Of a stretch of 64,000 bases of DNA, positions 1-64,000 are shown one piece after another (position 1 is the stretch's first letter; every line of letters starts with the position of its first letter). Both the position numbers and the translations under genes were made by a program. The stretch covers positions 62,001 through 126,000 of the forward strand of contig NZ_JABVEC010000006.1 in NCBI RefSeq assembly GCF_014323705.1, read 5' to 3'. The notes below the pieces were generated by a model. It did not search any database and was not told where the DNA came from. It saw only the letters and a list, made by a program, of their open reading frames with translations. This DNA comes from Actinomadura alba. GTDB taxonomy: Bacteria; Actinomycetota; Actinomycetes; Streptosporangiales; Streptosporangiaceae.

Positions 1-690
1 AAGAACAACCCCGAGTGCCACCTGATGGTCGTCCTGGTCGACGAGCGGCCGGAAGAGGTCACCGACATGCAGCGGTCGGTGAAGGGCGAGGTCATCCACT
101 CGACCTTCGACCGGCCGGCCGAGGACCACACCACGGTCGCCGAACTTGCCATCGAGCGGGCCAAGCGCCTGGTCGAGCTCGGCCACGACGTGGTCGTGCT
201 GCTCGACTCGATCACCCGGCTGGGCCGCGCCTACAACCTCGCCGCCCCGGCGTCGGGCCGGATCCTGTCCGGTGGTGTCGACTCCACGGCGCTCTACCCG
301 CCCAAGCGGTTCTTCGGCGCCGCCCGCAACATCGAGAACGGCGGCTCGCTGACGATCCTCGCCACGGCCCTGGTCGAGACCGGGTCCCGGATGGACGAGG
401 TCATCTTCGAGGAGTTCAAGGGCACCGGCAACATGGAGCTGAAGCTCAACCGTCAGCTCGCCGACAAGCGGATCTTCCCGGCGGTGGACGTCGACGCGTC
501 CGGTACCCGTAAGGAAGAGATCCTCATGGCGCCCGAGGAGCTCAAGGTCACCTGGCAGCTGCGCCGGGTCCTGCACGCGCTCGAGATGCAGCAGGCGCTG
601 GAGCTCCTGCTCGAGAAGATGCGGGAGACGAAGTCGAACGGGGAGTTCCTGCTCCAGGTGCAGAAGACGACCGTCTCCGACGATCGCTGA
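1..690 (+). CDS. rho: Transcription termination factor Rho, C-terminal part (5' truncated by window)
   Basis: The window opens inside this gene; 229 residues remain and the reading frame is open from base 1. Rho is a hexameric RNA-dependent ATPase/translocase that ends transcription of untranslated RNA. The visible part is the C-terminal RecA-like ATPase domain: the Walker B region [16 protein letters not shown], the [20 protein letters not shown] segment, and the SGTRKEE segment contributing to the RNA-contacting R-loop. The C-terminal helices end in DDR. The N-terminal RNA-binding domain and Walker A lie outside the window. It precedes rpmE-prfA-prmC, a usual actinobacterial order, though a two-component system is inserted here between rho and rpmE. 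Identification is secure. Confidence 0.97.
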
Positions 691-980
691 TCACACGTAC
701 GACCAGATCACGCGTATAGCCAGATCATCCGCACGACCAGATCACCGGACGGCGTCCCGGCCTCAGACGAGGCCGGGGCGCCGTCCGTGCTGCTGCCGGG
801 CGGGCCGGGGCGCCGGTCGGGCGTGCGCCGAGAGGTGGGGGTAGCCCCACCCCCGACAGGGCGGCATGCTCCATGGCCGCAGAGGCCCTCGTCCACGAGT
901 CTGGAGCCGTACGGTTGGCACGGGTGTGAACGACCGGGATGTGATCCCGGATCCCCCGTCGAGATGGGCGGAGCGCGCGG
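691..980. other. Intergenic region rho to sensor kinase
   Basis: Besides the terminator, this stretch holds near-identical copies of CGACCAGATCAC at 700-711 and 734-745 with a related GCCAGATCAT at 719-728. It also holds a GGTGGGG/CCCCACC hairpin at 834-851 that resembles the perfect palindrome at 19969-19992, and a CCGGGAT/ATCCCGG inverted repeat at 934-950 about 30 bases before the kinase start. The last could be an operator or a structure in the leader. No credible coding sequence was seen. Confidence 0.5.
747..786 (+). terminator. Strong hairpin terminator downstream of rho
   Basis: A 16-bp stem (arms 747-762 and 771-786, with a single G-T wobble) closes an 8-base loop about 57 bases after the rho stop codon. 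No U-tract follows, as is usual in high-GC actinomycetes. It probably separates rho from the downstream sensor kinase. Confidence 0.7.
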
Positions 981-2279
981 ATGACGACGATGACGGCGGT
1001 CGAGACCAGATCGTGGAGACCGTTGCGGATGGTGCGCGATCCGCTCACCTGGCGGGCGGCGCTCTACCTGCAGGTGAGCATGGGGCTCGGGCTCGCCTGG
1101 TTCGTCTTCCTCACCGTCGGCATCTCGCTGTCGGTGGGCCTGATGATCATCTGGGTCGGATTCCCGCTGGCGGCGCTCCTGATCACCATCGTGCGGGCCG
1201 GCACGGTCCTCGAACGCGCGGTGATGCGGGCCGCGTTCGGGGCCAAGATCCAGGATCCCTTCCGCCCGTTGCCGGAGGGCCACCTCTTCCGCAAGCTCCG
1301 GGCGCTCGTGGTCGATCCGGCCATGTGGAAAGGCCTGGGCTACTTCGCCGTACTGTTCCCCATCACGCTGATCGAGTTCGTCATCTCGACCGCTCTGTGG
1401 TTCGTCGGCGGCGTCCTGCTGATCGCCCCGGTCCTGGCGCTGTTCACCCGGGTCACGATGGACTTCGGCGGTGACACGCGACTGATCGTCGATCAGCCGC
1501 TCGAAGGGATCCCGTTCACCCCGGTCGGCGCCGCGGTGGTCCTCGCCGCGTTGTACGTCACGCGGGTCATGGGGACCACCCACGCGACGCTGGCCGGCCT
1601 TCTGCTCGGCCCGGGGGCCGGGCAGGCGGAGAATCAAGTGCTCCGTGCCCGCGCGGATCACCTGCAGGCCAGCCGGGCCCGTGGCGTCGACGCCGCCGAG
1701 TCGGAGCGGCGCCGCATCGAGCGGGATCTGCACGACGGGGCCCAGCAGCGGTTGCTCGCGGTGGCCATGGACATCGGCCGGGCCAGGGCCAAGCTGGACG
1801 AAGACCCGGTGGGCGCCCGCGCACTGATCGAGCAGGCGCACGCGGGCACCAAGGAGGCCATCAGCGAGTTGCGCGACCTGGCCCGGGGGATCTACCCGGC
1901 CATCCTCACCGACCGGGGCCTCGACCCGGCACTGTCCGGGCTCGCCGCCCGCGCTCCCGTGCCGGTCGAGGTCGAGGTGGACCTGCCGGACCGGCCGCCC
2001 GCGGCCGTGGAGAGCATCGCCTACTTCATCGTCGCCGAGTCGCTCGCCAACATCGCGAAGTACGCCCGCGCCACCCGCGCCTCCATCAAGGTCAGCCGGG
2101 ACGACCACTGGGTCATCGTCGAGATCAGCGACAACGGCGTGGGCGGAGCGATGGCGAGGCGCGGCGGAGGCCTGGCCGGGCTGGCCGACCGGGCCGCGAC
2201 GATCGATGGGATCCTCACCGTCAACAGCCCCCCCGGCGGCCCCACGGTGATTCGCGCGGATCTCCCCTGCACTTGGTGA
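981..2279 (+). CDS. Two-component sensor histidine kinase (NarL/DesK-type, HisKA_3)
   Basis: A 432-aa membrane kinase that autophosphorylates on histidine and passes the phosphate to a response regulator. The N-terminal half (about 30-210) carries four hydrophobic segments of the putative Sensor domain seen in many actinobacterial kinases. It is followed by the HisKA_3 dimerisation helix ERDLHDGAQQRLL (His251), then a C-terminal HATPase_c domain with the N-box SLANIAKYARA and a DNGVGG G-box. The partner is the response regulator beginning 148 bases downstream on the same strand. The start at 981 has no strong ribosome site; a second ATG at 990 is equally possible. The pair is inserted between rho and rpmE. 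The stimulus is unknown. Confidence 0.92.
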   Translation: MTTMTAVETRSWRPLRMVRDPLTWRAALYLQVSMGLGLAWFVFLTVGISLSVGLMIIWVGFPLAALLITIVRAGTVLERAVMRAAFGAKIQDPFRPLPEGHLFRKLRALVVDPAMWKGLGYFAVLFPITLIEFVISTALWFVGGVLLIAPVLALFTRVTMDFGGDTRLIVDQPLEGIPFTPVGAAVVLAALYVTRVMGTTHATLAGLLLGPGAGQAENQVLRARADHLQASRARGVDAAESERRRIERDLHDGAQQRLLAVAMDIGRARAKLDEDPVGARALIEQAHAGTKEAISELRDLARGIYPAILTDRGLDPALSGLAARAPVPVEVEVDLPDRPPAAVESIAYFIVAESLANIAKYARATRASIKVSRDDHWVIVEISDNGVGGAMARRGGGLAGLADRAATIDGILTVNSPPGGPTVIRADLPCTW

Positions 2280-2427
2280 CCTCGAACTTCGTGGCCCTGT
2301 ACCTGGTAGCGCTGTACCTGCTTGCCCTGCGGGCTCCCGCCCGTGGTCTCGCAGCCGCCCGCCCCAAGGCCCCACAAGGGCCGCGGACGACTGCGAGATC
2401 ACGGCGGAGGGGTGCACGGGTTGCTCT

Positions 2428-3147
2428 ATGGTGGGCACCGTGCGCGTCGTCATAGCGGAAGACTCGGTGCTGCTGCGCGAGGGGCTCGTACGCCTGCTGG
2501 CCGACGAGCAGATCGAGACGGTGGCAACGGTCGGAGACGGGCCCGGGCTGATCGGCATCGTGGCCGAGCACCGGCCCGACCTGGCGATCGTCGACGTGCG
2601 GATGCCGCCGTCCTTCACCGACGAGGGCCTGCGGGCGGCGCTGGCCGTACGGGAACAGGTGCCGGGCACGCCCATCCTGGTGCTCTCGCAGTACGTCGAA
2701 GAGCGCTATGCCACGGATCTGATCGGCGGCGGCGCCGAGGGCGTGGGCTACCTGCTCAAGGAACGCGTCGCCGAGGTACATGAGTTCATCGACGCCGTAC
2801 GCCGGATCGCCGCGGGCGGCACGGTCATCGACCCCGAGGTGATCGGCCAGCTGCTCGGGCGGCGGCGCAGCGGCGACCGGATGGATGCGCTCACCCCACG
2901 CGAGCGCGAGGTGCTCGGACTGATGGCCCAGGGCCGGTCCAACGGCGCGATCGCCCGTGATCTCGTCGTCACCGAGGGCGCGGTCGAAAAGCACATCTCC
3001 AACATCTTTCTCAAGCTGGACCTGCCGCCGGCCGAGCAGAACCACCGCAGGGTGATGGCCGTACTGGCTTATCTCGGCCGCGCCGAGGGGCCCGTGGCGG
3101 GCGGCGGACCCGGCGCGGCCGGGGCCGGCGACCGGCGCCAAGGTTGA
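2428..3147 (+). CDS. Response regulator, NarL/FixJ (LuxR) family
   Basis: A DNA-binding response regulator of about 239 aa. The receiver domain (about 5-125) has the acidic pocket IAEDS, the phospho-acceptor in IVDVRMPP (Asp56) and the conserved Lys in LLKER. The C-terminal LuxR-type helix-turn-helix is LTPREREVLGLMAQGRSNGAIARDL followed by EGAVEKHISNIFLKL. It is the expected partner of the upstream kinase. A GGAGG at 2406-2410 is far from the ATG at 2428; a GTG at 2440, directly before the receiver fold, is an alternative start. The 148-base gap suggests its own promoter. The C-terminal glycine/alanine-rich tail after about residue 220 looks unstructured. Confidence 0.92.
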   Translation: MVGTVRVVIAEDSVLLREGLVRLLADEQIETVATVGDGPGLIGIVAEHRPDLAIVDVRMPPSFTDEGLRAALAVREQVPGTPILVLSQYVEERYATDLIGGGAEGVGYLLKERVAEVHEFIDAVRRIAAGGTVIDPEVIGQLLGRRRSGDRMDALTPREREVLGLMAQGRSNGAIARDLVVTEGAVEKHISNIFLKLDLPPAEQNHRRVMAVLAYLGRAEGPVAGGGPGAAGAGDRRQG

Positions 3148-3303
3148 TCGTCCACCCGGGCACGGGTTCTGGGAATGGGCGGTGAGCTCGGCACGTTTGC
3201 GTATCTGGCACACTGATAGGGCAACCGCTGCGGTACCGGTTCACGTCCCTGAGCATCACCCGATACGGGGCGACCCGGCGACCGCCACGAGCGAGGAGAC
3301 TCC

Positions 3304-3525
3304 GTGAAGCCTGACATCCACCCGGACTACGTCGTCACGACCGTGACATGTACGTGCGGTAACGCCTTCGAGACCCGCAGCACCGCGAAGAACGGCGTGA
3401 TCCACGCCGACGTGTGCTCCAACTGCCACCCGTTCTACACGGGCAAGCAGAAGATCCTGGACACCGGCGGTCGCGTTGCCCGGTTCGAGCAGCGCTTCGG
3501 CAAGAAGGCCGCGGGCAAGAAGTAG
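3304..3525 (+). CDS. rpmE: 50S ribosomal protein L31 (zinc-binding form)
   Basis: A 73-aa large-subunit ribosomal protein that contacts the 5S/central-protuberance region. It starts with GTG behind GAGGAG. Cys16, Cys18, Cys38 and Cys41 form the CxC...CxxC zinc site of the C+ paralogue, which can act as a zinc store and is replaced by a zinc-free paralogue under zinc limitation in many actinobacteria. Conserved [22 protein letters not shown] follows. It sits upstream of prfA as in many Gram-positive bacteria. Confidence 0.97.
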
Positions 3526-3535
3526 TCGCAGCCAG

Positions 3536-3572
3536 ACGCCGGCCGGTGGGCGGCAAGCCCTCCGGCCGGCGT
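3536..3572 (+). terminator. Hairpin downstream of rpmE
   Basis: An 11-bp GC-rich perfect inverted repeat (3536-3546 and 3562-3572) starts 10 bases after the rpmE stop and lies just before prfA. It may be a terminator or attenuator that uncouples L31 from RF1 expression. Confidence 0.6.
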
Positions 3573-3624
3573 GGCGTCTGTCCTCTTCGGTTCAGTCACG
3601 CACGGACGCGGGCAAGGACCCACT

Positions 3625-4671
3625 GTGAATCTCGACGATCTCATCAGCGAATACGCCGACATCGAGCAGTCGTTGGCCGACCCGGCAGTGCACGCCGATC
3701 AGCAGAAGGCGCGCACGCTGGGCAAGCGGTACGCGCAGCTACGGCCGATCGTCGAGACCCACCGCGACCTGCGGCAGACCGGCGAGGACCTCGCCGCGGC
3801 ACGCGAGCTCGCCGTGGAGGACGAGACCTTCGCCGCCGAGGCGACCGAGCTGGAGAAGCGCGTAGAGGAGATCGAGGACCGGCTCCGCAAGCTGCTGGTG
3901 CCTCGTGATCCCAACGACGACAAGGACGTCATCCTCGAGGTCAAGGCGGGGGAGGGCGGCGAGGAGTCCGCGCTGTTCGCCGGTGACCTGCTGCGGATGT
4001 ACCAGCGCTACGCCGAGCGGGTCGGCTGGAAGACCGAGATCATCGACGCGCACCCCTCGGATCTCGGCGGATTCAAGGACGTCACCATGTCCGTCAAGGG
4101 CAGGGCGGGCGTCTGGGCCGGCATGAAGTACGAGGGCGGTGTGCACCGCGTGCAGCGGGTACCGGTCACCGAGTCCCAGGGGCGCATCCACACCAGCGCC
4201 GCAGGCGTCCTGGTCTCGCCCGAGGCCGAGGAGATCGACGTGCAGGTCGATCCGAACGACCTGCGTGTCGATGTGTTCCGGTCCAGCGGCCCGGGCGGGC
4301 AGAGCGTGAACACGACCGACTCGGCGGTCCGCATCACCCACCTCCCGACCGGCATCGTGGTGTCCTGCCAGAATGAGAAGAGCCAGTTGCAGAACAAGGA
4401 GCAGGCGATGCGCATCCTGCGCGCGCGCCTGCTCGCACAGGCTCAGGAAGAGGCCGACGCGCACGCCGCGGCCGAGCGCAAGAGCCAGGTGCGCACGGTC
4501 GACCGGTCCGAACGCGTCCGCACCTACAACTACCCGGAGAACCGCATCTCCGACCACCGCGTCGGCTACAAGGCCTACAACCTCGACCAGGTGCTCGACG
4601 GTGATCTGGGCAACGTGATCCAAGCGCTGGTCGACGCCGACATGGAACGTCGGCTCGAGGAGCGGGAATAG
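3625..4671 (+). CDS. prfA: Peptide chain release factor 1 (RF1)
   Basis: A 348-aa class-I release factor that reads UAA and UAG and triggers hydrolysis of peptidyl-tRNA on the ribosome. The codon-recognition PxT motif is PVT within [14 protein letters not shown], distinguishing RF1 from RF2. The catalytic GGQ is at residues 224-226 in [14 protein letters not shown]; its glutamine is the substrate of the PrmC methylase encoded next door. GTG at 3625 behind AAGGAC is preferred over the upstream in-frame ATG at 3571 because RF1 proteins begin at this helix. Length and motifs are normal for the family. Confidence 0.97.
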
Positions 4672-4685
4672 AGCAACCCGCGATC

Positions 4686-5546
4686 ATGAACCTGCTGCTG
4701 GACGAGATCGCCCGGGCCACGGCACGCCTCGCCGAGGCGGGCGTCGCCTCGCCACGGGCCGACGCGGAAGAGCTCGCCGCCGCCGTCCACGGGGTCCGGC
4801 GAGCCGAACTGCACGCCGTGCCCGACGGCGCGTTCGACGCCCGGTTCTGGGAGGGCGTGGCACGGCGTGAGGCGGGCGAGCCGTTGCAGCACATCACCGG
4901 CCGTGCCTTCTTCCGCTACCTCGAGCTCAAGGTCGGGCCCGGGGTCTTCGTGCCCCGTCCCGAGACCGAGGTCGTCGCCGGCTGGGCGATCGACACTCTC
5001 CGGGACATGGACGTCACCGACCCGCTGGTCGTCGATCTCGGCACCGGCTCCGGTGCGATAGCGCTGAGCATCGCCCAAGAGGCCCCGAGAGCGCGCGTGC
5101 ACGCCGTTGAGCGGGACCCGAAGGCCTACGTCCACGCCACGCACAACATCGAGGAACTGGACGACAGGGGACGGGTACGGCTGCACCTGGCCGACTTCTC
5201 CACGGCGCTCGGCGACCTCGACGGCACCGTCGATCTGGTGATCAGCAATCCGCCGTACATCCCGATGAGCGAGTGGGAGTACGTCCCGCAGGACGTACGC
5301 GATCATGATCCGCCGGACGCCCTCTGGGGTGGTGGCGACGACGGCCTCGACGCGGTCCGCGTCGTCGAACGCACGGCGCGGCGGCTCCTGCGGCCGGGCG
5401 GATATGTCGCGGTCGAGCACAGCGATCTGCAGGGCAACGCCGTCTACTGGGTCTTTCCCGAAGAGAACGGCTGGCGGGATGTGCGCAACCGGCGCGATCT
5501 GACGAACCGGGACCGTTTCGTCACCGCACGGCTGGGCGCCGAGTGA
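4686..5546 (+). CDS. prmC: Release factor glutamine N5-methyltransferase
   Basis: A 286-aa SAM-dependent methylase that modifies the GGQ glutamine of release factors. The N-terminal helical substrate-binding domain spans about 1-90, followed by FVPRPETE, the SAM-binding DLGTGSGAIALSIA loop and the catalytic NPPY (residues 188-191) followed by IPMSEWEYVPQDVRDHDPP. It begins 14 bases after prfA, so the two are almost certainly cotranscribed enzyme and substrate. Its length is normal. Confidence 0.96.
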   Translation: MNLLLDEIARATARLAEAGVASPRADAEELAAAVHGVRRAELHAVPDGAFDARFWEGVARREAGEPLQHITGRAFFRYLELKVGPGVFVPRPETEVVAGWAIDTLRDMDVTDPLVVDLGTGSGAIALSIAQEAPRARVHAVERDPKAYVHATHNIEELDDRGRVRLHLADFSTALGDLDGTVDLVISNPPYIPMSEWEYVPQDVRDHDPPDALWGGGDDGLDAVRVVERTARRLLRPGGYVAVEHSDLQGNAVYWVFPEENGWRDVRNRRDLTNRDRFVTARLGAE

Positions 5547-5601
5547 CCCGGCATCCGGACAACCGTAAGAGCACGGCGGACAGGTGGGAGAATAGGCGAT
5601 C

Positions 5602-6582
5602 GTGAGCCGACGTTATGACTGCTCGGAGCCGATGGAACGGACCCGTGGGATCGCCGAGGCCGTCTCGGCGGTGCGTCGCGGCGAGCTCGTCGTGCTGCCG
5701 ACCGACACGGTGTACGGCATCGGCTGTGACGCTTTCACCCCGAGCGGGGTGACCGCGTTGCTCGACGCGAAGGGGCGCGGCCGTGAAATGCCGCCACCGG
5801 TCCTGGTCGGCTCGGTACGCGCGGCCACCGCGCTGATCGACGATCTCGGTACCTACGGGCAGGATCTCATCGACGAGTTCTGGCCCGGCGCGCTCACACT
5901 GGTATGCCGCGCCAACCCCAACCTCGCCTGGGACCTCGGTGACACCAAGGGCACCGTTGCCGTCCGCATGCCGATGGATCAGCTCGCCCTGGAGCTGCTC
6001 AGGGAGACCGGCCCGATGGCCGTCAGCAGCGCCAACCTGAGCGGGGCCGAGGCGGCACGCACCGCCGAGAATGCGGAGAAGCAGCTCGGCGACGCCGTGG
6101 CGGTCTACCTCGACGCGGGGCCGTCCGGGGAGGGCGAACCCTCGTCGATCATCGATCTGACCGGCCCGGTGCCGCGCCTGCTGCGCGCCGGCGCCATCCC
6201 CGAGGACAGGCTCCGAGGGGTCTGCGGCGTCCTGCTCGTCGACGACGATGACGACGATGAGGACAAGGAAGAGAACGACGTCACCTCTGACGCGGCGGTC
6301 GGCGAGGACACGCTCGCGGAGCCGCCGTCCCTCCGTAAGGACGACGTCGGCGAGGCTCCCGACCTGCGCAAGGACGACGCCGGTGAGGCCCTCGACCTGC
6401 GCAAGGATGGCGAAGCAGGCTCGGCGCCTTCCTTGCGCAAGGATGCCGCGGACGAGAAGTCGAACGACCAGGACGGTTCCGACTTGGGCGCCGGCGAGAC
6501 CGACCGGCCCGGTCCGGAGCCGTCCCTGCGTAAGGAGCCCGGCGACGAGCCGCCGGGCGCAGCCGACCCGGACAAGGCCTGA
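5602..6582 (+). CDS. L-threonylcarbamoyladenylate synthase (Sua5/YciO/YrdC family) with repetitive C-terminal tail
   Basis: Makes threonylcarbamoyl-AMP from threonine, bicarbonate and ATP for the t6A37 modification of ANN-decoding tRNAs. The YrdC domain covers about 10-210 (VVLPTDTVYGIGCDAF, KGRGREMPPPVLV, FWPGALTLV, SSANLSG, SSIIDLTG). The chain then runs about 115 residues further as an acidic, disordered tail: a run of Asp/Glu (DDDDDDEDKEEND), then five copies of a (S/D)LRK(D/E) motif in Pro/Gly/Ala/Asp-rich spacers. The Sua5 C-terminal domain is not recognisable there. GTG start at 5602. It follows prmC as in other actinobacteria. The enzyme call is secure; the tail's role is unknown. Confidence 0.93.
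   Translation: MSRRYDCSEPMERTRGIAEAVSAVRRGELVVLPTDTVYGIGCDAFTPSGVTALLDAKGRGREMPPPVLVGSVRAATALIDDLGTYGQDLIDEFWPGALTLVCRANPNLAWDLGDTKGTVAVRMPMDQLALELLRETGPMAVSSANLSGAEAARTAENAEKQLGDAVAVYLDAGPSGEGEPSSIIDLTGPVPRLLRAGAIPEDRLRGVCGVLLVDDDDDDEDKEENDVTSDAAVGEDTLAEPPSLRKDDVGEAPDLRKDDAGEALDLRKDGEAGSAPSLRKDAADEKSNDQDGSDLGAGETDRPGPEPSLRKEPGDEPPGAADPDKA
6328..6537 (+). repeat. Degenerate LRK-encoding repeats in the Sua5/YrdC gene
   Basis: Five irregularly spaced copies of a short unit (c-t-[c/g]-c-g-[t/c]-a-a-g-g-a) encode SLRKD, DLRKD, DLRKD, SLRKD and SLRKE. The first three are spaced about 30 bases apart. They lie in the disordered tail of the YrdC-domain protein. Confidence 0.75.
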
Positions 6583-6598
6583 CCGGCGCTCCAAGGAA

Positions 6599-6617
6599 GC
6601 CCCGTCCGTGGCGGGGC
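6599..6617 (+). terminator. Hairpin terminator after the Sua5/YrdC gene
   Basis: Arms GCCCCG (6599-6604) and CGGGGC (6612-6617) close a 7-base loop, followed by the pyrimidine-rich CGTCCCTTCTTC. It lies 17 bases after the stop codon and likely ends the rpmE-prfA-prmC-sua5 transcript. Confidence 0.65.
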
Positions 6618-6753
6618 CGTCCCTTCTTCGTCCGGCGGCGGGTGCCATGGATAAGGCACTACGGTTGAATTTGGCACAGGGTGGCGGATTCGGTGGGAAT
6701 ATGACTGTTGCCCGGATTCCCCACCGTGCTCGCGTCTGAACAGGAGCCCCCTG

Positions 6754-7563
6754 ATGGCCGAAGAGATTGCGCCCGATTTGATCGACGTTACCGTGCCCCA
6801 ATCGGCGCGGATCTGGAATCACTGGATGGGGGGCAAGGACAACTACAAGGTCGACCGAGAGGCCGGTGACGCCTATGCCGCGATGTTCCCCGGCATCAGG
6901 GACCTGGCCAAGGCGTCTCGTCAGTTCCTCATCCGGACCGTGCGGCACCTGGCTCGCGAGGAGGGGATACGGCAGTTCCTGGACATCGGTACCGGGCTGC
7001 CCACGATGCAGAACACCCATGAGGTCGCTCAGTCGGTTGCTCCGGACGCCAAGATCGTGTACGTCGACAACGACCTGATGGTGCTGGCGCACGCCCGGGC
7101 GTTGCTGGTCAACACCACCGACGAGGGCGTGACAACTTATATCAATGCCGACTTGCACGAACCCGAGCGGATCGTCGCCGACGCTCGCAACGTGCTGAAC
7201 TTCACCGAGCCGATCGCGGTCATGTTCATGGGCGTGCTCGGCCATGTCACCGAGCTCGATGACGTGAAGTCCATCGTGGCCCGGGTGATGCAGGCCGTGC
7301 CGTCCGGGTCCACCCTGACACTGTGGGACTCCACCGCCACCTCCCACACCGGCGAAGGGTTCACCGACGCCCAGGAGGGCTACGACGACACCGGCGCGGT
7401 GCCTTATGTGCTGCGCAGCCCAGCGGAAGTCAGCCAATGCTTCGAGGGCCTGGAGATGCTAGAGCCGGGCCTGGTGCCGCTCTCCCTCTGGCGGCCGGAC
7501 CAGGTCGACATCGGTGACGTCAAGCCGGTGGACGGCTATGGGGCCGTCGCCCGCAAGCCGTAA
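6754..7563 (+). CDS. SAM-dependent methyltransferase, DUF574/Methyltransf_19 family
   Basis: A 269-aa protein matching the actinobacterial S-adenosyl methyltransferase family PF04672: the N-terminal signature QSARIWNHWMGGKDNYKVDREAG, then the SAM-binding loop FLDIGTGLPT near residues 75-85, VYVDNDLMVLAHARALL, and a C-terminal GLVPLSLWRPD block. Substrates of this abundant actinomycete family are mostly unknown. RBS CAGGAG lies just before the ATG. It is monocistronic between terminators and interrupts the otherwise conserved sua5-wecA junction, so it is probably a lineage-specific insertion. Confidence 0.9.
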   Translation: MAEEIAPDLIDVTVPQSARIWNHWMGGKDNYKVDREAGDAYAAMFPGIRDLAKASRQFLIRTVRHLAREEGIRQFLDIGTGLPTMQNTHEVAQSVAPDAKIVYVDNDLMVLAHARALLVNTTDEGVTTYINADLHEPERIVADARNVLNFTEPIAVMFMGVLGHVTELDDVKSIVARVMQAVPSGSTLTLWDSTATSHTGEGFTDAQEGYDDTGAVPYVLRSPAEVSQCFEGLEMLEPGLVPLSLWRPDQVDIGDVKPVDGYGAVARKP

Positions 7564-7600
7564 TAGCGGCAAGCGGCTTCGTAGCAGCTCGTGGGTAACT

Positions 7601-7663
7601 ACCAGGCAGTACCCGGTGTTGCCTGGTGGACCTTCCGGTCGACAACGCTGAGGAAGGTCCACC
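7601..7663. repeat. Two overlapping inverted repeats (possible alternative hairpins)
   Basis: ACCAGGCA/TGCCTGGT at 7601-7608 and 7620-7627, and GGTGGACCTTCC/GGAAGGTCCACC at 7625-7636 and 7652-7663. Both are perfect and share bases 7625-7627, so in RNA they compete at that edge. They lie between the methyltransferase stop and a bidirectional terminator. Confidence 0.6.
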
Positions 7664-7686
7664 GCCCGGGGGCTCGAGCAAAGGAG

Positions 7687-7712
7687 AAGGGCCCCGCCGT
7701 GGCGGGGCCCTT
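7687..7712. terminator. Bidirectional terminator between methyltransferase and secreted-protein genes
   Basis: A near-perfect 12-bp stem (AAGGGCCCCGCC and its complement) with a tiny loop, preceded by A-rich and followed by T-rich sequence (CTTGTCGTT). This is the classical form for a terminator serving two convergent genes. Confidence 0.85.
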
Positions 7713-7738
7713 CTTGTCGTTCAGCCGGCGATCAGCGG

Positions 7739-8152
7739 TCAGTAGATCCGCTTGCCCTTGCCGTAGGAGTACTTGCCTGCCTTGAGGCGGCATTCCTGTA
7801 CGTACAGGTGGCCGGTCCTGGACGAGGACATCTTGATGCTGGCCTTGCCGCTGCCGTCGAAGTTGCCCCCGCTGGACGTGACGATCCTGAAGGTCGAGTA
7901 CACGCCGGTCGTGCCGGGCTCGGTGAACAGGAACCGGACGCAGGCGGTGTATCCGTCCCTGCGATAGTCGCTGACGGTGCCCCTGACGGTGACCATCCTG
8001 CTGTCCTTGGTGTAGGTACCCGTCGCGCCGACGTTCGTGTACCAGTTGTACGGAGTCCACGTGCCGCTTGCCGCGCTCGCGGGAACCGCCGTCATGCCCA
8101 CGACCACACCCGCGCCCGCGAGTGCTGCCCCGATTTTGGTAATACGCCGCAC
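7739..8152 (-). CDS. Small secreted protein of unknown function
   Basis: About 137 aa. The preferred start is GTG at 8152, seven bases after a perfect GGAGGGG; an in-frame ATG at 8170 exists but lacks a ribosome site. The N-terminus is a classic Sec signal: RR, hydrophobic core IGAALAGAGVVVGMTAVPA and a SAASG cleavage site. The mature protein (about 105 aa) is rich in Tyr, Thr, Gly and Lys with two cysteines (TACVRF and QECRL), consistent with a small disulfide-bonded beta fold. I recognise no family. It is convergent with the methyltransferase and shares its terminator. Confidence 0.8.
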   Translation of the reverse strand: MRRITKIGAALAGAGVVVGMTAVPASAASGTWTPYNWYTNVGATGTYTKDSRMVTVRGTVSDYRRDGYTACVRFLFTEPGTTGVYSTFRIVTSSGGNFDGSGKASIKMSSSRTGHLYVQECRLKAGKYSYGKGKRIY

Positions 8153-8421
8153 TTGCCCCTCCAAGCTCAAATATCTCCGGAATGCCCGGTGACTGTAGCA
8201 GGGCTAAATCATGAAGATCCTCCAAATTTCCGCGTCCGCCTGGTACCGGCTCGCCTGCGGAACCGGGCGCGGATTCTTCGCGTCCAACGGATGGGCGGGA
8301 CGTGCTGGAAGCATCCGGCGAAATGCCCGCAAATCGGATATTCAGCGGCTTTCTGGCTCGATACTGAGGAGGGTTCCGGGGTCTATGTGGTGTTCGTCAC
8401 GCGGCGCCGGCCCGGGCGCTG

Positions 8422-8886
8422 CTAGCCGGGTAGGCAGGGCGTGACGCCGTCCAGTACCAGGGCGGGCTGCCGGCCGCCGCGCAGCCGTACGGTCAGGGTG
8501 ACCTCTGGCAGGTCGCGCGCCATGGTGAAGGTCCGGTCGCGGCCGGTGGGCGGGCGCTCGAGCCGGTAGCCCCGCTCGCGGATCATCTCGAGGGTCACGT
8601 CGGCCGCGTGATCGAGGGTCACACTGGTGGCGCCACCGCGCCGGAGCGGGACCTGGCCACGAAAGATCCTCTGGGCCTGCCCGTTCGCGCATGGGCGGGT
8701 GACATCGGCCAAGACCGCAGGGGTGGCGCCGGGGACGCCGAGGCGTTTGGCGCCGTCGTCGAGCACCGACCGGGTGTCGGCCTCGAGCTGTTGCGCGGAC
8801 TCCGACAGTACGGGAGCACGGGCGCAACCGATGAGCAGCGCTTGGAGGACCAGTCCCCCGACCAGTCCACGCGCCACGGTGGACAC
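8422..8886 (-). CDS. Putative lipoprotein
   Basis: A 154-aa protein starting with GTG. The N-terminus has a lipoprotein signal ending in the lipobox LLIGC (Cys21), so it should be lipid-anchored on the outer face of the membrane. The mature domain has a coiled N-terminal helix (SESAQQLEADTRSVLDDGAKRLG), a Cys in RPCANGQ and a terminal TPCLPG; the two cysteines could pair. It resembles small uncharacterised actinomycete lipoproteins, but I cannot assign a family. It is divergent from wecA with 265 bases between. Confidence 0.72.
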   Translation of the reverse strand: MSTVARGLVGGLVLQALLIGCARAPVLSESAQQLEADTRSVLDDGAKRLGVPGATPAVLADVTRPCANGQAQRIFRGQVPLRRGGATSVTLDHAADVTLEMIRERGYRLERPPTGRDRTFTMARDLPEVTLTVRLRGGRQPALVLDGVTPCLPG

Positions 8887-9151
8887 GCCGGAAGTTTAGG
8901 GAATGCGCCGTACGACCTGCAGGGAATCCCGAAGAGTAAGCGAATCGTCACCCTGGGGTCACCCTGGCGCGGGTGGTTCGCCGACGCACGACGGAAACCT
9001 TGATCATCTGGTGCGTCCGGTGTCCGTGGAGGGTTTCGGCGGATTAGAGTTCAGGCAGATCTTTCGGCCCGGCGAACCGGACTATGGTCGCGGGCATCCA
9101 CATCTATGGCGGTATCGGCCTCTGTCAGGGGACGAGGGGAGGGCGCGGCGC

Positions 9152-10300
9152 GTGCGGGAATATCTGCTCATCAGCCTCACTGCCGCCGTGGTCACCTACC
9201 TGCTCACCCCCGCCGTGCGGCTGTTCGCGGTGCGCTTCGGCGCGATGACCGAGGTACGCGACCGTGACGTGCACGCGATCCCGACACCGCGGCTGGGCGG
9301 CCTGGCGATGTTCGGCGGGATGGTCGCGGCGCTGATCGTGGCGGCCCAGCTCCCGGAGATGCGGAAGGTCTTCCTGTCGAACGACACCGGGCGGGCGCTC
9401 CTGCTCGCCGGCGGCCTCATCGTGCTGATCGGCGTCGCCGACGACCGCTGGGGTGTCGACGCCCTCACCAAGTTCGCGGGACAGGTCGCCGCCGCGGGCC
9501 TGCTGATCATGAACGGCGTCCAGTTGCTCTGGTTGCCGACGCGCAGCGGTGAGGTCCTCTCGCTTCCTCCGGCGTACGGGGTCCCGCTCACCGTCTTCAT
9601 CGTCGTCGCGACGATCAACGCGGTGAACTTCGTCGACGGCCTTGATGGACTGGCCGCCGGAGTCGTCGGCATCGCGGCGATGGCGTCATTCTCGTACGCC
9701 TATCTGATCTCGGCGACCAACGGGCTGAAGACGCTCACCGGCGCGGCCCTCATCACCGCCATTCTCATGGGAATGTGCGCGGGATTCCTGGCGCACAACT
9801 TCAACCCGGCGCGCATCTTCATGGGCGACACCGGGTCGATGCTGATCGGTCTCATGCTGTCCGCGTCCACGATCATGCTGACCGGTCAGTTCGACACGGC
9901 GATCGTGGGCAACTACAACCTCTTTCCCGCCTTCGTGCCGCTCCTCCTGGTCCCGGCCGTGATCACCGTGCCGTTCATCGACATGTCACTGGCCGTCTGG
10001 CGCCGGACCAACCAGGGACGTTCCCCGTTCGCGCCCGACAAGCAGCATCTGCATCATCGGCTGCTCGAACTCGGTCATTCGCACCGCCGGGCCGTGCTCA
10101 TCATGTATTTCTGGGTGGGACTGCTCGCCTCGTGTATGGTCGGTCTTTCATTCGTCCGCTCGATGCCGCTGGTGTTCGGCGTCACTGGGGCGGTCGCGGT
10201 CGCCGGCGTGGTCGGGATGATCGCCGTGCCTCGGCTGCGCGCCTCTCGTGAACCCGCTCCGGCGGAGGTACTCGTGGAGCAGCCTCGGCAGCCGGTCTGA
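9152..10300 (+). CDS. wecA: Undecaprenyl-phosphate GlcNAc-1-phosphate transferase (MraY/WecA family)
   Basis: A 382-aa polytopic enzyme moving sugar-1-phosphate from a UDP-sugar onto polyprenyl phosphate, the first step of wall-linked glycan synthesis. About ten membrane spans. Catalytic motifs: Asp97-Asp98 in GVADDRWGVD, NFVDGLDG (159-166), FMGDTGSM (Asp226) and the WecA-type HLHHRL (299-304). GTG at 9152 behind GGGAGG is chosen over upstream in-frame codons because the family starts at this first span. Its place before atpI/atpB parallels mycobacterial wecA (Rv1302). The sugar cannot be read from sequence, but WecA fits better than MraY. Confidence 0.9.
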   Translation: MREYLLISLTAAVVTYLLTPAVRLFAVRFGAMTEVRDRDVHAIPTPRLGGLAMFGGMVAALIVAAQLPEMRKVFLSNDTGRALLLAGGLIVLIGVADDRWGVDALTKFAGQVAAAGLLIMNGVQLLWLPTRSGEVLSLPPAYGVPLTVFIVVATINAVNFVDGLDGLAAGVVGIAAMASFSYAYLISATNGLKTLTGAALITAILMGMCAGFLAHNFNPARIFMGDTGSMLIGLMLSASTIMLTGQFDTAIVGNYNLFPAFVPLLLVPAVITVPFIDMSLAVWRRTNQGRSPFAPDKQHLHHRLLELGHSHRRAVLIMYFWVGLLASCMVGLSFVRSMPLVFGVTGAVAVAGVVGMIAVPRLRASREPAPAEVLVEQPRQPV

Positions 10301-10346
10301 TCCGCGGGGCTGACAGTGGGGGGCGGAAGCCTCGCATCCCACGCAA

Positions 10347-10376
10347 TTCGGACGTCCTGGACGCTTGTGATATCTT
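10347..10376 (+). promoter_or_regulatory. Candidate promoter for the atp operon
   Basis: TTCGGA (10347-10352) and TATCTT (10371-10376) with an 18-base spacer lie 46 bases before the ATG of the first AtpI-like gene, in the only sizeable gap ahead of the operon. The match to the housekeeping consensus is only moderate. Confidence 0.35.
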
Positions 10377-10421
10377 TCACGAACAACAGGCGAACACAAA
10401 ACGTAACCACCCGGAGCCCAC

Positions 10422-10877
10422 ATGCAGTCTTCCGACGCCCGGATCCTCCGCGGCGCCGCGATACCGGCTGGCCTGGTCGGTGTGGCCGCCGTTCTGCTCG
10501 CTCTGCCGCTGACCGGCTCGAAGGGCGCCGTCGGCGCGGCCATCGCCACCGTCGTCGTGCTCGGTTTCTTCACAATCAGTCACGTCGCGGTCGGCCTCGC
10601 GGCCAAGGTGTCGCCGCAGACGATGATGCTCGCGGCGCTGTCGAGTTACGTCCTGAAGATCCTCGCCGTGATGTTGCTGATCTCGGTGCTCGACGGCGTG
10701 ACGATCTGGAACCCGAAGGTCTTCGGATGGACGGTCCTCGCGCTGATCGCGGCCTGGATCGGCGGTGAGATCCGTACCACCCTCAAGACCCGGACGCCGT
10801 ATGTCGACGAGTCTGGCGAAACGCCTGGTGATGCCGCTTCGGAAGTGTCCGAGGCGCCCGCCGACCGGAGCCGATGA
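10422..10877 (+). CDS. AtpI-like membrane protein at head of ATP synthase operon
   Basis: A 151-aa protein with four predicted membrane spans (about 11-30, 34-58, 68-90, 98-118) and a hydrophilic Ser/Glu/Pro tail. By position and topology it corresponds to the small membrane protein between wecA and atpB in mycobacteria (Rv1303 type), classed with ATP synthase protein I. AtpI is known in other bacteria as an assembly factor for the c-ring, also linked to Mg transport; that role is inferred here. ATG start behind GGAG. Confidence 0.82.
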   Translation: MQSSDARILRGAAIPAGLVGVAAVLLALPLTGSKGAVGAAIATVVVLGFFTISHVAVGLAAKVSPQTMMLAALSSYVLKILAVMLLISVLDGVTIWNPKVFGWTVLALIAAWIGGEIRTTLKTRTPYVDESGETPGDAASEVSEAPADRSR

Positions 10878-10949
10878 TGGTGTTCGCGTCCTCATCGGAC
10901 TACTCCGATATGACCATCCACGGCATGGCCTGCTATCGTCCGGAGCGCG

Positions 10950-11174
10950 ATGAGCGAGCAGAAGCGACCGCCCGAAGACGACGGCCGCGACTTCGCCGAC
11001 GCCGCCTGGTCAGTCCCCAGCTATCTGCTGTCAGGGATGATCATCTGGGGCGGTGCCGGCTGGTTGTTGAGCCGGTGGACGGGCGTGGACATCTTCACCC
11101 CGATCGGCCTGATCATAGGCGTCGGACTCGCCGTCTACCTGGTCTACATCAAGTTCGGCAAGTTCGACGGCTGA
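10950..11174 (+). CDS. AtpZ/AtpI family small membrane protein
   Basis: A 74-aa protein: a hydrophilic N-terminus (about 1-24), two membrane helices (about 25-42 and 49-67) linked by a short RWTG turn, and a Lys-rich end. It matches the AtpZ/AtpI family (SYLLSGMIIWGGAGWLLSRW, GLIIGVGLAVYLVY), which assists F1Fo assembly or forms an ion channel with AtpI. It lies between the longer AtpI-like gene and atpB, giving two accessory genes at the operon head. Confidence 0.85.
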   Translation: MSEQKRPPEDDGRDFADAAWSVPSYLLSGMIIWGGAGWLLSRWTGVDIFTPIGLIIGVGLAVYLVYIKFGKFDG

Positions 11175-11328
11175 TCCCCCTAAGGGTGGTCACGCTGCCG
11201 GAGAAGAAGTCCTCGTCATCCATCTCCACGCTGAAGGGAACGCCAGTGCGCGAGCGCAGCGAGCGGACCGATAGGCACGGCCACGCGACGCGTGCACGCC
11301 GTACCGAGCCACTGCGCGAGGTGAAGCC

Positions 11329-12129
11329 GTGAACCCGCTGTTGGCCGCCGCCCCCGCGGGGGGCGGTGAGGAGTTCCAGGCTCCCGGTCCCGAGCTCTTC
11401 GAGTTCCCGCCCCTGTTCGCGGGCGGTCCGGAATGGCTCACCAAGCCGGTCCTCTTCGCCGTCGTCGGCGCGCTGCTGGTGTGCGCGGTCGCCTGGAGCG
11501 CCTTCGCCAGCCCCAAGCTGGTGCCCCGGGGCATGCAGAACCTCGGCGAGGTGGGTTACCTCTTCGTCCGCGACCAGGTGGCCCGCCCCTTCCTCGGCAA
11601 GGACTCCGACCGCTGGATGCCGCTGCTGCTGTCGCTGTTCTTCCTGATCTGGACCTGGAACATCATGGCCGTCGTGCCGGTCGTCCAGTTCCCGGTCGCC
11701 TCGCACATCGCCTTCCCGGTGGTGCTGGCGGTCAGCGTCTATCTGCTGAAGATTTATCTGGGCATCAAGAACCAGGGCTTCAAGCGCTACTTCACGGACA
11801 TGATCCCCAAGGGCCTGCCCCTGCCGACCTACTTCCTGCTCGTCCCGATCGAGTACCTGTCGACGTTCATCCTCGCGCCGTTCACGCACGCGGTGCGACT
11901 GTTCGCCAACATGTTCGCCGGTCACGTCATCCTGGCGTTCTTCAGCCTCGTCGGCTTCTGGTTCCTCTTCGAGCAGCCGACGATCAAGGGCGTGCCGCTG
12001 GGCATCGCCGGCGTGATCATGACCATCGCCATGACCGGGTTCGAGATGTTCATCCAGTTCCTGCAGGCCTTCCTGTTCACGATGCTGGCCGCGATGTACA
12101 TCGGCAGCGGACTGCACGCGGACCACTGA
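11329..12129 (+). CDS. atpB: F1Fo ATP synthase subunit a
   Basis: A 266-aa membrane subunit forming the proton half-channels against the c-ring. The essential arginine is Arg190 in THAVRLFANMFAGH, within the long helix facing the c-subunit carboxylate; GFEMFIQFLQAFLFTMLAAMYI is the conserved last helix. GTG start with GAGGTGAAG before it. An extended N-terminal segment before the first span is usual in actinobacteria. First structural gene of the operon. Confidence 0.97.
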   Translation: MNPLLAAAPAGGGEEFQAPGPELFEFPPLFAGGPEWLTKPVLFAVVGALLVCAVAWSAFASPKLVPRGMQNLGEVGYLFVRDQVARPFLGKDSDRWMPLLLSLFFLIWTWNIMAVVPVVQFPVASHIAFPVVLAVSVYLLKIYLGIKNQGFKRYFTDMIPKGLPLPTYFLLVPIEYLSTFILAPFTHAVRLFANMFAGHVILAFFSLVGFWFLFEQPTIKGVPLGIAGVIMTIAMTGFEMFIQFLQAFLFTMLAAMYIGSGLHADH

Positions 12130-12450
<321 letters not shown>

Positions 12451-12486
12451 ATGACGCGAAAGAATTCCTGACGGAGGGCCGCACAC

Positions 12487-13047
12487 ATGATCACGGCAGC
12501 TTCGCTGTTGGCGGCGGAAGGGAACAACCCGCTTATTCCGCACACCTATGAGCTCGTCGTCGGCATCTTCTCCTTCGCCGTCGTCGTCCTCGTCGTCGGC
12601 AAGATGCTCGTACCCCGGATCCAGAAGACGCTCGAGGAGCGTACGGAGGCGATCGAGGGCGGGCTGAAGCGGGCCGAGAGCGCTCAGGCCGAGGCGGAAC
12701 AGACGCTGGAGCAGTACCGGTCCCAGTTGGCCGAGGCCCGGCACGAGGCGGCACGTTTGCGTGAGCAGGCGCGCGAGCAGGGTGCCCAGATCATCGCGGA
12801 GATGCGCGAGCAGGCGCAGGTCGAGGCGCGGCGCATCACCGAGTCGGCGCAGGCGCAGATCGAGGCCGAGCGCCAGCAGGCGCTCACCCGGCTGCGCGCC
12901 GAGGTGGGTGAGCTGGCGGTCGAGCTGGCGAGCCGGGTCGTGGGCGAGTCCCTCGAGGACGAGGCCAGGCAGCGCCGCACCGTGGACCGCTTCCTCGAGG
13001 AGCTCGAGGAGCGCACGCGGACGCAGGCGGGAGAGCAGGTCTCGTGA
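12487..13047 (+). CDS. atpF: F1Fo ATP synthase subunit b
   Basis: A 186-aa peripheral stalk subunit: one N-terminal membrane helix (about 17-38, ELVVGIFSFAVVVLVVGKML) followed by a long charged coiled coil (about 45-150) and a short C-terminal region that binds delta. RBS GGAGGG. The stop overlaps the GTG of atpH (GTGA), so translation is coupled. It is a separate gene, unlike the mycobacterial b-delta fusion. Confidence 0.96.
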   Translation: MITAASLLAAEGNNPLIPHTYELVVGIFSFAVVVLVVGKMLVPRIQKTLEERTEAIEGGLKRAESAQAEAEQTLEQYRSQLAEARHEAARLREQAREQGAQIIAEMREQAQVEARRITESAQAQIEAERQQALTRLRAEVGELAVELASRVVGESLEDEARQRRTVDRFLEELEERTRTQAGEQVS

Positions 13048-13865
13048 GCACGAGCGGAGCGGCCAGCAGGGCATCGCTGGCCGAGGCCGTGGAACGGCTG
13101 GAGGTCATCCTTTCCACGGCCGAGCTGGCCACGCTGGGTGAGGAACTGTTCGGCGTCATGCGCCTGCTCGATCGCGAGCCGGCGCTGCGCCGGGCCCTCT
13201 CCGACCCCTCGCGGGACGGGGAGGAGAAGGCGCAGCTCGTCCGGATCCTGCTCGAAGGCAAGGTCGGCGAGCCGGCCCTCGAGCTGACATCGGACGTCGT
13301 ACGGCAGCGCTGGTCGCGGCCGCGCGAGCTCGCGGACGCTTTCGAGAGGCTGGCGGTGATCGCCGAGGCCGCTCGGGCCGAAGCCGAGGGCCGGATCGAC
13401 GATCTCGAGGACGAGATCTTCCGGTTCGCGCGGATCGTCGAGCGGGAGCCGGCCCTGCGCAACGCGCTGACCAGCCCGCAGCTGCAGCCCGAGCGGAAGC
13501 GGGAGCTGGTGGTCGCGCTGCTGGACGGCAAGGTCACGGCTTCGGCGCTGCGGTTGATCAGCGAGGTCGTGACAGGTCCACGGGGACGTAGCCTTGAAAG
13601 GGCGCTGGCAGAGTACGGCCGCCTCGTGGCGCAGCGGCGTGATCGCTTGATCGCGCTGGTACGCACGCCCACGACCCTGAGCGAGGAGCAGCGGACACGG
13701 CTCGTCGCGACGCTGTCGGCGGCCTACGGACATGACGTATACCTGAATATCCAAGTCGACCCCGGCGTCCTGGGCGGTATATCCGTGCAGGTAGGGGATG
13801 AGGTAGTCGACGGCACGGTGGCCAGGCGCCTGGATGACGTCCGGCGCCAGATCACGGCGGGCTGA
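13044..13865 (+). CDS. atpH: F1Fo ATP synthase subunit delta
   Basis: A 273-aa peripheral-stalk protein linking subunit b to the top of F1. Longer than the about 177-aa proteobacterial form, as is usual in Streptomyces-type actinobacteria; the conserved C-terminal OSCP block is RTPTTLSEEQRTRLVATLSA through DPGVLGGISVQVGDEVVDGT. The GTG start overlaps the atpF stop by four bases. 166 bases follow before atpA with no gene. Confidence 0.96.
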   Translation: MSTSGAASRASLAEAVERLEVILSTAELATLGEELFGVMRLLDREPALRRALSDPSRDGEEKAQLVRILLEGKVGEPALELTSDVVRQRWSRPRELADAFERLAVIAEAARAEAEGRIDDLEDEIFRFARIVEREPALRNALTSPQLQPERKRELVVALLDGKVTASALRLISEVVTGPRGRSLERALAEYGRLVAQRRDRLIALVRTPTTLSEEQRTRLVATLSAAYGHDVYLNIQVDPGVLGGISVQVGDEVVDGTVARRLDDVRRQITAG

Positions 13866-14031
13866 CGAGCGAGTGGAGCCGGCGATGCCGAAGCGTGAAA
13901 CCACGCGAAGGCGTCGCCAGCGACGTGAGTGAGGAAGCGGGGCGCGACGGCGAACAGGCGTCGAGCCGGCCGGTGGCCGAGTCGAGAGCACGCAACGAGC
14001 TGACCCGAACAGAGGAAGCAAGAGAGGAATC

Positions 14032-15669
14032 ATGGCGGAGCTGACGATCCGTCCGGATGAGATCCGGACCGCGCTGGAGCGCTTCGTCCAGTCGTACGAG
14101 CCCGAAGCCGCCGCGCGCGAGGAGGTCGGCACCGTCGTCGATTCCGGCGACGGCATCGCGCACGTCGAGGGCCTGCCCTCGACGATGGCGAACGAGATCC
14201 TCGAGTTCGAGGACGGCACGCGTGGCCTGGCTCTGAACCTGGACGTCCGTGAGATCGGCGCCGTTGTCCTTGGCGACTTCAGCAACATCGAAGAGGGCCA
14301 GCCGGTCCGCCGTACCGGCGAGGTCCTCTCGGTGCCGATCGGCGACGGCTTCCTTGGCCGTGTCGTCGACGCGCTGGGCAACCCGCTGGACGGCAAGGGC
14401 GACATCGAGTCGTCCGGCCGCCGCGCGCTCGAGCTGCAGGCGCCGAGCGTCGTGCAGCGGCAGTCGGTCAAGGAGCCGCTGCAGACCGGCATCAAGGCGA
14501 TCGACTCGATGACGCCGATCGGCCGGGGCCAGCGACAGCTGATCATCGGTGACCGGCAGACCGGCAAGACCACCATCGCGGTCGACACGATCATCGCCCA
14601 GCGCGAGAACTGGGAGTCGGGCGACCCCACCAAGCAGGTGCGCTGCATCTACGTGGCGGTCGGCCAGAAGGGCTCCACGATCGCGTCGGTGCGCGGCACC
14701 CTCGAGGAGGCCGGCGCGCTGGAGTACACCACCATCGTCGCCGCCCCCGCGTCCGACCCCGCGGGCTACAAGTACATCGCTCCCTACACCGGTTCGGCCA
14801 TCGGCCAGCACTGGATGTACGAGGGCAAGCACGTCCTCATCGTCTTCGACGACCTGTCGAAGCAGGCCGAGGCCTACCGCGCGGTGTCCCTGCTGCTGCG
14901 CCGCCCGCCGGGCCGTGAGGCCTACCCGGGTGACGTGTTCTACCTGCACTCCCGGCTGCTGGAGCGCTGCGCGAAGCTGTCCGACGACATGGGCGGCGGA
15001 TCGATGACCGGCCTGCCGATCGTCGAGACGAAGGCCAACGACGTGTCGGCCTACATCCCGACCAACGTCATCTCGATCACCGACGGCCAGTGCTTCCTGG
15101 AGACCGACCTGTTCAACCAGGGGGTCCGCCCGGCGATCAACGTCGGTGTCTCGGTCTCCCGGGTCGGTGGTTCCGCACAGGTCAAGGCGATGCGCAAGGT
15201 CGCCGGTACGCTCCGGCTGGCCCTGTCGCAGTACCGTGACCTGGAGGCCTTCGCCGCCTTCGCCTCCGACCTCGACGCGGCCTCCCGCGCCCAGCTGGAG
15301 CGGGGCGCGCGGCTGGTCGAGCTGCTCAAGCAGGCCCAGCACGTGCTCTACCCGGTCGAGAGGGAGGTCGTCTCGATCTGGATGGCGACGTCCGGCCAGC
15401 TGGACGACGTGCCGGTCGAGGACATCCGCCGGTTCGAGGGCGAGTTCCTCGACTTCCTCGCGCACAACAGCGGCGGAGTCCTGGACTCGATCCGCGAGAC
15501 CGGCGAGATGACCGACGACGCCCTGACCGCCCTCAAGGACGCCATCACGGAGTTCAAGAAGGGCTTCCAGGCCAGCACAGGCGAGCTCCTCGTCGAGGAC
15601 GAGCCGGTCGAGGCGCTGGGCGAGGACGACGTCGAGCAGGAGAAGATCACTCGGGTAAAGAAGAGCTGA
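14032..15669 (+). CDS. atpA: F1Fo ATP synthase subunit alpha
   Basis: A 545-aa F1 subunit, non-catalytic nucleotide site. N-terminal beta-barrel (about 1-100), P-loop GDRQTGKT (173-180), alpha/beta signature [17 protein letters not shown], and a C-terminal helical domain with an acidic extension ending [15 protein letters not shown]. That C-terminal extension is also seen in mycobacterial alpha, where it suppresses ATP hydrolysis; the same role here is inference. RBS AGAGAGGA, ATG start. Confidence 0.98.
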
Positions 15670-15675
15670 TCGGCG

Positions 15676-18020
<2,345 letters not shown>

Positions 18021-18120
18021 TGGTGATGGGGCTGAGCCCGGGGCGGTCGACCCGCTCACCGTCCCGGCTCGTCCCACCAGTTATCCTCTCTCGCACAGCC
18101 GCCCCATCCGGAGGAAGCAA

Positions 18121-18522
18121 GTGGCAAGCGAAACGCTGAAGGTCGGACTCGTCTCGCCGGAACGGGAGATCTGGTCCGGGGAGGCCGAGCACGTCATCGC
18201 CCAGACCATCGAGGGCGAGATGGGCATCCTGGTCGGTCACGTTCCGGTGCTCGGCATCCTCGTGGACGGCAGCGTGGTCCGCATCAAGCCGGTGGACCAG
18301 GCAGAATGGATCACTGCGATGGTGGGCAGCGGCTTCTTCTCGGTCGCCGCGAACGAGATCGCCGTGCTCGCCGAGCAGGCCGAGCTCGGGTCGGCGATCG
18401 ACGTCGCCGCCGCTCGCGCCGCGCTGGACGAGGCCGTCCAGGCGGAGAGTAGAGACGACGAGACAGTGGTGGCCGAGCGGCGTGCCCGGGCGCGCCTTCG
18501 GGCCGCCGGTGAAGAGGCCTAG
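18121..18522 (+). CDS. atpC: F1Fo ATP synthase subunit epsilon
   Basis: A 133-aa central-stalk subunit. The N-terminal beta-sandwich (about 1-85; LVSPEREIWSGEAEHVIAQTIEGEMGILVGHVPVLGIL) is followed by the C-terminal helices that regulate ATP hydrolysis (AAARAALDEAVQAESRDD, VVAERRARARLRAA). GTG at 18121 with a perfect GGAGGAAG upstream fixes the start. Last structural gene of the operon, 100 bases after atpD. Confidence 0.96.
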   Translation: MASETLKVGLVSPEREIWSGEAEHVIAQTIEGEMGILVGHVPVLGILVDGSVVRIKPVDQAEWITAMVGSGFFSVAANEIAVLAEQAELGSAIDVAAARAALDEAVQAESRDDETVVAERRARARLRAAGEEA

Positions 18523-18543
18523 TCGACGCCGAAGGCGGGGGGA

Positions 18544-19035
18544 GTGAGCGAGCACCTGGCACTTGACGTCGGCGGGGTGTTCGCCGCGATCCTGCTCGTG
18601 GTGGTGCTCGGCTTCGTCGTGGTGTCCGTACGGCGATGGCTCTTCGAACGCGCCGGCGGCACCGTCGAATGCAGTCTGCGTACGTTGCCCACCAGCAAGT
18701 CCGACAGTCTGACCGGGGACGGTTCCGACCAGGACGGCGCGGGGGTGTGGCAGCTCGGGCTCGGGCGTTACAAAGGCGACGAGCTGCACTGGCACCGAAT
18801 CTTCGGTTTCCGCAAAAGGCCCCGGCAGGTGATCCATCGCCGGGGCCTTATCGTGTCCAACCGCCGCAGCCCGAAAGATGAAGAGGCCGCGGCGCTCGTA
18901 CCGGACGCCGACATCATCGAGGTGCGCGACGGAGACCTCACCGTCGAGCTGGCCATGAGCGCCGCCGCCCTCACCGGTTTCCTCGCCTGGCTGGAGGCCG
19001 CGCCGCCCGGTTTCCCCATCGACTTCCCGGGCTGA
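18544..19035 (+). CDS. DUF2550 membrane-anchored protein
   Basis: A 163-aa protein with a single N-terminal membrane helix (about 9-28) followed by a compact cytosolic domain (VWQLGLGRYKGDELHWHRIFGFRKRPRQVIHRRGL). It matches the actinobacterial DUF2550 family, found directly after atpC in mycobacteria (Rv1312) and streptomycetes. Function unknown; the fixed position suggests a link to ATP synthase or cell-envelope biology, but that is inference. It starts with GTG 21 bases after atpC and is likely cotranscribed. Confidence 0.88.
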   Translation: MSEHLALDVGGVFAAILLVVVLGFVVVSVRRWLFERAGGTVECSLRTLPTSKSDSLTGDGSDQDGAGVWQLGLGRYKGDELHWHRIFGFRKRPRQVIHRRGLIVSNRRSPKDEEAAALVPDADIIEVRDGDLTVELAMSAAALTGFLAWLEAAPPGFPIDFPG

Positions 19036-19063
19036 CCCACGCGGCCCGCCCGGCCGCGCACGC

Positions 19064-19882
19064 TCAGGCTTCGAGGATCTTGATGGCGCCGGAGTCGGTC
19101 GACACCCTCACCCGGAACTGAGAGGCCGGGTCCCGATTCACATCGATGGTCTCGGGGCCGGCGTCGGTGTTGGTGACCACGGCGTACGCTCGGTCGCCCG
19201 GCAGTACCAGCTCGACCGCACCCGAGTCGGAGGTGGCCATGACGTTCGAGGGCGGCGCTGTGCAGGTCGCCCGGATGCGTCCGGAGTCCGTGCTGGCCGT
19301 GAGACTCGAGACCGTGAGGTTCTCGGCGGTGATGGTGCCGGAGTTGGTGCGCAGGGTGCTGGTCTCCGCCTTGCCCGCCACCTGGATGGTGCCCGAGTCG
19401 CTCGTCGCGACCACCTTCGGCGAACGCAGGTCGACGAGGTTGATGGTGCCGGAGTCGGTGTGCGCGTTCACCGAGCCCGCCACGCCGGTCACCTGAAGCC
19501 TGCCGCTGTCGCCGGTCAGCTGAACATTGGTGTCGCGCGGCACCGTGACCCGATAGCCGATCTTGCAGGTCGGGCTGATCCCGATATGGATCCCGTCCCG
19601 GCAGTCGTAGCGCAGGTGCAGGGTGCCGTTCACAGTGGTGTTCTTGGACGTGGGCCGCTCACCCTTGGTGAACGAGAGCCGCTCGTGCACTGTGACCTTC
19701 GTGACGTCTGCTCCGACGACCTCGATCCGGTCGCTGTCGACCCCGAGTCGCACGGTGGAGACGGGTTCGGAGACGTCGTAGGAGCGGTTCTCGTGTAGCG
19801 TCTCGGCACTGACGCCGATGCCGCAACCGCTCGCGGCCACCGCCACTCCCGCCAGCGCCACCGACCACGTGACAACCCTCAT
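19064..19882 (-). CDS. DUF4097-family putative lipoprotein
   Basis: A 272-aa protein with a lipobox (AVAASGC, Cys20) giving an outer-face lipid anchor. The mature part is a right-handed beta-solenoid-like DUF4097 array: repeated turns of the type (T/S)DSG(T/R)I or NSGTI occur about every 20 residues (ending near 130, 147, 166, 184, 205, 224 and 262). The family is common in actinobacteria, usually unassigned. Start ATG with GAGGGGAC just upstream. It runs convergently with DUF2550. Confidence 0.88.
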   Translation of the reverse strand: MRVVTWSVALAGVAVAASGCGIGVSAETLHENRSYDVSEPVSTVRLGVDSDRIEVVGADVTKVTVHERLSFTKGERPTSKNTTVNGTLHLRYDCRDGIHIGISPTCKIGYRVTVPRDTNVQLTGDSGRLQVTGVAGSVNAHTDSGTINLVDLRSPKVVATSDSGTIQVAGKAETSTLRTNSGTITAENLTVSSLTASTDSGRIRATCTAPPSNVMATSDSGAVELVLPGDRAYAVVTNTDAGPETIDVNRDPASQFRVRVSTDSGAIKILEA

Positions 19883-19968
19883 CGTCCCCTCGCTTCCGGT
19901 CGCGCTCTTTGCATGTGTACAGCATCGGGGAGACGAGCGGCGCCCGACAGGTGGCCCGCAGGCGTCTC

Positions 19969-19992
19969 GGCGGTGGGGCTAGCCCCACCGCC
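19969..19992. terminator. Perfect 24-bp palindrome (terminator or dispersed repeat)
   Basis: Arms GGCGGTGGGGCT and its exact complement meet with no spacer; a second hairpin (GACCGGCC...GGCCGGTC) follows within a few bases. It lies in the gap between the adenosyltransferase stop (20031) and the DUF4097 start, both minus strand, so it could terminate the former. The core resembles the hairpin at 834-851. Confidence 0.6.
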
Positions 19993-20030
19993 GGACCGGC
20001 CGGCGGGCCGGTCTCACGTCCTCCGGTGGC

Positions 20031-20675
20031 CTACTCCTGTGCCGAGGGGCCGCCGGGCTTCCACAGGACGTCTCCGTGGTCGGCGTTGACCACCCGGGTC
20101 AGGATGAACACAAGATCCGAGAGCCGGTTGAGGTAGCGCGCGGTCAGTGGGTTGACGCCCCCGGCCGCCGACCGGGTCTCTTCGCCCGGGCCCCCCGCGG
20201 TGCCGTGCGCCTCGATGGCCGCCCAGGTGGAGCGTTCGGCCCGCCGTACGACCGTGCGCGCCACATGGAGCAGCGCCGCTCCGGGCGTACCGCCCGGCAG
20301 GATGAAGCTGCGCAGCGGCCGCAACCGCTCGTTGTGGGCGTCACACGCCTCTTCGAGGCGGGTGATGTAGCCGTCGTCGATCCGCAACGGAGGGTACGGG
20401 GGATCGTCGACGACGGGTGCGCACAGGTCCGCTCCGACATCGAAGAGGTCGTTCTGGATCCGGATGAGCAAAGTGACGATGTCCGCCGGCAGGTCGCCCA
20501 TGGCCACGGCGACCCCGATCGCGCTGTTGGCCTCTTCGACATCGGCGTACGCGGCCAGCCGCGGATCGGTCTTGGCCGTCCTGCTGCCGTCGCCCAGCCC
20601 GGTCGTGCCGTCGTCACCGGTCTTCGTGTAGATCCGGGACAGTACGACCGGTGTCTCTTCACGTTTCGTCGCCAT
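20031..20675 (-). CDS. Cob(I)alamin adenosyltransferase, PduO type
   Basis: A 214-aa enzyme transferring the adenosyl group of ATP to cob(I)alamin, making coenzyme B12. Signature N-terminal TKTGDDGTTGL, then DVEEANSAIG, IQNDLFDVGADLC and the C-terminal RYLNRLSDLVFILTRVVN with the conserved Arg-Leu-Ser-Asp. The ATG at 20675 is preferred over an upstream in-frame GTG. In mycobacteria (Rv1314c) it also lies just past the atp operon. It supplies the cofactor needed by the mutase encoded at 48234. Confidence 0.95.
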   Translation of the reverse strand: MATKREETPVVLSRIYTKTGDDGTTGLGDGSRTAKTDPRLAAYADVEEANSAIGVAVAMGDLPADIVTLLIRIQNDLFDVGADLCAPVVDDPPYPPLRIDDGYITRLEEACDAHNERLRPLRSFILPGGTPGAALLHVARTVVRRAERSTWAAIEAHGTAGGPGEETRSAAGGVNPLTARYLNRLSDLVFILTRVVNADHGDVLWKPGGPSAQE

Positions 20676-20778
20676 ACGCGCCACCCTAGACGCAGGCACG
20701 GAGAGTGACCGACGCCGTCCCCGGCGGCCGGCGCGGTTTGGCGAGGCCCTTAGAGACCGAGGTGTCCGGCGCGGATGC

Positions 20779-20904
20779 GGCGTGCGTCATTCCGTCCGTG
20801 ATCATGCAGTTGTTCGCGGCTGGAGTGTTGGGTGTGTGGCGGGTGGTGAATAAGTGCGTGATCACGGCGGTGAGGGGCCGGGCTGGTCTGGGTGTCGATC
20901 AAGC
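20779..20904. repeat. 126-bp direct repeat, copy 1
   Basis: Aligns to 21084-21209 without gaps, with six mismatches by my count, 305 bases apart. Inside, CCGTGATCATGCA (20796-20808) faces its near-complement at 20855-20867 (one mismatch), so each copy holds a 72-bp element bounded by 13-bp inverted repeats. The copy ends in TCGATCAAGC. No transposase is encoded. It looks like a non-autonomous, MITE-like or regulatory repeat. Confidence 0.8.
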
Positions 20905-20940
20905 ATTGGGGTACTTCTACGTGCCTTAATGCTTGATCGA
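20895..20940. repeat. 13-bp perfect inverted repeat at the edge of repeat copy 1
   Basis: TCGATCAAGCATT (20895-20907) and its exact complement (20928-20940) flank a 20-base loop. The left arm overlaps the right end of repeat copy 1. Copy 2 has only the first ten bases of the left arm and no right arm. Confidence 0.75.
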
Positions 20941-21083
20941 CTGCGTGCCGTGGGTCAGAGCGCGGGGTCGGGCCTTCGGAAGAGGGCCGTGCCGACCGTG
21001 CCGAGCGTCAGTGCGATGGCGGTCAGGGCCACCAGTGGCGTCACGTGAGTTCTGTGGCGGGCAGTGCGGGGACGTGGCTGAAT

Positions 21084-21209
21084 GGCGTGCGTTATTCCGT
21101 CCGTGATCATGCAGTTGTTCGCGCCTGGAGTGTTGGGTGTGTGGCGGGTGGTGAATAAGTGCATGATCACGGCGGTGAGGGGCCGGTCTGCTTTGGGTGT
21201 CGATCAAGC
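21084..21209. repeat. 126-bp direct repeat, copy 2
   Basis: Second copy of the element at 20779-20904. Its internal 13-bp inverted repeat (21101-21113 and 21160-21172) is perfect. It sits between the intergenic spacer and the 3' end of the TetR gene. Confidence 0.8.
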
Positions 21210-21263
21210 CTGGCCGAGATGGAACCCGGCTCTTTGTGGCACGACCCGTTAGTCCGGCCGGGT

Positions 21264-21872
21264 TCAGTTCGGCAGGGCCGAGAGGAAGATGTACTGCGCG
21301 GTTCTGAGCAGATCGTCCTCGGTGGGCCGAGGATCGCCCTGGACGCCCGTCGTGATCAGCTCCTGGACGGCTCCGATCAGCCCGATCGCCAGGTTGTGGT
21401 GGTCGATCTCCTCGAGCACCGTGTGGTCGCGCATCAGCCCGGCCATGAGCGCGGCGAACTCGTTGACGGTGCGCAGCCGCTGTGGCACGAGTGGGTCACC
21501 GGCCCGCCGGACCTCGACATGGGCGATGCGGGCCCGGCGCTCATCACTGATCATGTAGCGGATGTAGGCGCAGAGCCCCGCGCGGACGAGGTCGCGGGGG
21601 GCGTCACCCGCCTGGTCGAGCGCGCTCCGCACGATCGCCATGGCCTCGTCGACGATGTCGCTGTAGACGGCGCTGAGAACGGCCTCTCGTCCATCGAAGC
21701 ACTGGTAGAAGGCCCGGGTTGAGATCTTGGCGTCCGCGCACAGAAGGTCGATGGTGGTGGCGGGATAACCCTGGGTCCCGAACCGGTCGAAGGCTGCGGC
21801 CAGCACGCGTCCCCGGCGCTCTGCCACCCGCTCCTGCGCGGACAGCCCCCGGTAGGTTCGTGACTCGCTCAT
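21264..21872 (-). CDS. TetR/AcrR family transcriptional regulator
   Basis: A 202-aa regulator. The N-terminal helix-turn-helix (about 15-65) reads RRGRVLAAAFDRFGTQGYPATTIDLLC...STRAFYQCFDGREAVLSAVY, the TetR signature. The C-terminal ligand-binding helical domain has MISDERRARIAHVEVRRAG as in regulators of transport or lipid genes. The ATG at 21872 has AGGGGGG six bases upstream; upstream in-frame codons are rejected. Target unknown; candidates are its own promoter, the 38-aa gene just upstream or the ABC/two-component operon beyond. Confidence 0.92.
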   Translation of the reverse strand: MSESRTYRGLSAQERVAERRGRVLAAAFDRFGTQGYPATTIDLLCADAKISTRAFYQCFDGREAVLSAVYSDIVDEAMAIVRSALDQAGDAPRDLVRAGLCAYIRYMISDERRARIAHVEVRRAGDPLVPQRLRTVNEFAALMAGLMRDHTVLEEIDHHNLAIGLIGAVQELITTGVQGDPRPTEDDLLRTAQYIFLSALPN

Positions 21873-22138
21873 ACGCCCCCCTTCCCCGCGCGAAGATATT
21901 CGCATGGCGCGCGTGGCCGTACCCGGTGAAGGCCCAGGTGAGAGGGTTGCCGGAAGGTGATAGTCCACTGTGCGGCCGGTACGGGGCGGAGCCGGAGGCG
22001 GGGCGGCCGGCCGTGCCTTCCGGCCGGGGACCGGCCGGAAAGGAGAACGCCCCCGCCGCGCCTCCCGGAAGGGGAGGGGACGAGGGCGTCCGCCGGAACG
22101 GCATCCGGGCAGTTCGACCGGAGCCGGCTTGCCTCGGG

Positions 22139-22255
22139 TCACCGGGTCTTCGCCTGGCGGGCGCGGCGGATGCGGCCGGCCTTCTTCGCCTCGGCCTGTA
22201 GGCGCCGGAGGCGGTCGTCGGCGATTGCCTTCATGACGCCGGTGTGCGGGTTCAT
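22139..22255 (-). CDS. Small basic protein, 38 aa
   Basis: An ATG at 22255 preceded by a clear GGAGAA ribosome site opens a 38-codon frame ending at TGA. The product begins MNPHTGVMKAIADDRLRRL and ends in QAKTR; it has about eleven Arg/Lys residues and no hydrophobic segment, and is predicted to be one long amphipathic, strongly basic helix that could bind nucleic acid or ribosomes. It lies upstream of TetR in the same direction, 266 bases away. It resembles the very short basic proteins that recur near regulators in actinomycetes, but I cannot name a family. Confidence 0.6.
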   Translation of the reverse strand: MNPHTGVMKAIADDRLRRLQAEAKKAGRIRRARQAKTR

Positions 22256-22314
22256 GGTGTTTCTCCTCTGTCGCCGGGCCGGTCCGTTCCGGCCCTACGA
22301 CTACAAGGTTCGTT

Positions 22315-22398
22315 CTAAGGCGGGGTGGGCCACATCGGGATGACGCCCTATCTCCGGCGGTCCCGCCGCCTTAGGGCCCCCGGCCCCGCCTTAGGCGG
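22315..22398. repeat. Three CCGCCTTAG-type sites upstream of the 38-aa gene
   Basis: CTAAGGCGG at 22315-22323, CCGCCTTAG at 22366-22374 and CCGCCTTAGGCGG at 22386-22398 (arms CCGCC/GGCGG). They are in opposite orientations in the gap between the response regulator stop (22486) and the small-protein start, where an operator or an RNA hairpin would be expected. Confidence 0.5.
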
Positions 22399-22485
22399 CT
22401 CACCGCGGCCGCCCGGCGTGGGACATCACCCCTCAGACCACGGCCGAGCGGTGCGCCGCTCGACCGGTACGGCACGGGCGACAGA

Positions 22486-23106
22486 TCATGCCCGAGGCAG
22501 GATTCCGCGCTCCAGAGCCGTGGTCACCGCCGCGGTGCGGTCGGACACGCTGAGCTTGCCGAAGGTCCGCAGCAGGTGCGTCTTGACGGTCGCCTCGCTG
22601 ATGAAGAGCTCCCGCCCGATCTCGGCGTTCGTGCGACCTCGCGCGACGAGGCTCAGTACCTCGACCTCGCGCGGCGACAGGTCCACCGGGCTGCGCATGC
22701 GAGAGACGAGCTTGGCCGCCACTGACGGCGCCAGCACGGTCTCGCCGCGCGCGGCGGCCCGGATCGCCTGCGCCAGGTCCTGCCGCGTCGCGTCCTTGAG
22801 CAGGTAGCCCGCGGCTCCGGCCTCGACCGCGCGCAGGATGTCGGCGTCGGTCTCGTACGTCGTCAGCACCACGACGCGGGTTCCCGGGCGCTGGGCGAGC
22901 ACCCTGGCGGTCGCCTCGACCCCGTCGGCGCCGGGCATCCGCAGGTCCATCAGCACGACGTCGGGCGCGTGCTTGCGCACCGCCGCCACCGCCTCGGCCG
23001 CGCCGGCCGCCTCGGCGACCACCTGGAGGCCGGGTTCGTCGGAGAGCATGCCGCGAAGCCCTTCACGTACGACGGGATGGTCGTCTACCAGCAGCACACT
23101 GATCAC
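22486..23106 (-). CDS. Response regulator, NarL/LuxR family
   Basis: A 206-aa regulator: receiver domain with VDDHPVVREGLRGML and phospho-acceptor Asp54 in VLMDLRMPG, conserved Lys in YLLKDATRQ, and a C-terminal LuxR helix-turn-helix (LSPREVEVLSLVARGRTNAEIGRELFISEATVKTHL). GTG at 23106 is taken as start; a TTG at 23121 that overlaps the kinase stop is an alternative. It forms the last gene of an ATPase-permease-kinase-regulator operon and probably controls that exporter. Confidence 0.93.
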   Translation of the reverse strand: MISVLLVDDHPVVREGLRGMLSDEPGLQVVAEAAGAAEAVAAVRKHAPDVVLMDLRMPGADGVEATARVLAQRPGTRVVVLTTYETDADILRAVEAGAAGYLLKDATRQDLAQAIRAAARGETVLAPSVAAKLVSRMRSPVDLSPREVEVLSLVARGRTNAEIGRELFISEATVKTHLLRTFGKLSVSDRTAAVTTALERGILPRA

Positions 23107-23117
23107 AGGGGAGGACG

Positions 23118-24335
23118 TCAAGAGGGGACCTCGATGGTGAGGGTGGTGCCATGACCTGGGGAGCTGTCGATGATCATGGTGCCGCCGATCTGGCCGACCC
23201 GTTCGCGCATGCCCCGCAGGCCCCAATGCCCACCCGGGCCGGAGTCGACCGCCGACTCGTCGAATCCCGCGCCGTCGTCGCACACCTCCAGGCGCACCAC
23301 GCCGTCGCCGTAGGACACCCGCACGGCCACGTCGCGGGCGCCGGCGTGCTTGCGGACATTGGCCAGGGCCTCCTGGGCGGTGCGCAGCAGTACGACCTCG
23401 GCGGCCGGAGGCAGGGTTCGAGGCTCGCCGAGGGTCTCGTAGGAGGTCGTGCCGTCGATCTCCTCACCGAGCCGCTCCGTCAGCCGCCGTACGGCCTCGG
23501 CCAGTGGTGCCGAGCCGAGGGACGGTGGTGCCAGGGCCGCGGTCAGGGCGCGCGCCTCGGCCAGATTCTCACGTGCGGTGCGCTCCGCCAGCTCGAGCGG
23601 ACGCCGCGCTCCCTCGCCCGCATGCGGCTCGGCGGCCTGCAACAGCATGAGGATGCTGGTGAAGCCCTGGGCGAGCGTGTCATGGATCTCGCTGCTCAGC
23701 CGCTGCCGCTCGGCGAGCACGCCCGCCCGGTGATGTGCCGTGGCGAGCTCGGTCCGAGTGGCCTCGAGCTGCTCGATGAGCTCGGCGCGCTCCCTGCTCT
23801 GGGCGATGATTCGGTCGACCCACGCGCCGTACGCGACCGAGGACGTCGTCACGATGGCGGTGATGGCGATGAGGGTCACCCCGGTCCCGGGCCTCTGGTC
23901 GGACAGCAGCCAGAGGCCCGGGGCCAGGTTCATCATCACGACCACGGAGACCGCCGCACGTACCGGCAGCAGCATGAAGATGTGCGGAAGCAGGGCGAAC
24001 TGCATGAACCAGCTCGTCTGTTCCAATGCGGCCGACGCCGCGAACAGCGCCGCCGCGACGCCGACGTACCACACCCCGGCCCGGCTGGGCCGCTCACCCG
24101 CGAGGCCGCGCCGGCCGGCCACGAGGTAGGCGGGGGCGAGCAGTACGAGCAGCGCGCCCGCGATCAGGCGATCGATCGCCGGCCCGTCCTGCAGCTCGAC
24201 GATCACGATGGTCGCGATGAGCACCAGGGCGAAGTAACCGTCCCTGGGGGCCGGCCCCCCGCGCTGCCAGGCGTGTTCGCGGGGCGTCGCCGTCGCCGGT
24301 GTCGCCGTCGTCTCGGCCATCGCCGCGGCCTTCAT
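23118..24335 (-). CDS. Two-component sensor histidine kinase (HisKA_3)
   Basis: A 405-aa kinase with about five or six membrane helices in the N-terminal 160 residues and almost no extracytoplasmic loop, suggesting it senses the membrane or the neighbouring transporter. A coiled linker leads to the phospho-acceptor helix RLSSEIHDTLAQGFTSILMLLQ, then HATPase_c (EALANVRKHAGA, DDGAGFD, GLRGMRERVGQIGG). The ATG overlaps the permease stop as ATGA, so the two are translationally coupled. This layout is typical of DesK/LiaS-like kinases paired with drug or lipid exporters. Confidence 0.93.
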   Translation of the reverse strand: MKAAAMAETTATPATATPREHAWQRGGPAPRDGYFALVLIATIVIVELQDGPAIDRLIAGALLVLLAPAYLVAGRRGLAGERPSRAGVWYVGVAAALFAASAALEQTSWFMQFALLPHIFMLLPVRAAVSVVVMMNLAPGLWLLSDQRPGTGVTLIAITAIVTTSSVAYGAWVDRIIAQSRERAELIEQLEATRTELATAHHRAGVLAERQRLSSEIHDTLAQGFTSILMLLQAAEPHAGEGARRPLELAERTARENLAEARALTAALAPPSLGSAPLAEAVRRLTERLGEEIDGTTSYETLGEPRTLPPAAEVVLLRTAQEALANVRKHAGARDVAVRVSYGDGVVRLEVCDDGAGFDESAVDSGPGGHWGLRGMRERVGQIGGTMIIDSSPGHGTTLTIEVPS

Positions 24336-25162
24336 CGGTCGTCGCGCCGCTTCCAGCGGAAGGTGGTCAGGCACAGGGCCAGACCCGCCGCACACCAGAG
24401 GCTCAGCATGAGGGCCACCCGCCCGTGTTCCCAGCTCGGCACCGGTTCTTGTACGAGAAGCGTGTCGGGCAGCAGCGCGGATCGCAACCCCTGGCACATC
24501 CACTTGAGAGGGAACAGGGCGGAGAGCTGCTGGACCGCCTTCGGCAGGTCGCCGAACATGAAGAACACCCCTGAGGTGAACTGCAGCACCAGGAAGGGCA
24601 CGTTGAGCACGGTCGAGGCGCTCCGGTGCGATCTCGGCACGCTGCTGATCGCGATGCCGAGGAGCGTGCAGGACGCCACACCGAGCATGAAGACCCAGCC
24701 GAAGGTGATCCATCGGCCGAGGTCGCCGGGCGGCTCCAGGCCGTACAGCACCGTCCCGATCACCAGGAGCAGGGCCGTCTCCAGGACCGAGAGCACCAAC
24801 GCGCAGATCGTCTTGCCGATGAAGTAGGCGGACCGCGGCATCGGCGACCCGTACAGGCGCTTGAGCGTGCCGTCGTCACGCTCGGTCGCGATGCCGACGC
24901 CGATGCCGACGAAGGTCGTGGACATGATGCCGGCGGCGATGATCCCGGCCGAAAGGTACTGCCGGTAGTCGATGCCGGTGGCACCGATCTCACCGTTCAG
25001 GATCGCGCCGAGGACGACCAGAAGTATGACCGGCATGGCGAACGTGAAGAGGACCGCCTCTTTCTCGCGGAAGAAGCTCTTGACCTCCAGACCGCCGCGG
25101 GACAGGCCGACGCGCAGCGGTGCGGGGAGTGTGGCGGTCCGCATGGCGTTTCGGGAACTCAT
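24332..25162 (-). CDS. ABC-2 type exporter permease
   Basis: A 276-aa permease with six predicted membrane helices and the ABC2_membrane pattern: an N-terminal cytosolic segment, EVKSFFREKEAVLFTFAMPVILLVVLGAILN, then TERDDGTLKRLYGSPMPRSAYFIGKT in the coupling loop. It works with the ATPase whose stop overlaps its start (ATGA). Substrates of such DrrB-like permeases are drugs, lipids or lantibiotics; none can be read here. Confidence 0.92.
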   Translation of the reverse strand: MSSRNAMRTATLPAPLRVGLSRGGLEVKSFFREKEAVLFTFAMPVILLVVLGAILNGEIGATGIDYRQYLSAGIIAAGIMSTTFVGIGVGIATERDDGTLKRLYGSPMPRSAYFIGKTICALVLSVLETALLLVIGTVLYGLEPPGDLGRWITFGWVFMLGVASCTLLGIAISSVPRSHRSASTVLNVPFLVLQFTSGVFFMFGDLPKAVQQLSALFPLKWMCQGLRSALLPDTLLVQEPVPSWEHGRVALMLSLWCAAGLALCLTTFRWKRRDDR

Positions 25163-26001
25163 GCCGGTCCTCCGATCATGCTCAGGTACATGTCCTCCAG
25201 GGAGGGGCGGGTCACGGTGAGCTCGGGGATCTCGCCGCCGAACCGTTCGCTCAGCTCCGCGATCACCTGGGTCGGCGTGTCGGTCTCGATGACTCCGCGT
25301 TCGGAGCCGGAGTCGAGCCAGCCGACCCGTGCGGTGGCGGCGGAGCGCCCGCCGAGTTCGCCGGGCGTGTTCACCTCGAGAATCCGCCCCCGGGCGATCA
25401 CGGCCACCCGGTCCGCCAGCGCCTCGGCCTCGTCCAGGTAGTGCGTCGTCAGCAGGATCGTCGTGCCGCCGTGGGAGAGGTCCTCGATGAGCTTCCAGAA
25501 CCGGCGGCGCGCCTCTGGGTCGAACCCGGTGGTCGGCTCGTCCAGGAAGAGAAGCTCGGGCCGGCCGATGATCCCCAGCGCGACGTCCACCCGCCTGCGC
25601 TGGCCGCCCGACAGCCGGCCCAGCCGCACGCCCGCCTTCTCGGAGAGCCCCACCGCGTGGATCACCGCCTCCGGGTCACTCGGCTCCGGGTGGTAACCGG
25701 CGAAGTGCCGGACCATCTCTCGAACGGTCAGTTCCGATGAGTCGCCCGAGGTCTGCGGCACGATGCCGAGGCGGCTCCGCCACTCCCGGGTTGCGCGCCC
25801 GGGATCGCACCCGAGCACTCGCACCTCGCCGGAGTCACGTCGCCGATGGCCCTCGAGTATCTCGACGGTCGTGCTCTTGCCCGCGCCGTTCGGGCCGAGC
25901 AGCGCGAAGACCTCGCCCTGAGCGATGTCGAGGTCGATGCCGTCGACCGCCTTGTTCGCGCCGTAGCTCTTGCGCAGGTCGCGTACTTCCACTGCTGTCA
26001 T
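25159..26001 (-). CDS. ABC exporter ATP-binding protein (DrrA-like)
   Basis: A 280-aa nucleotide-binding protein. Walker A GPNGAGKST (36-44), signature LSGGQRRRVDVALG, Walker B LLFLDEPTTGFD and an H-loop in LLTTHYLDEAE, followed by a C-terminal regulatory extension (WLDSGSERGVIETDTPTQVIAELSERFG) as in DrrA-type exporters. ATG at 26001 is the family start. First gene of the four-gene coupled operon running to 22486. Confidence 0.95.
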   Translation of the reverse strand: MTAVEVRDLRKSYGANKAVDGIDLDIAQGEVFALLGPNGAGKSTTVEILEGHRRRDSGEVRVLGCDPGRATREWRSRLGIVPQTSGDSSELTVREMVRHFAGYHPEPSDPEAVIHAVGLSEKAGVRLGRLSGGQRRRVDVALGIIGRPELLFLDEPTTGFDPEARRRFWKLIEDLSHGGTTILLTTHYLDEAEALADRVAVIARGRILEVNTPGELGGRSAATARVGWLDSGSERGVIETDTPTQVIAELSERFGGEIPELTVTRPSLEDMYLSMIGGPA

Positions 26002-26035
26002 GGATCCAGCGTCCGCCCGCCACAGGCCGCGCGGA

Positions 26036-26076
26036 GTCCACCGACCGGTCATGCGTCCGTCCACCGAACGGTGGAC
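26036..26076. promoter_or_regulatory. Candidate operator in front of the ABC/two-component operon
   Basis: A near-perfect palindrome GTCCACCG-AA-CGGTGGAC (26059-26076) is preceded by another GTCCACCG (26036-26043) joined to a GACCGGTC palindrome (26043-26050). The repeat of one half-site 23 bases apart is the pattern expected for a dimeric regulator. It sits 35-75 bases before the ATPase start and about 86-126 before the divergent sigma gene. Confidence 0.55.
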
Positions 26077-26161
26077 ACGGGCGTCCCCCCATCACCGGGT
26101 GTCGCTCCGTAGGCTCGGTTCTCGTCCGGCCGCCAACCTTTTCCGGACCCTCGTGCGTGCT

Positions 26162-26710
26162 ATGGCCGTGAGTGAGACGACAACGAGAGCGTCACCTCTG
26201 AGTGACGCGGCGTACACCGCCTTCGTCGAGGTGGCGTGGGACCGGCATCTGCGGGTCGCCACGCTGCTCACCGGCGACGCCCACCGGGCCGAGGAACTGC
26301 TTCAGGACTGCCTGGTGGAGCTCTATGTGCGGTGGCCGCGCGTGTCAAAGAGCGGTGATCCGCACGCGTACCTGCGCCGGATGCTGGTCAACGGGAACGT
26401 GAGCTGGTGGCGGCGCCGGCGGCGGGAGTTGCTCACCGCCGAGACGCCGGACCGCGCGGATCCGCTGTCGGCACCGCGTGAACCGCACGAGGAACTGCGG
26501 CGTGCGCTGCTCGCCCTGCCCCGGCAGCAGCGGGCCGTCGTCGTGCTCCGGCACTTCGACGACCTCACCGAGAAGGCGGTGGCGGCCGCGCTGGGATGCA
26601 CCGTCGGCACCGTCGGCACCGTCAAGAGTCAGCATTTCCGGGCGATGGCACGGCTGCGGGAACTCCTGCACCCCGTCGGCCTGGACGAACCGAAGGAGGC
26701 GGCACTGTGA
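26162..26710 (+). CDS. ECF sigma factor, SigE-like group
   Basis: A 182-aa sigma factor: sigma-70 region 2 (about 14-75, AYTAFVEVAWDRHLRVATLLTGDAHRAEELLQDCLVELYVRWPRV) and region 4 (about 110-165, LLALPRQQRAVVVLRHFDDLTEKAVAAALG). The -35-recognition helix-turn-helix reads CTVGTVGTVKSQ, where relatives have one VGTVKSQ: a 9-bp in-frame duplication adds three residues. ATG at 26162 or GTG at 26168. The stop overlaps the next gene's GTG by three bases, the usual sigma/anti-sigma coupling. Confidence 0.9.
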   Translation: MAVSETTTRASPLSDAAYTAFVEVAWDRHLRVATLLTGDAHRAEELLQDCLVELYVRWPRVSKSGDPHAYLRRMLVNGNVSWWRRRRRELLTAETPDRADPLSAPREPHEELRRALLALPRQQRAVVVLRHFDDLTEKAVAAALGCTVGTVGTVKSQHFRAMARLRELLHPVGLDEPKEAAL

Positions 26711-27551
26711 GCATGGAACAGGATCCACTGTCGGTCGCGCTGCGCGACCTGGCCGACCGGCAGACGGTCCCCGCGGCGCCGGTCGAGCAGGTGCTCCGGC
26801 GGGGACGCCGCGCCAAGCGTGTCCGGGCGGCCGGGCTCACCGCGGTGGGCGCCGCCGCCGCCGCCGTCGTCGCCGGCGCTCTCGGGATCGGTGGGGCGGC
26901 GCCCCCGGAACCCGCGCCGGGCGTCGCGGTCTCCTCGGAGGCCGTGCTGACGCCCACCATGCGCCTGGCCGCGGCGGCGGACAGGACGGCGCGGAACACC
27001 TTCCGGCTGAAGTGGACCTATGTGATCTCACAGCGAGGAGGCGCGGACGCTAAGGAGATCTATGTCGGCGCCTTCGATCCCGTGCACCGCCGGGGCTACC
27101 TGAACGGCCCGGTCAGCGGGATGACACAGCGGTTCATCGGCGATGACGCCTACGTGTGGCGCGGCAAGTGGCAGAAGCGGCCCGGGCGTCCGACGGACGC
27201 CGCGGTGGGAACCTATGGTGCACCCGGCCAGCTCAGCGCACTCGAGCTCTCCACAGCTCCCGGCACGTTCCTCAAGAAGCTCCAAGCCCTCGGGAAGGTC
27301 ACCTATGTCGGGCGCTCCGGCAGCGGCGGAGCGGCCGTGGAGCGGTACTCGTTCACCTATGCGAACAGGGCACGACCACGACGGGCTCGTTCGAGGTCGC
27401 CGCCGACCTGATCAAGAAGGTCGTCCAGCGGACGACGGTGAAGAGCCCGGATCCGAAGGTCGCGGACGCCGACCCCGTCACGTTCACCGTCACCGCCGAC
27501 TTCTCCGACTACGGCGTCCCGGTAGCGGTCGAACCGCCCGTCCTGAAGTGA
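26707..27551 (+). pseudogene. Membrane-anchored partner of the ECF sigma factor, frameshifted
   Basis: GTG at 26707 overlaps the sigma stop. The frame encodes a cytosolic N-terminus (about 1-45, LRRGRRAKRVR), one membrane helix (about 46-68) and an extracytoplasmic domain up to RYSFTYA at 27363. It then runs into unrelated Arg-rich sequence and stops at 27411. From 27363 the next frame continues sensibly as EQGTTTTGSFEVAADLIKKV through DFSDYGVPVAVEPPVLK to 27551. One base appears lost near 27361-27363. This is either a real inactivating frameshift or a sequencing error. The intact product would resemble a membrane anti-sigma/sensor protein. Confidence 0.75.
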
Positions 27552-27568
27552 TCTCTGACTAAGCGGTC

Positions 27569-27589
27569 CCGCCCACTCGGCGTGGGCGG
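27569..27589 (+). terminator. Hairpin terminator after sigma/partner pair
   Basis: Perfect 8-bp stem CCGCCCAC/GTGGGCGG with a 5-base loop, 18 bases past the end of the frameshifted gene. Confidence 0.6.
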
Positions 27590-27665
27590 CAAGGTGGCGA
27601 TGGGAAGTTGGGACGGCCTGGTGCCCGACGGGCCGCTTGCCATCCAGTTCTGACAAGGGGGTCTC

Positions 27666-28475
27666 ATGCGTAGCGACTGGACCGACCTGCCGCCCGAGGT
27701 GCTCGGCGCGATCAAGGCGCACACCGGCCCGATCCACCAAGTCGAGCACGCGCCGGCCGGGAACCACGCCGACATCGCCGCCACCGTGAACGCCGTGGGC
27801 GGGCGGGTGTTCGTCAAAGCCGCCCGGAAGGCGTCGCCGGATCGGGACGGGCCGGAGGTTCGGTCGCTGCGTAACGAGGCCAGGATCAACCCGCACGTGT
27901 GCGAGTTCGCCCCCCGGCTTCTGTGGGAAGCAGAGACCGGGGGGTGGCTCGCCCTCGGGTTTGAGCATGTGCACGGCAGGCATGCCGACTACTCACCGGG
28001 CTCGCCGGACCTCGAACTACTGGTGAAGGTCATCGACGGCCTTCAGGCGATGCCCTGCCCGGACGTGGTGGGCATGCGGGTCGAGCGGCGCTGGGCGTCC
28101 GTTGCTGACGATGTGTCCCCGATGGCCGGCGACGCGCTCCTGCACACCGACGTGAACGCCACCAACCTGATCATCACCGAGGACGGCCGCGCCTACGGGG
28201 TCGATTGGGCGTTCGCGTCCCGCGGGGCGGCTTGGGTGGAGTTGGGACTCCTGATCCCCTGGCTGCTCAAAGCCGGCCACACCCCGGCCGAGGCCGCGCG
28301 GTGGGTCGCGCAGTTCCCCTCATGGGCCAGCGCCGACCCGGCCGCCGTCGAGCTGTTCTCTGACGCGTTCGCCGAGCGGTGGGCCCGGCACGCGGCCGGC
28401 AACGGTGAAGGCTGGGTCGCCGAGCACGCCGAGCTCACCCGCCGGTGGGCCGACTACCGCAGGAGCCTCCGGTGA
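27666..28475 (+). CDS. Aminoglycoside phosphotransferase (APH) family kinase
   Basis: A 269-aa small-molecule kinase of the choline/APH fold. Lys51 (VFVKAA) and Glu71 are the likely ATP-binding pair, HTDVNATN (160-167) is the catalytic Brenner loop with Asp162, and VDW (Asp180) holds the metal. The C-terminus is helical. Such proteins are abundant in actinomycetes and most have unknown substrates, so antibiotic resistance should not be assumed. The start is ATG with AAGGGGGT upstream. Confidence 0.88.
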   Translation: MRSDWTDLPPEVLGAIKAHTGPIHQVEHAPAGNHADIAATVNAVGGRVFVKAARKASPDRDGPEVRSLRNEARINPHVCEFAPRLLWEAETGGWLALGFEHVHGRHADYSPGSPDLELLVKVIDGLQAMPCPDVVGMRVERRWASVADDVSPMAGDALLHTDVNATNLIITEDGRAYGVDWAFASRGAAWVELGLLIPWLLKAGHTPAEAARWVAQFPSWASADPAAVELFSDAFAERWARHAAGNGEGWVAEHAELTRRWADYRRSLR

Positions 28476-28613
28476 CCGCCTGGACCCAGGTCCACGACAC
28501 TCAGCCCGTGACCACCCAAGCGGTGAGGTCGTGGAGGTTGACGTGGAGATGATCCCGCTCATGGCATTCCGCAAGCGAGACTTGCGGTGAGGCTACCCGC
28601 CGTACGTGCGGCA
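28476..28613. other. Convergent gap between APH-family and M50 genes
   Basis: Holds the palindrome TGGACCCAGGTCCA (28481-28494). A 26-codon frame starting with GTG at 28472 overlaps the APH stop (GTGA) and is read VTAWTQVHDTQPV and on; it is too short to judge and may be a gene remnant. Nothing else supported. Confidence 0.4.
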
Positions 28614-29402
28614 TCAGTTGCGCCAGAATTGGAAGAGCGTGTGGCCGACCTGGATGGGCAGCCGGTCGATGCCGAGCGCGTCGGTGATGTAGTAGATCGC
28701 GTCGAAGAAGGCGCCGTTGATCGGTCCGAACCAGAGCAGGGCGATCAGGATGAAGAAGGCGTAGCCGCCGATCTCGTTCGCCTTCTGGGCCCACTTCCGC
28801 GGAAGGTACGGGTCGATGATTCCGAACCCGTCCAGTCCCGGGATCGGCAGCAGGTTGAGCAGCGCCGCGGTGACCTGCAGGAACGTGAGGAAGGCGAGAC
28901 CGGACCAGAAGATCCCGTGGTCGTCCTCGGCGAGGACGTTGACGGCCAGCGCGAGGGCGAGCGCGAAGGCCAGGTTGGCCAGCGGTCCCGCAGCCGAGAT
29001 CAGGCTGTGCCTGAGCCGGCCACGGATCCTTCCGCGCTCGATCCAGATCGCGCCGCCGGGCAGGCCTATTCCGCCGATCAGCATGAAGAGCACCGGGATC
29101 GCGAAGCTCAGGATCGGGTCGGCGTACTTCAGCGGGTTCAGCGTCAGATAGCCCTTGGTGGCGATGCTGTCGTCACCCGAGCGGTAGGCGAAGTAGGCGT
29201 GGCCGAACTCGTGCAGGCAGAGCGAGACGATCCAGGCCCCGGCCACGAACCCGAACAGCGCGAGCCGGGCCGGCTGCTCCACGATGTTCTCGTAGCGCCA
29301 GACGATCAGGCCGCACAGCACGGTGGCCGCGAGGATCGCGAGGAACACCGGGCTGAGCCGTAGGTTCGCGCGGCTTCCCCGCAACTCGTGCACCGATCCC
29401 AT
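28614..29402 (-). CDS. Site-2-protease-like zinc metalloprotease (M50 family)
   Basis: A 262-aa membrane protein with about six helices. The zinc motif is HEFGH (64-68) in the second membrane segment; the third ligand is likely the Asp in NLLPIPGLDGFGIIDPY. This arrangement is that of compact M50B rhomboid-like S2P proteins lacking PDZ domains, which cut membrane-spanning anti-sigma factors or other membrane proteins. ATG at 29402. It lies near the ECF sigma gene, but no functional link is shown. Confidence 0.92.
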   Translation of the reverse strand: MGSVHELRGSRANLRLSPVFLAILAATVLCGLIVWRYENIVEQPARLALFGFVAGAWIVSLCLHEFGHAYFAYRSGDDSIATKGYLTLNPLKYADPILSFAIPVLFMLIGGIGLPGGAIWIERGRIRGRLRHSLISAAGPLANLAFALALALAVNVLAEDDHGIFWSGLAFLTFLQVTAALLNLLPIPGLDGFGIIDPYLPRKWAQKANEIGGYAFFILIALLWFGPINGAFFDAIYYITDALGIDRLPIQVGHTLFQFWRN

Positions 29403-29508
29403 CGTGACCCTTCTCCCGCCGGTCGCGCCGATCGAGCGATCGGGGCATTCCCCGCAGGGTACCTGTGCCACATGGCGGTCTGGCGCGAGATGCCCCTATG
29501 ATCCCGGC

Positions 29509-30057
29509 ATGTCGCTCCTGTTGACCTCAGGGGTCACCGGCCTGGTCTGTCTCGTTGCCGGGCTGCTCCTCCGGCCGCCGTTCGAGCGACTCGTACGCCG
29601 CAAGCCCTCGCTGCGCGACCTCCGCAGGGAACTCGACGGTCCCCGGCCGGGGCTGGCGTTCTATGTCGTACCGCCGGGGCTGGGCGACCCGGCCGAGATC
29701 GTCGCGGGGCTGACCGGCAACCGCAGACCGCGCCTCTGCCTGATCGGGCGGTTCTGCGGACCTCTGCCGTACGACGCCGCGCCGGTCGCCGGTTCGGTGC
29801 TGCGACGCGGTGCCCTGTGGGTGGCCGCAGGCATGCTGATCTTCGACCCGAAGGCGGATGGGGCGGAGATGTGCGTGCTCGAAGCACCGTACGGAGTGGA
29901 CGCCCTCGAACCCATGCCGACCGACACGGGCGACCCGATGGTCACCCTGGACCTCGGCGACGGCGTCGTGGTGTTCGAACCGTCACCTGACATCGACGTG
30001 TCCCATGCCTGGAGCCGGATCGAGAGCGTCCTGACCGCGGATCAGTCCAGCTCGTAG
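29509..30057 (+). CDS. Hypothetical membrane-anchored protein
   Basis: A 182-aa protein with one N-terminal hydrophobic helix (about 5-22) followed by a basic RRKPSLRDLRREL stretch, so the rest is probably cytosolic. The soluble domain (FYVVPPGLGDPAEIVAGLTGNRRPRLCLIGRF through TLDLGDGVVVFEPSPD) matches nothing I know. Divergent from the M50 gene with 106 bases between. Its last 16 bases overlap the end of the convergent DUF3224 gene. Confidence 0.7.
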   Translation: MSLLLTSGVTGLVCLVAGLLLRPPFERLVRRKPSLRDLRRELDGPRPGLAFYVVPPGLGDPAEIVAGLTGNRRPRLCLIGRFCGPLPYDAAPVAGSVLRRGALWVAAGMLIFDPKADGAEMCVLEAPYGVDALEPMPTDTGDPMVTLDLGDGVVVFEPSPDIDVSHAWSRIESVLTADQSSS

Positions 30058-30437
30058 CCGAGGGTGTAGGAGTGCCCGCCGTCCGGCCCGACGATGATCT
30101 GCCCCTCGCCGCGCAGGCCTTTCAGCTCTGAGGTGCCCGACGTGGGCACGATCTGCCATTTCAACCACTGGACCCCGTCGGTGGCCCCCGCGCTGTGCTG
30201 AAGGACGAAGGTCCCCTGACGGCCGTGCAGCGTGCCCTCGAAGTGTTCCAGTGCCACGTAGGCGGCGGGCCCCGCCTCGGTGTGCACCGACAGCAACTCG
30301 GTGGTGCTCGTCCCGGTCAGGTCTCCCTGGAAGACCTTGCCGACGATGACGCGGTCCATCTTCGCGCCGGTGCGTTCTTCGGTGGCCTTCTCGTCCCAGC
30401 CGGTGATGTCGAAGGTCCCCGTCGCGTTCTCACTCAT
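30042..30437 (-). CDS. DUF3224 family protein
   Basis: A 131-aa beta-rich cytosolic protein matching the actinobacterial DUF3224 family: ATGTFDITGWDE at the start, KVFQGDLTGTSTTELLSVHTE, AYVALEHFEGTLHGRQGTFVLQHSA and the C-terminal GEGQIIVGPDGGHSYTLGYEL. The fold is predicted to be an eight-stranded allene-oxide-cyclase-like barrel; no function has been established. ATG at 30437. Convergent overlap of 16 bases with the upstream plus-strand gene. Confidence 0.9.
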   Translation of the reverse strand: MSENATGTFDITGWDEKATEERTGAKMDRVIVGKVFQGDLTGTSTTELLSVHTEAGPAAYVALEHFEGTLHGRQGTFVLQHSAGATDGVQWLKWQIVPTSGTSELKGLRGEGQIIVGPDGGHSYTLGYELD

Positions 30438-30518
30438 GGGCGCCATCCTGCCCGCCGTACCTGCCACCTTCTGTCAGGTACGGCCGACGCCGGCGCCCGG
30501 CCGAGGAACGGTGTGCGG

Positions 30519-31202
30519 TCAGAAGAGGGTGCCGTCGAGTTCGATGCCACGGAGCCTGTCGTAGTCCAGGGTGACGCAGTCGATGCCGCGGTCCGTGGCG
30601 AGTACCTTCGCCTGCGGTTTGATCACCTGTGCCGCGAAGATCCCCCGCACCGGGGCGATCAGCGGATCCCGGTTGAGCAGCTCCAGATATCGCGTGAGCT
30701 GCTCGACGCCGTCGATGTCGCCACGCCGCTTGATCTCCACGGCGACGGTCGCGCTGCTGTGGTCGCGGCAGAGGATGTCGACCGGTCCGATCGGGGTCGG
30801 ATACTCCCGCCGGATCAGCGTCCAGCCCTTGCCGAGCGTGGTGATGTGCTCGGCGAGCAGTTCCTGGAGGTGCGCTTCGACGCCGTCCTTGCGCAGGCCC
30901 GGATCGAGCCCGAGCTCATGGCTGGAGTCGTGCAGGATCTCCTCGATGGTGAGGATGAGCTGTTCCCCCGACTTCCCGTGGGTGACCGTCCACCGGGCGA
31001 TCGCGCCGCTGTCCTCCGCCGGCGGCTCCTCGCGTAGCGAGCAGGGCGGGTTCATCCAGTTCAGCGGCTTGAAGGCGCGGTCGTCCGCGTGTACGGAGAC
31101 GGAGCCGTCCGCCTTGATGAGCACGAGTCGCGGGGCCATGGGGAGGTGGGCGGTGAGGCGGCCGACGTAGTCGACGCTGCACCGCGCGATGACAAGACGC
31201 AC
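30519..31202 (-). CDS. nucS: Mismatch-specific endonuclease NucS (EndoMS)
   Basis: A 227-aa enzyme that makes double-strand cuts at mismatches and carries out MutS/MutL-independent mismatch repair in actinobacteria. N-terminal dimerisation domain (about 1-110) and C-terminal PD-(D/E)xK nuclease domain with Asp142 (GPVDILCRD), Glu156 and Lys158 (AVEIKRR). The extreme C-terminus LDGTLF fits the beta-clamp-binding tail reported for NucS. GTG start at 31202. Its place near the atp operon is conserved in mycobacteria (Rv1321). Confidence 0.96.
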
Positions 31203-31282
31203 GGTCCATCACCTTAGCCAGCGCGCCCGCCCCGGTGCTGCTCCACCGTACGATTCATGCGAGGTGAGGAGGGAGTGCGACC

Positions 31283-31810
31283 ATGAGGTGGACGCTGACG
31301 GGGAAGTCCCGCGCATCGGATGAGATGCGGATCCGACGTGCGGTGATGAGCGACGATCGCGGCCTTGCCGAACTCGATCGCAACACCTGGTCGCCCGACA
31401 ACGCGGTGAGCCCGCGTCCGCACGAGAACGCGGTGTTCTTCGACCTGGCGAATCCGCCGGAACAGTTCCTGGTGGCCGAACGCCGGGGCCGGCTGCTCGG
31501 CTTCATCCGGCTGGTCCAGCCGGTGCCGCTGCCGAGCGGTGACCACGTACGGCAGATCCAGGGCTTCGCCGTCGACCCCGCCGAGCGTGGGCGGGGACTC
31601 GGCCGGCTGCTGCTCGACGCCGTGTTCGAGGAGGCCCGCAGCCAGGGTGCGCGTCGCATCACGCTCCGGGTGCTCTCGGTGAACACCCGGGCCCGGCGGC
31701 TCTACGAGGCCGCGGGCTTCGCCGTCGAGGGTGTCCTGCCGGAGGAGTTCTACATCGAGGGCAGTTATGTCGACGACGTGCTGATGGGACGCAGTCTCCT
31801 CGTCGTGTGA
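31283..31810 (+). CDS. GNAT family N-acetyltransferase
   Basis: A 175-aa acetyl-CoA-dependent transferase. Motif A with the CoA-binding loop is VDPAERGRGLGRLLLDAVF, followed by LRVLSVNTRARRLYEAAGF (motif B). ATG at 31283 has GGAGGGAG upstream; MRIRRAVMSDD at 31325 is an alternative start closer to the domain edge. RimI-like in layout, but the substrate is not predictable. Divergent from nucS. A 12-base unit ending GTGTGAGCTCC is repeated three times across the stop codon (31805-31835). Confidence 0.88.
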   Translation: MRWTLTGKSRASDEMRIRRAVMSDDRGLAELDRNTWSPDNAVSPRPHENAVFFDLANPPEQFLVAERRGRLLGFIRLVQPVPLPSGDHVRQIQGFAVDPAERGRGLGRLLLDAVFEEARSQGARRITLRVLSVNTRARRLYEAAGFAVEGVLPEEFYIEGSYVDDVLMGRSLLVV

Positions 31811-32007
31811 GCTCCGTGTGAGCTCCGTGTGAGCCCCCGGCCGCGCACACCCGCTCCGCCAGGACCTCGTGGCGTGTTCGGCGACGATGAAGGCCAATGG
31901 TGGACAAGCTGGGCGTTTCATCACTAATCAGACCTAGACGTTCGTAGGCGCGATGATTACCGTCGCCAGAGGAGTTGAGGTACGACGGACGGCGAAAGGA
32001 AGCTCCC

Positions 32008-32400
32008 ATGTCCCTCGACGTGTCTGCGGAACTCCTGAAAGAAGCACAGCACGGTGAGGTCGACGACGCGGCGTTCGTCGAGTGCATCCGCACTTCGCTG
32101 CCGTACGCCTGGGAGATGATCAGCGGCCTGGTGGCCCGTCTCCAGGTGGACGGCGGAGATTTCGCGGACAATCAGACGCCACCACCGAACGAGCAGGCCC
32201 GCGGCCAGCTCCTTCGGGTCCTCGCCAGCGATGCCATGCGGGGCACGCTGGAACGCTACTTCGGGGTGAAGCTCGCCTTCCAGAACTGCCACCGCGTCGC
32301 CGTCTTCCCCGGTGCCGCGGCCGACGGCCGGAGCTATCGCGATTTCGTGTCGGCACGCGAGCAGATCCTCAACCAGTCGCCCGAACTCCGCGACTGCTGA
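32008..32400 (+). CDS. SCO5389-like conserved actinobacterial protein
   Basis: A 130-aa cytosolic protein starting ATG with GAAAGGAAG upstream. Sequence such as SLPYAWEMISGLVARLQVDGGDFADNQTPPP, RGQLLRVLASDAMRG, FGVKLAFQNCHRVAVF and the end NQSPELRDC closely matches, from memory, the streptomycete SCO5389 family, which has no known function. Two conserved cysteines and a conserved His. Its neighbourhood also agrees with the streptomycete region. A strong terminator follows. Confidence 0.82.
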   Translation: MSLDVSAELLKEAQHGEVDDAAFVECIRTSLPYAWEMISGLVARLQVDGGDFADNQTPPPNEQARGQLLRVLASDAMRGTLERYFGVKLAFQNCHRVAVFPGAAADGRSYRDFVSAREQILNQSPELRDC

Positions 32401-32412
32401 CCCCACCTCCGC

Positions 32413-32448
32413 GATCTCGTGGCGTTCCGCGGTGAACGCCACGAGATC
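32413..32448. terminator. Bidirectional terminator, 15-bp perfect stem
   Basis: Arms 32413-32427 and 32434-32448 (GATCTCGTGGCGTTC and its complement) enclose a 6-base loop, between the SCO5389-like gene and the convergent oxidoreductase, whose stop overlaps the right arm. Confidence 0.85.
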
Positions 32449-33442
32449 ACGGACCGGGGTGATCGCGCACCTTGGGGAGGACCTCGGCGCCGAGACGGGC
32501 GATGTTCTCGAGGGTGCGTTCGCGGGAGCCGGTGCAGTCGACCAGCAGAATGACGTGCCGGATCCCAGTGGCGGCCGCCGTCGCCGCGAGGGTGGCCGCG
32601 CAGTCGTCGGGTGCGCCCACCGGGTGCAGCTCGCACAGCAGCCGGGCGTACTCCCGCGGATCCCGTGGTGTCGTCGGCCGTCCGTCCACCGGCACGTATC
32701 CGGCCAGCCCGGGGCCGAGCCAGCGCGGCAGCTCCCGGCGCACGGTCCGAACCGCCTCTTCGCGGCTGTCGGCCACGTGGGCCACGCCGGTGGCGATATG
32801 CGCCGCCGGTCCGCCGATCTCCGCGTACCGGGCGACCGCGGCGGCCTTCTCCTCGTCCCCGATGTGCATGCCGAGCAGCATCGGCAGCCCGCGTGCGGCG
32901 GCGAGGGCCTCGGTGCCCGGTGACGTGCACGCCACGACGACCGGTGGCGGCGCGGTCGGTCGTGGCACGACGGGTACCTCGCGGAACCGGAAGGCGTGAC
33001 CGGACCACGAGACCCTCTCGGACGACAGCCAGGCGAGCAGCAGGTCCAGAGACTCGGCGAAGCCCTCTTCGAAGCGCTCCAGGCCGGTGCCGAACACCTC
33101 GAGATCGACCCAGGGGCCGCCACGCCCGATGCCGAGCCGGAACCGGCCGCCGGACACGAGGGAGAGGAGCGCGGCCTGCTCGGCGAGCGCCACCGGATGC
33201 TGGTTGGACAGGACGCTCACCGCTGTGCCGACCTCGATGCGTGACGTGGCACCGAGCAGGTAGCCGGCGAGCGTCACGGCGGAGGGACAGACGCCGTACG
33301 ACATGAAATGGTGCTCCGCCACCCACACGTCGTCGAACCCGGCACGCTCGGCGGCCGCCGCGGCCTCGACCGTACGGGCCAGTGCGTCACCGTGCTCCTC
33401 GCCGGGGAACTGCCCGGCCGGCAGGAAGATCCCAAAGCGCAC
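32447..33442 (-). CDS. Luciferase-like (LLM class) flavin-dependent oxidoreductase
   Basis: A 331-aa TIM-barrel oxidoreductase using FMN or F420. Family features: N-terminal MRFGIFLPAGQFPGE, AERAGFDDVWVAEHHFM, RIEVGTAVSVLSNQHPVALAEQAALLSLVSGGRFRLGIGRGG and a C-terminal region specific to this subgroup. The EHHF motif and GRGG are shared by bacterial luciferase-type monooxygenases. Substrate and cofactor cannot be set from sequence. Divergent from the 3-hydroxyacyl-CoA dehydrogenase gene with only 85 bases between, so their promoters overlap. Confidence 0.9.
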   Translation of the reverse strand: MRFGIFLPAGQFPGEEHGDALARTVEAAAAAERAGFDDVWVAEHHFMSYGVCPSAVTLAGYLLGATSRIEVGTAVSVLSNQHPVALAEQAALLSLVSGGRFRLGIGRGGPWVDLEVFGTGLERFEEGFAESLDLLLAWLSSERVSWSGHAFRFREVPVVPRPTAPPPVVVACTSPGTEALAAARGLPMLLGMHIGDEEKAAAVARYAEIGGPAAHIATGVAHVADSREEAVRTVRRELPRWLGPGLAGYVPVDGRPTTPRDPREYARLLCELHPVGAPDDCAATLAATAAATGIRHVILLVDCTGSRERTLENIARLGAEVLPKVRDHPGP

Positions 33443-33527
33443 GCGTCATTCGTACCAGAGCTCGTCTCGGACGACCCGTCTGGGAGACTCCTGAAAGTAC
33501 CGGCGGGGCGACAGGGAGCACGTGAGC

Positions 33528-35255
33528 ATGGCTGATTTCCAGAAGATCGGAGTTGTCGGACTCGGCACCATGGGTGCCGGAATCGCGGAGGTGATGGCCG
33601 GTGGCCGCCGCGATGTGGTCGGCATCGAGGTGAACGAGGCGGCGCTGGAGAGCGGCCGTGGACACCTCGAGCGCTCCACCGGACGTGCCGTCAAGCGCGG
33701 CAGGCTCACCCCTGAGGCGCAGGCCGCGCTCCTGGACCGGATCACGCTGTCCACCGACTACGCGGCCCTGCGCGACTGCGACCTGGTGATCGAGGCGGTG
33801 CCGGAGCGGCTGGAGCTCAAGCGCCGCGTCTTCGCCGAGCTGGACCGGGTCTGCCGGCCGGACGCCGTGCTCGCCACCAACACCTCCTCGCTGCCGGTCA
33901 CCGAGATCGCGGTCACCACCGGCCGCCCGGCGGCGGTGGTCGGCGTCCACTTCTTCAACCCGGCGCCGGTCATGAGACTGGTCGAGGTGATCGGCACTGT
34001 CCTCACCGAGCCCGGCCACGTCGCGAGGGTCGCCGAGCTCGTCCGCGGGCTCGGCAAGGTGCCGGTCACCATCGGCGACCGCGCCGGGTTCATCGCCAAC
34101 CGGTTGCTGTTCGGCTACCTGAACCAGGCCGTGCGGATGTACGAATCCGGGCATGCCACCCGCGAGGACATCGACACCGCGATGAAGGCCGGTGCCGGGC
34201 TGCCGATGGGCCCCTTCACGCTGCTCGACCTCATCGGCCTGGACATCTCGCTGGACGTGCTCGAGGCGATCCACCGCGAGACCCGGGACCGCCGGCACGC
34301 ACCGGCGCCGATGCTGCGCCACCTCGTCACGGCCGGACTGCTCGGCCGCAAGACCGGCCGCGGCTTCCACACCTACGAGGGGCCCGGGTCGCCGGTCGTC
34401 GTCGGCTCACCGTCGCCGGCCGCGTCCGAGGCGGCGGTGCCGGAGCGGCCGCTGGTCGGTGTGGCCGGGACGGGCGCCGTGGCCCTGGCGCTGATCGAGA
34501 CGGTGGCCCGCGCCGGAGGCGGGGTGCGGTTCGTCGCGACCGAGGCGGGCGGGACCGAGGCGGTCCGGCAGGCCGTCGAGGCGTCGCTCGATCGCGCGGT
34601 GGCCGGCGGCGAACTCGACCAGGCGGGCCGTACGGCCGCTCTGGGCCGGATCACCGGCGGATCCGAGCCGGGTGCCGTGGCGGAGTGCGACCTGGTCATC
34701 GAGGCCGTCACCGGCGACCCGGCCGCGAAACGCTCCGCGATGGCCGCCCTCGACGGCGTCGCCAGGCCCGGTGCGATCCTCGCCACCACCGCCGAGACCG
34801 TTCCGGTCATCGAGCTCGCGACGGCCACGTCCCGGCCGGGTGAGGTCGTGGGCCTGCACTTCGCCGAGCCGGGACGGAGCCTGGCCGAGGTCGTCTCGAC
34901 GGTGCTCACCGACGCGCGGGTCCGGCGACGCGCGGTCGCGATGGTGGAACGGCTCGGGATCACCACCGTGCGCTGCCGCGATCGGGCCGGGTTCATCATC
35001 GACGCGCTGCGCTTCCCGTACCTGGGCGACGCGGTACGCATGATGGACGCCGGATACGCCGACGCAGACGCGATCGACGCGGCGATGACGCTGGGGTGCG
35101 GCTACCCGGTCGGTCCGATCGCCGACCTCGACCGCCTCGGCCTCGACCGGGCCGTGCGGGTGCTGGAGGCGCTCCACGCCGAGTCGCGCGAGCCGGCGCT
35201 GGCGCCCGCCCCGCTGCTTCGGGAGTGCGCGACGGCCGGTCGGACGCTGCGCTGA
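33528..35255 (+). CDS. Two-module 3-hydroxyacyl-CoA dehydrogenase
   Basis: A 575-aa fusion of two tandem HAD modules. Module 1 (about 1-290): NAD loop GLGTMGAG (11-18), NTSS (118-121), catalytic His141 in GVHFFNPAPVMRLVEV, and C-terminal helical domain GDRAGFIANRLLF...GLPMGPFTLLDLIGLD. Module 2 (about 296-575) keeps the frame of the fold but NTSS is TAET, HFFNP is HFAEP and the NAD loop is GVAGTGA, so it is probably inactive and structural. ATG at 33528 is preferred (GGGAG nine bases up); GTG at 33522 is possible. Substrate may be 3-hydroxybutyryl-CoA or similar. Confidence 0.92.
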   Translation: MADFQKIGVVGLGTMGAGIAEVMAGGRRDVVGIEVNEAALESGRGHLERSTGRAVKRGRLTPEAQAALLDRITLSTDYAALRDCDLVIEAVPERLELKRRVFAELDRVCRPDAVLATNTSSLPVTEIAVTTGRPAAVVGVHFFNPAPVMRLVEVIGTVLTEPGHVARVAELVRGLGKVPVTIGDRAGFIANRLLFGYLNQAVRMYESGHATREDIDTAMKAGAGLPMGPFTLLDLIGLDISLDVLEAIHRETRDRRHAPAPMLRHLVTAGLLGRKTGRGFHTYEGPGSPVVVGSPSPAASEAAVPERPLVGVAGTGAVALALIETVARAGGGVRFVATEAGGTEAVRQAVEASLDRAVAGGELDQAGRTAALGRITGGSEPGAVAECDLVIEAVTGDPAAKRSAMAALDGVARPGAILATTAETVPVIELATATSRPGEVVGLHFAEPGRSLAEVVSTVLTDARVRRRAVAMVERLGITTVRCRDRAGFIIDALRFPYLGDAVRMMDAGYADADAIDAAMTLGCGYPVGPIADLDRLGLDRAVRVLEALHAESREPALAPAPLLRECATAGRTLR

Positions 35256-35304
35256 TCCGGACCTGGGGAACATGGGAAGTACGCCCCGTCCGTACCCTTA
35301 TGAC

Positions 35305-35622
35305 ATGAGCCCCCGGAAGAATCGCCGCGACGCCGAGGATCGCCGGTCCGTCGGCGGCTCATGGTCCGGTGGGCTCCAGAACACCGAGGAGGGGCCCGAC
35401 GGGGCCTGGGTCATCCGTACGATTCCGCCCGCCAACGCCACCAAGCCCTACCGCTGCCCCGGCTGCGACCAGGAGATCCCACCCGGTGTCGGGCACATGG
35501 TCGCCTGGCGGGCCGACGAGCGCAGCGCCGACGACCGGCGGCACTGGCACCGCGCCTGCTGGCAGGCCCGGCTCAGGCGGGCGCCGAGGACCCAGCGGTC
35601 CCGAGGCGCCCCGCGCTACTGA
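35305..35622 (+). CDS. Small zinc-finger-like conserved actinobacterial protein
   Basis: A 105-aa protein: disordered basic N-terminus, a central YRCPGCDQEIPPGVGHMVAW, then DDRRHWHRACWQARLRR and a basic QRSRGAPRY end. The CxxC with the HxHxxC cluster is likely a zinc site. Homologues in streptomycetes are often labelled ATP/GTP-binding protein, but no P-loop is present, so I do not use that name. It sits 49 bases after the dehydrogenase. Confidence 0.8.
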   Translation: MSPRKNRRDAEDRRSVGGSWSGGLQNTEEGPDGAWVIRTIPPANATKPYRCPGCDQEIPPGVGHMVAWRADERSADDRRHWHRACWQARLRRAPRTQRSRGAPRY

Positions 35623-35722
35623 CGCTGCGACCGCGATGGCGGCATGGGCGCCAGGACGACCGGTGGCAGGTGACCGACAGCAGCGCCACGGACAGCAGGG
35701 CTATGGACAGGAGACAGTTTTC

Positions 35723-36445
35723 ATGGGCGAGATCCGCGCGAGTTCGGTGCTGCCGGCCCGGCGAGAGCCGATCACCTTCCACACCGCCGACGGGTTGGAA
35801 CTGGTCGGCGAGCTGGCGGTGCCGGCGGACCGACCGTCCGTCGCCACCCTCGTCTGCCTGCATCCCCTGCCGACGCACGGCGGCATGATGGACAGCCATG
35901 TGCTGCGCAAGGCCTCCTACCGGCTGCCGGCGCTGGCGGACGTGGCGGTGCTCCGGTTCAACACCCGCGGCACGACCTCCGAGCGCGGTACCAGTCAGGG
36001 CGAGTTCGGTGACGGCGAGACCGAGCGGCTCGACGTCGCCGCCGCGCTGGAGTTCACGGAGTACCACGACCTGCCTCGCCCATGGCTGCTCGGCTGGTCG
36101 TTCGGCACCGAGCTCGCCCTGAAATGGGGCCGTGATCCGCTGGTCGAGGGCGTGATCCTGCTCTCGCCGCCGTTGCGGCGCGCGACCGACCAGGACCTCG
36201 ACGCGTGGGCCGCGGACGGCCGACCGGTCGTCGCGCTCGTGCCCGAGCTCGACGACTACCTGCGCCCGCCGGAGGCCCGCGAGCGGTTCAAGCGCGTTCC
36301 GCAGGCCGAGGTGCTCGCGGTCGACGACGCGAAGCACCTGTGGGTCGGTGAGCCGTACGTGCGCATCGTGCTGAACGAGATCGTGCAGAGGGTGGCGCCC
36401 CAGGCGTACCCGCTCCCCACCGAATGGGACACCGCCTCAGGATGA
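35723..36445 (+). CDS. Alpha/beta hydrolase
   Basis: A 240-aa serine hydrolase: oxyanion region CLHPLPTHGG, RFNTRGTTSERG, nucleophile elbow GWSFGTE, acid LVPELDDYLRP and terminal His in DDAKHLWVGEP. It resembles the dienelactone hydrolase/YqiA-like short hydrolases. CAGGAGA lies before the ATG; upstream open frame is ignored because conservation begins at IRASSVLPARREPITFHTADGLEL. Substrate unknown. Follows the zinc-finger-like gene on the same strand. Confidence 0.87.
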   Translation: MGEIRASSVLPARREPITFHTADGLELVGELAVPADRPSVATLVCLHPLPTHGGMMDSHVLRKASYRLPALADVAVLRFNTRGTTSERGTSQGEFGDGETERLDVAAALEFTEYHDLPRPWLLGWSFGTELALKWGRDPLVEGVILLSPPLRRATDQDLDAWAADGRPVVALVPELDDYLRPPEARERFKRVPQAEVLAVDDAKHLWVGEPYVRIVLNEIVQRVAPQAYPLPTEWDTASG

Positions 36446-36518
36446 CGCTGATTCGGCTCTAAACCGGTACGGCCGAAGACGGCCACGGTCCTCGGGAGAG
36501 AGGGCCGCGACCGCCACC

Positions 36519-36575
36519 ATGGCGTACATGACCGACCGATCTCCGCGTGACGACCGAACGGCAGGCGAGGCATGA
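36519..36575 (+). CDS. Candidate upstream short ORF coupled to the next hydrolase
   Basis: ATG GCG TAC ATG ... GCA TGA encodes MAYMTDRSPRDDRTAGEA; the TGA overlaps the ATG of the following hydrolase as ATGA. The exact coupling and the lack of any other use for this stretch make a leader ORF possible, but a chance frame of 18 codons is common in high-GC DNA. Confidence 0.3.
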   Translation: MAYMTDRSPRDDRTAGEA

Positions 36576-37369
36576 CCATCGCACTGAACGCACGCGACGT
36601 GGGCGAGGGCATCCCCCTCGTGCTGCTGCACGCCTTTCCGCTGTCCTCGGCGATGTGGCTCGAACAGCGGGAGGCGCTCGTCCCGCGGTTCCGGGTGATC
36701 ACGCCGGATCTCCGCGGCTTCGGCGGCTCGGTCCTGGGCGACGACGAACCGTCGATCGACGCCATGGCCGATGACGTGGTCGCCCTGCTCACGTCGAAGG
36801 GCATCGAGCGGGCGGTGATCGGCGGGCTGTCGATGGGCGGGTACGTCGCGATGGCCCTCTGCCGCCGGCACCCCGAGCGGATCCTCGGCATGGTGCTCGC
36901 CGACACCAGGGCCGGCGCCGACCCCGAACCGGTCCGGCGGACCCGGTTGCGCATGGCCGATCAGATCACCGCCGACGGCGACGTGAACGTCCTGGTCGAC
37001 GAGGTGCTGCCACGTCTCGTCGGCCCCACCACGTTCCGCCAGCGCGCTCTCGTGTACGGGCGGGTGCGCGGCCTCGTGCGCGCCGCGCCGCCGCGGGCGG
37101 TGGCGTGGGCGCAGCGGGCGATGGCCGCGCGGCCGGAGTCGTTCGGCGTGCTGAGGGGGATGCGGGTCCCGACCCTCGTCATCACGGGAGCCGAGGACGA
37201 GCTCACCACCGAGGACGACGCCCGCGCCATGACGGACGCCCTGCCGAACGCCGAGCTGATGATCATCCCTCGGGCGGGACACCTGTCGGCCGTCGAGCAG
37301 CCTGAGCTGTTCAACCAGGCCGTCGCGGAGTTCGTCTCGGCCCTGGCCGGACCCGTTGAGTCGTGTTGA
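36572..37369 (+). CDS. Alpha/beta hydrolase
   Basis: A 265-aa hydrolase of the proline iminopeptidase/lactonase-like type: oxyanion LLHAFPLSSAMW, TPDLRGFGGS, nucleophile GLSMGGYVA, acid in TGAEDELTTED, and catalytic His in AGHLSAVEQPELFN. The cap domain lies about 130-200. GGCGAGGC lies before the ATG. No sequence similarity beyond the fold is seen to the hydrolase directly upstream. Confidence 0.9.
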   Translation: MTIALNARDVGEGIPLVLLHAFPLSSAMWLEQREALVPRFRVITPDLRGFGGSVLGDDEPSIDAMADDVVALLTSKGIERAVIGGLSMGGYVAMALCRRHPERILGMVLADTRAGADPEPVRRTRLRMADQITADGDVNVLVDEVLPRLVGPTTFRQRALVYGRVRGLVRAAPPRAVAWAQRAMAARPESFGVLRGMRVPTLVITGAEDELTTEDDARAMTDALPNAELMIIPRAGHLSAVEQPELFNQAVAEFVSALAGPVESC

Positions 37370-37402
37370 ATCGCCTCGCTTCGCTCGGCGGCTCGCGGTC
37401 CG

Positions 37403-38950
37403 TCAGAGCGTGTCCTGGCGGGGGACGACGACCTCGCGGACGATGAGGGAGACCGCCGCCGCGGTCGGGATCGCGAGCAGCGCGCCCACGATTCCGAGCA
37501 GCGTGCCGCCGATGAGGGCGGCGATGATGGTCGCCGCCGGGTGGACGTCGACCGCCCGCTTCATGACGCGCGGGTGGATCACGTAGTTCTCGATCTGCTG
37601 GTACGCGACGAAGAAGATGACGCAGATGATCCCCGTGGCCACCCCGTCGAAGAACGCGACGACGCAGACGAGCGAGGCGCCTATCGTCGCGCCGACGAGC
37701 GGGATGAACGCCGTGAGCGCGACCAGGAGCGCCAGCGGCAGCGCGAACGGCACTTCCATGATGAGCAGGAAGACGTAGGCCGACGTGCCGGCGACCAGGG
37801 CGACCGCGACGGTGCCCGCGACGTAGCCGCCGATCCGCACGAGGATCTCGTCGCCCAGCAGCGCCACCCGGGCCCGCCGCGAGCGGGGCGCCATGCGGTA
37901 GAAGAAGTTCTTGATGGTGGGCAGCGACCCAAGGAAGTAGAGCGTGAGGATGAGCACGGTGAACGTGCTGAAGAGTCCGCCGACCACCACCCGGCCCACA
38001 CCGACGATGCCGCTCACCGCCTGCTTGCCGAAGTTGGCGTTGGTCACCGTCTCCTGCAGCTTGCCGAGCAGCTGGTAGCGCTGGTCGAGGTCCCGGATGT
38101 TGGGGTTCTGCTGGAGCTGCTGGATATAGGCCGGTACATGGTCGATGAACGCCGTGATCTCGTTCGTGAGCGGCGGCACGATGGCGGCGCCGAAGCCGGC
38201 GAACACCATGAGCAGGGCGAGGAAGACCATGGCCACCGCCCAGTGCCGGGACACGCGGCGGCGCTGCAGGGCCTCGACGGCGGGGTTGAGGCCGACCGCG
38301 AGGAACAGCGACACCACGATGAGGATCAGCACCTGGCGGGCGCTCGCGATGGCCTGGATCAGCGTCCAGGCGGCGAAGACCCCGAGCGCGCCGGTGAAGC
38401 CGAAGACGAACGGGTGCGTTCTGCCCAGTGGCTGGCCGGGCCGCCCGAACGGGAGGCTTTCGTCGACGCCGGCCTCACGCTTGCGGACCTCCATGTCCGT
38501 CAGCGGGTCGGCGCCCGGCTCATGCATCCGCTGCTCGGGTACGGCCGGAATGGCGATCTGGATGGGCGTCGGCGCCGGCGCGGGCGGCTCGGGGGAGGGC
38601 TCGCCGCCGCCGGCCGCCTCGCCGTCGGCCTCTCGGCCGGCGTCGTCGCCCGGCTCCGCATTGCTCTTGGCCTGCGCCCGACGGGCGGCCACGCTCCGGA
38701 TCGTCTCTCGGGCTCTGACCCGGATCCAGTCGCGAAGGTTGCTCCGCGCCTCCGCGGGCGTCCGGTCCGGGGCCCCGCGGCCGTCCGGGGCCGCACCGCC
38801 GTCCGGAGCCGCACCGCCGTCCGGAGCCGCACCGCCACCCGGGGCCGCGCCGCCGTCCGGAGCCGCACCGTCGGCGGACTCGCCAGTGGCGTTGGAGGAG
38901 GCCGGCCGGGACGCCTCCGCCTGGTTCTCGCGCTCGGTGTCCTCGGGCAC
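37403..38950 (-). CDS. AI-2E family transporter (PF01594) with repetitive N-terminus
   Basis: A 515-aa membrane protein. The C-terminal about 350 residues show the eight-helix AI-2E/TqsA-PerM pattern (LILIVVSLFLAVGLNPAVEAL, LPTIKNFFYRMAPRSRR, GTSAYVFLLIMEVPFALPLALLVALTAFIPLVGATIGA, QQIENYVIHPRVM). The N-terminal 160 residues are disordered, with five near-identical APDGGA units followed by an Arg/Ala-rich stretch. AI-2 export is known for only a few members; others are thought to be Na/Li-proton antiporters, so the substrate is open. Confidence 0.88.
   Translation of the reverse strand: MPEDTERENQAEASRPASSNATGESADGAAPDGGAAPGGGAAPDGGAAPDGGAAPDGRGAPDRTPAEARSNLRDWIRVRARETIRSVAARRAQAKSNAEPGDDAGREADGEAAGGGEPSPEPPAPAPTPIQIAIPAVPEQRMHEPGADPLTDMEVRKREAGVDESLPFGRPGQPLGRTHPFVFGFTGALGVFAAWTLIQAIASARQVLILIVVSLFLAVGLNPAVEALQRRRVSRHWAVAMVFLALLMVFAGFGAAIVPPLTNEITAFIDHVPAYIQQLQQNPNIRDLDQRYQLLGKLQETVTNANFGKQAVSGIVGVGRVVVGGLFSTFTVLILTLYFLGSLPTIKNFFYRMAPRSRRARVALLGDEILVRIGGYVAGTVAVALVAGTSAYVFLLIMEVPFALPLALLVALTAFIPLVGATIGASLVCVVAFFDGVATGIICVIFFVAYQQIENYVIHPRVMKRAVDVHPAATIIAALIGGTLLGIVGALLAIPTAAAVSLIVREVVVPRQDTL
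38781..38870. repeat. Five 18-bp tandem repeats in the AI-2E transporter gene
   Basis: Five units of CCGTCCGGRGCCGCACCG (unit 4 diverged to CCACCC...GCGCCG) encode GGAAPD-type repeats on the minus strand. In frame, so copy number could vary without breaking the protein. Confidence 0.85.
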
Positions 38951-38993
38951 GCCGCCTCCTCGTCGCCGGTGGTGTTCGATCTCTTAGACGCCA

Positions 38994-39028
38994 GAAAGCC
39001 TAGGGGTGATTGCCACTCCTAGGCTTTC
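38994..39028. terminator. Hairpin terminator after the DivIVA-like gene
   Basis: 15-bp stem (38994-39008 and 39014-39028; GAAAGCCTAGGGGTG and near-complement with one wobble) in the gap between the minus-strand DivIVA-like stop and the AI-2E transporter start. Confidence 0.7.
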
Positions 39029-39056
39029 CGACTTTCGCGAGTTCGTCAGGCGAGGA

Positions 39057-40421
39057 TCACTCCTGCCACCAGTCCTCGTCTTCGTCCTTCTTCTTCGCCG
39101 AGGGAGCGTTCTTCGCACCGGCTCCCGCACCGCCGCCGGCCGACGCGGCGGGAGCGGCGGGCTTCGGCGCGGGTGCCTGGGCCTGTGCCGGCGCGGGTGC
39201 CGCGGCGGCCTTCGGCTCGGGCGCCGGCAGCGCGGGCTTCGCGGCCGGCGGGGCGAGCGCGTCGTCGCCGCCGATCGGTGGCGGCTGCATGCCACCGATC
39301 AGCTGACGCAGCTGGTTGAGGTGCGTCGTGATGCTGTCGCGCTGACGCGTGAGCTCGTCGACCTGCCGCTGGGCCTGGGTGCGGATGCGGTCGGCCTCGG
39401 ATTTGGTGTCGGCCAGCAGTTGCTCGGCCTGGCTCTTGGCCTCAGCGATGACCTGGTCGGAGTTCTTCCGCGCGTTGGCGACGAGCTGCTTGGCGTGCGA
39501 GTCGGCCTCACGCCGGGTCTGGTCGGCCTGCTGGGTCGCCTTGGCCGCACGCTGCTCGGCGGAGGCGGCGCGCTGCTCGGCCTCGGCCACGAGCTTCTGC
39601 GTGGCGGTCTGCGCGGCGGCGTGCCGCTCCGCGTCCTGCCGGTCGGCCTCTTCGCGGCGGGTGGCCAGCTGGATCTCGAACTCGGCCTCGGCCTGGGCCC
39701 GCTGCGCCTCGCTCTCCTCGAGGATGCGCTGAGCCTGCGCGCGCATCTCGTCGGCCTGGCGCTTGGCGGTGGTGAGGATCTCGTCGCGCTCGCGCTTCGT
39801 GGACGCCCGGAGCTGGGCGACCTCGCGCTCGGTGGTGGTGCGGAGCTTGGCGATCTCACGCTCGGCGGCGGCCCGCTTCTCCGCCACCTCGTGGTCGGCG
39901 GTGGCGCGGAGCTTGCCTACCTCGCGCTCGGTCGTGGAGGTGAGCTCCTCGGCCTCGCGGCGGGCCGAAGTACGGACGTCGTCGGCTTCCCGCTCGGCCG
40001 CGTTGAGCATGTCGTCGCCCTCGCGCTGGGCGGTCGCGCGCAGCTCGGCGGCCTCGTTCTCGGCGGTGGCGCGGTGCTCGGCCGCGTCGACCTTGGCGGC
40101 GGCCTTGATCTCGTTGGCCTCAGAGCGGGCGGCCTGGACGAGCTCGGTCGCCTGCTCCTCGGCGAGCCGCAGAAGCTGCTCGATACGTGCGCCGAGGCCC
40201 GAGTAGGTCGGCCGATCCTGCTCCTGGAGCTGCCTGTGAGCATCCGACAGCTCGCGCTGCAGAGCCTGTGTCTGCTCGCGTGCCTGCCGCACGTCGTTGT
40301 CGAGCTTCTTGATCTGCTCGTCGACCTGGTGCCGGTCGTACCCGCGAAGCACCACGTCGAAGTCGGTTGGGGGCGGGTCTTCGAAAAAGTTGCTGAGCTG
40401 GGCGTCGATGTCGGACTGCAT
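39057..40421 (-). CDS. DivIVA-domain coiled-coil protein (Scy/FilP-like)
   Basis: A 454-aa cytoskeletal-type protein. N-terminal DivIVA-like signature FDVVLRGYDRHQVDEQIKKLDNDV (about 20-45), a long coiled coil (about 45-370) with strong eleven-residue periodicity in a (A/S)xREAxExxxxA pattern (AEREADDVRTSAR, TEREVGKLRATAD, AEREIAKLRTTTE), and a Pro/Ala/Gly-rich tail ending DEDEDWWQE. In streptomycetes the coiled-coil proteins Scy and FilP (SCO5397, SCO5396) lie just upstream of methylmalonyl-CoA epimerase, as here; they organise polar growth and filaments. The role here is inferred by synteny and architecture. Confidence 0.85.
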   Translation of the reverse strand: MQSDIDAQLSNFFEDPPPTDFDVVLRGYDRHQVDEQIKKLDNDVRQAREQTQALQRELSDAHRQLQEQDRPTYSGLGARIEQLLRLAEEQATELVQAARSEANEIKAAAKVDAAEHRATAENEAAELRATAQREGDDMLNAAEREADDVRTSARREAEELTSTTEREVGKLRATADHEVAEKRAAAEREIAKLRTTTEREVAQLRASTKRERDEILTTAKRQADEMRAQAQRILEESEAQRAQAEAEFEIQLATRREEADRQDAERHAAAQTATQKLVAEAEQRAASAEQRAAKATQQADQTRREADSHAKQLVANARKNSDQVIAEAKSQAEQLLADTKSEADRIRTQAQRQVDELTRQRDSITTHLNQLRQLIGGMQPPPIGGDDALAPPAAKPALPAPEPKAAAAPAPAQAQAPAPKPAAPAASAGGGAGAGAKNAPSAKKKDEDEDWWQE

Positions 40422-40872
40422 GGGCTCAATCCTGAGGTGACGAGTCGGCTACGGGTAGTTCCGGGAGCGGTTGACCACCAGACTGTACGGGCCTGCGGGC
40501 CCCAGACCTATCCCGGCCACAGCAGCGTACTCCCGCTGCTGCCGTGTTGGGGGCTCATCTGGACGCACTGCGTGTTTTGCCGTATGTGTGGCGTTTACCA
40601 GGAGAGCTTCCGCGCCGCCGGTGGCGTCCTGAGAAATGCGACGAAGGACTGTAAAACCCGACATCCCACGGCCGTTGAGTGCTTTCCGTGACCATCTGAT
40701 TGCGATCGCGTCACGATCCTGCCCGATGGGTTGCCGGGTGGTGGCGCGGCCTTGGGCGACGCCGGGCACCGGCCCCCGAAGCCGTGCCTCTTCGCGGCCT
40801 CTTCGCTCCGCTTCCGTACGTCTCAGGATCCCACGGCCGGCCGCGGGCGGCGACATCCGGCGGCGCGTCGCG
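40422..40872. other. 451-bp intergenic region upstream of the DivIVA-like gene
   Basis: Lies between two minus-strand genes and should hold the promoter of the coiled-coil gene. The only open frame (minus strand 40449-40856) is Arg-rich and family-free, so I do not call it. A GGGCCtgcGGGCCC hairpin is near 40485-40502. I recognise no structured RNA. Confidence 0.45.
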
Positions 40873-41295
40873 TCAGGCCTTCTCGACCAGCTCGGTCAGG
40901 ACCCCGTGGCAGTCCTTCGGGTGCAGGAACGTGATGCGCGACCCCATCGAGCCACGCCGCGGGACGTCGTAGAGCACACGGACGCCGGTGGCCGCGATGC
41001 CGTCGGCCTCGTCCTGCACGTCGCCGTCGGTGCCGAACGCGATGTGGTGGACGCCCTCGCCGTTCTTGGCGAGGAACTTGGCGATCGGGGAGTCCTCGCG
41101 GACGGGCTCGAGCAACTGGAGGTACGTCGCGCCGCCGTCCCCGGTGTCGTTGATCTTGAGCATGGCCTCGCGTACGCCCTGCTCTTCGTTGACCTCGACA
41201 TGGACGTCGGTGAAGCCGTACGTACGGCGGTAGAACTCGACGGTCGCGTTGAGGTCGTGGCAGGCGATTCCGATGTGGTCGATGCGGGTCAGCAC
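40873..41295 (-). CDS. mce: Methylmalonyl-CoA epimerase
   Basis: A 140-aa metal-dependent vicinal-oxygen-chelate enzyme converting (S)- to (R)-methylmalonyl-CoA for the B12-dependent mutase. Two beta-alpha-beta-beta-beta modules with metal ligands His7 (IDHIGIA), a His in [10 protein letters not shown], and the Glu in [13 protein letters not shown] start. It diverges from the thiolase gene over a 126-bp gap, and the trio mce-thiolase-meaB matches the streptomycete order. Confidence 0.95.
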
Positions 41296-41421
41296 GTCTC
41301 TGCCTCCAAGGTCGCAGTAGTACAGGCGCAGTCGCTCGGCGGCCGAACCCTCCGCGCGGAGACCCCGGTCCTACTGGGTATGGTTGCAGGCGTCGCCACC
41401 GAACATTGTGGAGGTTCCCGC

Positions 41422-42630
41422 ATGCCGTCGAAATCCGTGGTAGTGGCCGGAGCCCGCACCCCCATCGGGCGGCTGCTCGGCTCGCTCAAGGACTTCTCCG
41501 CCGTCGACCTCGGCGGGATCGCCATCAGGGCGGCACTGGAGCGCGCGGGTGTGAGCGGTGACCAGATCGAGTACGTGATCATGGGCCAGGTGCTCCAGGC
41601 CGGAGCCGGGCAGATCCCGTCGAGGCAGGCCGCGGTCAAGGCCGGCATCCCCATGAGCGTGCCGTCGCTCACGATCAACAAGGTCTGCCTGTCCGGGCTC
41701 GACGCGATCGCGCTGGCCGATCAGCTGATCAGGGCCGGCGAGTTCGACGTCGTGGTCGCCGGCGGCATGGAGTCGATGACCAATGCCCCGCACCTGCTGC
41801 CCAAGTCGCGGGCCGGGTTCAAGTACGGCTCCATCGAGGTGCTCGACTCGATGGCCCACGACGGGCTGAGCGATGCCTTCGACGGCGTCTCGATGGGCGA
41901 GTCCACCGAGCGCTACAACGCCAAGCTCGGCATCTCGCGCGAGGAGCAGGACGAGTTCTCCGCCCGCTCGCACCAGCGCGCCGCGGCGGCGATCGAGGAC
42001 GGCCGGTTCGCCGACGAGATCGTCCCGGTCGAGATCCCCCAGCGGCGCGGCGAGCCCGTGGTCTTCTCGGCCGACGAGGGCGTACGGGCGGGCACGACGG
42101 CCGAGACGCTCGGCCGGCTGCGCCCGGCGTTCGCCGAGGACGGCACCATCACCGCCGGCTCCTCGTCCCAGATCTCCGACGGCGCCTGCGCGGTCGTGGT
42201 CATGTCCAGGGCCAAGGCCGAGGAGCTCGGCTGGTCCGCGGACGGTCCCCGGCGGTGGCTGGCCGAGATCGGGGCCCACGGGAACGTGGCCGGTCCGGAC
42301 AGCTCGCTGCAGTCCCAGCCGGCCAACGCCATCAAGCACGCGTTGGCCAAGGAGGGCCTCGGCACCGACGCCCTCGACCTCATCGAGATCAACGAGGCGT
42401 TCGCCTCGGTCGGCGTCCAGTCGATGCGCGACCTCGGCGTCGGGCCAGAGATGGTCAACGTCAACGGTGGCGCGATCAGCCTTGGGCATCCCATCGGCAT
42501 GTCCGGCGCCCGCATCCTGCTGCACCTCGCGCATGAGTTGAAGCGGCGCGGCGGGGGCGTCGGCGCGGCCGGCCTCTGCGGTGGCGGCGGTCAGGGCGAC
42601 GCGCTGATCATCCGCGTTCCCGGCGCCTGA
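41422..42630 (+). CDS. Acetyl-CoA C-acetyltransferase (thiolase)
   Basis: A 402-aa condensing enzyme joining or splitting acetyl-CoA units. Acyl-carrier Cys89 (INKVCLSG), [14 protein letters not shown], catalytic His in [16 protein letters not shown] and second Cys in CGGGGQG. ATG with GTGGAGG upstream. With the 3-hydroxyacyl-CoA dehydrogenase at 33528 it could make or degrade acetoacetyl/3-hydroxybutyryl-CoA. Followed after 17 bases by meaB. Confidence 0.95.
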
Positions 42631-42647
42631 CCAAAGGGAGGTCGTTG

Positions 42648-43616
42648 GTGCGGACCGTGGACGTCGATGATCTGGTGGCGCGGGCGCGCGACGGCGCGCC
42701 GCGGGCGCTGGCCCGGCTCATCACCCTGGTCGAGAACGCCTCACCGCACCTGCGCGAGGTGATGGCCGCGCTGAACCCGCTGGCCGGCAGGGCCCAGGTC
42801 ATCGGCCTCACCGGCTCGCCGGGGGTCGGCAAGTCCACCTCGACCGGTGCGCTCGTCACGGCGTTCCGCAAGCACGGCAGGCGGGTCGGCGTGCTCGCGG
42901 TCGACCCGTCCTCGCCCTTCACCGGCGGAGCGCTGCTCGGTGACCGCGTGCGGATGCAGGACCACGCCACCGATCCGGAGGTGTTCATCCGCTCGATGGC
43001 GAGCCGGGGCCACCTCGGCGGGCTCGCGTGGGCGGCGCCGCAGGCCATCCGAGTCCTGGACGCCGCCGGTTGCGATGTGATCCTGGTCGAGACCGTCGGG
43101 GTCGGGCAGGCCGAGGTCGAGATCGCCTCCCTGGCCGATTCGACGATCGTGCTCGTCGCACCCGGCATGGGCGACTCGATCCAGGCGGCCAAGGCCGGCA
43201 TCCTCGAGATCGCCGACATCTTCGTCGTCAACAAGGCCGACCGGGACGGCGCTCATCAGACCGTGCGCGACCTGCGGAACATGATCGCGCTCGCCGACCG
43301 CGGACTCGACGAGTGGCGGCCGCCGATCGTCACCACGGTGGCGTCCAGGGGCGAGGGCGCCGACGAGGTCATGGAGGCGCTCGACAAGCACTGCGCGTGG
43401 CTGACGGGCACGGGGACCCTCCGGAAGCGCCGGCTGGCCCGGGCCCGCGACGAGGTCGAGGCCATCGCGGTCACCGCGTTGCGCGAGCGCATGGGCGACC
43501 TGCACGGCGACCGGCGGCTGGACGTGCTCGCCGCGAAGGTCCTCGACGGGGAGTGCGATCCCTACTCGGCCGCCGAGGAACTCGTCTCGGCGGTCACCGA
43601 CGACGGCCCGCGCTGA
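42648..43616 (+). CDS. meaB: MeaB/ArgK-type P-loop GTPase (acyl-CoA mutase chaperone)
   Basis: A 322-aa G3E-family GTPase that protects and reloads adenosylcobalamin-dependent acyl-CoA mutases. Walker A GSPGVGKS (56-63), VDPSSPFTGGALLGDRVRM switch, ETVGVGQAEVE, NKAD base-recognition motif, and a C-terminal dimerisation arm. GTG at 42648 behind GGGAGG fits better than the TTG one codon earlier. The nearest mutase in the window is IcmA at 48234; it may also serve a methylmalonyl-CoA mutase encoded elsewhere. Confidence 0.94.
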   Translation: MRTVDVDDLVARARDGAPRALARLITLVENASPHLREVMAALNPLAGRAQVIGLTGSPGVGKSTSTGALVTAFRKHGRRVGVLAVDPSSPFTGGALLGDRVRMQDHATDPEVFIRSMASRGHLGGLAWAAPQAIRVLDAAGCDVILVETVGVGQAEVEIASLADSTIVLVAPGMGDSIQAAKAGILEIADIFVVNKADRDGAHQTVRDLRNMIALADRGLDEWRPPIVTTVASRGEGADEVMEALDKHCAWLTGTGTLRKRRLARARDEVEAIAVTALRERMGDLHGDRRLDVLAAKVLDGECDPYSAAEELVSAVTDDGPR

Positions 43617-43624
43617 CGCGGGCC
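43605..43624. terminator. Hairpin across the meaB stop codon
   Basis: GGCCCGCG/CGCGGGCC with a 4-base loop that contains the TGA, between meaB and the convergent DUF4230 gene. Confidence 0.55.
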
Positions 43625-43634
43625 CGCCGCCTGG

Positions 43635-44387
43635 TCACTGACCGGAGCCGATGGTCACGTTGACGGTCTTGAAGCCGAGTGACTTCAGCAGGTTCTCAAG
43701 CATGAGCTTCGTGTTCCTGTCGGCCCGTTCGCGCAGCCCGCTTTCGGTGGCCGCCGTCTGGATCTTCTGCGACGCGAGCACGTAGAGCTGCTGCTGATTG
43801 TTCGGGTTGCCGCCGAAGAAGTCGCCGAGCCGGTTCGTCAGGCCGCGCTGGGTGGCGTAGACGTAGCTCCTGGAGGAGTCCAGGTTCGTGGGCTCGAGCT
43901 GGGCGTGCGGCAGTTTGATGGTCGCGGTCGTGCGCTCGCGGTCCACCGTCACCGCGCCCGACGCCAGTTTCGAGAAGTCGACATAGGCGTCGACGCTGCC
44001 GTTCCCGACGAACAGGGTGCGCTTTCCGCGGACGGCGTTCGGAAGGAATCTCGCGTCCTTCTCCAGATCCACGATCACCTGGAAATTGCCGCTCGCCGCC
44101 TCGTACCGGGACAGGTCGCGGATGGACTGGAGCAGCACCGGGCCGCTGCGGTCCTTGGTCTTCTCGGCGAAGGGGTTGAGGCTGAACCATCCGGCGAAGT
44201 GATTGACCACCTGGAAGGCCACGAACGCGACGAGCACCGCGACCACGAGGAGCATGGCGAGCCCGCTTCGCCGGCGGGGCGCCTTGTCGGGCTCGGCGTG
44301 GTCGGTTCTGTCTCGCTCATCGGTTCCAGCGCTCATCGGCCTGTCCCGCTCACTGTGCTCGTTGTCGTCCAGATCCACGCGTGCCAT
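43635..44387 (-). CDS. DUF4230 membrane-anchored protein
   Basis: A 250-aa protein: charged disordered N-terminus (about 1-42), one membrane helix (about 43-62, GLAMLLVVAVLVAFVAFQVV), then an extracytoplasmic domain matching DUF4230 (SIRDLSRYEAASGNFQVIVDLEKDARFLP, FVGNGSVDAYVDFSKLASGAVTVD, ATIKLPHAQLEP). Family function is unknown. ATG at 44387; an internal ATG after the charged leader (MSAGTDERD) is possible. Confidence 0.87.
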   Translation of the reverse strand: MARVDLDDNEHSERDRPMSAGTDERDRTDHAEPDKAPRRRSGLAMLLVVAVLVAFVAFQVVNHFAGWFSLNPFAEKTKDRSGPVLLQSIRDLSRYEAASGNFQVIVDLEKDARFLPNAVRGKRTLFVGNGSVDAYVDFSKLASGAVTVDRERTTATIKLPHAQLEPTNLDSSRSYVYATQRGLTNRLGDFFGGNPNNQQQLYVLASQKIQTAATESGLRERADRNTKLMLENLLKSLGFKTVNVTIGSGQ

Positions 44388-44421
44388 GGCAGAGACATTC
44401 CCCGTGGAGAGGACATCTCAC

Positions 44422-45204
44422 CTACGTCGTCGCGGTGCCGTGCCGCGGATCCGCCTCGTGTGAGGCGCGTTCGACGGCGAGCAACGAGGCGTTGTGCTGT
44501 TGCGCGTCATGCGCCGCCCGACCACCGCGCAGACCGAACAATCTCTTGCTGACGACGATATAGACGATCAAAACGACATTGACGACGAACGCCGCGAGGC
44601 GGACCACGGTGACGCGCTCCGTCAGCTCATAGATCTCGATCGGCAGCCCGAACGAGGTGGCTATCACCGCGAAGTACTCGCCCCAGCGCTTCAGCAGCCA
44701 CAGGCCGACCGCCTCGATGAACTCCACCACGGCGTAAGCGAGCAGGCCGACCGCGACCCAGGTCAGCGTTCCGGTTCCCACCTCGAGGGCATGCCGCAGA
44801 CCCATAACGATCTTGGAGTGGTCCAGGTCCCAGCCGACCTTGCCGGCCAGCGGGCGCAGCAGCGGCAGGTCCTCCTGGAAGATGCGCTGGATGGAGCCCC
44901 GGTGGTGTGCGAACCGCCAGACGCCGTACGCCGCGGCCAGCACGATGAGTGCGCGGATCGCGCGCTCGACGGCGAAGAGCCGCATGATGAAGGCGTCGCG
45001 CAGTTGCCTGCCGCGCATGACCAGTGGCGCCTCGTCGGCCGGGCCGGACCCGTGCGGCGGGCCGTGCACGTACGCGCCGCAGCGCAGGCACCGCCACGCC
45101 TCACCGACGGGTGTGCCGGCCCGCAGCCTTCCGCGCAGCCGGGGCTCGTCGGGCGCGTAAGTGACGTGGCCCTTGCGGGCGCAGGTCAGCAGGCTCCAGT
45201 CCAC
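44422..45204 (-). CDS. DUF2127-like membrane protein with N-terminal zinc-ribbon-like segment
   Basis: A 260-aa protein. The N-terminal 55 residues have CARKGH and CLRCGAYVHG, a possible zinc ribbon, followed by four membrane helices resembling DUF2127 (VERAIRALIVLAAAYGVWRF, ALEVGTGTLTWVAVGLLAYAVVEFIEAVGLWLLKRWGEYFAVIATSFGLPIEIYEL). GTG at 45204 has GGTGGAG upstream. Function unknown; it follows the permease-like gene by 35 bases and may be in the same operon. Confidence 0.78.
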   Translation of the reverse strand: MDWSLLTCARKGHVTYAPDEPRLRGRLRAGTPVGEAWRCLRCGAYVHGPPHGSGPADEAPLVMRGRQLRDAFIMRLFAVERAIRALIVLAAAYGVWRFAHHRGSIQRIFQEDLPLLRPLAGKVGWDLDHSKIVMGLRHALEVGTGTLTWVAVGLLAYAVVEFIEAVGLWLLKRWGEYFAVIATSFGLPIEIYELTERVTVVRLAAFVVNVVLIVYIVVSKRLFGLRGGRAAHDAQQHNASLLAVERASHEADPRHGTATT

Positions 45205-45239
45205 GTCTCCACCGTTTCGACCGCCTCTCGCCGGGCCGG

Positions 45240-46499
45240 CTACCGGAAATGCGACTCCACCAGCGCGCACCTTCGGTAGTCGGCGAAATGCAGGCGCAGC
45301 CAGGCGCGGCGCTGCTGTTCGTCCCAGCTCGCGAACCGGCGGGCGGCCGCCGTGCCCGGAGCGTTCTGCGGTTCGTGGTCGAGCAGCCACGCGTTCACCA
45401 TCAGGGTGTAGGCGGCGCTCCGTGCCCGGCGCGGATCGGCGCACGCCCGCTCGTCGACAAGGCCGCCCCGGATCTCGTCCTCGACCCGCTGCTCGTACCC
45501 GTTCGCCAGGTCGCTGAGATGGATGTGGGCGACGCCGCCCTCGATCGAGACCGGCTCGTGCGCGGGGCGCTGCTCGACCCGGATGAACGCACCAGGGGTA
45601 CCGGTGAGCCGTGCCGCCAGTGGGGTCACCTCGGCGACCAGCGATGGCAGGGCGGTGCGCAGGGCGGGGTGCACGCAAACCGTGAGCGGCCACTCCCGGC
45701 AGGCCAGCCCGGTGGGCGAGGGAAGTACCGCCGCGCCGTCGTAGTCGTGCAGGCGCTTCGTGCTGACGGCCGCGACGACCAGCGCCGTGGCGAGCGGAAC
45801 GGCCAGGGGCAGCGTCGAGAGCTCCCGGCGGCCCGCCGCCAGCACATAGCCGAGGACCAGCGCGGTGCTCAGGCTCAGCGACCAGAGCACCTGGTGGGCC
45901 AGCACTCCGGTCCGCGGGTAGGTGAAGAGTTCGACGTGCCCGAGGTCGGCCGGTGGGAGCAACCGCCACCATGAGTGACCGTCATGACGCAGCCACGCCC
46001 AGAGAGCGGCCGCGACCGCCGTCGCGGGCACGATCAGCGGCCGGGGCAGCAGCCGGCCCGCGAGGTATCCGCTCACCACGTACAGCAGCAGCGTCGCGGC
46101 ACCGACGAGGAGGCCCAGCGGGCGCAGCCGGCCGGCCTCCTCGCGCAGCACGGTCTGACCGGCGATCACCACCGTGACCAGGCCGTAGGCCGCGAGAGTG
46201 GTCGCCGTCAGCAGCGCCAGGTCGAGCAGCGGCCCGGTCGCCGGGGACCGGACGGTGAGGCCGCGCAGATAGTCCAGGCGCCGCTCGCGCATGCCGACCC
46301 AGGCCGCGAACGCCGCGGCGGCGGGCCCCAGCACCCGCGCCGAGGCGCTCACCGCCATGACGGCGTCGTCCCAGTACGCCACCCCCGGGATCAGCGTTCG
46401 CCACGCGGCGGCCACCCCGATCGCGGCGAGCACGGGCACGGCGAACAGCAGCGCGGAGCGGCGGGCGTCCAGCCGCAGCACCCGCCCCAGGTCACACAC
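45240..46499 (-). CDS. Polytopic membrane protein, probable ABC-2-like permease partner
   Basis: A 419-aa protein with six or more membrane helices in the first 270 residues and a large C-terminal hydrophilic domain (about 275-419) that includes HIHLSDLANGYEQRVEDEIRGGL. The GTG start overlaps the end of the ATPase-like gene by 8 bases, so they are translated together and probably form a complex. It resembles the ABC-type membrane proteins with C-terminal domains found in streptomycetes, but I cannot name a family. Confidence 0.7.
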   Translation of the reverse strand: MCDLGRVLRLDARRSALLFAVPVLAAIGVAAAWRTLIPGVAYWDDAVMAVSASARVLGPAAAAFAAWVGMRERRLDYLRGLTVRSPATGPLLDLALLTATTLAAYGLVTVVIAGQTVLREEAGRLRPLGLLVGAATLLLYVVSGYLAGRLLPRPLIVPATAVAAALWAWLRHDGHSWWRLLPPADLGHVELFTYPRTGVLAHQVLWSLSLSTALVLGYVLAAGRRELSTLPLAVPLATALVVAAVSTKRLHDYDGAAVLPSPTGLACREWPLTVCVHPALRTALPSLVAEVTPLAARLTGTPGAFIRVEQRPAHEPVSIEGGVAHIHLSDLANGYEQRVEDEIRGGLVDERACADPRRARSAAYTLMVNAWLLDHEPQNAPGTAAARRFASWDEQQRRAWLRLHFADYRRCALVESHFR

Positions 46500-47298
46500 C
46501 AGCGCCGATCCGCTGCGGACGCGTCCGGCCTGGGGCCCGCCGCGACCGCACCGGTGGCGCGGGTCGCGGGGCCGAGCGGTGCGACGGGCCGGTCTCGACG
46601 GCCGGCTCGGTCAGCCGCCCCCGGGCCAGCGTGAAGATCCGGTCGCACCGGCCGACGAGCCGGTCCGCGGCCGAGGCCGTGACCAGCACCGTCGGCGCCA
46701 GCGACCGGATCACCGGCCATAGCTCCATCGCCTTGTCAACGGCCTTCTCACCGGTCTTGTCGCCGGCCCTGTCCTCCGTCCTGTCGCCGGTCCCGCCGTC
46801 GATGGCGGCGAACGGCTCGTCCAGCAGAACGAGGCGCGGCCGGTGCACGCAAGTCGCGGCCAGCCCGGCGCGCAACCGCATGTCGGCGGGCAGCATCGAC
46901 AGACTCATCGACGCCACGTCGCGCAGCTCGAACCGGTCGAGCGCCGCCTCGACGGCGCCCGCGGGCACGCGCTTGTAATACCCGGCGTAGGCGACGAAGT
47001 CGCCGACGCGCAGATCCGCCGCCCAGGCGAAATCGCCCGGAAGGTATCCGAGCAGCGCCCGCGCGGCGCGCAGCCCGGCCGGGTTCCCGGTGTCGTGACC
47101 GAGAATCTCTAGCGCGCCGACATGTGGACGGCGCAAAGTGGCGAACGTGGACAGCAGGCACGTCTTCCCCGCGCCCCGCGGACCGGCGAAGCCGATCACT
47201 CCTCCGGTGATGCCGAAGACCGCTGGGCGCAGAATCCACCGCCCCCCGCGGCGGATCCCCATGCCTCTGGCCACGATCGTGGAAACATCCGCGATCAT
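46492..47298 (-). CDS. Degenerate ABC transporter ATP-binding protein
   Basis: A 268-aa nucleotide-binding-like protein. Walker A GPRGAGKT and Walker B RLVLLDEPF are intact, but the LSGGQ signature is replaced by LSMLPADMRLR and the H-loop His is absent (VTASAADRL). After the D-loop (AAIDGG) there is a charged insertion with about five repeats of a GD(R/K)TE-like unit. These changes suggest weak or no ATP turnover, or a structural role. The ATG at 47298 has GGGGGTTAC upstream. Overlaps the membrane protein gene. Confidence 0.82.
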   Translation of the reverse strand: MIADVSTIVARGMGIRRGGRWILRPAVFGITGGVIGFAGPRGAGKTCLLSTFATLRRPHVGALEILGHDTGNPAGLRAARALLGYLPGDFAWAADLRVGDFVAYAGYYKRVPAGAVEAALDRFELRDVASMSLSMLPADMRLRAGLAATCVHRPRLVLLDEPFAAIDGGTGDRTEDRAGDKTGEKAVDKAMELWPVIRSLAPTVLVTASAADRLVGRCDRIFTLARGRLTEPAVETGPSHRSAPRPAPPVRSRRAPGRTRPQRIGAGV

Positions 47299-47609
47299 GT
47301 AACCCCCCATTATCGTCATGCCATTGCGACAATCAAGAGAGCTGAATCCGATGGCGGTAATTCCCCCTGCGCCACCCTCGCTCACGCGAGTCAAGGCCCA
47401 TCTTTGCCGTCGCAACACGCATCGACATCACGACTATAACCACGCTTGGCGTTGGCTGTCAGCTCTCTTTTGTGCTGGCCAGAAGGTTGTGAAGAGCGCC
47501 GTCCGCCGTAGCAGTTACCTTGCTGTTATGGGGTGATTTACGGCTCGACGGTGCGTGAACTCGTCGATATGTCGATTTGCCGACGCCCCGGTACCGCTAC
47601 CGTGTTCGT
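47299..47609. other. 311-bp divergent intergenic region
   Basis: Between the minus-strand ABC-like operon and the plus-strand MarR gene. It is noticeably AT-richer than its surroundings (for example 47400-47540), as expected for two divergent promoters, and holds GGTACCGCTACC near the MarR start. I could not assign a confident -35/-10 pair. Confidence 0.45.
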
Positions 47610-48116
47610 GTGGTCAAGCCGCTCAATCTTCCGTTCGATCCGATCGCCCGTGCCGGGGACCTCTGGGAGCACCGGTGGGGCGCGTCCCCGGCCATGCTCG
47701 CCGTCACCTCCATCATGCGGGCCCAGCAGATCCTGCTCGCCGAACTCGACGCGCTCCTCAAGCCGTACGACCTGACGTTCGCCCGCTACGAGGCGCTGGT
47801 GCTGCTCACCTTCAGCCGGGAGGGGGCGCTGCCGCTCTCGAAAATCGGTGAACGGCTGATGGTGCACCCGACCAGCGTCACCAACATCATCGACCGGCTG
47901 GAGCGCCAGGGGTACGTGACCCGGCGCCGCAACCCCCGCGACGGCCGTGGTGTCCTCGCGGGCATCACCGACGAGGGACGTGAGGTGGTCGAGCGCGCCA
48001 CCGCGGCCCTGATGGAACGCGACTTCGGGCTCGACTCCTACGACGACGAGCGGCTCTTGGAGATCTTCGACGTGCTGCGGACGCTGCGCGTGGCGGCGGG
48101 GGACTTCGCGGACTGA
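47610..48116 (+). CDS. MarR family transcriptional regulator
   Basis: A 168-aa dimeric repressor-type regulator: winged helix at about 55-115 (FARYEALVLLTFSREGALPLSKIGERLMVHPTSVTNIIDRLERQGYVTRRRNPRDGRGVLAGITDEG). GTG at 47610 gives the start VVKPLNLPFDPIARA; no strong ribosome site. It lies directly upstream of the acyl-CoA mutase gene, as the streptomycete SCO5413 lies near icmA, and the 24-bp palindrome between them is a fitting operator. Confidence 0.93.
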   Translation: MVKPLNLPFDPIARAGDLWEHRWGASPAMLAVTSIMRAQQILLAELDALLKPYDLTFARYEALVLLTFSREGALPLSKIGERLMVHPTSVTNIIDRLERQGYVTRRRNPRDGRGVLAGITDEGREVVERATAALMERDFGLDSYDDERLLEIFDVLRTLRVAAGDFAD

Positions 48117-48171
48117 GCGGCCTTGCCGAGCGGCCTTGAACGGACTTGAGCGGACTGAAACGGTTCCGCGG

Positions 48172-48200
48172 TTGGACTAAATACTAGGACGTCCTAGTAT
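48172..48200 (+). promoter_or_regulatory. Predicted icmA promoter
   Basis: TTGGAC (48172-48177), a 17-base spacer and TAGTAT (48195-48200): a good match to the housekeeping sigma consensus in spacing and bases, 34 bases before the GTG of the mutase gene. Confidence 0.65.
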
Positions 48201-48202
48201 TT
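48179..48202. promoter_or_regulatory. Perfect 24-bp palindromic operator over the icmA promoter
   Basis: AAATACTAGGAC joined to its exact reverse complement. It covers the spacer and -10 element of the predicted promoter, so a bound dimer would block RNA polymerase. The upstream MarR protein is the natural candidate to bind here. Confidence 0.85.
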
Positions 48203-48233
48203 GGTGGGGACGGACCGACCCGGAGGTGCCACC

Positions 48234-49901
48234 GTGGACCCGCAGGAGATCGAGGCAGGCAGACGGCGCTGGCAGGAGCGCCACGACGCGGCGCGCAAGC
48301 GGGACGCCGACTTCACGACGCTTTCGGGTCTGCAGGTGGACCCCGTCTACGGGCCCGAAGGGGCCGACCCGCGGATGGAGCGGATCGGCTGGCCCGGGGA
48401 GTTCCCGTACACCCGTGGGCTCTACGCCACCGGGTTCCGCGGCCGGGCATGGACGATCCGGCAGTTCTCGGGCTTCGGCAACGCGCGGCAGACCAACGAG
48501 CGCTACAAGATGCTGCTCGGCGCCGGCGGCGGGGGGCTCTCGGTCGCTTTCGACATGCCGACCCTCATGGGCCGCGACTCCGACGACCCGCGCTCGCTCG
48601 GCGAGGTCGGGCACTGCGGCGTCGCGATCGACTCCGCGGCCGACATGGAGGTGCTCTTCGACGGCATCCCGCTCGGCGACATCACCACCTCGATGACGAT
48701 CTCAGGCCCCGCGGTGCCGGTCTTCTGCATGTACCTCGTGGCGGCCGAGCGGCAGGGTGTGGCGCCGCGCGGCCTCGACGGCACGCTGCAGACCGACATC
48801 TTCAAGGAGTACATCGCGCAGAAGGAGTGGCTCTTCCCGCCCGAGCCGCACCTGCGCCTCATCGGCGACCTCATGGAGTACTGCGCGGCCGAGATCCCGG
48901 CGTACAAGCCGCTGTCGGTGTCGGGCTACCACATCCGCGAGGCCGGCTCCACGGCCGCCCAGGAGCTCGCCTTCACCCTCGCCGACGGGTTCGGATACGC
49001 GGAGCTCGGCCTGTCGCGCGGGCTGGACATCAACACCTTCGCGCCGGGGCTGTCGTTCTTCTTCGACGCGCACATCGACTTCTTCGAGGAGATCGCCAAG
49101 TTCCGCGCGGCGCGCCGGATCTGGGCACGCTGGATGCGGGACGTCTACGGCGCCACGTCGGAGAAGGCGCTGTGGCTGAAGTTCCACACCCAGACCGCCG
49201 GGGTCTCCCTCACCGCCCAGCAGCCGGACAACAACGTGGTGCGGACCGCGATCGAGGCGCTCGCCGCCGTCCTCGGCGGCACGAACTCGCTGCACACCAA
49301 CGCGCTCGACGAGGTCCTCGCGCTGCCGAGCGAGAAGGCCGCCGAGATCGCGGTGCGCACCCAGCAGGTGATCATGGAGGAGACCGGGGTGGTCAACGTC
49401 GTCGACCCGCTCGGTGGCTCGTGGTACATCGAGGCGCTCACCGACCGGCTCGAGACCGAGGCCGAGAAGATCTTCGCCCAGATCAAGGACATGAGCCCCG
49501 ACGGCACCATGACCGGCGGCATCCTGCGCGGAATCGAGGACGGTTGGTTCATGGCCGAGATCGCCGAGGCCGCCTTCACCTACCAGCGTCAGCTGGAGAA
49601 GGGCGAGAAGAAGATCGTCGGCGTCAACTGCCACACCGGCACCATCGAGGAGCCCCTCGAGATCCTGCGGGTCAGCCACGAGGTGGAGCGGGAGCAGAAC
49701 AAGGTGCTGGCCGGCCGCCGGACCGACCGTGACCAGGCCGCCGTCGCCGCGGCGCTCACGCGGATGACCGAGGTGGCGCGCGGCGACGGCAACATGATCC
49801 CGGTGATGCTCGACGCGGTGCGGGCCGAGGCCACCCTCGGCGAGATCTGCGGGGCCCTGAAGGACGAGTGGGGCGACTACTCCGAACCCGCGCGGTTCTG
49901 A
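48234..49901 (+). CDS. icmA: Isobutyryl-CoA mutase large subunit
   Basis: A 555-aa substrate-binding TIM-barrel subunit of an adenosylcobalamin-dependent mutase interconverting isobutyryl-CoA and n-butyryl-CoA. It has the mutase family core (SMTISGPAVPVFCMYL, SFFFDAHIDFFEEIAKFRAARRIW, NSLHTNALDEVLALPSEKAAEIA) but ends before any B12-binding domain (no DxHxxG), as IcmA does. Specificity positions are Phe78 (TIRQFSGFG) and Gln195 (KEYIAQKEW), the isobutyryl-type pair, instead of Tyr/Arg of methylmalonyl-CoA mutase. GTG at 48234 behind GGAGG. The small subunit IcmB is not in this window. Confidence 0.93.
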   Translation: MDPQEIEAGRRRWQERHDAARKRDADFTTLSGLQVDPVYGPEGADPRMERIGWPGEFPYTRGLYATGFRGRAWTIRQFSGFGNARQTNERYKMLLGAGGGGLSVAFDMPTLMGRDSDDPRSLGEVGHCGVAIDSAADMEVLFDGIPLGDITTSMTISGPAVPVFCMYLVAAERQGVAPRGLDGTLQTDIFKEYIAQKEWLFPPEPHLRLIGDLMEYCAAEIPAYKPLSVSGYHIREAGSTAAQELAFTLADGFGYAELGLSRGLDINTFAPGLSFFFDAHIDFFEEIAKFRAARRIWARWMRDVYGATSEKALWLKFHTQTAGVSLTAQQPDNNVVRTAIEALAAVLGGTNSLHTNALDEVLALPSEKAAEIAVRTQQVIMEETGVVNVVDPLGGSWYIEALTDRLETEAEKIFAQIKDMSPDGTMTGGILRGIEDGWFMAEIAEAAFTYQRQLEKGEKKIVGVNCHTGTIEEPLEILRVSHEVEREQNKVLAGRRTDRDQAAVAAALTRMTEVARGDGNMIPVMLDAVRAEATLGEICGALKDEWGDYSEPARF

Positions 49902-50012
49902 TGGTGGCCGCGCCTCCGGCGCGGCCACCATCAGGCGCGATCTTGTTCGCGGCAGGGCGCTTCGAGGCGGGTGTCGGTACGGGATCGGGCGCGCATGGGG
50001 CAGGATGGACAC

Positions 50013-50951
50013 ATGCCTTCATCGGACTTCTCGTTGCACGGTGCCATCGATCTCGGTGCCCGTCAGGCGGCCGCCAAGAAGAAGCAGGAACGCCAGACGG
50101 GCGGTGGCAGCGCCTACGTCGTCGACGTCACCGACGACACCTTCAACACCGAGGTCGTGGAGCGTTCACGTACCGTCCCGGTGCTCGTGGACTTCTGGGC
50201 GGAGTGGTGCGCTCCGTGCAAGCAGCTCGGCCCGATCCTGGAGAAGCTCGCGACCGAGGCCGCCGGCCGCTGGGTCCTGGCCAAGGTCGACATCGACGCC
50301 AACCCGCAGCTCGGCGCCTACCTCCAGCAGATGGGCATCCGCGGCATCCCGTTCGTGGCCGTCGTGGTGGCCGGGCAGCTGATGCCGTTCCTGAACGGTG
50401 CCGCCCCCGAGGCGCAGGTACGCCAGGCCATCGACCAGCTCTTCGCCGCGCTGAAGCAGGAGGGCATCCTGCCCGAAGCGCCCGAGGGGCAGGAGGCCGC
50501 GCCCGAGAGCGAGGCCGGCGGGGCCGCCGAGTCCGAGGCCGATTCGCAGTACGCCAACGCCGAGGCCGCGCTGGAGCGCGGCGACCTCGACGCCGCCGGC
50601 ACGGCGTTCCAGCAGATCCTGGACGCCTCACCGCAGGACGCCCACGCCAAGCAGGGGCTCGCGCTGGTGGACCTGAGCAGGCGCGTCGAGGCCCTCGACG
50701 TCGACAAGGCGCTCAGCGACGCCGCCGAACAGCCGGGTGACGCCGAGGCGCAGACCAGGGCCGCCGATATCGAGATGGTCTCCGGGCGCATCGACGAGGC
50801 CCTCGAGCGGCTGGTCTCCACCGTGCGCAGGACCGCCGGCGACGACCGCGACAAGGCCCGCGTGCACCTGCTCAAGCTCTTCGAGGTGCTGCTGCCCGAG
50901 GATCCCAGGACCATCAAGGCGCGCAAGGCGCTGCAGTCGGCACTGTTCTGA
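50013..50951 (+). CDS. Thioredoxin-TPR protein (CnoX/YbbN-like)
   Basis: A 312-aa protein: N-terminal thioredoxin fold with WCAPCK (Cys66, Cys69), an acidic Glu/Ala/Gly linker (about 160-188), and C-terminal TPR-like helices (ANAEAALERGDLDAAGTAFQQILDASPQDAHAKQGLALVDL; IDEALERLVSTVRR). Related to the co-chaperone CnoX, which holds unfolded proteins and hands them to GroEL; the CAPC pair is kept here, unlike E. coli CnoX. ATG at 50013 or 49995. In streptomycetes and mycobacteria the homologue also lies near these acyl-CoA genes. Confidence 0.9.
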   Translation: MPSSDFSLHGAIDLGARQAAAKKKQERQTGGGSAYVVDVTDDTFNTEVVERSRTVPVLVDFWAEWCAPCKQLGPILEKLATEAAGRWVLAKVDIDANPQLGAYLQQMGIRGIPFVAVVVAGQLMPFLNGAAPEAQVRQAIDQLFAALKQEGILPEAPEGQEAAPESEAGGAAESEADSQYANAEAALERGDLDAAGTAFQQILDASPQDAHAKQGLALVDLSRRVEALDVDKALSDAAEQPGDAEAQTRAADIEMVSGRIDEALERLVSTVRRTAGDDRDKARVHLLKLFEVLLPEDPRTIKARKALQSALF

Positions 50952-51161
50952 GGCCGTGCTCTCTGGCCGTGTCCTGAGGCCGTCCGTCCGGGTTGCCGCG
51001 GGATCCGACACCGGTCCGGGGGAGCGGCCAGGACCGGGCCCCTCGACCACGTATGCTCGGCGACGATGACCGTACGCCCGGCCGACGTGCGGCAGTCGTC
51101 TCCGGAAATGGGACGATGATCCGGGTCCGACGAGGTACCCGTGTACAAGGGAGCAGACGAC

Positions 51162-52565
<1,404 letters not shown>

Positions 52566-52597
52566 CCCACGGGCGGCGCGCCGGCGTGAGCGCGCGG

Positions 52598-52623
52598 GAT
52601 CCGGCCGCCGTGGCGGCGGGATC
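52598..52623. terminator. Hairpin terminator downstream of malic enzyme
   Basis: 12-bp stem (52598-52609/52612-52623, one mismatch) with a tiny loop, in the convergent gap between the malic enzyme gene and the LPXTG protein gene. Confidence 0.65.
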
Positions 52624-52650
52624 TCGCACGGCCGACGGCCGACGGCGCGG

Positions 52651-53478
52651 TCAGCCGGTGTCCTTCTTCTCGAACATCGGGTCGCGGCGGCGCGGCCAGA
52701 TGCCGCCGTACCAGAAGATGATCAGACCGGTGATCATGGCGGCAACGCCCGTCGCGATCCTGGCGTACATCGTCGCGTCCTCGGGACCGGTGCGCGGCAG
52801 GTTCTCGGGCGCGTCACTCGGCTTGGCGCAGTTCGCCGTGCGCTTGGCCGACTTCACCGGCTCGTTCCGCCACGTCACCGCGACCGTCGTCGTCCGGTCC
52901 TCCCTCAGGTTGATCTTGGTGGCCCGGGTGGCGCCCGGCCCGATCCGGTCGGCGACCGTGGCCGAGCCGTCCTCCTCGATCGCGTAGTCCTCGATCCGGC
53001 CGCCCACGTTGGTCACCGTGACCTCGACCGACCTGGCCGGGCAGCGCACACCGCCGATGGTGACGTTCAGGGGCTGCGCGGGGGCCCGGACCGTCCGGGT
53101 GGGCGTCGGAGTCGGCGTCGGGGTCGCCGTGCGCGTGACCGGCGGCGGGACGACCGGCGCCCGGGTCGGTGTGGGCGTGCGCGTCGGTGTGGGCGTGGCC
53201 GTGCGGGTCGGCGTGCGGGTCGGCGTGCGGGTCGGCGTCGGCGTGCGGGTCGGGCGGGTGGCCGTGACCGTGGGGGTGGGAGTCGGCGTCCGCGCCGCTC
53301 TGGGCGTGAGGGTGGTCGTCGGGGACGTGCTGATGGTGGCCGTCGCGGTGGCCGCCGCCGCCGGCGGCGGCGTGTCCGAGTCGCCCGACGACGACACGGT
53401 ACGTGCGATCGCGGGGATCGCGACGAGGGCCCCGATGAGGAAGAGGACCGCTGCGATGACGACCCTGGGCAACTGCAT
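52651..53478 (-). CDS. LPXTG-anchored surface protein with Pro/Thr/Arg stalk
   Basis: A 275-aa exported protein. Signal peptide (about 1-26), a disordered stalk (about 35-132) built of TPT and TPTR repeats, a beta-sandwich-like domain (about 136-218, with two cysteines in VRCPARS and ANCAKP), the sortase motif LPRTG (227-231), a membrane helix (about 238-260) and a basic tail from RRR at 263. It should be covalently linked to peptidoglycan by a class E/D-type sortase. GGGAGG precedes the ATG. The ligand is unknown. Confidence 0.9.
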   Translation of the reverse strand: MQLPRVVIAAVLFLIGALVAIPAIARTVSSSGDSDTPPPAAAATATATISTSPTTTLTPRAARTPTPTPTVTATRPTRTPTPTRTPTRTPTRTATPTPTRTPTPTRAPVVPPPVTRTATPTPTPTPTRTVRAPAQPLNVTIGGVRCPARSVEVTVTNVGGRIEDYAIEEDGSATVADRIGPGATRATKINLREDRTTTVAVTWRNEPVKSAKRTANCAKPSDAPENLPRTGPEDATMYARIATGVAAMITGLIIFWYGGIWPRRRDPMFEKKDTG

Positions 53479-53695
53479 CGCGTCCTCCCACCTGCTTCCG
53501 TGTCCGGGGGACGCGGAAGGGCCTGCCTCACCTGTGGACGGGGTCGTCCGCACTCGTTCGGCGCGTGGCTCGGGCTTCCTAGATCATTCTTTACTTGGCT
53601 CGTATTCTGCCGATTACCCCGTGAACGCGAGCGCCTAACGGCTCAACTCGGCTCGCGAGGTGCCGTCCGTGCCCTCTCACCCGCATGATGGACAC

Positions 53696-54271
53696 ATGGA
53701 CGACGGCATCGTGGTGGGCAGCCTGCTGGTGGCCACACCGCTCCTCGACGACCCGAACTTCCGGCGCAGCGTCGTTCTCGTTGTCGAGCACGACCACGAG
53801 GACGGGACGCTCGGCGTCGTGCTCAACCGGCCGACCGAGGTCCCGGTCGACCGCGTGCTGCCGCCGTGGGGCGAGCTCGTGACCGGGCCTTCCGTCGTGT
53901 TCCAGGGCGGACCGGTGGCGCTCGACAGCGCGCTGGCGCTGGCGTCGGTGCCCGGAGAGGACGAACCGCTCGGCTGGCGCGCCCTCGACGGCGGGTCCGA
54001 TGTCTCCAGGGTCGGCCTGGTCGACCTGGACGCCCCACCCGCGCTGATCGCCCCGGAGGTCGCCCAGCTGCGGGTGTTCGCCGGGTACGCCGGATGGAGC
54101 GCTGGCCAGCTCCGGACAGAGATCGAGGAGGGTGCGTGGTACGTCCTGCCGGGCGAGCCGCGCGACGTCTTCATGGACGATCCTGAGCGCCTCTGGCAGG
54201 CGGTGCTGCGGCGGCAGGGCGGCGATCTCGCCTTCGTGGCGACCTTTCCCGATGATCCGAGCCTGAACTGA
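53696..54271 (+). CDS. YqgE/AlgH family protein (DUF179)
   Basis: A 191-aa cytosolic protein of the UPF0301 family: GSLLVATPLLDDPNFRRSVVLVVEHDHEDGTLGVVLNRPTEVPV, the VFQGGPV block, LRVFAGYAGWSAGQLRTEIEEGAWYV and DDPERLWQAVLRRQGGDLAFVATFPDDPSLN. Widespread, loosely linked to transcription regulation (AlgH) but without a settled function. ATG at 53696; two ATGs just upstream (53684, 53687) would add or shift a few residues. Confidence 0.92.
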   Translation: MDDGIVVGSLLVATPLLDDPNFRRSVVLVVEHDHEDGTLGVVLNRPTEVPVDRVLPPWGELVTGPSVVFQGGPVALDSALALASVPGEDEPLGWRALDGGSDVSRVGLVDLDAPPALIAPEVAQLRVFAGYAGWSAGQLRTEIEEGAWYVLPGEPRDVFMDDPERLWQAVLRRQGGDLAFVATFPDDPSLN

Positions 54272-54304
54272 CTCGCGCCTCACGGCACCTCGTAGACTGC
54301 AGCT

Positions 54305-54556
54305 GTGAGCGATACCAAGATCCTTCCAGAGAGTGATATCCGGCCAGATCTTTCGCACGGTGACGGCGATCACGAGCGGTTCGCCCACTATGTGAAGAAG
54401 GCGAAAATCACCGAGAGCGCCGTGACGGGCACCCCGGTCATCGCCCTGTGCGGCAAGGTGTGGGTGCCGAACCGGGACCCGAAGAAGTACCCGGTGTGCC
54501 CGGAGTGCAAAGAGATCTATGAGTCGATGTCCCCCGGCAAGGACGGCGGCGAATAA
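54305..54556 (+). CDS. DUF3039 family protein
   Basis: An 83-aa actinobacterial protein matching DUF3039: acidic N-terminus, then DHERFAHYVKKAKITESAVTGTPVIALCGKVWVPNRDPKKYPVCPECKEIYE. The Cys of ALCGK and the CPEC pair are likely metal ligands. Function unknown. Starts with GTG 33 bases after YqgE and precedes the helicase, an association I recall from other actinomycetes. Confidence 0.9.
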   Translation: MSDTKILPESDIRPDLSHGDGDHERFAHYVKKAKITESAVTGTPVIALCGKVWVPNRDPKKYPVCPECKEIYESMSPGKDGGE

Positions 54557-54666
54557 GGCCGGCGTGCCCACCGCCCCCGGCCGGCTCCTGTGACGGAGTC
54601 GCCGATCGGGGATCGCCGGGCGGGTCGGCACATGTTGTCGGCGGCTCTCGGTAGCCTTTGACAACC

Positions 54667-56442
54667 GTGAGCACTTTCGCCGCATCCAGCATGCCCCCGG
54701 CGTTCCCCGAACGGGCCGCCTGGGGGACCGCCTCCTCCCTGCGCGCCTGGCAACAGCAGGCTCTGGAGCTGTACTTCCGCCCCGACACCGAGTCCGGTCC
54801 CCGCGACTTCCTCGCGGTGGCGACCCCCGGAGCAGGAAAGACCACGTTCGCCCTCCGCCTCGCGCGGGAGCTGCTGCACCGCCGGGTGGTCACCGCACTC
54901 ACCGTGATCTGCCCCACAGAGCACCTCAAGCGGCAGTGGGCCGAGTCGGCCGAGCGGGTCGGCATCAAGCTCGATCCCGAGTTCAAGAACGCGCAGGGCC
55001 GCACCGCCAAGGACTTCGACGGCGTCGCGGTGACCTATGCCACCGTCGCCGCGCACCCGGCACTGCACCGCGGCCGCACCGAGAACCGCAAGACGCTGGT
55101 CATCTTCGACGAGGTGCACCACGCCGGCGATGGGCTGTCCTGGGGCGACGCGGTGCGCGAGGCGTTCGAACCCGCCGCGCGCCGGCTCGCGCTGAGCGGC
55201 ACGCCCTTTCGCACCGACATCAACCCCATCCCGTTCGTGATGTACGAGGAGGGTCCCGACGGCATCCGGCGCAGCCGTGCCGACTACACCTACGGCTACG
55301 GGCCCGCGCTCGCCGACGGAGTCGTACGACCGGTGATCTTCCTGGCCTACGCGGGGGAGATGCGGTGGCGCACCCGCGCCGGCGACGAGATCACCGCGAC
55401 GCTGGGCGAACCGCTCACCCAGGACCAGACCGCCCAGGCGTGGCGGGCCGCCCTCGACCCGAAGGGCGACTGGATCCGGCAGGTCATCACGGCCGCCGAC
55501 CGGCGGCTGACCGAGGTGCGCCGCGGCATGCCCGACGCGGGCGGCCTCGTGATCGCCACCGACCACGACACCGCGCGCGCCTACGCCAAGATGATCCGCA
55601 GCGTGACCGGCCAGGGTGCCACCGTCGTCCTCTCCGACGATCCGTCGGCGAGCCGGAAGATCAAGCACTTCACCGGCTCCGAGGACCGGTGGATGGTCGC
55701 GGTCCGCATGGTCTCTGAGGGCGTCGACATCCCCCGGCTCGCGGTGGGCGTCTACGCGACCTCCACCTCGACCCCGCTGTTCTTCGCGCAGGCGATCGGG
55801 CGCTTCGTGCGTGCGCGGCGGCGCGGCGAGACCGCGTCGGTCTTCCTGCCCTCGGTGCCGACCCTCATGGGCCATGCCGCCGAGATGGAGACCGAGCGCG
55901 ACCACGTGCTCGACCGGTCGGTGCGAGAGGACGGGCTCGACGACGACCTGCTCGCCGAGGCCAACCGCGAGCGTGACACCAAGGACGTGATCGGAGAGGA
56001 ACTGCCGTTCGAGACGGTCGAGGCGTCCGCGCAGTTCGACCGGGTGCTCTACGACGGCGGCGAGTTCGGCATGCAGGTCGCGCCCGGCTCCGACGAGGAG
56101 GAGGACTTCCTCGGCATCCCCGGTCTGCTCGAGCCCGAACAAGTGACCCAGCTGCTGCGCCAGCGGCAGGCCGAGCAATTTGCCGCCCAGCGCAAGCGCA
56201 CCGCGTCCGAGCCGGACGACCCCTCCGCCGGCCGCACCGCCGCCGAGGACATCCACGCCCTCCGCAAGGAGCTGAACGGCCTTGTCGGGGCGTGGCACCA
56301 CCGCACCGGCCAGCCGCACGGCGTCATCCACAACGAGCTGCGCAGGACCTGTGGAGGGCCGCCGGCCGCCCAGGCCTCGGGCGAGGATCTGCGCAAGCGC
56401 ATCGCCAAGATCCGGGACTGGGCGACCAGGCGAGGCGCCTGA
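54667..56442 (+). CDS. Superfamily 2 DEAD/DEAH-type helicase
   Basis: A 591-aa ATP-dependent helicase. Domain 1: Q-like LRAWQQQALELY, Walker A ATPGAGKTT (52-60), motif II DEVH (148-151), motif III SGTPFR. Domain 2: motif V VRMVSEGVDIPRLAVGVYATSTSTPLFFAQ and motif VI QAIGRFVRARRRGE. A C-terminal region (about 400-591) carries acidic DEEEDF and a helical end. GTG at 54667 is preferred to the TTG at 54658. Substrate is not known; the layout is like RadD/UvrB-type small SF2 helicases. Confidence 0.9.
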   Translation: MSTFAASSMPPAFPERAAWGTASSLRAWQQQALELYFRPDTESGPRDFLAVATPGAGKTTFALRLARELLHRRVVTALTVICPTEHLKRQWAESAERVGIKLDPEFKNAQGRTAKDFDGVAVTYATVAAHPALHRGRTENRKTLVIFDEVHHAGDGLSWGDAVREAFEPAARRLALSGTPFRTDINPIPFVMYEEGPDGIRRSRADYTYGYGPALADGVVRPVIFLAYAGEMRWRTRAGDEITATLGEPLTQDQTAQAWRAALDPKGDWIRQVITAADRRLTEVRRGMPDAGGLVIATDHDTARAYAKMIRSVTGQGATVVLSDDPSASRKIKHFTGSEDRWMVAVRMVSEGVDIPRLAVGVYATSTSTPLFFAQAIGRFVRARRRGETASVFLPSVPTLMGHAAEMETERDHVLDRSVREDGLDDDLLAEANRERDTKDVIGEELPFETVEASAQFDRVLYDGGEFGMQVAPGSDEEEDFLGIPGLLEPEQVTQLLRQRQAEQFAAQRKRTASEPDDPSAGRTAAEDIHALRKELNGLVGAWHHRTGQPHGVIHNELRRTCGGPPAAQASGEDLRKRIAKIRDWATRRGA

Positions 56443-56460
56443 CCCGGGCCGAGCCGCGCG

Positions 56461-56982
56461 TCAGCCGCCCGATCCGGTGACGTTCAGTTCTTCGACGATC
56501 TGCCGCACCGCCTTGTCGGGGGTGTCGTTGACCGACACCTCCACGGCGTTCTCGTCGGGCTCGGGCGGCTCGAGTTCACGGAACTGCGTCTCCAGCAGTT
56601 CGGCCGGGAAGAAATGCCCCTTGCGGGCGGTGATGCGCTGCTTGATGAGCTCACGGTCGCCGGTGAGGAACACCGACCGTACCCCCGGGCGGCGCAGGAT
56701 GTCCCGGTAGCGCCGCTTCAGTGCCGAGGTGCTCACGACGGCGGGCTCGCCTCTCGCCAGACGTTCGTCGATCCAGCGCGCGATGGCGCGCAGCCACGGC
56801 ATCCGGTCGTCATCGGTGAGCGGGACGCCGGCCCGCATCTTCTCGATGTTGGCCTCGGGATGGAAGTCGTCGGCCTCCGCGTAGTCCCAGCCGAGACGCT
56901 CGGCCAGTGCCCTGCCGACCGTGGTCTTGCCGCTTCCCGAGACCCCGGTGACCAGGATGACGGATGTCGGGGGGGCGTCCAT
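56461..56982 (-). CDS. gntK: Gluconokinase (GntK-like)
   Basis: A 173-aa P-loop kinase phosphorylating D-gluconate to 6-phosphogluconate for the pentose-phosphate pathway. Walker A GVSGSGKT (13-20), DYAEADDFHPEANIEKMRAGVPLTDDDRMPWL, SALKRRYRDILR, and the GHFFPAELLETQFRELEPP block, all typical of the GntK/IdnK type. ATG behind GGGAGG. Convergent with the helicase gene. Confidence 0.93.
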   Translation of the reverse strand: MDAPPTSVILVTGVSGSGKTTVGRALAERLGWDYAEADDFHPEANIEKMRAGVPLTDDDRMPWLRAIARWIDERLARGEPAVVSTSALKRRYRDILRRPGVRSVFLTGDRELIKQRITARKGHFFPAELLETQFRELEPPEPDENAVEVSVNDTPDKAVRQIVEELNVTGSGG

Positions 56983-57045
56983 GCGACCTCCCATCGTGGG
57001 CGATGTCGACGCACGCCGTGCGGGCCGGTTCGGCGGCCGGGTGGC

Positions 57046-57624
57046 TCAGCTCCGTACGACGGGCTCGCCGACCAGCGTGATGTCCGCGGCCCGCAGCTGA
57101 GACAGCGCCCGGTCCGTGGTCTCTTTGGCGACGCCCGCGGTCATGTCCAGCAGGACCTTCGTGCGGAACCCGGCGCGGGCCGCGTCGAGCGCGGTGGCGC
57201 GGACGCAGTGGTCGGTGGCGATGCCGACGATGTCGACCTCGTCGACGTCACGTTCGCGCAGCCAGTCGCCCAGCACGGTGCCGTCGTCGGCCGAGCCCTC
57301 GAAACCGCTGTAGGCCGCGGCGTGATGTCCCTTGCTGAACACCGCCTCGATCGGGGCGAGCAGCAGGTTCTGGTGGAAGTCGACGCCCGGCGTGCCCACG
57401 ACGCAGTGCGGTGGCCAGGTGTCGGTGTAATCCGGGTCGGCGGCGAAGTGCGCGCCCGGATCGATGTGGAAGTCCCGGGTGGCCACGATGTGCGCGTAAT
57501 CGTCGCGGCGCTTGGCGACGTGCCCCGAGATGGCCGTGGCGACCTCTCCGCCGCCCCCGACGGGCATTGACCCGCCCTCGCAGAAGTCGTTCTGCACATC
57601 CACGATGATCAAGGCTCTGCTCAT
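57046..57624 (-). CDS. pncA: Nicotinamidase (isochorismatase family)
   Basis: A 192-aa hydrolase converting nicotinamide to nicotinate for NAD salvage. Catalytic triad Asp9 (VDVQNDF), Lys98 (VFSKG) and Cys140 (ATDHCVRAT); metal ligands Asp51, His53 and His59 (RDFHIDPGAHF). The length is close to mycobacterial PncA, which activates pyrazinamide. ATG at 57624. Located 63 bases from gntK, same strand. Confidence 0.94.
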   Translation of the reverse strand: MSRALIIVDVQNDFCEGGSMPVGGGGEVATAISGHVAKRRDDYAHIVATRDFHIDPGAHFAADPDYTDTWPPHCVVGTPGVDFHQNLLLAPIEAVFSKGHHAAAYSGFEGSADDGTVLGDWLRERDVDEVDIVGIATDHCVRATALDAARAGFRTKVLLDMTAGVAKETTDRALSQLRAADITLVGEPVVRS

Positions 57625-57716
57625 GCCCGCCTCCCGTGTCATCCCGCCAGGACTGGACGCTACCCCCGGGGAGATCGTCTCATGTCCCGGCCGGCCGGGC
57701 GGAGTCGCCGTGCTGG

Positions 57717-58523
57717 TCAGTCGCGAGGCGCCTTGCGGTCGCCACGCCCCGTTCGCGCGAGCTGCCGGCTCTGGGCGACCAGTCGCCCGGCCGAGTCCCA
57801 CACCTCGACCTCCTCGTCGAACCAGCCGTCGTTGACCAGCCGGCCACTGCCGTACAGGGTCAGCCAGCCGGGCGCGGGCACGGCGCGCATCTGCCAGGTG
57901 AGCTCCACCGTCGGTGCCCACCCGGACGAGCCCGTGTTGAGCACGACGGGCGGCAGGGCGTCGACCGCGAGCGCGAGCGCGAAGGCGTCCGGCTCGTGGT
58001 CCTCCCGCAACCGGAAGTAGGCGCGTGACTCGGGCCGTCCGGTCGGTCGCCCGTCCAGCCATCCCATGGTGGCCGGATCGAAGCGGGTGTCGACCCGGTC
58101 GGCGAATCCGCGGTCCCGCTCACCGGCGTCGAAGGCGACGCACGCGTCGATGGGCGGCATGGGCGGACGCTCGCCCGACCAGGCCGGGGTCGCGTCGGGA
58201 TCCAGCGTGCCGGTGGTCACGGTCGCGTCGACCACCGGCCGGTCGTCCTGGGCGAGGGTCACGCGGAAGACGGCGGCGGTGCGCCCGGTCTTCCGTGATT
58301 CCACCCACACTTCGGCGGGTCCCGGCCGGGCGACGCGCAGGAAGTTCGCGCTGGTCGCCACGGGGTGCGCGTGCGAAGAGACGTCGACGGCGGCGCGCAG
58401 GAGCGGGGCCATCAGGTAGCCGCCGTTGAGCGCCTCATCGAAGCCGAAGCCTCCGTCGAGTTCAGCCTGGTAGCGGCCCTCTTCGAGGCGTCGTACCGCC
58501 GTGGCCCGACCGAACCTGCTCAT
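57717..58523 (-). CDS. Acyl-CoA thioesterase, double hotdog (4HBT_3-like)
   Basis: A 268-aa protein with two hotdog halves: FGFDEALNGGYLMAPLLRAAVDV and ATSANFLRVARPGPAEVWVESRKTGRTAAVFRVTLAQDDRPVVDATVTTG, then a second unit with SSGWAPTVELTWQMRAVPAPGWLTLYGSGRLVNDGWFDEEVEVWDSAGRLVAQSRQLA, the typical TesB-like C-terminal layout. It should hydrolyse acyl-CoA thioesters; chain length unknown. ATG at 58523. Confidence 0.87.
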   Translation of the reverse strand: MSRFGRATAVRRLEEGRYQAELDGGFGFDEALNGGYLMAPLLRAAVDVSSHAHPVATSANFLRVARPGPAEVWVESRKTGRTAAVFRVTLAQDDRPVVDATVTTGTLDPDATPAWSGERPPMPPIDACVAFDAGERDRGFADRVDTRFDPATMGWLDGRPTGRPESRAYFRLREDHEPDAFALALAVDALPPVVLNTGSSGWAPTVELTWQMRAVPAPGWLTLYGSGRLVNDGWFDEEVEVWDSAGRLVAQSRQLARTGRGDRKAPRD

Positions 58524-58693
58524 GCACACTCCACCGCGGCTCTAGAATCACGTTCGAGTTGCACTGTACCTCTCGCGATGCGGACGTCGGCGGGCGTACC
58601 CGAGCGGCACTTGTTGCGTTCATGACAGGTGGGGTGAACGGGGTCGATGTGGGAGCAACTACTCTGGTGTATTCCCTGACTCGGAGAGACGCA

Positions 58694-59764
58694 GTGACGC
58701 TGCACGAATCGAAGCATGCCGGCTACACCGATCGCGGCCGGCTGCACCAGCACTTCGCCGCAGACCCCTCGGCACCGGCGGCGCAGCCCGCGACCGAGCC
58801 CGCCACCCCGCAGCCCGCCACCCCGCTGCCGCCGATCCCCGGTGGCCAGCCGCCGGCGGGTCAGGCGCCGCTCCCGGGCGGGTCGTCGGCCCGCCCGGTG
58901 GGCCGATCGCCCATTCCGAGCGCGCCGTCGCCGCTTCCGGGTGCTTCGGCGATGCCCGGAGCCGTACCTGCGGGGCAGCGTCGGCCGCAGCGCGCGCTCT
59001 ACGGACACGCGGATCTCGGCGCCGGCACCGGCGAGGACGACGGCTTCGTCCGGCTCGCCCGGCTGGCCGAGCCGGAGCGATGGGCCGGGCCCGCCGCCAC
59101 CCGGCACGACGAGACCTGGGTTCTGCGGGAGTACGTCGAGTGGACCTTCGAGCGTCTCCAGCAGCAGCGCCTCGTGGTGACCTCGCCCGACGGCGGCCAC
59201 AGCGTCTTCAACACCGGTCTGGCGACCACGCAGCAGGAGGTCATCTACGGTCTCTTCACGCCCAACGCCGACCCCGACGGCCCGCCCTGGCAACTGGGCG
59301 GCTGGCTGCCGGAGGGCGACCGGACGCTGCTCGACCACTTTCCGGAACTCCCGGGCCTCGCGACCTACACCGACGAGCCGGGTGATTTCGTGTACGACTG
59401 GCGGCGCGAGCTGACGGTCGTGCCGAAACAGCTCCTCGAGTCCAAGGACAGCCTGGCGGTGCTGCCGGGGCCGCTGCGCAGCAACCCCTACCAGGCGAGT
59501 CTCGTCCTCGAGGGAGCCGTCCGGCGAGCGGAGTCCCGCGTACGTCGCAGTCACCGGGTCGCCGTGCCGTGCTGGGACCCGGCGTACGAGCGCGTGCAGT
59601 TGCTGCTGCCGCTGGCGTTGACCACGCCCGAGAGCGTCGACGTGGCGCTGGTCGTGTCAGGCGAAGGTGAGGGGTACCGGGGGCACATGGTGCTGGGTCT
59701 CGACGTGGCCTACGCGCGGGCCCGTCTGATCGCCCGCCCGGAGGAGTGGCTCACCGGCGAGTGA
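58694..59764 (+). CDS. DUF3825 domain protein with disordered N-terminus
   Basis: A 356-aa protein. The first about 115 residues are disordered and Pro/Ala/Gly-rich with (P)ATPQPAT-like repeats. The C-terminal about 240 residues match DUF3825 (YGHADLGAGTGEDDGFVRLARLAEPERW, VVTSPDGGHSVFNTGLATTQQEVIYGLFTPN, PVKQ-like and RVQLLLPLALTTPESVDVALVV blocks). Function unknown. GTG at 58694 with GGAGAGA upstream is taken as start; an ATG at 58622 is possible. Divergent from the thioesterase. Confidence 0.83.
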   Translation: MTLHESKHAGYTDRGRLHQHFAADPSAPAAQPATEPATPQPATPLPPIPGGQPPAGQAPLPGGSSARPVGRSPIPSAPSPLPGASAMPGAVPAGQRRPQRALYGHADLGAGTGEDDGFVRLARLAEPERWAGPAATRHDETWVLREYVEWTFERLQQQRLVVTSPDGGHSVFNTGLATTQQEVIYGLFTPNADPDGPPWQLGGWLPEGDRTLLDHFPELPGLATYTDEPGDFVYDWRRELTVVPKQLLESKDSLAVLPGPLRSNPYQASLVLEGAVRRAESRVRRSHRVAVPCWDPAYERVQLLLPLALTTPESVDVALVVSGEGEGYRGHMVLGLDVAYARARLIARPEEWLTGE

Positions 59765-59838
59765 CGGTATGCACAACCCTCGGGTTCCTTCGCTCGCCTA
59801 GCGTGGCCTGCGGTTCCGATGCGGTTGGGGGAACGCGC

Positions 59839-59869
59839 GTCTCGCCCCGGCCGGCGGCCGGGGCGAGAC
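59839..59869. terminator. Strong 14-bp hairpin terminator
   Basis: GTCTCGCCCCGGCC and its exact complement with a 3-base loop, six bases before the stop of the minus-strand CU044_5270-like gene. It serves that gene and possibly the convergent DUF3825 gene. Confidence 0.85.
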
Positions 59870-59875
59870 AGGGTG

Positions 59876-61081
59876 TCAGCGCGGCGGCTCCGCGTTGGTC
59901 CATTCGGTGACCTCGAACACCTGGTACGCGGCCACCTCGCCGGGGCGGTGGAACCTGTCGGGCATGTTCTCGGCCGTCAGACTGCGAGGCTTGCCGTCGT
60001 CCCCCGTGGGGAGTTTCCGGCTGCCCCGCGGCGGCGTCGCCACCAGGTCCCGGATGGCCAGCAGCTTGCCGGTGACGGGGTTGATGATCCACTGGCGCCG
60101 GTAGGTGCCGAGTTGTTTGGGGGCGGTGAACAGGCCCAGGGGCATGGTGGTCTCCAGCGGCAGGGAGATCACCGTTCCGATGCGGCCCGCCGGATCGGTC
60201 GCCTCGCCCTCGGCCTTGACGCCGGGCAGGGCCGCGAGCATCCGGAACGCCGCCGCTCGCACCTTGGGCGGAGCGGGTGCCGTGGACAGCAGGGTCCCGG
60301 CCACATCGCTCAGCGCGCGGACGCGCTCCTGGCCTCGCAGGGCCCGGATCGGTTCCGTCTCGGTCTTCGTGGTGTACGCGTGCCAGTTGCCCTCGAGGCT
60401 CAGCAGGGCCTTCTCCAGCGCCTTCGGCTGGGTGGGCAGCTCGGCGATCTGTTCGGTGGTCAGACCGAAGAATCGGTCATTGGCCGGCATCCGAAATGGC
60501 GCCTGCCTCCCGGCCGGCGGGTTCATTTGCAACGCCACCGTCCGCCCCGCCCCCTCCGCGTCCGGTATCCGGACCCAATTGGGCGATCCCGCCGCCTCCC
60601 ACTTCTGCTTGTCCTGGGCGGTGAGCGGAACGTCGGGCAGGTCGAGGTGGCCCTGGCGCCCCTTGCCGCTCCGGTCGGTCCAGACCTCGGACCCCTGCCT
60701 CGAATCGACCTTGTAGTGGTTCGCCGCGCTCTTGCCGACCGCGTGAATCTCGCCGCTGATGGTCCTGGTGTGCCAGTACTTGCCGATCGGGGCCTTCTCC
60801 GCGTTGGTGGCGGCCACCAGCAGAACGTTGCCCTTCTGAGGAACGGCCCCGTTCTTGCCAGGGCCGGGAGCCGAACTCTCGCTTGGTGCCAGGGAGACGG
60901 CGACCACGGCCCCTGCGGCCACGGCGGCCGTCGCCGCCAGGCTCACCAGCGGAATCCTGAAACTGCGCCGAGGGCGTTGCTTGACATCGGCCCGCCAGCT
61001 GGTGCGCAGGGCGATCCGGTCCGGGTGCTCCTGCTCGGCCAGTGCCGTCCGCATCTGCCGCAATGCGTCGAGTTCATCCAT
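59876..61081 (-). CDS. CU044_5270-like membrane protein, partner of the ECF sigma factor
   Basis: A 401-aa protein: cytosolic N-terminus (about 1-42, MDELDALRQMRTALAEQEHPDRIALRTSW), one membrane helix (about 45-66, IPLVSLAATAAVAAGAVVAVSL), then a large extracytoplasmic domain with a conserved YWHTRTISGEIHAVG segment and C-terminal LGTYRRQWIINPVTGKLLAIRDL. It resembles the actinobacterial CU044_5270 family that accompanies ECF sigma factors and may act as anti-sigma or sensor. The start overlaps the sigma stop by 8 bases. Confidence 0.85.
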   Translation of the reverse strand: MDELDALRQMRTALAEQEHPDRIALRTSWRADVKQRPRRSFRIPLVSLAATAAVAAGAVVAVSLAPSESSAPGPGKNGAVPQKGNVLLVAATNAEKAPIGKYWHTRTISGEIHAVGKSAANHYKVDSRQGSEVWTDRSGKGRQGHLDLPDVPLTAQDKQKWEAAGSPNWVRIPDAEGAGRTVALQMNPPAGRQAPFRMPANDRFFGLTTEQIAELPTQPKALEKALLSLEGNWHAYTTKTETEPIRALRGQERVRALSDVAGTLLSTAPAPPKVRAAAFRMLAALPGVKAEGEATDPAGRIGTVISLPLETTMPLGLFTAPKQLGTYRRQWIINPVTGKLLAIRDLVATPPRGSRKLPTGDDGKPRSLTAENMPDRFHRPGEVAAYQVFEVTEWTNAEPPR

Positions 61082-61649
61082 CGATCTTCTCCTCGGGGAG
61101 GGTCTTGCGGAGCTTGATCCGGGCCCGGTGGATCTTGGTCTTGACGGTGCCGAGGGGCAGATCGAGCGTCGCCGCGATTTCCGCGTACGACATCTCCCCC
61201 CAGGCCAGCAGCAGGACGGCACTGCGCTCCTGCGCGCTCAGCGAGGCCAGGGCCTTCGCCAGCCGGGGGCCGAGCGCCGCGGCCGACGCGCGGTCGCTGG
61301 CCAGGTCGGCGACACCGTCCTCGGCGGGGTCCACACCGGTCCGGGCGAACGCCCGGTACATGCGGGTCTCCTGCCGATGGTGCTTGGCGATCAGGTTGCT
61401 GGCGATGCCCCACAACCACGCGCTGAACTCCGCGCGCCCATCGAACCTCGCCCGCTGCCGGAACGCGGTCGTGAACGTCTCCGAGACCAGGTCGTCGGCG
61501 AGGACGAGGCCGAGGCGCCGCTTGATGTACGCGTGGAGCCGCGGCGAGTGGCGGCGGAACAATTCACCGAACGCTTCAGGGTCTTCCAGAGAGGCGGCGA
61601 CGATCCTCGAATCGTCCAGCTCATCTCTGGCATGACTCACCATGCCCAT
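61074..61649 (-). CDS. ECF-type RNA polymerase sigma factor
   Basis: A 191-aa sigma factor with region 2 (about 18-90, EAFGELFRRHSPRLHAYIKRRLGLVLADDLVSETFTTAFRQRARFDGRAEFSAWLWGIASNLI) and region 4 (about 125-180, LASLSAQERSAVLLLAWGEMSYAEIAATLDLPLGTVKTKIHRARIKLRK), whose helix-turn-helix PLGTVKTKIHRA is normal, in contrast to the duplicated one in the sigma gene at 26162. ATG at 61649 or 61643. Coupled by overlap to its CU044_5270-like partner. Confidence 0.92.
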   Translation of the reverse strand: MGMVSHARDELDDSRIVAASLEDPEAFGELFRRHSPRLHAYIKRRLGLVLADDLVSETFTTAFRQRARFDGRAEFSAWLWGIASNLIAKHHRQETRMYRAFARTGVDPAEDGVADLASDRASAAALGPRLAKALASLSAQERSAVLLLAWGEMSYAEIAATLDLPLGTVKTKIHRARIKLRKTLPEEKIDG

Positions 61650-61811
61650 AGGCGTCTCTTCATGGGATGCGTCCTCCGTGATCAGGGGGTGCTGACACCC
61701 TCCTCTATCCCGAAGCCCGCTCCCGGGTTCCACCCAGGTCGTTGGGGCATCGGGGTGCACGCCGTCCGAATTCGGTGGCCGGCGCCCGCGGGGGCGATTT
61801 ACGTTCGGTCG

Positions 61812-62369
61812 GTGACGGCCGCGGACATCGACCAGCAGATCACGCCGATCGCCGACTCATTGAGAGCCACGGCGCACGCCGTAGGGCATCCCGACCTCGC
61901 CGAACGCCTGGTGTCGACACTGCGCGCCGCCATGGCGGCACTGGACGCGCTGCCGCGCACGGACGACTTCTGGGCGGGATGGGCCAACGACCGGCCCACG
62001 ATCACCAAGCTCTCCGAATACGCGGGGGCCCGTCTCGACCGCGATCCCGATGATTTCCTCGCCGGCCGGACGCTCGTCGCGCTCGCGTTGTCGTACGGCG
62101 CCAACGACGGGGGACTGCCGTACCTCACCGCCGAACTCGCCGCGGACGCCGCCGCCGTGGGCGACGCGGTGATCGCGGCGCAGTGGATCTGGTCCGAGAT
62201 CGGCCTGGACACCACGTACGAACTGCGTCGGACGCTCTCCGCCGCCGACCGGACCGTGGTGGAACGCCTGACACGGGACGGTCAGGGCTGGACCGCGGTG
62301 GCCGCCCGGATCGCCCTGGACGTCCTGGACGGCGCCGGCCTCGATGAGGCGTACACCCGGCACCGCTGA
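61812..62369 (+). CDS. Hypothetical helical protein
   Basis: About 185 aa, GTG start, no clear ribosome site. It is predicted all-helical and soluble (IADSLRATAHAVGHPDLAERLVSTLRAAMAALDALP, LAGRTLVALALSYGANDGG, AADAAAVGDAVIAAQWIWSEIGLDTTYELRRTL, VAARIALDVLDGAGLDEA). I do not recognise a family. Divergent from the ECF sigma gene and convergent with the nucleotidyltransferase-like gene. Confidence 0.65.
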   Translation: MTAADIDQQITPIADSLRATAHAVGHPDLAERLVSTLRAAMAALDALPRTDDFWAGWANDRPTITKLSEYAGARLDRDPDDFLAGRTLVALALSYGANDGGLPYLTAELAADAAAVGDAVIAAQWIWSEIGLDTTYELRRTLSAADRTVVERLTRDGQGWTAVAARIALDVLDGAGLDEAYTRHR

Positions 62370-62412
62370 GGAACACCGACCCGGATCGGAAGGGCCGGGG
62401 GTCGTCCGGCGG

Positions 62413-63132
62413 TCATGGGTCGTCGGGGTCGTCTTCGTACGGCGTCTCTTCGAGGAGGCGCAGGTTGATGTCCTGGGCCCACTCCGCGGCGAACCGCTTC
62501 ACCCGCAGCACCTCCTCATGATCCAGCCCGTACTCTGCGAACTCGGCGTCATCGCGGAGTTCGGCGCTCTCCAGCCGGGCGGCGAGCCGCTCGAGCGAGA
62601 AATCGGGCTCATGTGAGCGGCCCAGCCACTCCAGCCGCTCGAAGCCGTAGATGTCGGCGAGGGAGGCGGCGTCGATGAGGTCGCGCGCGACGCCTCTTCC
62701 GTGGACCTCCCGCATCCTCAGCCCTATCGCGTCGTCAAAGCCGACCACGGGGAAGCCGACCACGGGGAAGCCGACCACGGGGCAGGAGCCGAGCACGGTC
62801 GGTGTCACGCTCAGCGAGGCGGCCATGATGTCGATCTCGCAGGACTCGGCCGAGGCCGGGTCGGTGACGACGAGCCGGGCGGAGCCCTCGTCGCCGGTGG
62901 CCGTCTCGACCTCGAGCCCCCGCGCCCGGTAGTCCTCCGCGATCTGGGCCGCCACCCGGCCGGCCGGCAGCGGACCGGTGGTCACGAGATCGAGCCCCCG
63001 GCTCGGCCGGTCGACCAGCCCGTGGGCCTTCATGGCGTAGGCCCCGGCCAGGAACAATCCGTACTCCTCGCACCGGCCGAGCACGGATTCGATCAGCCGC
63101 CGGTGGAACGGCGGCAGCACGGGCGGCGTCAT
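62413..63132 (-). CDS. Nucleotidyltransferase-like protein
   Basis: A 239-aa protein. FLAGAYAMKAHGLVDRPSRGLDLVTTG and ESCEIDIMA resemble the GxxA and DxD regions of AbiEii/MNT-type nucleotidyltransferases that modify or bind small targets. A tandem three-copy VVGFP insertion (15-bp repeats) sits just after. C-terminal half is helical with an acidic end. An ATG at 63132 starts the family-like region; further upstream sequence reads poorly. No antitoxin-like partner is adjacent, so a toxin role is only a possibility. Confidence 0.6.
   Translation of the reverse strand: MTPPVLPPFHRRLIESVLGRCEEYGLFLAGAYAMKAHGLVDRPSRGLDLVTTGPLPAGRVAAQIAEDYRARGLEVETATGDEGSARLVVTDPASAESCEIDIMAASLSVTPTVLGSCPVVGFPVVGFPVVGFDDAIGLRMREVHGRGVARDLIDAASLADIYGFERLEWLGRSHEPDFSLERLAARLESAELRDDAEFAEYGLDHEEVLRVKRFAAEWAQDINLRLLEETPYEDDPDDP
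62738..62782. repeat. Three 15-bp tandem repeats in the nucleotidyltransferase-like gene
   Basis: Three exact units AAGCCGACCACGGGG, in frame, encoding PVVGF repeats on the minus strand. They lie directly before FDDAIGLRM and add about ten residues to a single-copy form. Confidence 0.9.
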
Positions 63133-63172
63133 GTCCCGAGTATCGGTGAGACCCGGGCCGGTCGCCCGCCGA

Positions 63173-64000
<828 letters not shown>

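What the first reader, a model, noticed from the sequence alone, without database searches (positions are those of the whole stretch)
20779..21209. Pair of 126-bp direct repeats, each with an internal 13-bp inverted repeat, in an otherwise empty region
Copies at 20779-20904 and 21084-21209 differ at about six positions and carry CCGTGATCATGCA-type inverted repeats. A separate 13-bp perfect inverted repeat (20895-20940) abuts copy 1. No transposase is near, and the region sits where murA lies in mycobacteria. It could be a non-autonomous mobile element family, a recombination scar, or a regulatory RNA repeat.
Basis: seen in the sequence. Interest (0 to 1): 0.6.

Follow-up and report, generated by a model that had tools for sequence, protein, structure and literature searches.

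The report
Helix-phased intergenic protein-site repeats
The two repeats are a local duplication of a short DNA unit that occurs about 200 times in this actinobacterium, mostly just after the ends of genes and spaced by whole turns of the DNA helix, so it is probably a landing site for a still unknown protein.

Summary
In detail: two 126-bp copies (95% identical), each with facing inverted arms, in a gene-free gap. The pair itself is a local duplication. The block holding it (~565 bp) is missing in a same-genus genome. The 'separate' inverted repeat is a terminator-like hairpin carried with a broken 3' end of an ABC-permease gene.

The unit inside (CGTGATCATGCAGTTGTTCGCG) is not local: 190 matches genome-wide (<=2 mismatches) against 0 for the reversed pattern. 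Relatives in the same family carry up to 766 copies of lineage-specific variants; most have none. (1) Units lie just downstream of stop codons and avoid promoter regions. (2) Facing pairs are spaced in ~10-bp steps; Planotetraspora arrays have a strict 53-bp period. (3) Paired arms do not covary, so a hairpin is not what is selected. (4) Across Planotetraspora the core diverges at 0.02, spacers at 0.24-0.29, third codon positions at 0.16.

Most high-copy genomes lack any REP-type (RAYT) transposase. Best reading: double-stranded sites for an unidentified sequence-specific protein, acting in phased sets at gene 3' ends, perhaps as a two-way transcription roadblock. The protein and the function are inferred, not shown.

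The parts
20698..21263 (.). Block of about 565 bp between the TetR and cobalamin-adenosyltransferase genes that holds everything below; in the same-genus genome G001 the same two genes are about 11 nt apart
20779..20904 (+). Copy 1 of the 126-bp direct repeat
21084..21209 (+). Copy 2 of the 126-bp direct repeat, 95% identical; it interrupts the ABC-permease gene fragment
20797..20818 (+). Repeat unit (family consensus CGTGATCATGCAGTTGTTCGCG), left arm of facing pair 1
20848..20866 (-). Repeat unit, right arm of facing pair 1 (variant CGTGATCACGCACTTATTC)
21102..21123 (+). Repeat unit, left arm of facing pair 2
21153..21171 (-). Repeat unit, right arm of facing pair 2 (variant CGTGATCATGCACTTATTC)
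20894..20941 (.). Terminator-like hairpin next to copy 1; not a member of the unit family but the 3' hairpin of an ABC-permease gene also found at G000 contig 36
20897..21085 (-). Decayed copy (86% identical, one frameshift in the coding part) of the 3' end of an ABC-transporter permease gene plus its hairpin; relative at G000:C36:1434-1623

Best explanation
The window holds one duplicated facing pair from a genome-wide family of ~20-30 bp asymmetric units (pyrimidine-rich flank + CGTGATCATGCA + variable 3-4 nt + TTCGCG). Shown: the units lie almost only between genes, closest to stop codons and away from promoter regions; they are arranged in helix-phased facing pairs or tandem arrays; their core stays intact at a locus while the rest diverges. 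Inferred: each unit is the double-stranded binding site of one sequence-specific protein (not identified), several copies of which must sit on the same face of the helix. Inferred with less certainty: the bound array works at gene 3' ends as a two-way barrier (transcription roadblock, terminator or insulator) in place of an RNA terminator. Copy number changes by local duplication and by an unknown dispersal route; local duplication produced the 126-bp pair seen here.
For: Family: 190 matches with <=2 mismatches against 0 for the reversed pattern; 258 against 13 with <=3; reversed weight matrix 0 hits in all four genomes. Phasing: 35 non-homologous facing pairs cluster at 38-39, 48-50, 58-60, 67-70, 79 and 88 bp, R = 0.75 at period 10.0, P <= 0.0002 against two nulls; 138 of 145 same-strand neighbours in P. 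silvatica are exactly 53 bp apart, i.e. five turns. Not a hairpin: 56 facing pairs match at variable sites 0.561 against 0.581 +/- 0.018 shuffled. Selection in place: 86-105 orthologous units in Planotetraspora, core 0.018-0.020, spacer 0.24-0.29, third codon positions 0.16, other intergenic 0.12; further slow positions at 33-39 and 52 of the 53-bp period. Position: in tandem gene pairs the stop side is closer in 77 of 94 clusters (median 21-70 nt); divergent regions have 0.14-0.71 units/kb, convergent 2.1-5.2, coding about 0.02. 3' ends with units have weaker hairpins in two genomes (P = 0.001 and 0.009).
Against: No binding protein was found and no transcript data exist. Most intergenic regions have no units, so this is not a general terminator system. 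In tandem gene pairs + and - units are about equally frequent, so there is no polarity with respect to transcription. Not all spacings are phased: G001 has arrays of ~35-nt period, and facing distances in P. silvatica are not significant on their own (P = 0.12). The hairpin difference could partly reflect slightly lower G+C and is not significant in the window's own genome (P = 0.29). Gene conversion between units could mimic part of the core conservation. Loci were fetched because they carry units, so fractions of occupied regions are overestimates.
Confidence: 0.5

Rival explanations
1. Selfish miniature mobile elements of the REP/REPIN or MITE type: the facing pair is the mobile unit and is copied by a transposase encoded elsewhere; 3'-end location only reflects tolerated insertion. 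Helix phasing would then reflect a transposase that must pair two ends on a very short element.
For: Hundreds of copies, intergenic, facing doublets, alternating arrays, strong lineage-specific amplification, loci that differ between congeners including an absence at the window's own site in G001.
Against: No Y1 (RAYT-type) transposase in G000, G001, G002, P. silvatica, P. mira, P. kaengkrachanensis, P. phitsanulokensis, G060, G027, G052, G163 or G158. The two arms of a pair carry independent variants, unlike REPINs, where compensatory changes are common (PMC3116915). No clean insertion footprint was found. Genes lying between array halves are mostly housekeeping genes. Inert copies should not keep the core at a tenfold lower divergence in place.
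Confidence: 0.3
2. RNA element: the units form 3'-UTR hairpins that end or stabilise transcripts, or a small RNA.
For: Facing pairs can fold strongly (z about -4 to -5 as RNA on the + strand) and sit just after stop codons.
Against: No covariation between arms, and flanks of abutting pairs match less than shuffled. About half of the G000 clusters are not simple pairs and 28 of 75 are singletons. No T-tract terminators in the region. No Rfam match here. Helix phasing has no meaning for RNA loops.
Confidence: 0.1
3. Nucleoid-organising or fork-barrier sites: the same protein sites serve chromosome structure, and the 3'-end location merely avoids promoters and genes.
For: Phased double-stranded sites conserved in place; both orientations used equally in tandem gene pairs.
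Against: Closely related genera lack the family entirely, which is odd for a chromosome-structure system; chromosomal distribution could not be examined in these draft genomes.
Confidence: 0.2
4. Only a local duplication or recombination scar with no wider family.
For: True for the 126-bp pair itself and for the gene fragment beside it.
Against: About 200 further copies in the genome and hundreds in relatives.
Confidence: 0.02

Closest known systems
REP / BIME / REPIN elements with RAYT transposases
   Same: Short, high-copy, intergenic, facing doublets and mixed arrays, lineage-specific sequence variants
   Different: The unit is not itself a tagged palindrome; no RAYT in most high-copy genomes; arms do not covary; core conserved in place; spacing in whole helical turns. 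The GTAG/CGTC survey (PMC3733652) lists no Actinobacteria among the phyla with such repeats.
Stoperators of cluster A mycobacteriophages (sites of the immunity repressor)
   Same: Asymmetric protein sites distributed over a genome; there they stop transcription elongation (PMC9283540, abstract)
   Different: Chromosomal, hundreds of copies, in phased pairs and two-way arrays, longer motif; no repressor homologue was looked for
Short DDE transposons whose ends must lie in helical phase (IS50/Tn5 type, from memory)
   Same: Would explain facing distances in steps of one helical turn
   Different: No transposase, target-site duplication or co-inherited arms found
CRISPR arrays
   Same: Regular repeat-spacer arrays of ~53 bp in Planotetraspora
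   Different: Two facing half-arrays, spacers share conserved positions, many small arrays per genome between ordinary genes

Membership tests
REP/REPIN (RAYT-mobilised) | High copy number in extragenic space | tested here: met
REP/REPIN (RAYT-mobilised) | Inverted doublets as the common arrangement | tested here: met
   (in Planotetraspora, facing tandem arrays instead)
REP/REPIN (RAYT-mobilised) | Each unit is a palindrome with a GTAG or CGTC tag | tested here: not met
   Weight-matrix consensus has no such tag and only a short TGATCA palindrome; definition from PMC3733652
REP/REPIN (RAYT-mobilised) | Compensatory changes between the two arms | tested here: not met
   definition from PMC3116915
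REP/REPIN (RAYT-mobilised) | Cognate Y1 (PF01797) transposase in the genome | tested here: not met
   absent from 12 unit-bearing genomes; present in four others that carry units (G036, G277, G133; fragments in P. thailandica G276), whose link to the units was not examined
REP/REPIN (RAYT-mobilised) | Excised transposition intermediates | not testable with these tools
   needs population sequencing
MITE | Terminal inverted repeats with target-site duplication and an autonomous partner | tested here: inconclusive
   no clean filled/empty junction in G000-G001 comparisons; genes between array halves are not transposases, but most of the genome was not read
Intrinsic terminator / structured RNA | Hairpin maintained by covariation, with T-tract | tested here: not met
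Stoperator-like protein sites | Asymmetric conserved site in intergenic regions | tested here: met
Stoperator-like protein sites | One orientation relative to transcription (as recalled for phage L5) | tested here: not met
   sense and antisense units about equal in tandem gene pairs
Stoperator-like protein sites | A repressor that binds the sites and stops elongation | not tested
   binder unknown; needs biochemistry

The most novel reading that the evidence does not exclude
A family of actinobacteria uses arrays of helix-phased sites for an unknown DNA-binding protein as two-way, protein-dependent transcription barriers (or chromosome insulators) at the ends of a subset of genes, with the site sequence changing from lineage to lineage, presumably together with the protein.
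Probability: 0.3. Interest if true: 0.85.

Novelty: new variant of a known kind. Interest (0 to 1): 0.62.

Why it matters
Dispersed bacterial repeats are usually read as selfish elements or RNA hairpins. Here the data point to double-stranded protein sites: spacing in helical turns, no arm covariation, and a core kept at tenfold lower divergence in place. If right, this is an uncatalogued genome-wide regulatory or structural layer in Streptosporangiaceae, and it makes a sharp experiment possible: find what binds CGTGATCATGCA and ask whether it stops RNA polymerase. It may also bear on how genes in these high-GC actinobacteria are insulated from read-through.

Tried and rejected
Rfam over the window: nothing at the locus. 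RAYT/Y1 search: absent in most high-copy genomes. Plasmids: no match. Viral contigs: 11 isolated single matches, no arrays. Idea that genes caught between array halves are autonomous mobile copies: they are BipA, CobD/CbiB, UbiA, thiolase, a histidine phosphatase and the like. Idea that a regulator sits beside the largest or promoter-side clusters: neighbours are ordinary, mostly metabolic genes. Hairpin/RNA model: rejected by lack of covariation. Class-wide search: outside the family about one match per genome or fewer, mostly one recurrent 19-mer that looks like a conserved coding sequence. Literature searches for these repeats in Planotetraspora or for helix-phased REP spacing found nothing.

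Full report
What is in the window. The reported pair is exact: 126 nt at 20779-20904 and 21084-21209, 95% identical. Each copy holds two facing copies of a unit, CGTGATCATGCAGTTGTTCGCG on the + strand (20797, 21102) and a variant on the - strand (20848-20866, 21153-21171). The gap lies between a cobalamin adenosyltransferase gene (20031-20675, -) and a TetR gene (21264-21872, -), with no called gene between. In genome G001, of the same genus, these two genes are about 11 nt apart. The inner piece 20897-21085 is an 86% identical, frameshifted copy of the 3' end of an ABC-transporter permease gene with its hairpin; the relative sits at G000:C36:1434-1623 next to an ABC ATPase gene. So the 'separate 13-bp inverted repeat' is that gene's terminator-like hairpin. 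Copy 2 interrupts this fragment, so the 126-bp pair is best read as a local duplication of one facing pair.

The unit is a genome-wide family. With up to 2 mismatches the 19-nt core has 190 matches in the window's own genome, and the reversed control 0; with up to 3, 258 against 13. Same-genus G001 has 246. Hundreds of copies of variants occur in the five Planotetraspora species (G024 P. silvatica 589; the other four 171-766) and in G060 (508); smaller sets occur in G027, G036/G277, G052, G133, G158 and G163. Most other members of the family are at background. Motif variants are lineage-specific, for example GTGATCTTGCAGTTTGTCG in G163 and a fixed 39-nt palindrome of GTGATCATGCAATCGTTCG in G133. 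Outside the family (class-wide sample of 394 genomes) about one match per genome or fewer is seen, mostly one recurrent 19-mer; one exception, G103, is listed under things noticed.

Anatomy. Weight matrices give a pyrimidine-rich flank, CGTGATCATGCA, 3-4 variable positions, then TTC(G). In G000 and G001 the units form facing pairs, abutting pairs (18-nt linker) and mixed arrays. Distances between facing units fall at 38-39, 48-50, 58-60, 67-70, 79 and 88 bp. After removing pairs with related inner sequence, 35 pairs give R = 0.75 at period 10.0, P <= 0.0002 against both a uniform null and a null that keeps the overall distribution. In P. silvatica and G060 the units form half-arrays facing each other, (+)n(-)m; same-strand neighbours are 53 bp apart in 138 of 145 cases in P. 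silvatica and mostly 52-53 bp in G060. Exceptions exist: an 18-unit array of ~35-nt period in G001, and facing distances in P. silvatica that are not significant alone (P = 0.12).

It is not selected as a hairpin. Facing pairs could fold, but the variable positions of the two arms do not match more than chance: 0.561 against 0.581 +/- 0.018 for 56 pairs; flanks of abutting pairs match less than chance. REPINs, by contrast, show common compensatory changes (PMC3116915).

It is conserved in place. In orthologous arrays of Planotetraspora the unit core diverges at 0.018-0.020 per site, the variable middle at about 0.27-0.30, the spacer at 0.24-0.29, third codon positions at 0.16 and other intergenic DNA at 0.12. 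A second slow stretch lies at positions 33-39 of the period (GACCTGC box) and another at 52. Caveat: units were picked because the query copy has an intact core, and gene conversion could contribute. Unit number at a locus still changes between species, with extra units at the outer ends; in P. phitsanulokensis the gene between two array remnants is inverted.

Position. Units are almost absent from genes (about 0.02 per kb) and rare between divergent genes; in tandem gene pairs the cluster is closer to the upstream stop codon in 77 of 94 cases, with medians of 21-70 nt, against 74-114 nt to the next start. In P. silvatica and G060 the 3' ends with units have weaker RNA hairpins than those without; a small G+C difference may contribute, and G000 shows no significant difference.

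What it is not, as far as tested. RAYT (PF01797) genes are missing from 12 unit-bearing genomes, including most of the highest-copy ones. Plasmids have no relatives and viral contigs only isolated matches. Genes flanking arrays or lying between half-arrays are ordinary.

Interpretation. Shown: family, arrangement, phasing, lack of covariation, conservation in place, 3'-end location. Inferred: a sequence-specific protein binds each unit on double-stranded DNA and acts in same-face sets. Weaker inference: a two-way barrier at gene ends. The main rival, selfish mobile elements, still explains the lineage-specific bursts best, and both could be true if a mobile site family was taken into use.

Noticed in passing
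window 3230-3283 (+): Ribosomal protein L31 leader (Rfam RF03158), above the gathering score.
   Followed up: no
window 2385-2403 (-): A degenerate unit-like match, CGTGATCTCGCAGTCGTCC, followed by GCG; possibly a diverged member of the family.
   Followed up: no
L381 (G001:C107) 6387-7333: An 18-unit array with ~35-nt period, mostly one orientation, in a 1.4-kb gap between alanine dehydrogenase and glycerate kinase genes; the period is not a whole number of helical turns.
   Followed up: partly
G103 (another family of the class), contig 9, 47884-48056: Tandem array of CGTGATCATGCAGCCGCTC with 22-nt period, all one orientation, 19 matches in that genome; same core, possibly independent.
   Followed up: no
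L225 (P. phitsanulokensis) 6380-7160: The gene between two array remnants is inverted relative to P. silvatica, which suggests recombination between facing arrays.
   Followed up: partly
G000 loci L031-L082: A second over-represented word, TCGATCAAGGATC / CCGATCCTTGATCG, about 8 copies in 1.1 Mb; may be another repeat or hairpin family.
   Followed up: no
Planotetraspora arrays, positions 33-39 of the 53-bp period: A conserved GACCTGC box more than half a period away from the core, possibly a contact of a second domain or protein.
   Followed up: partly
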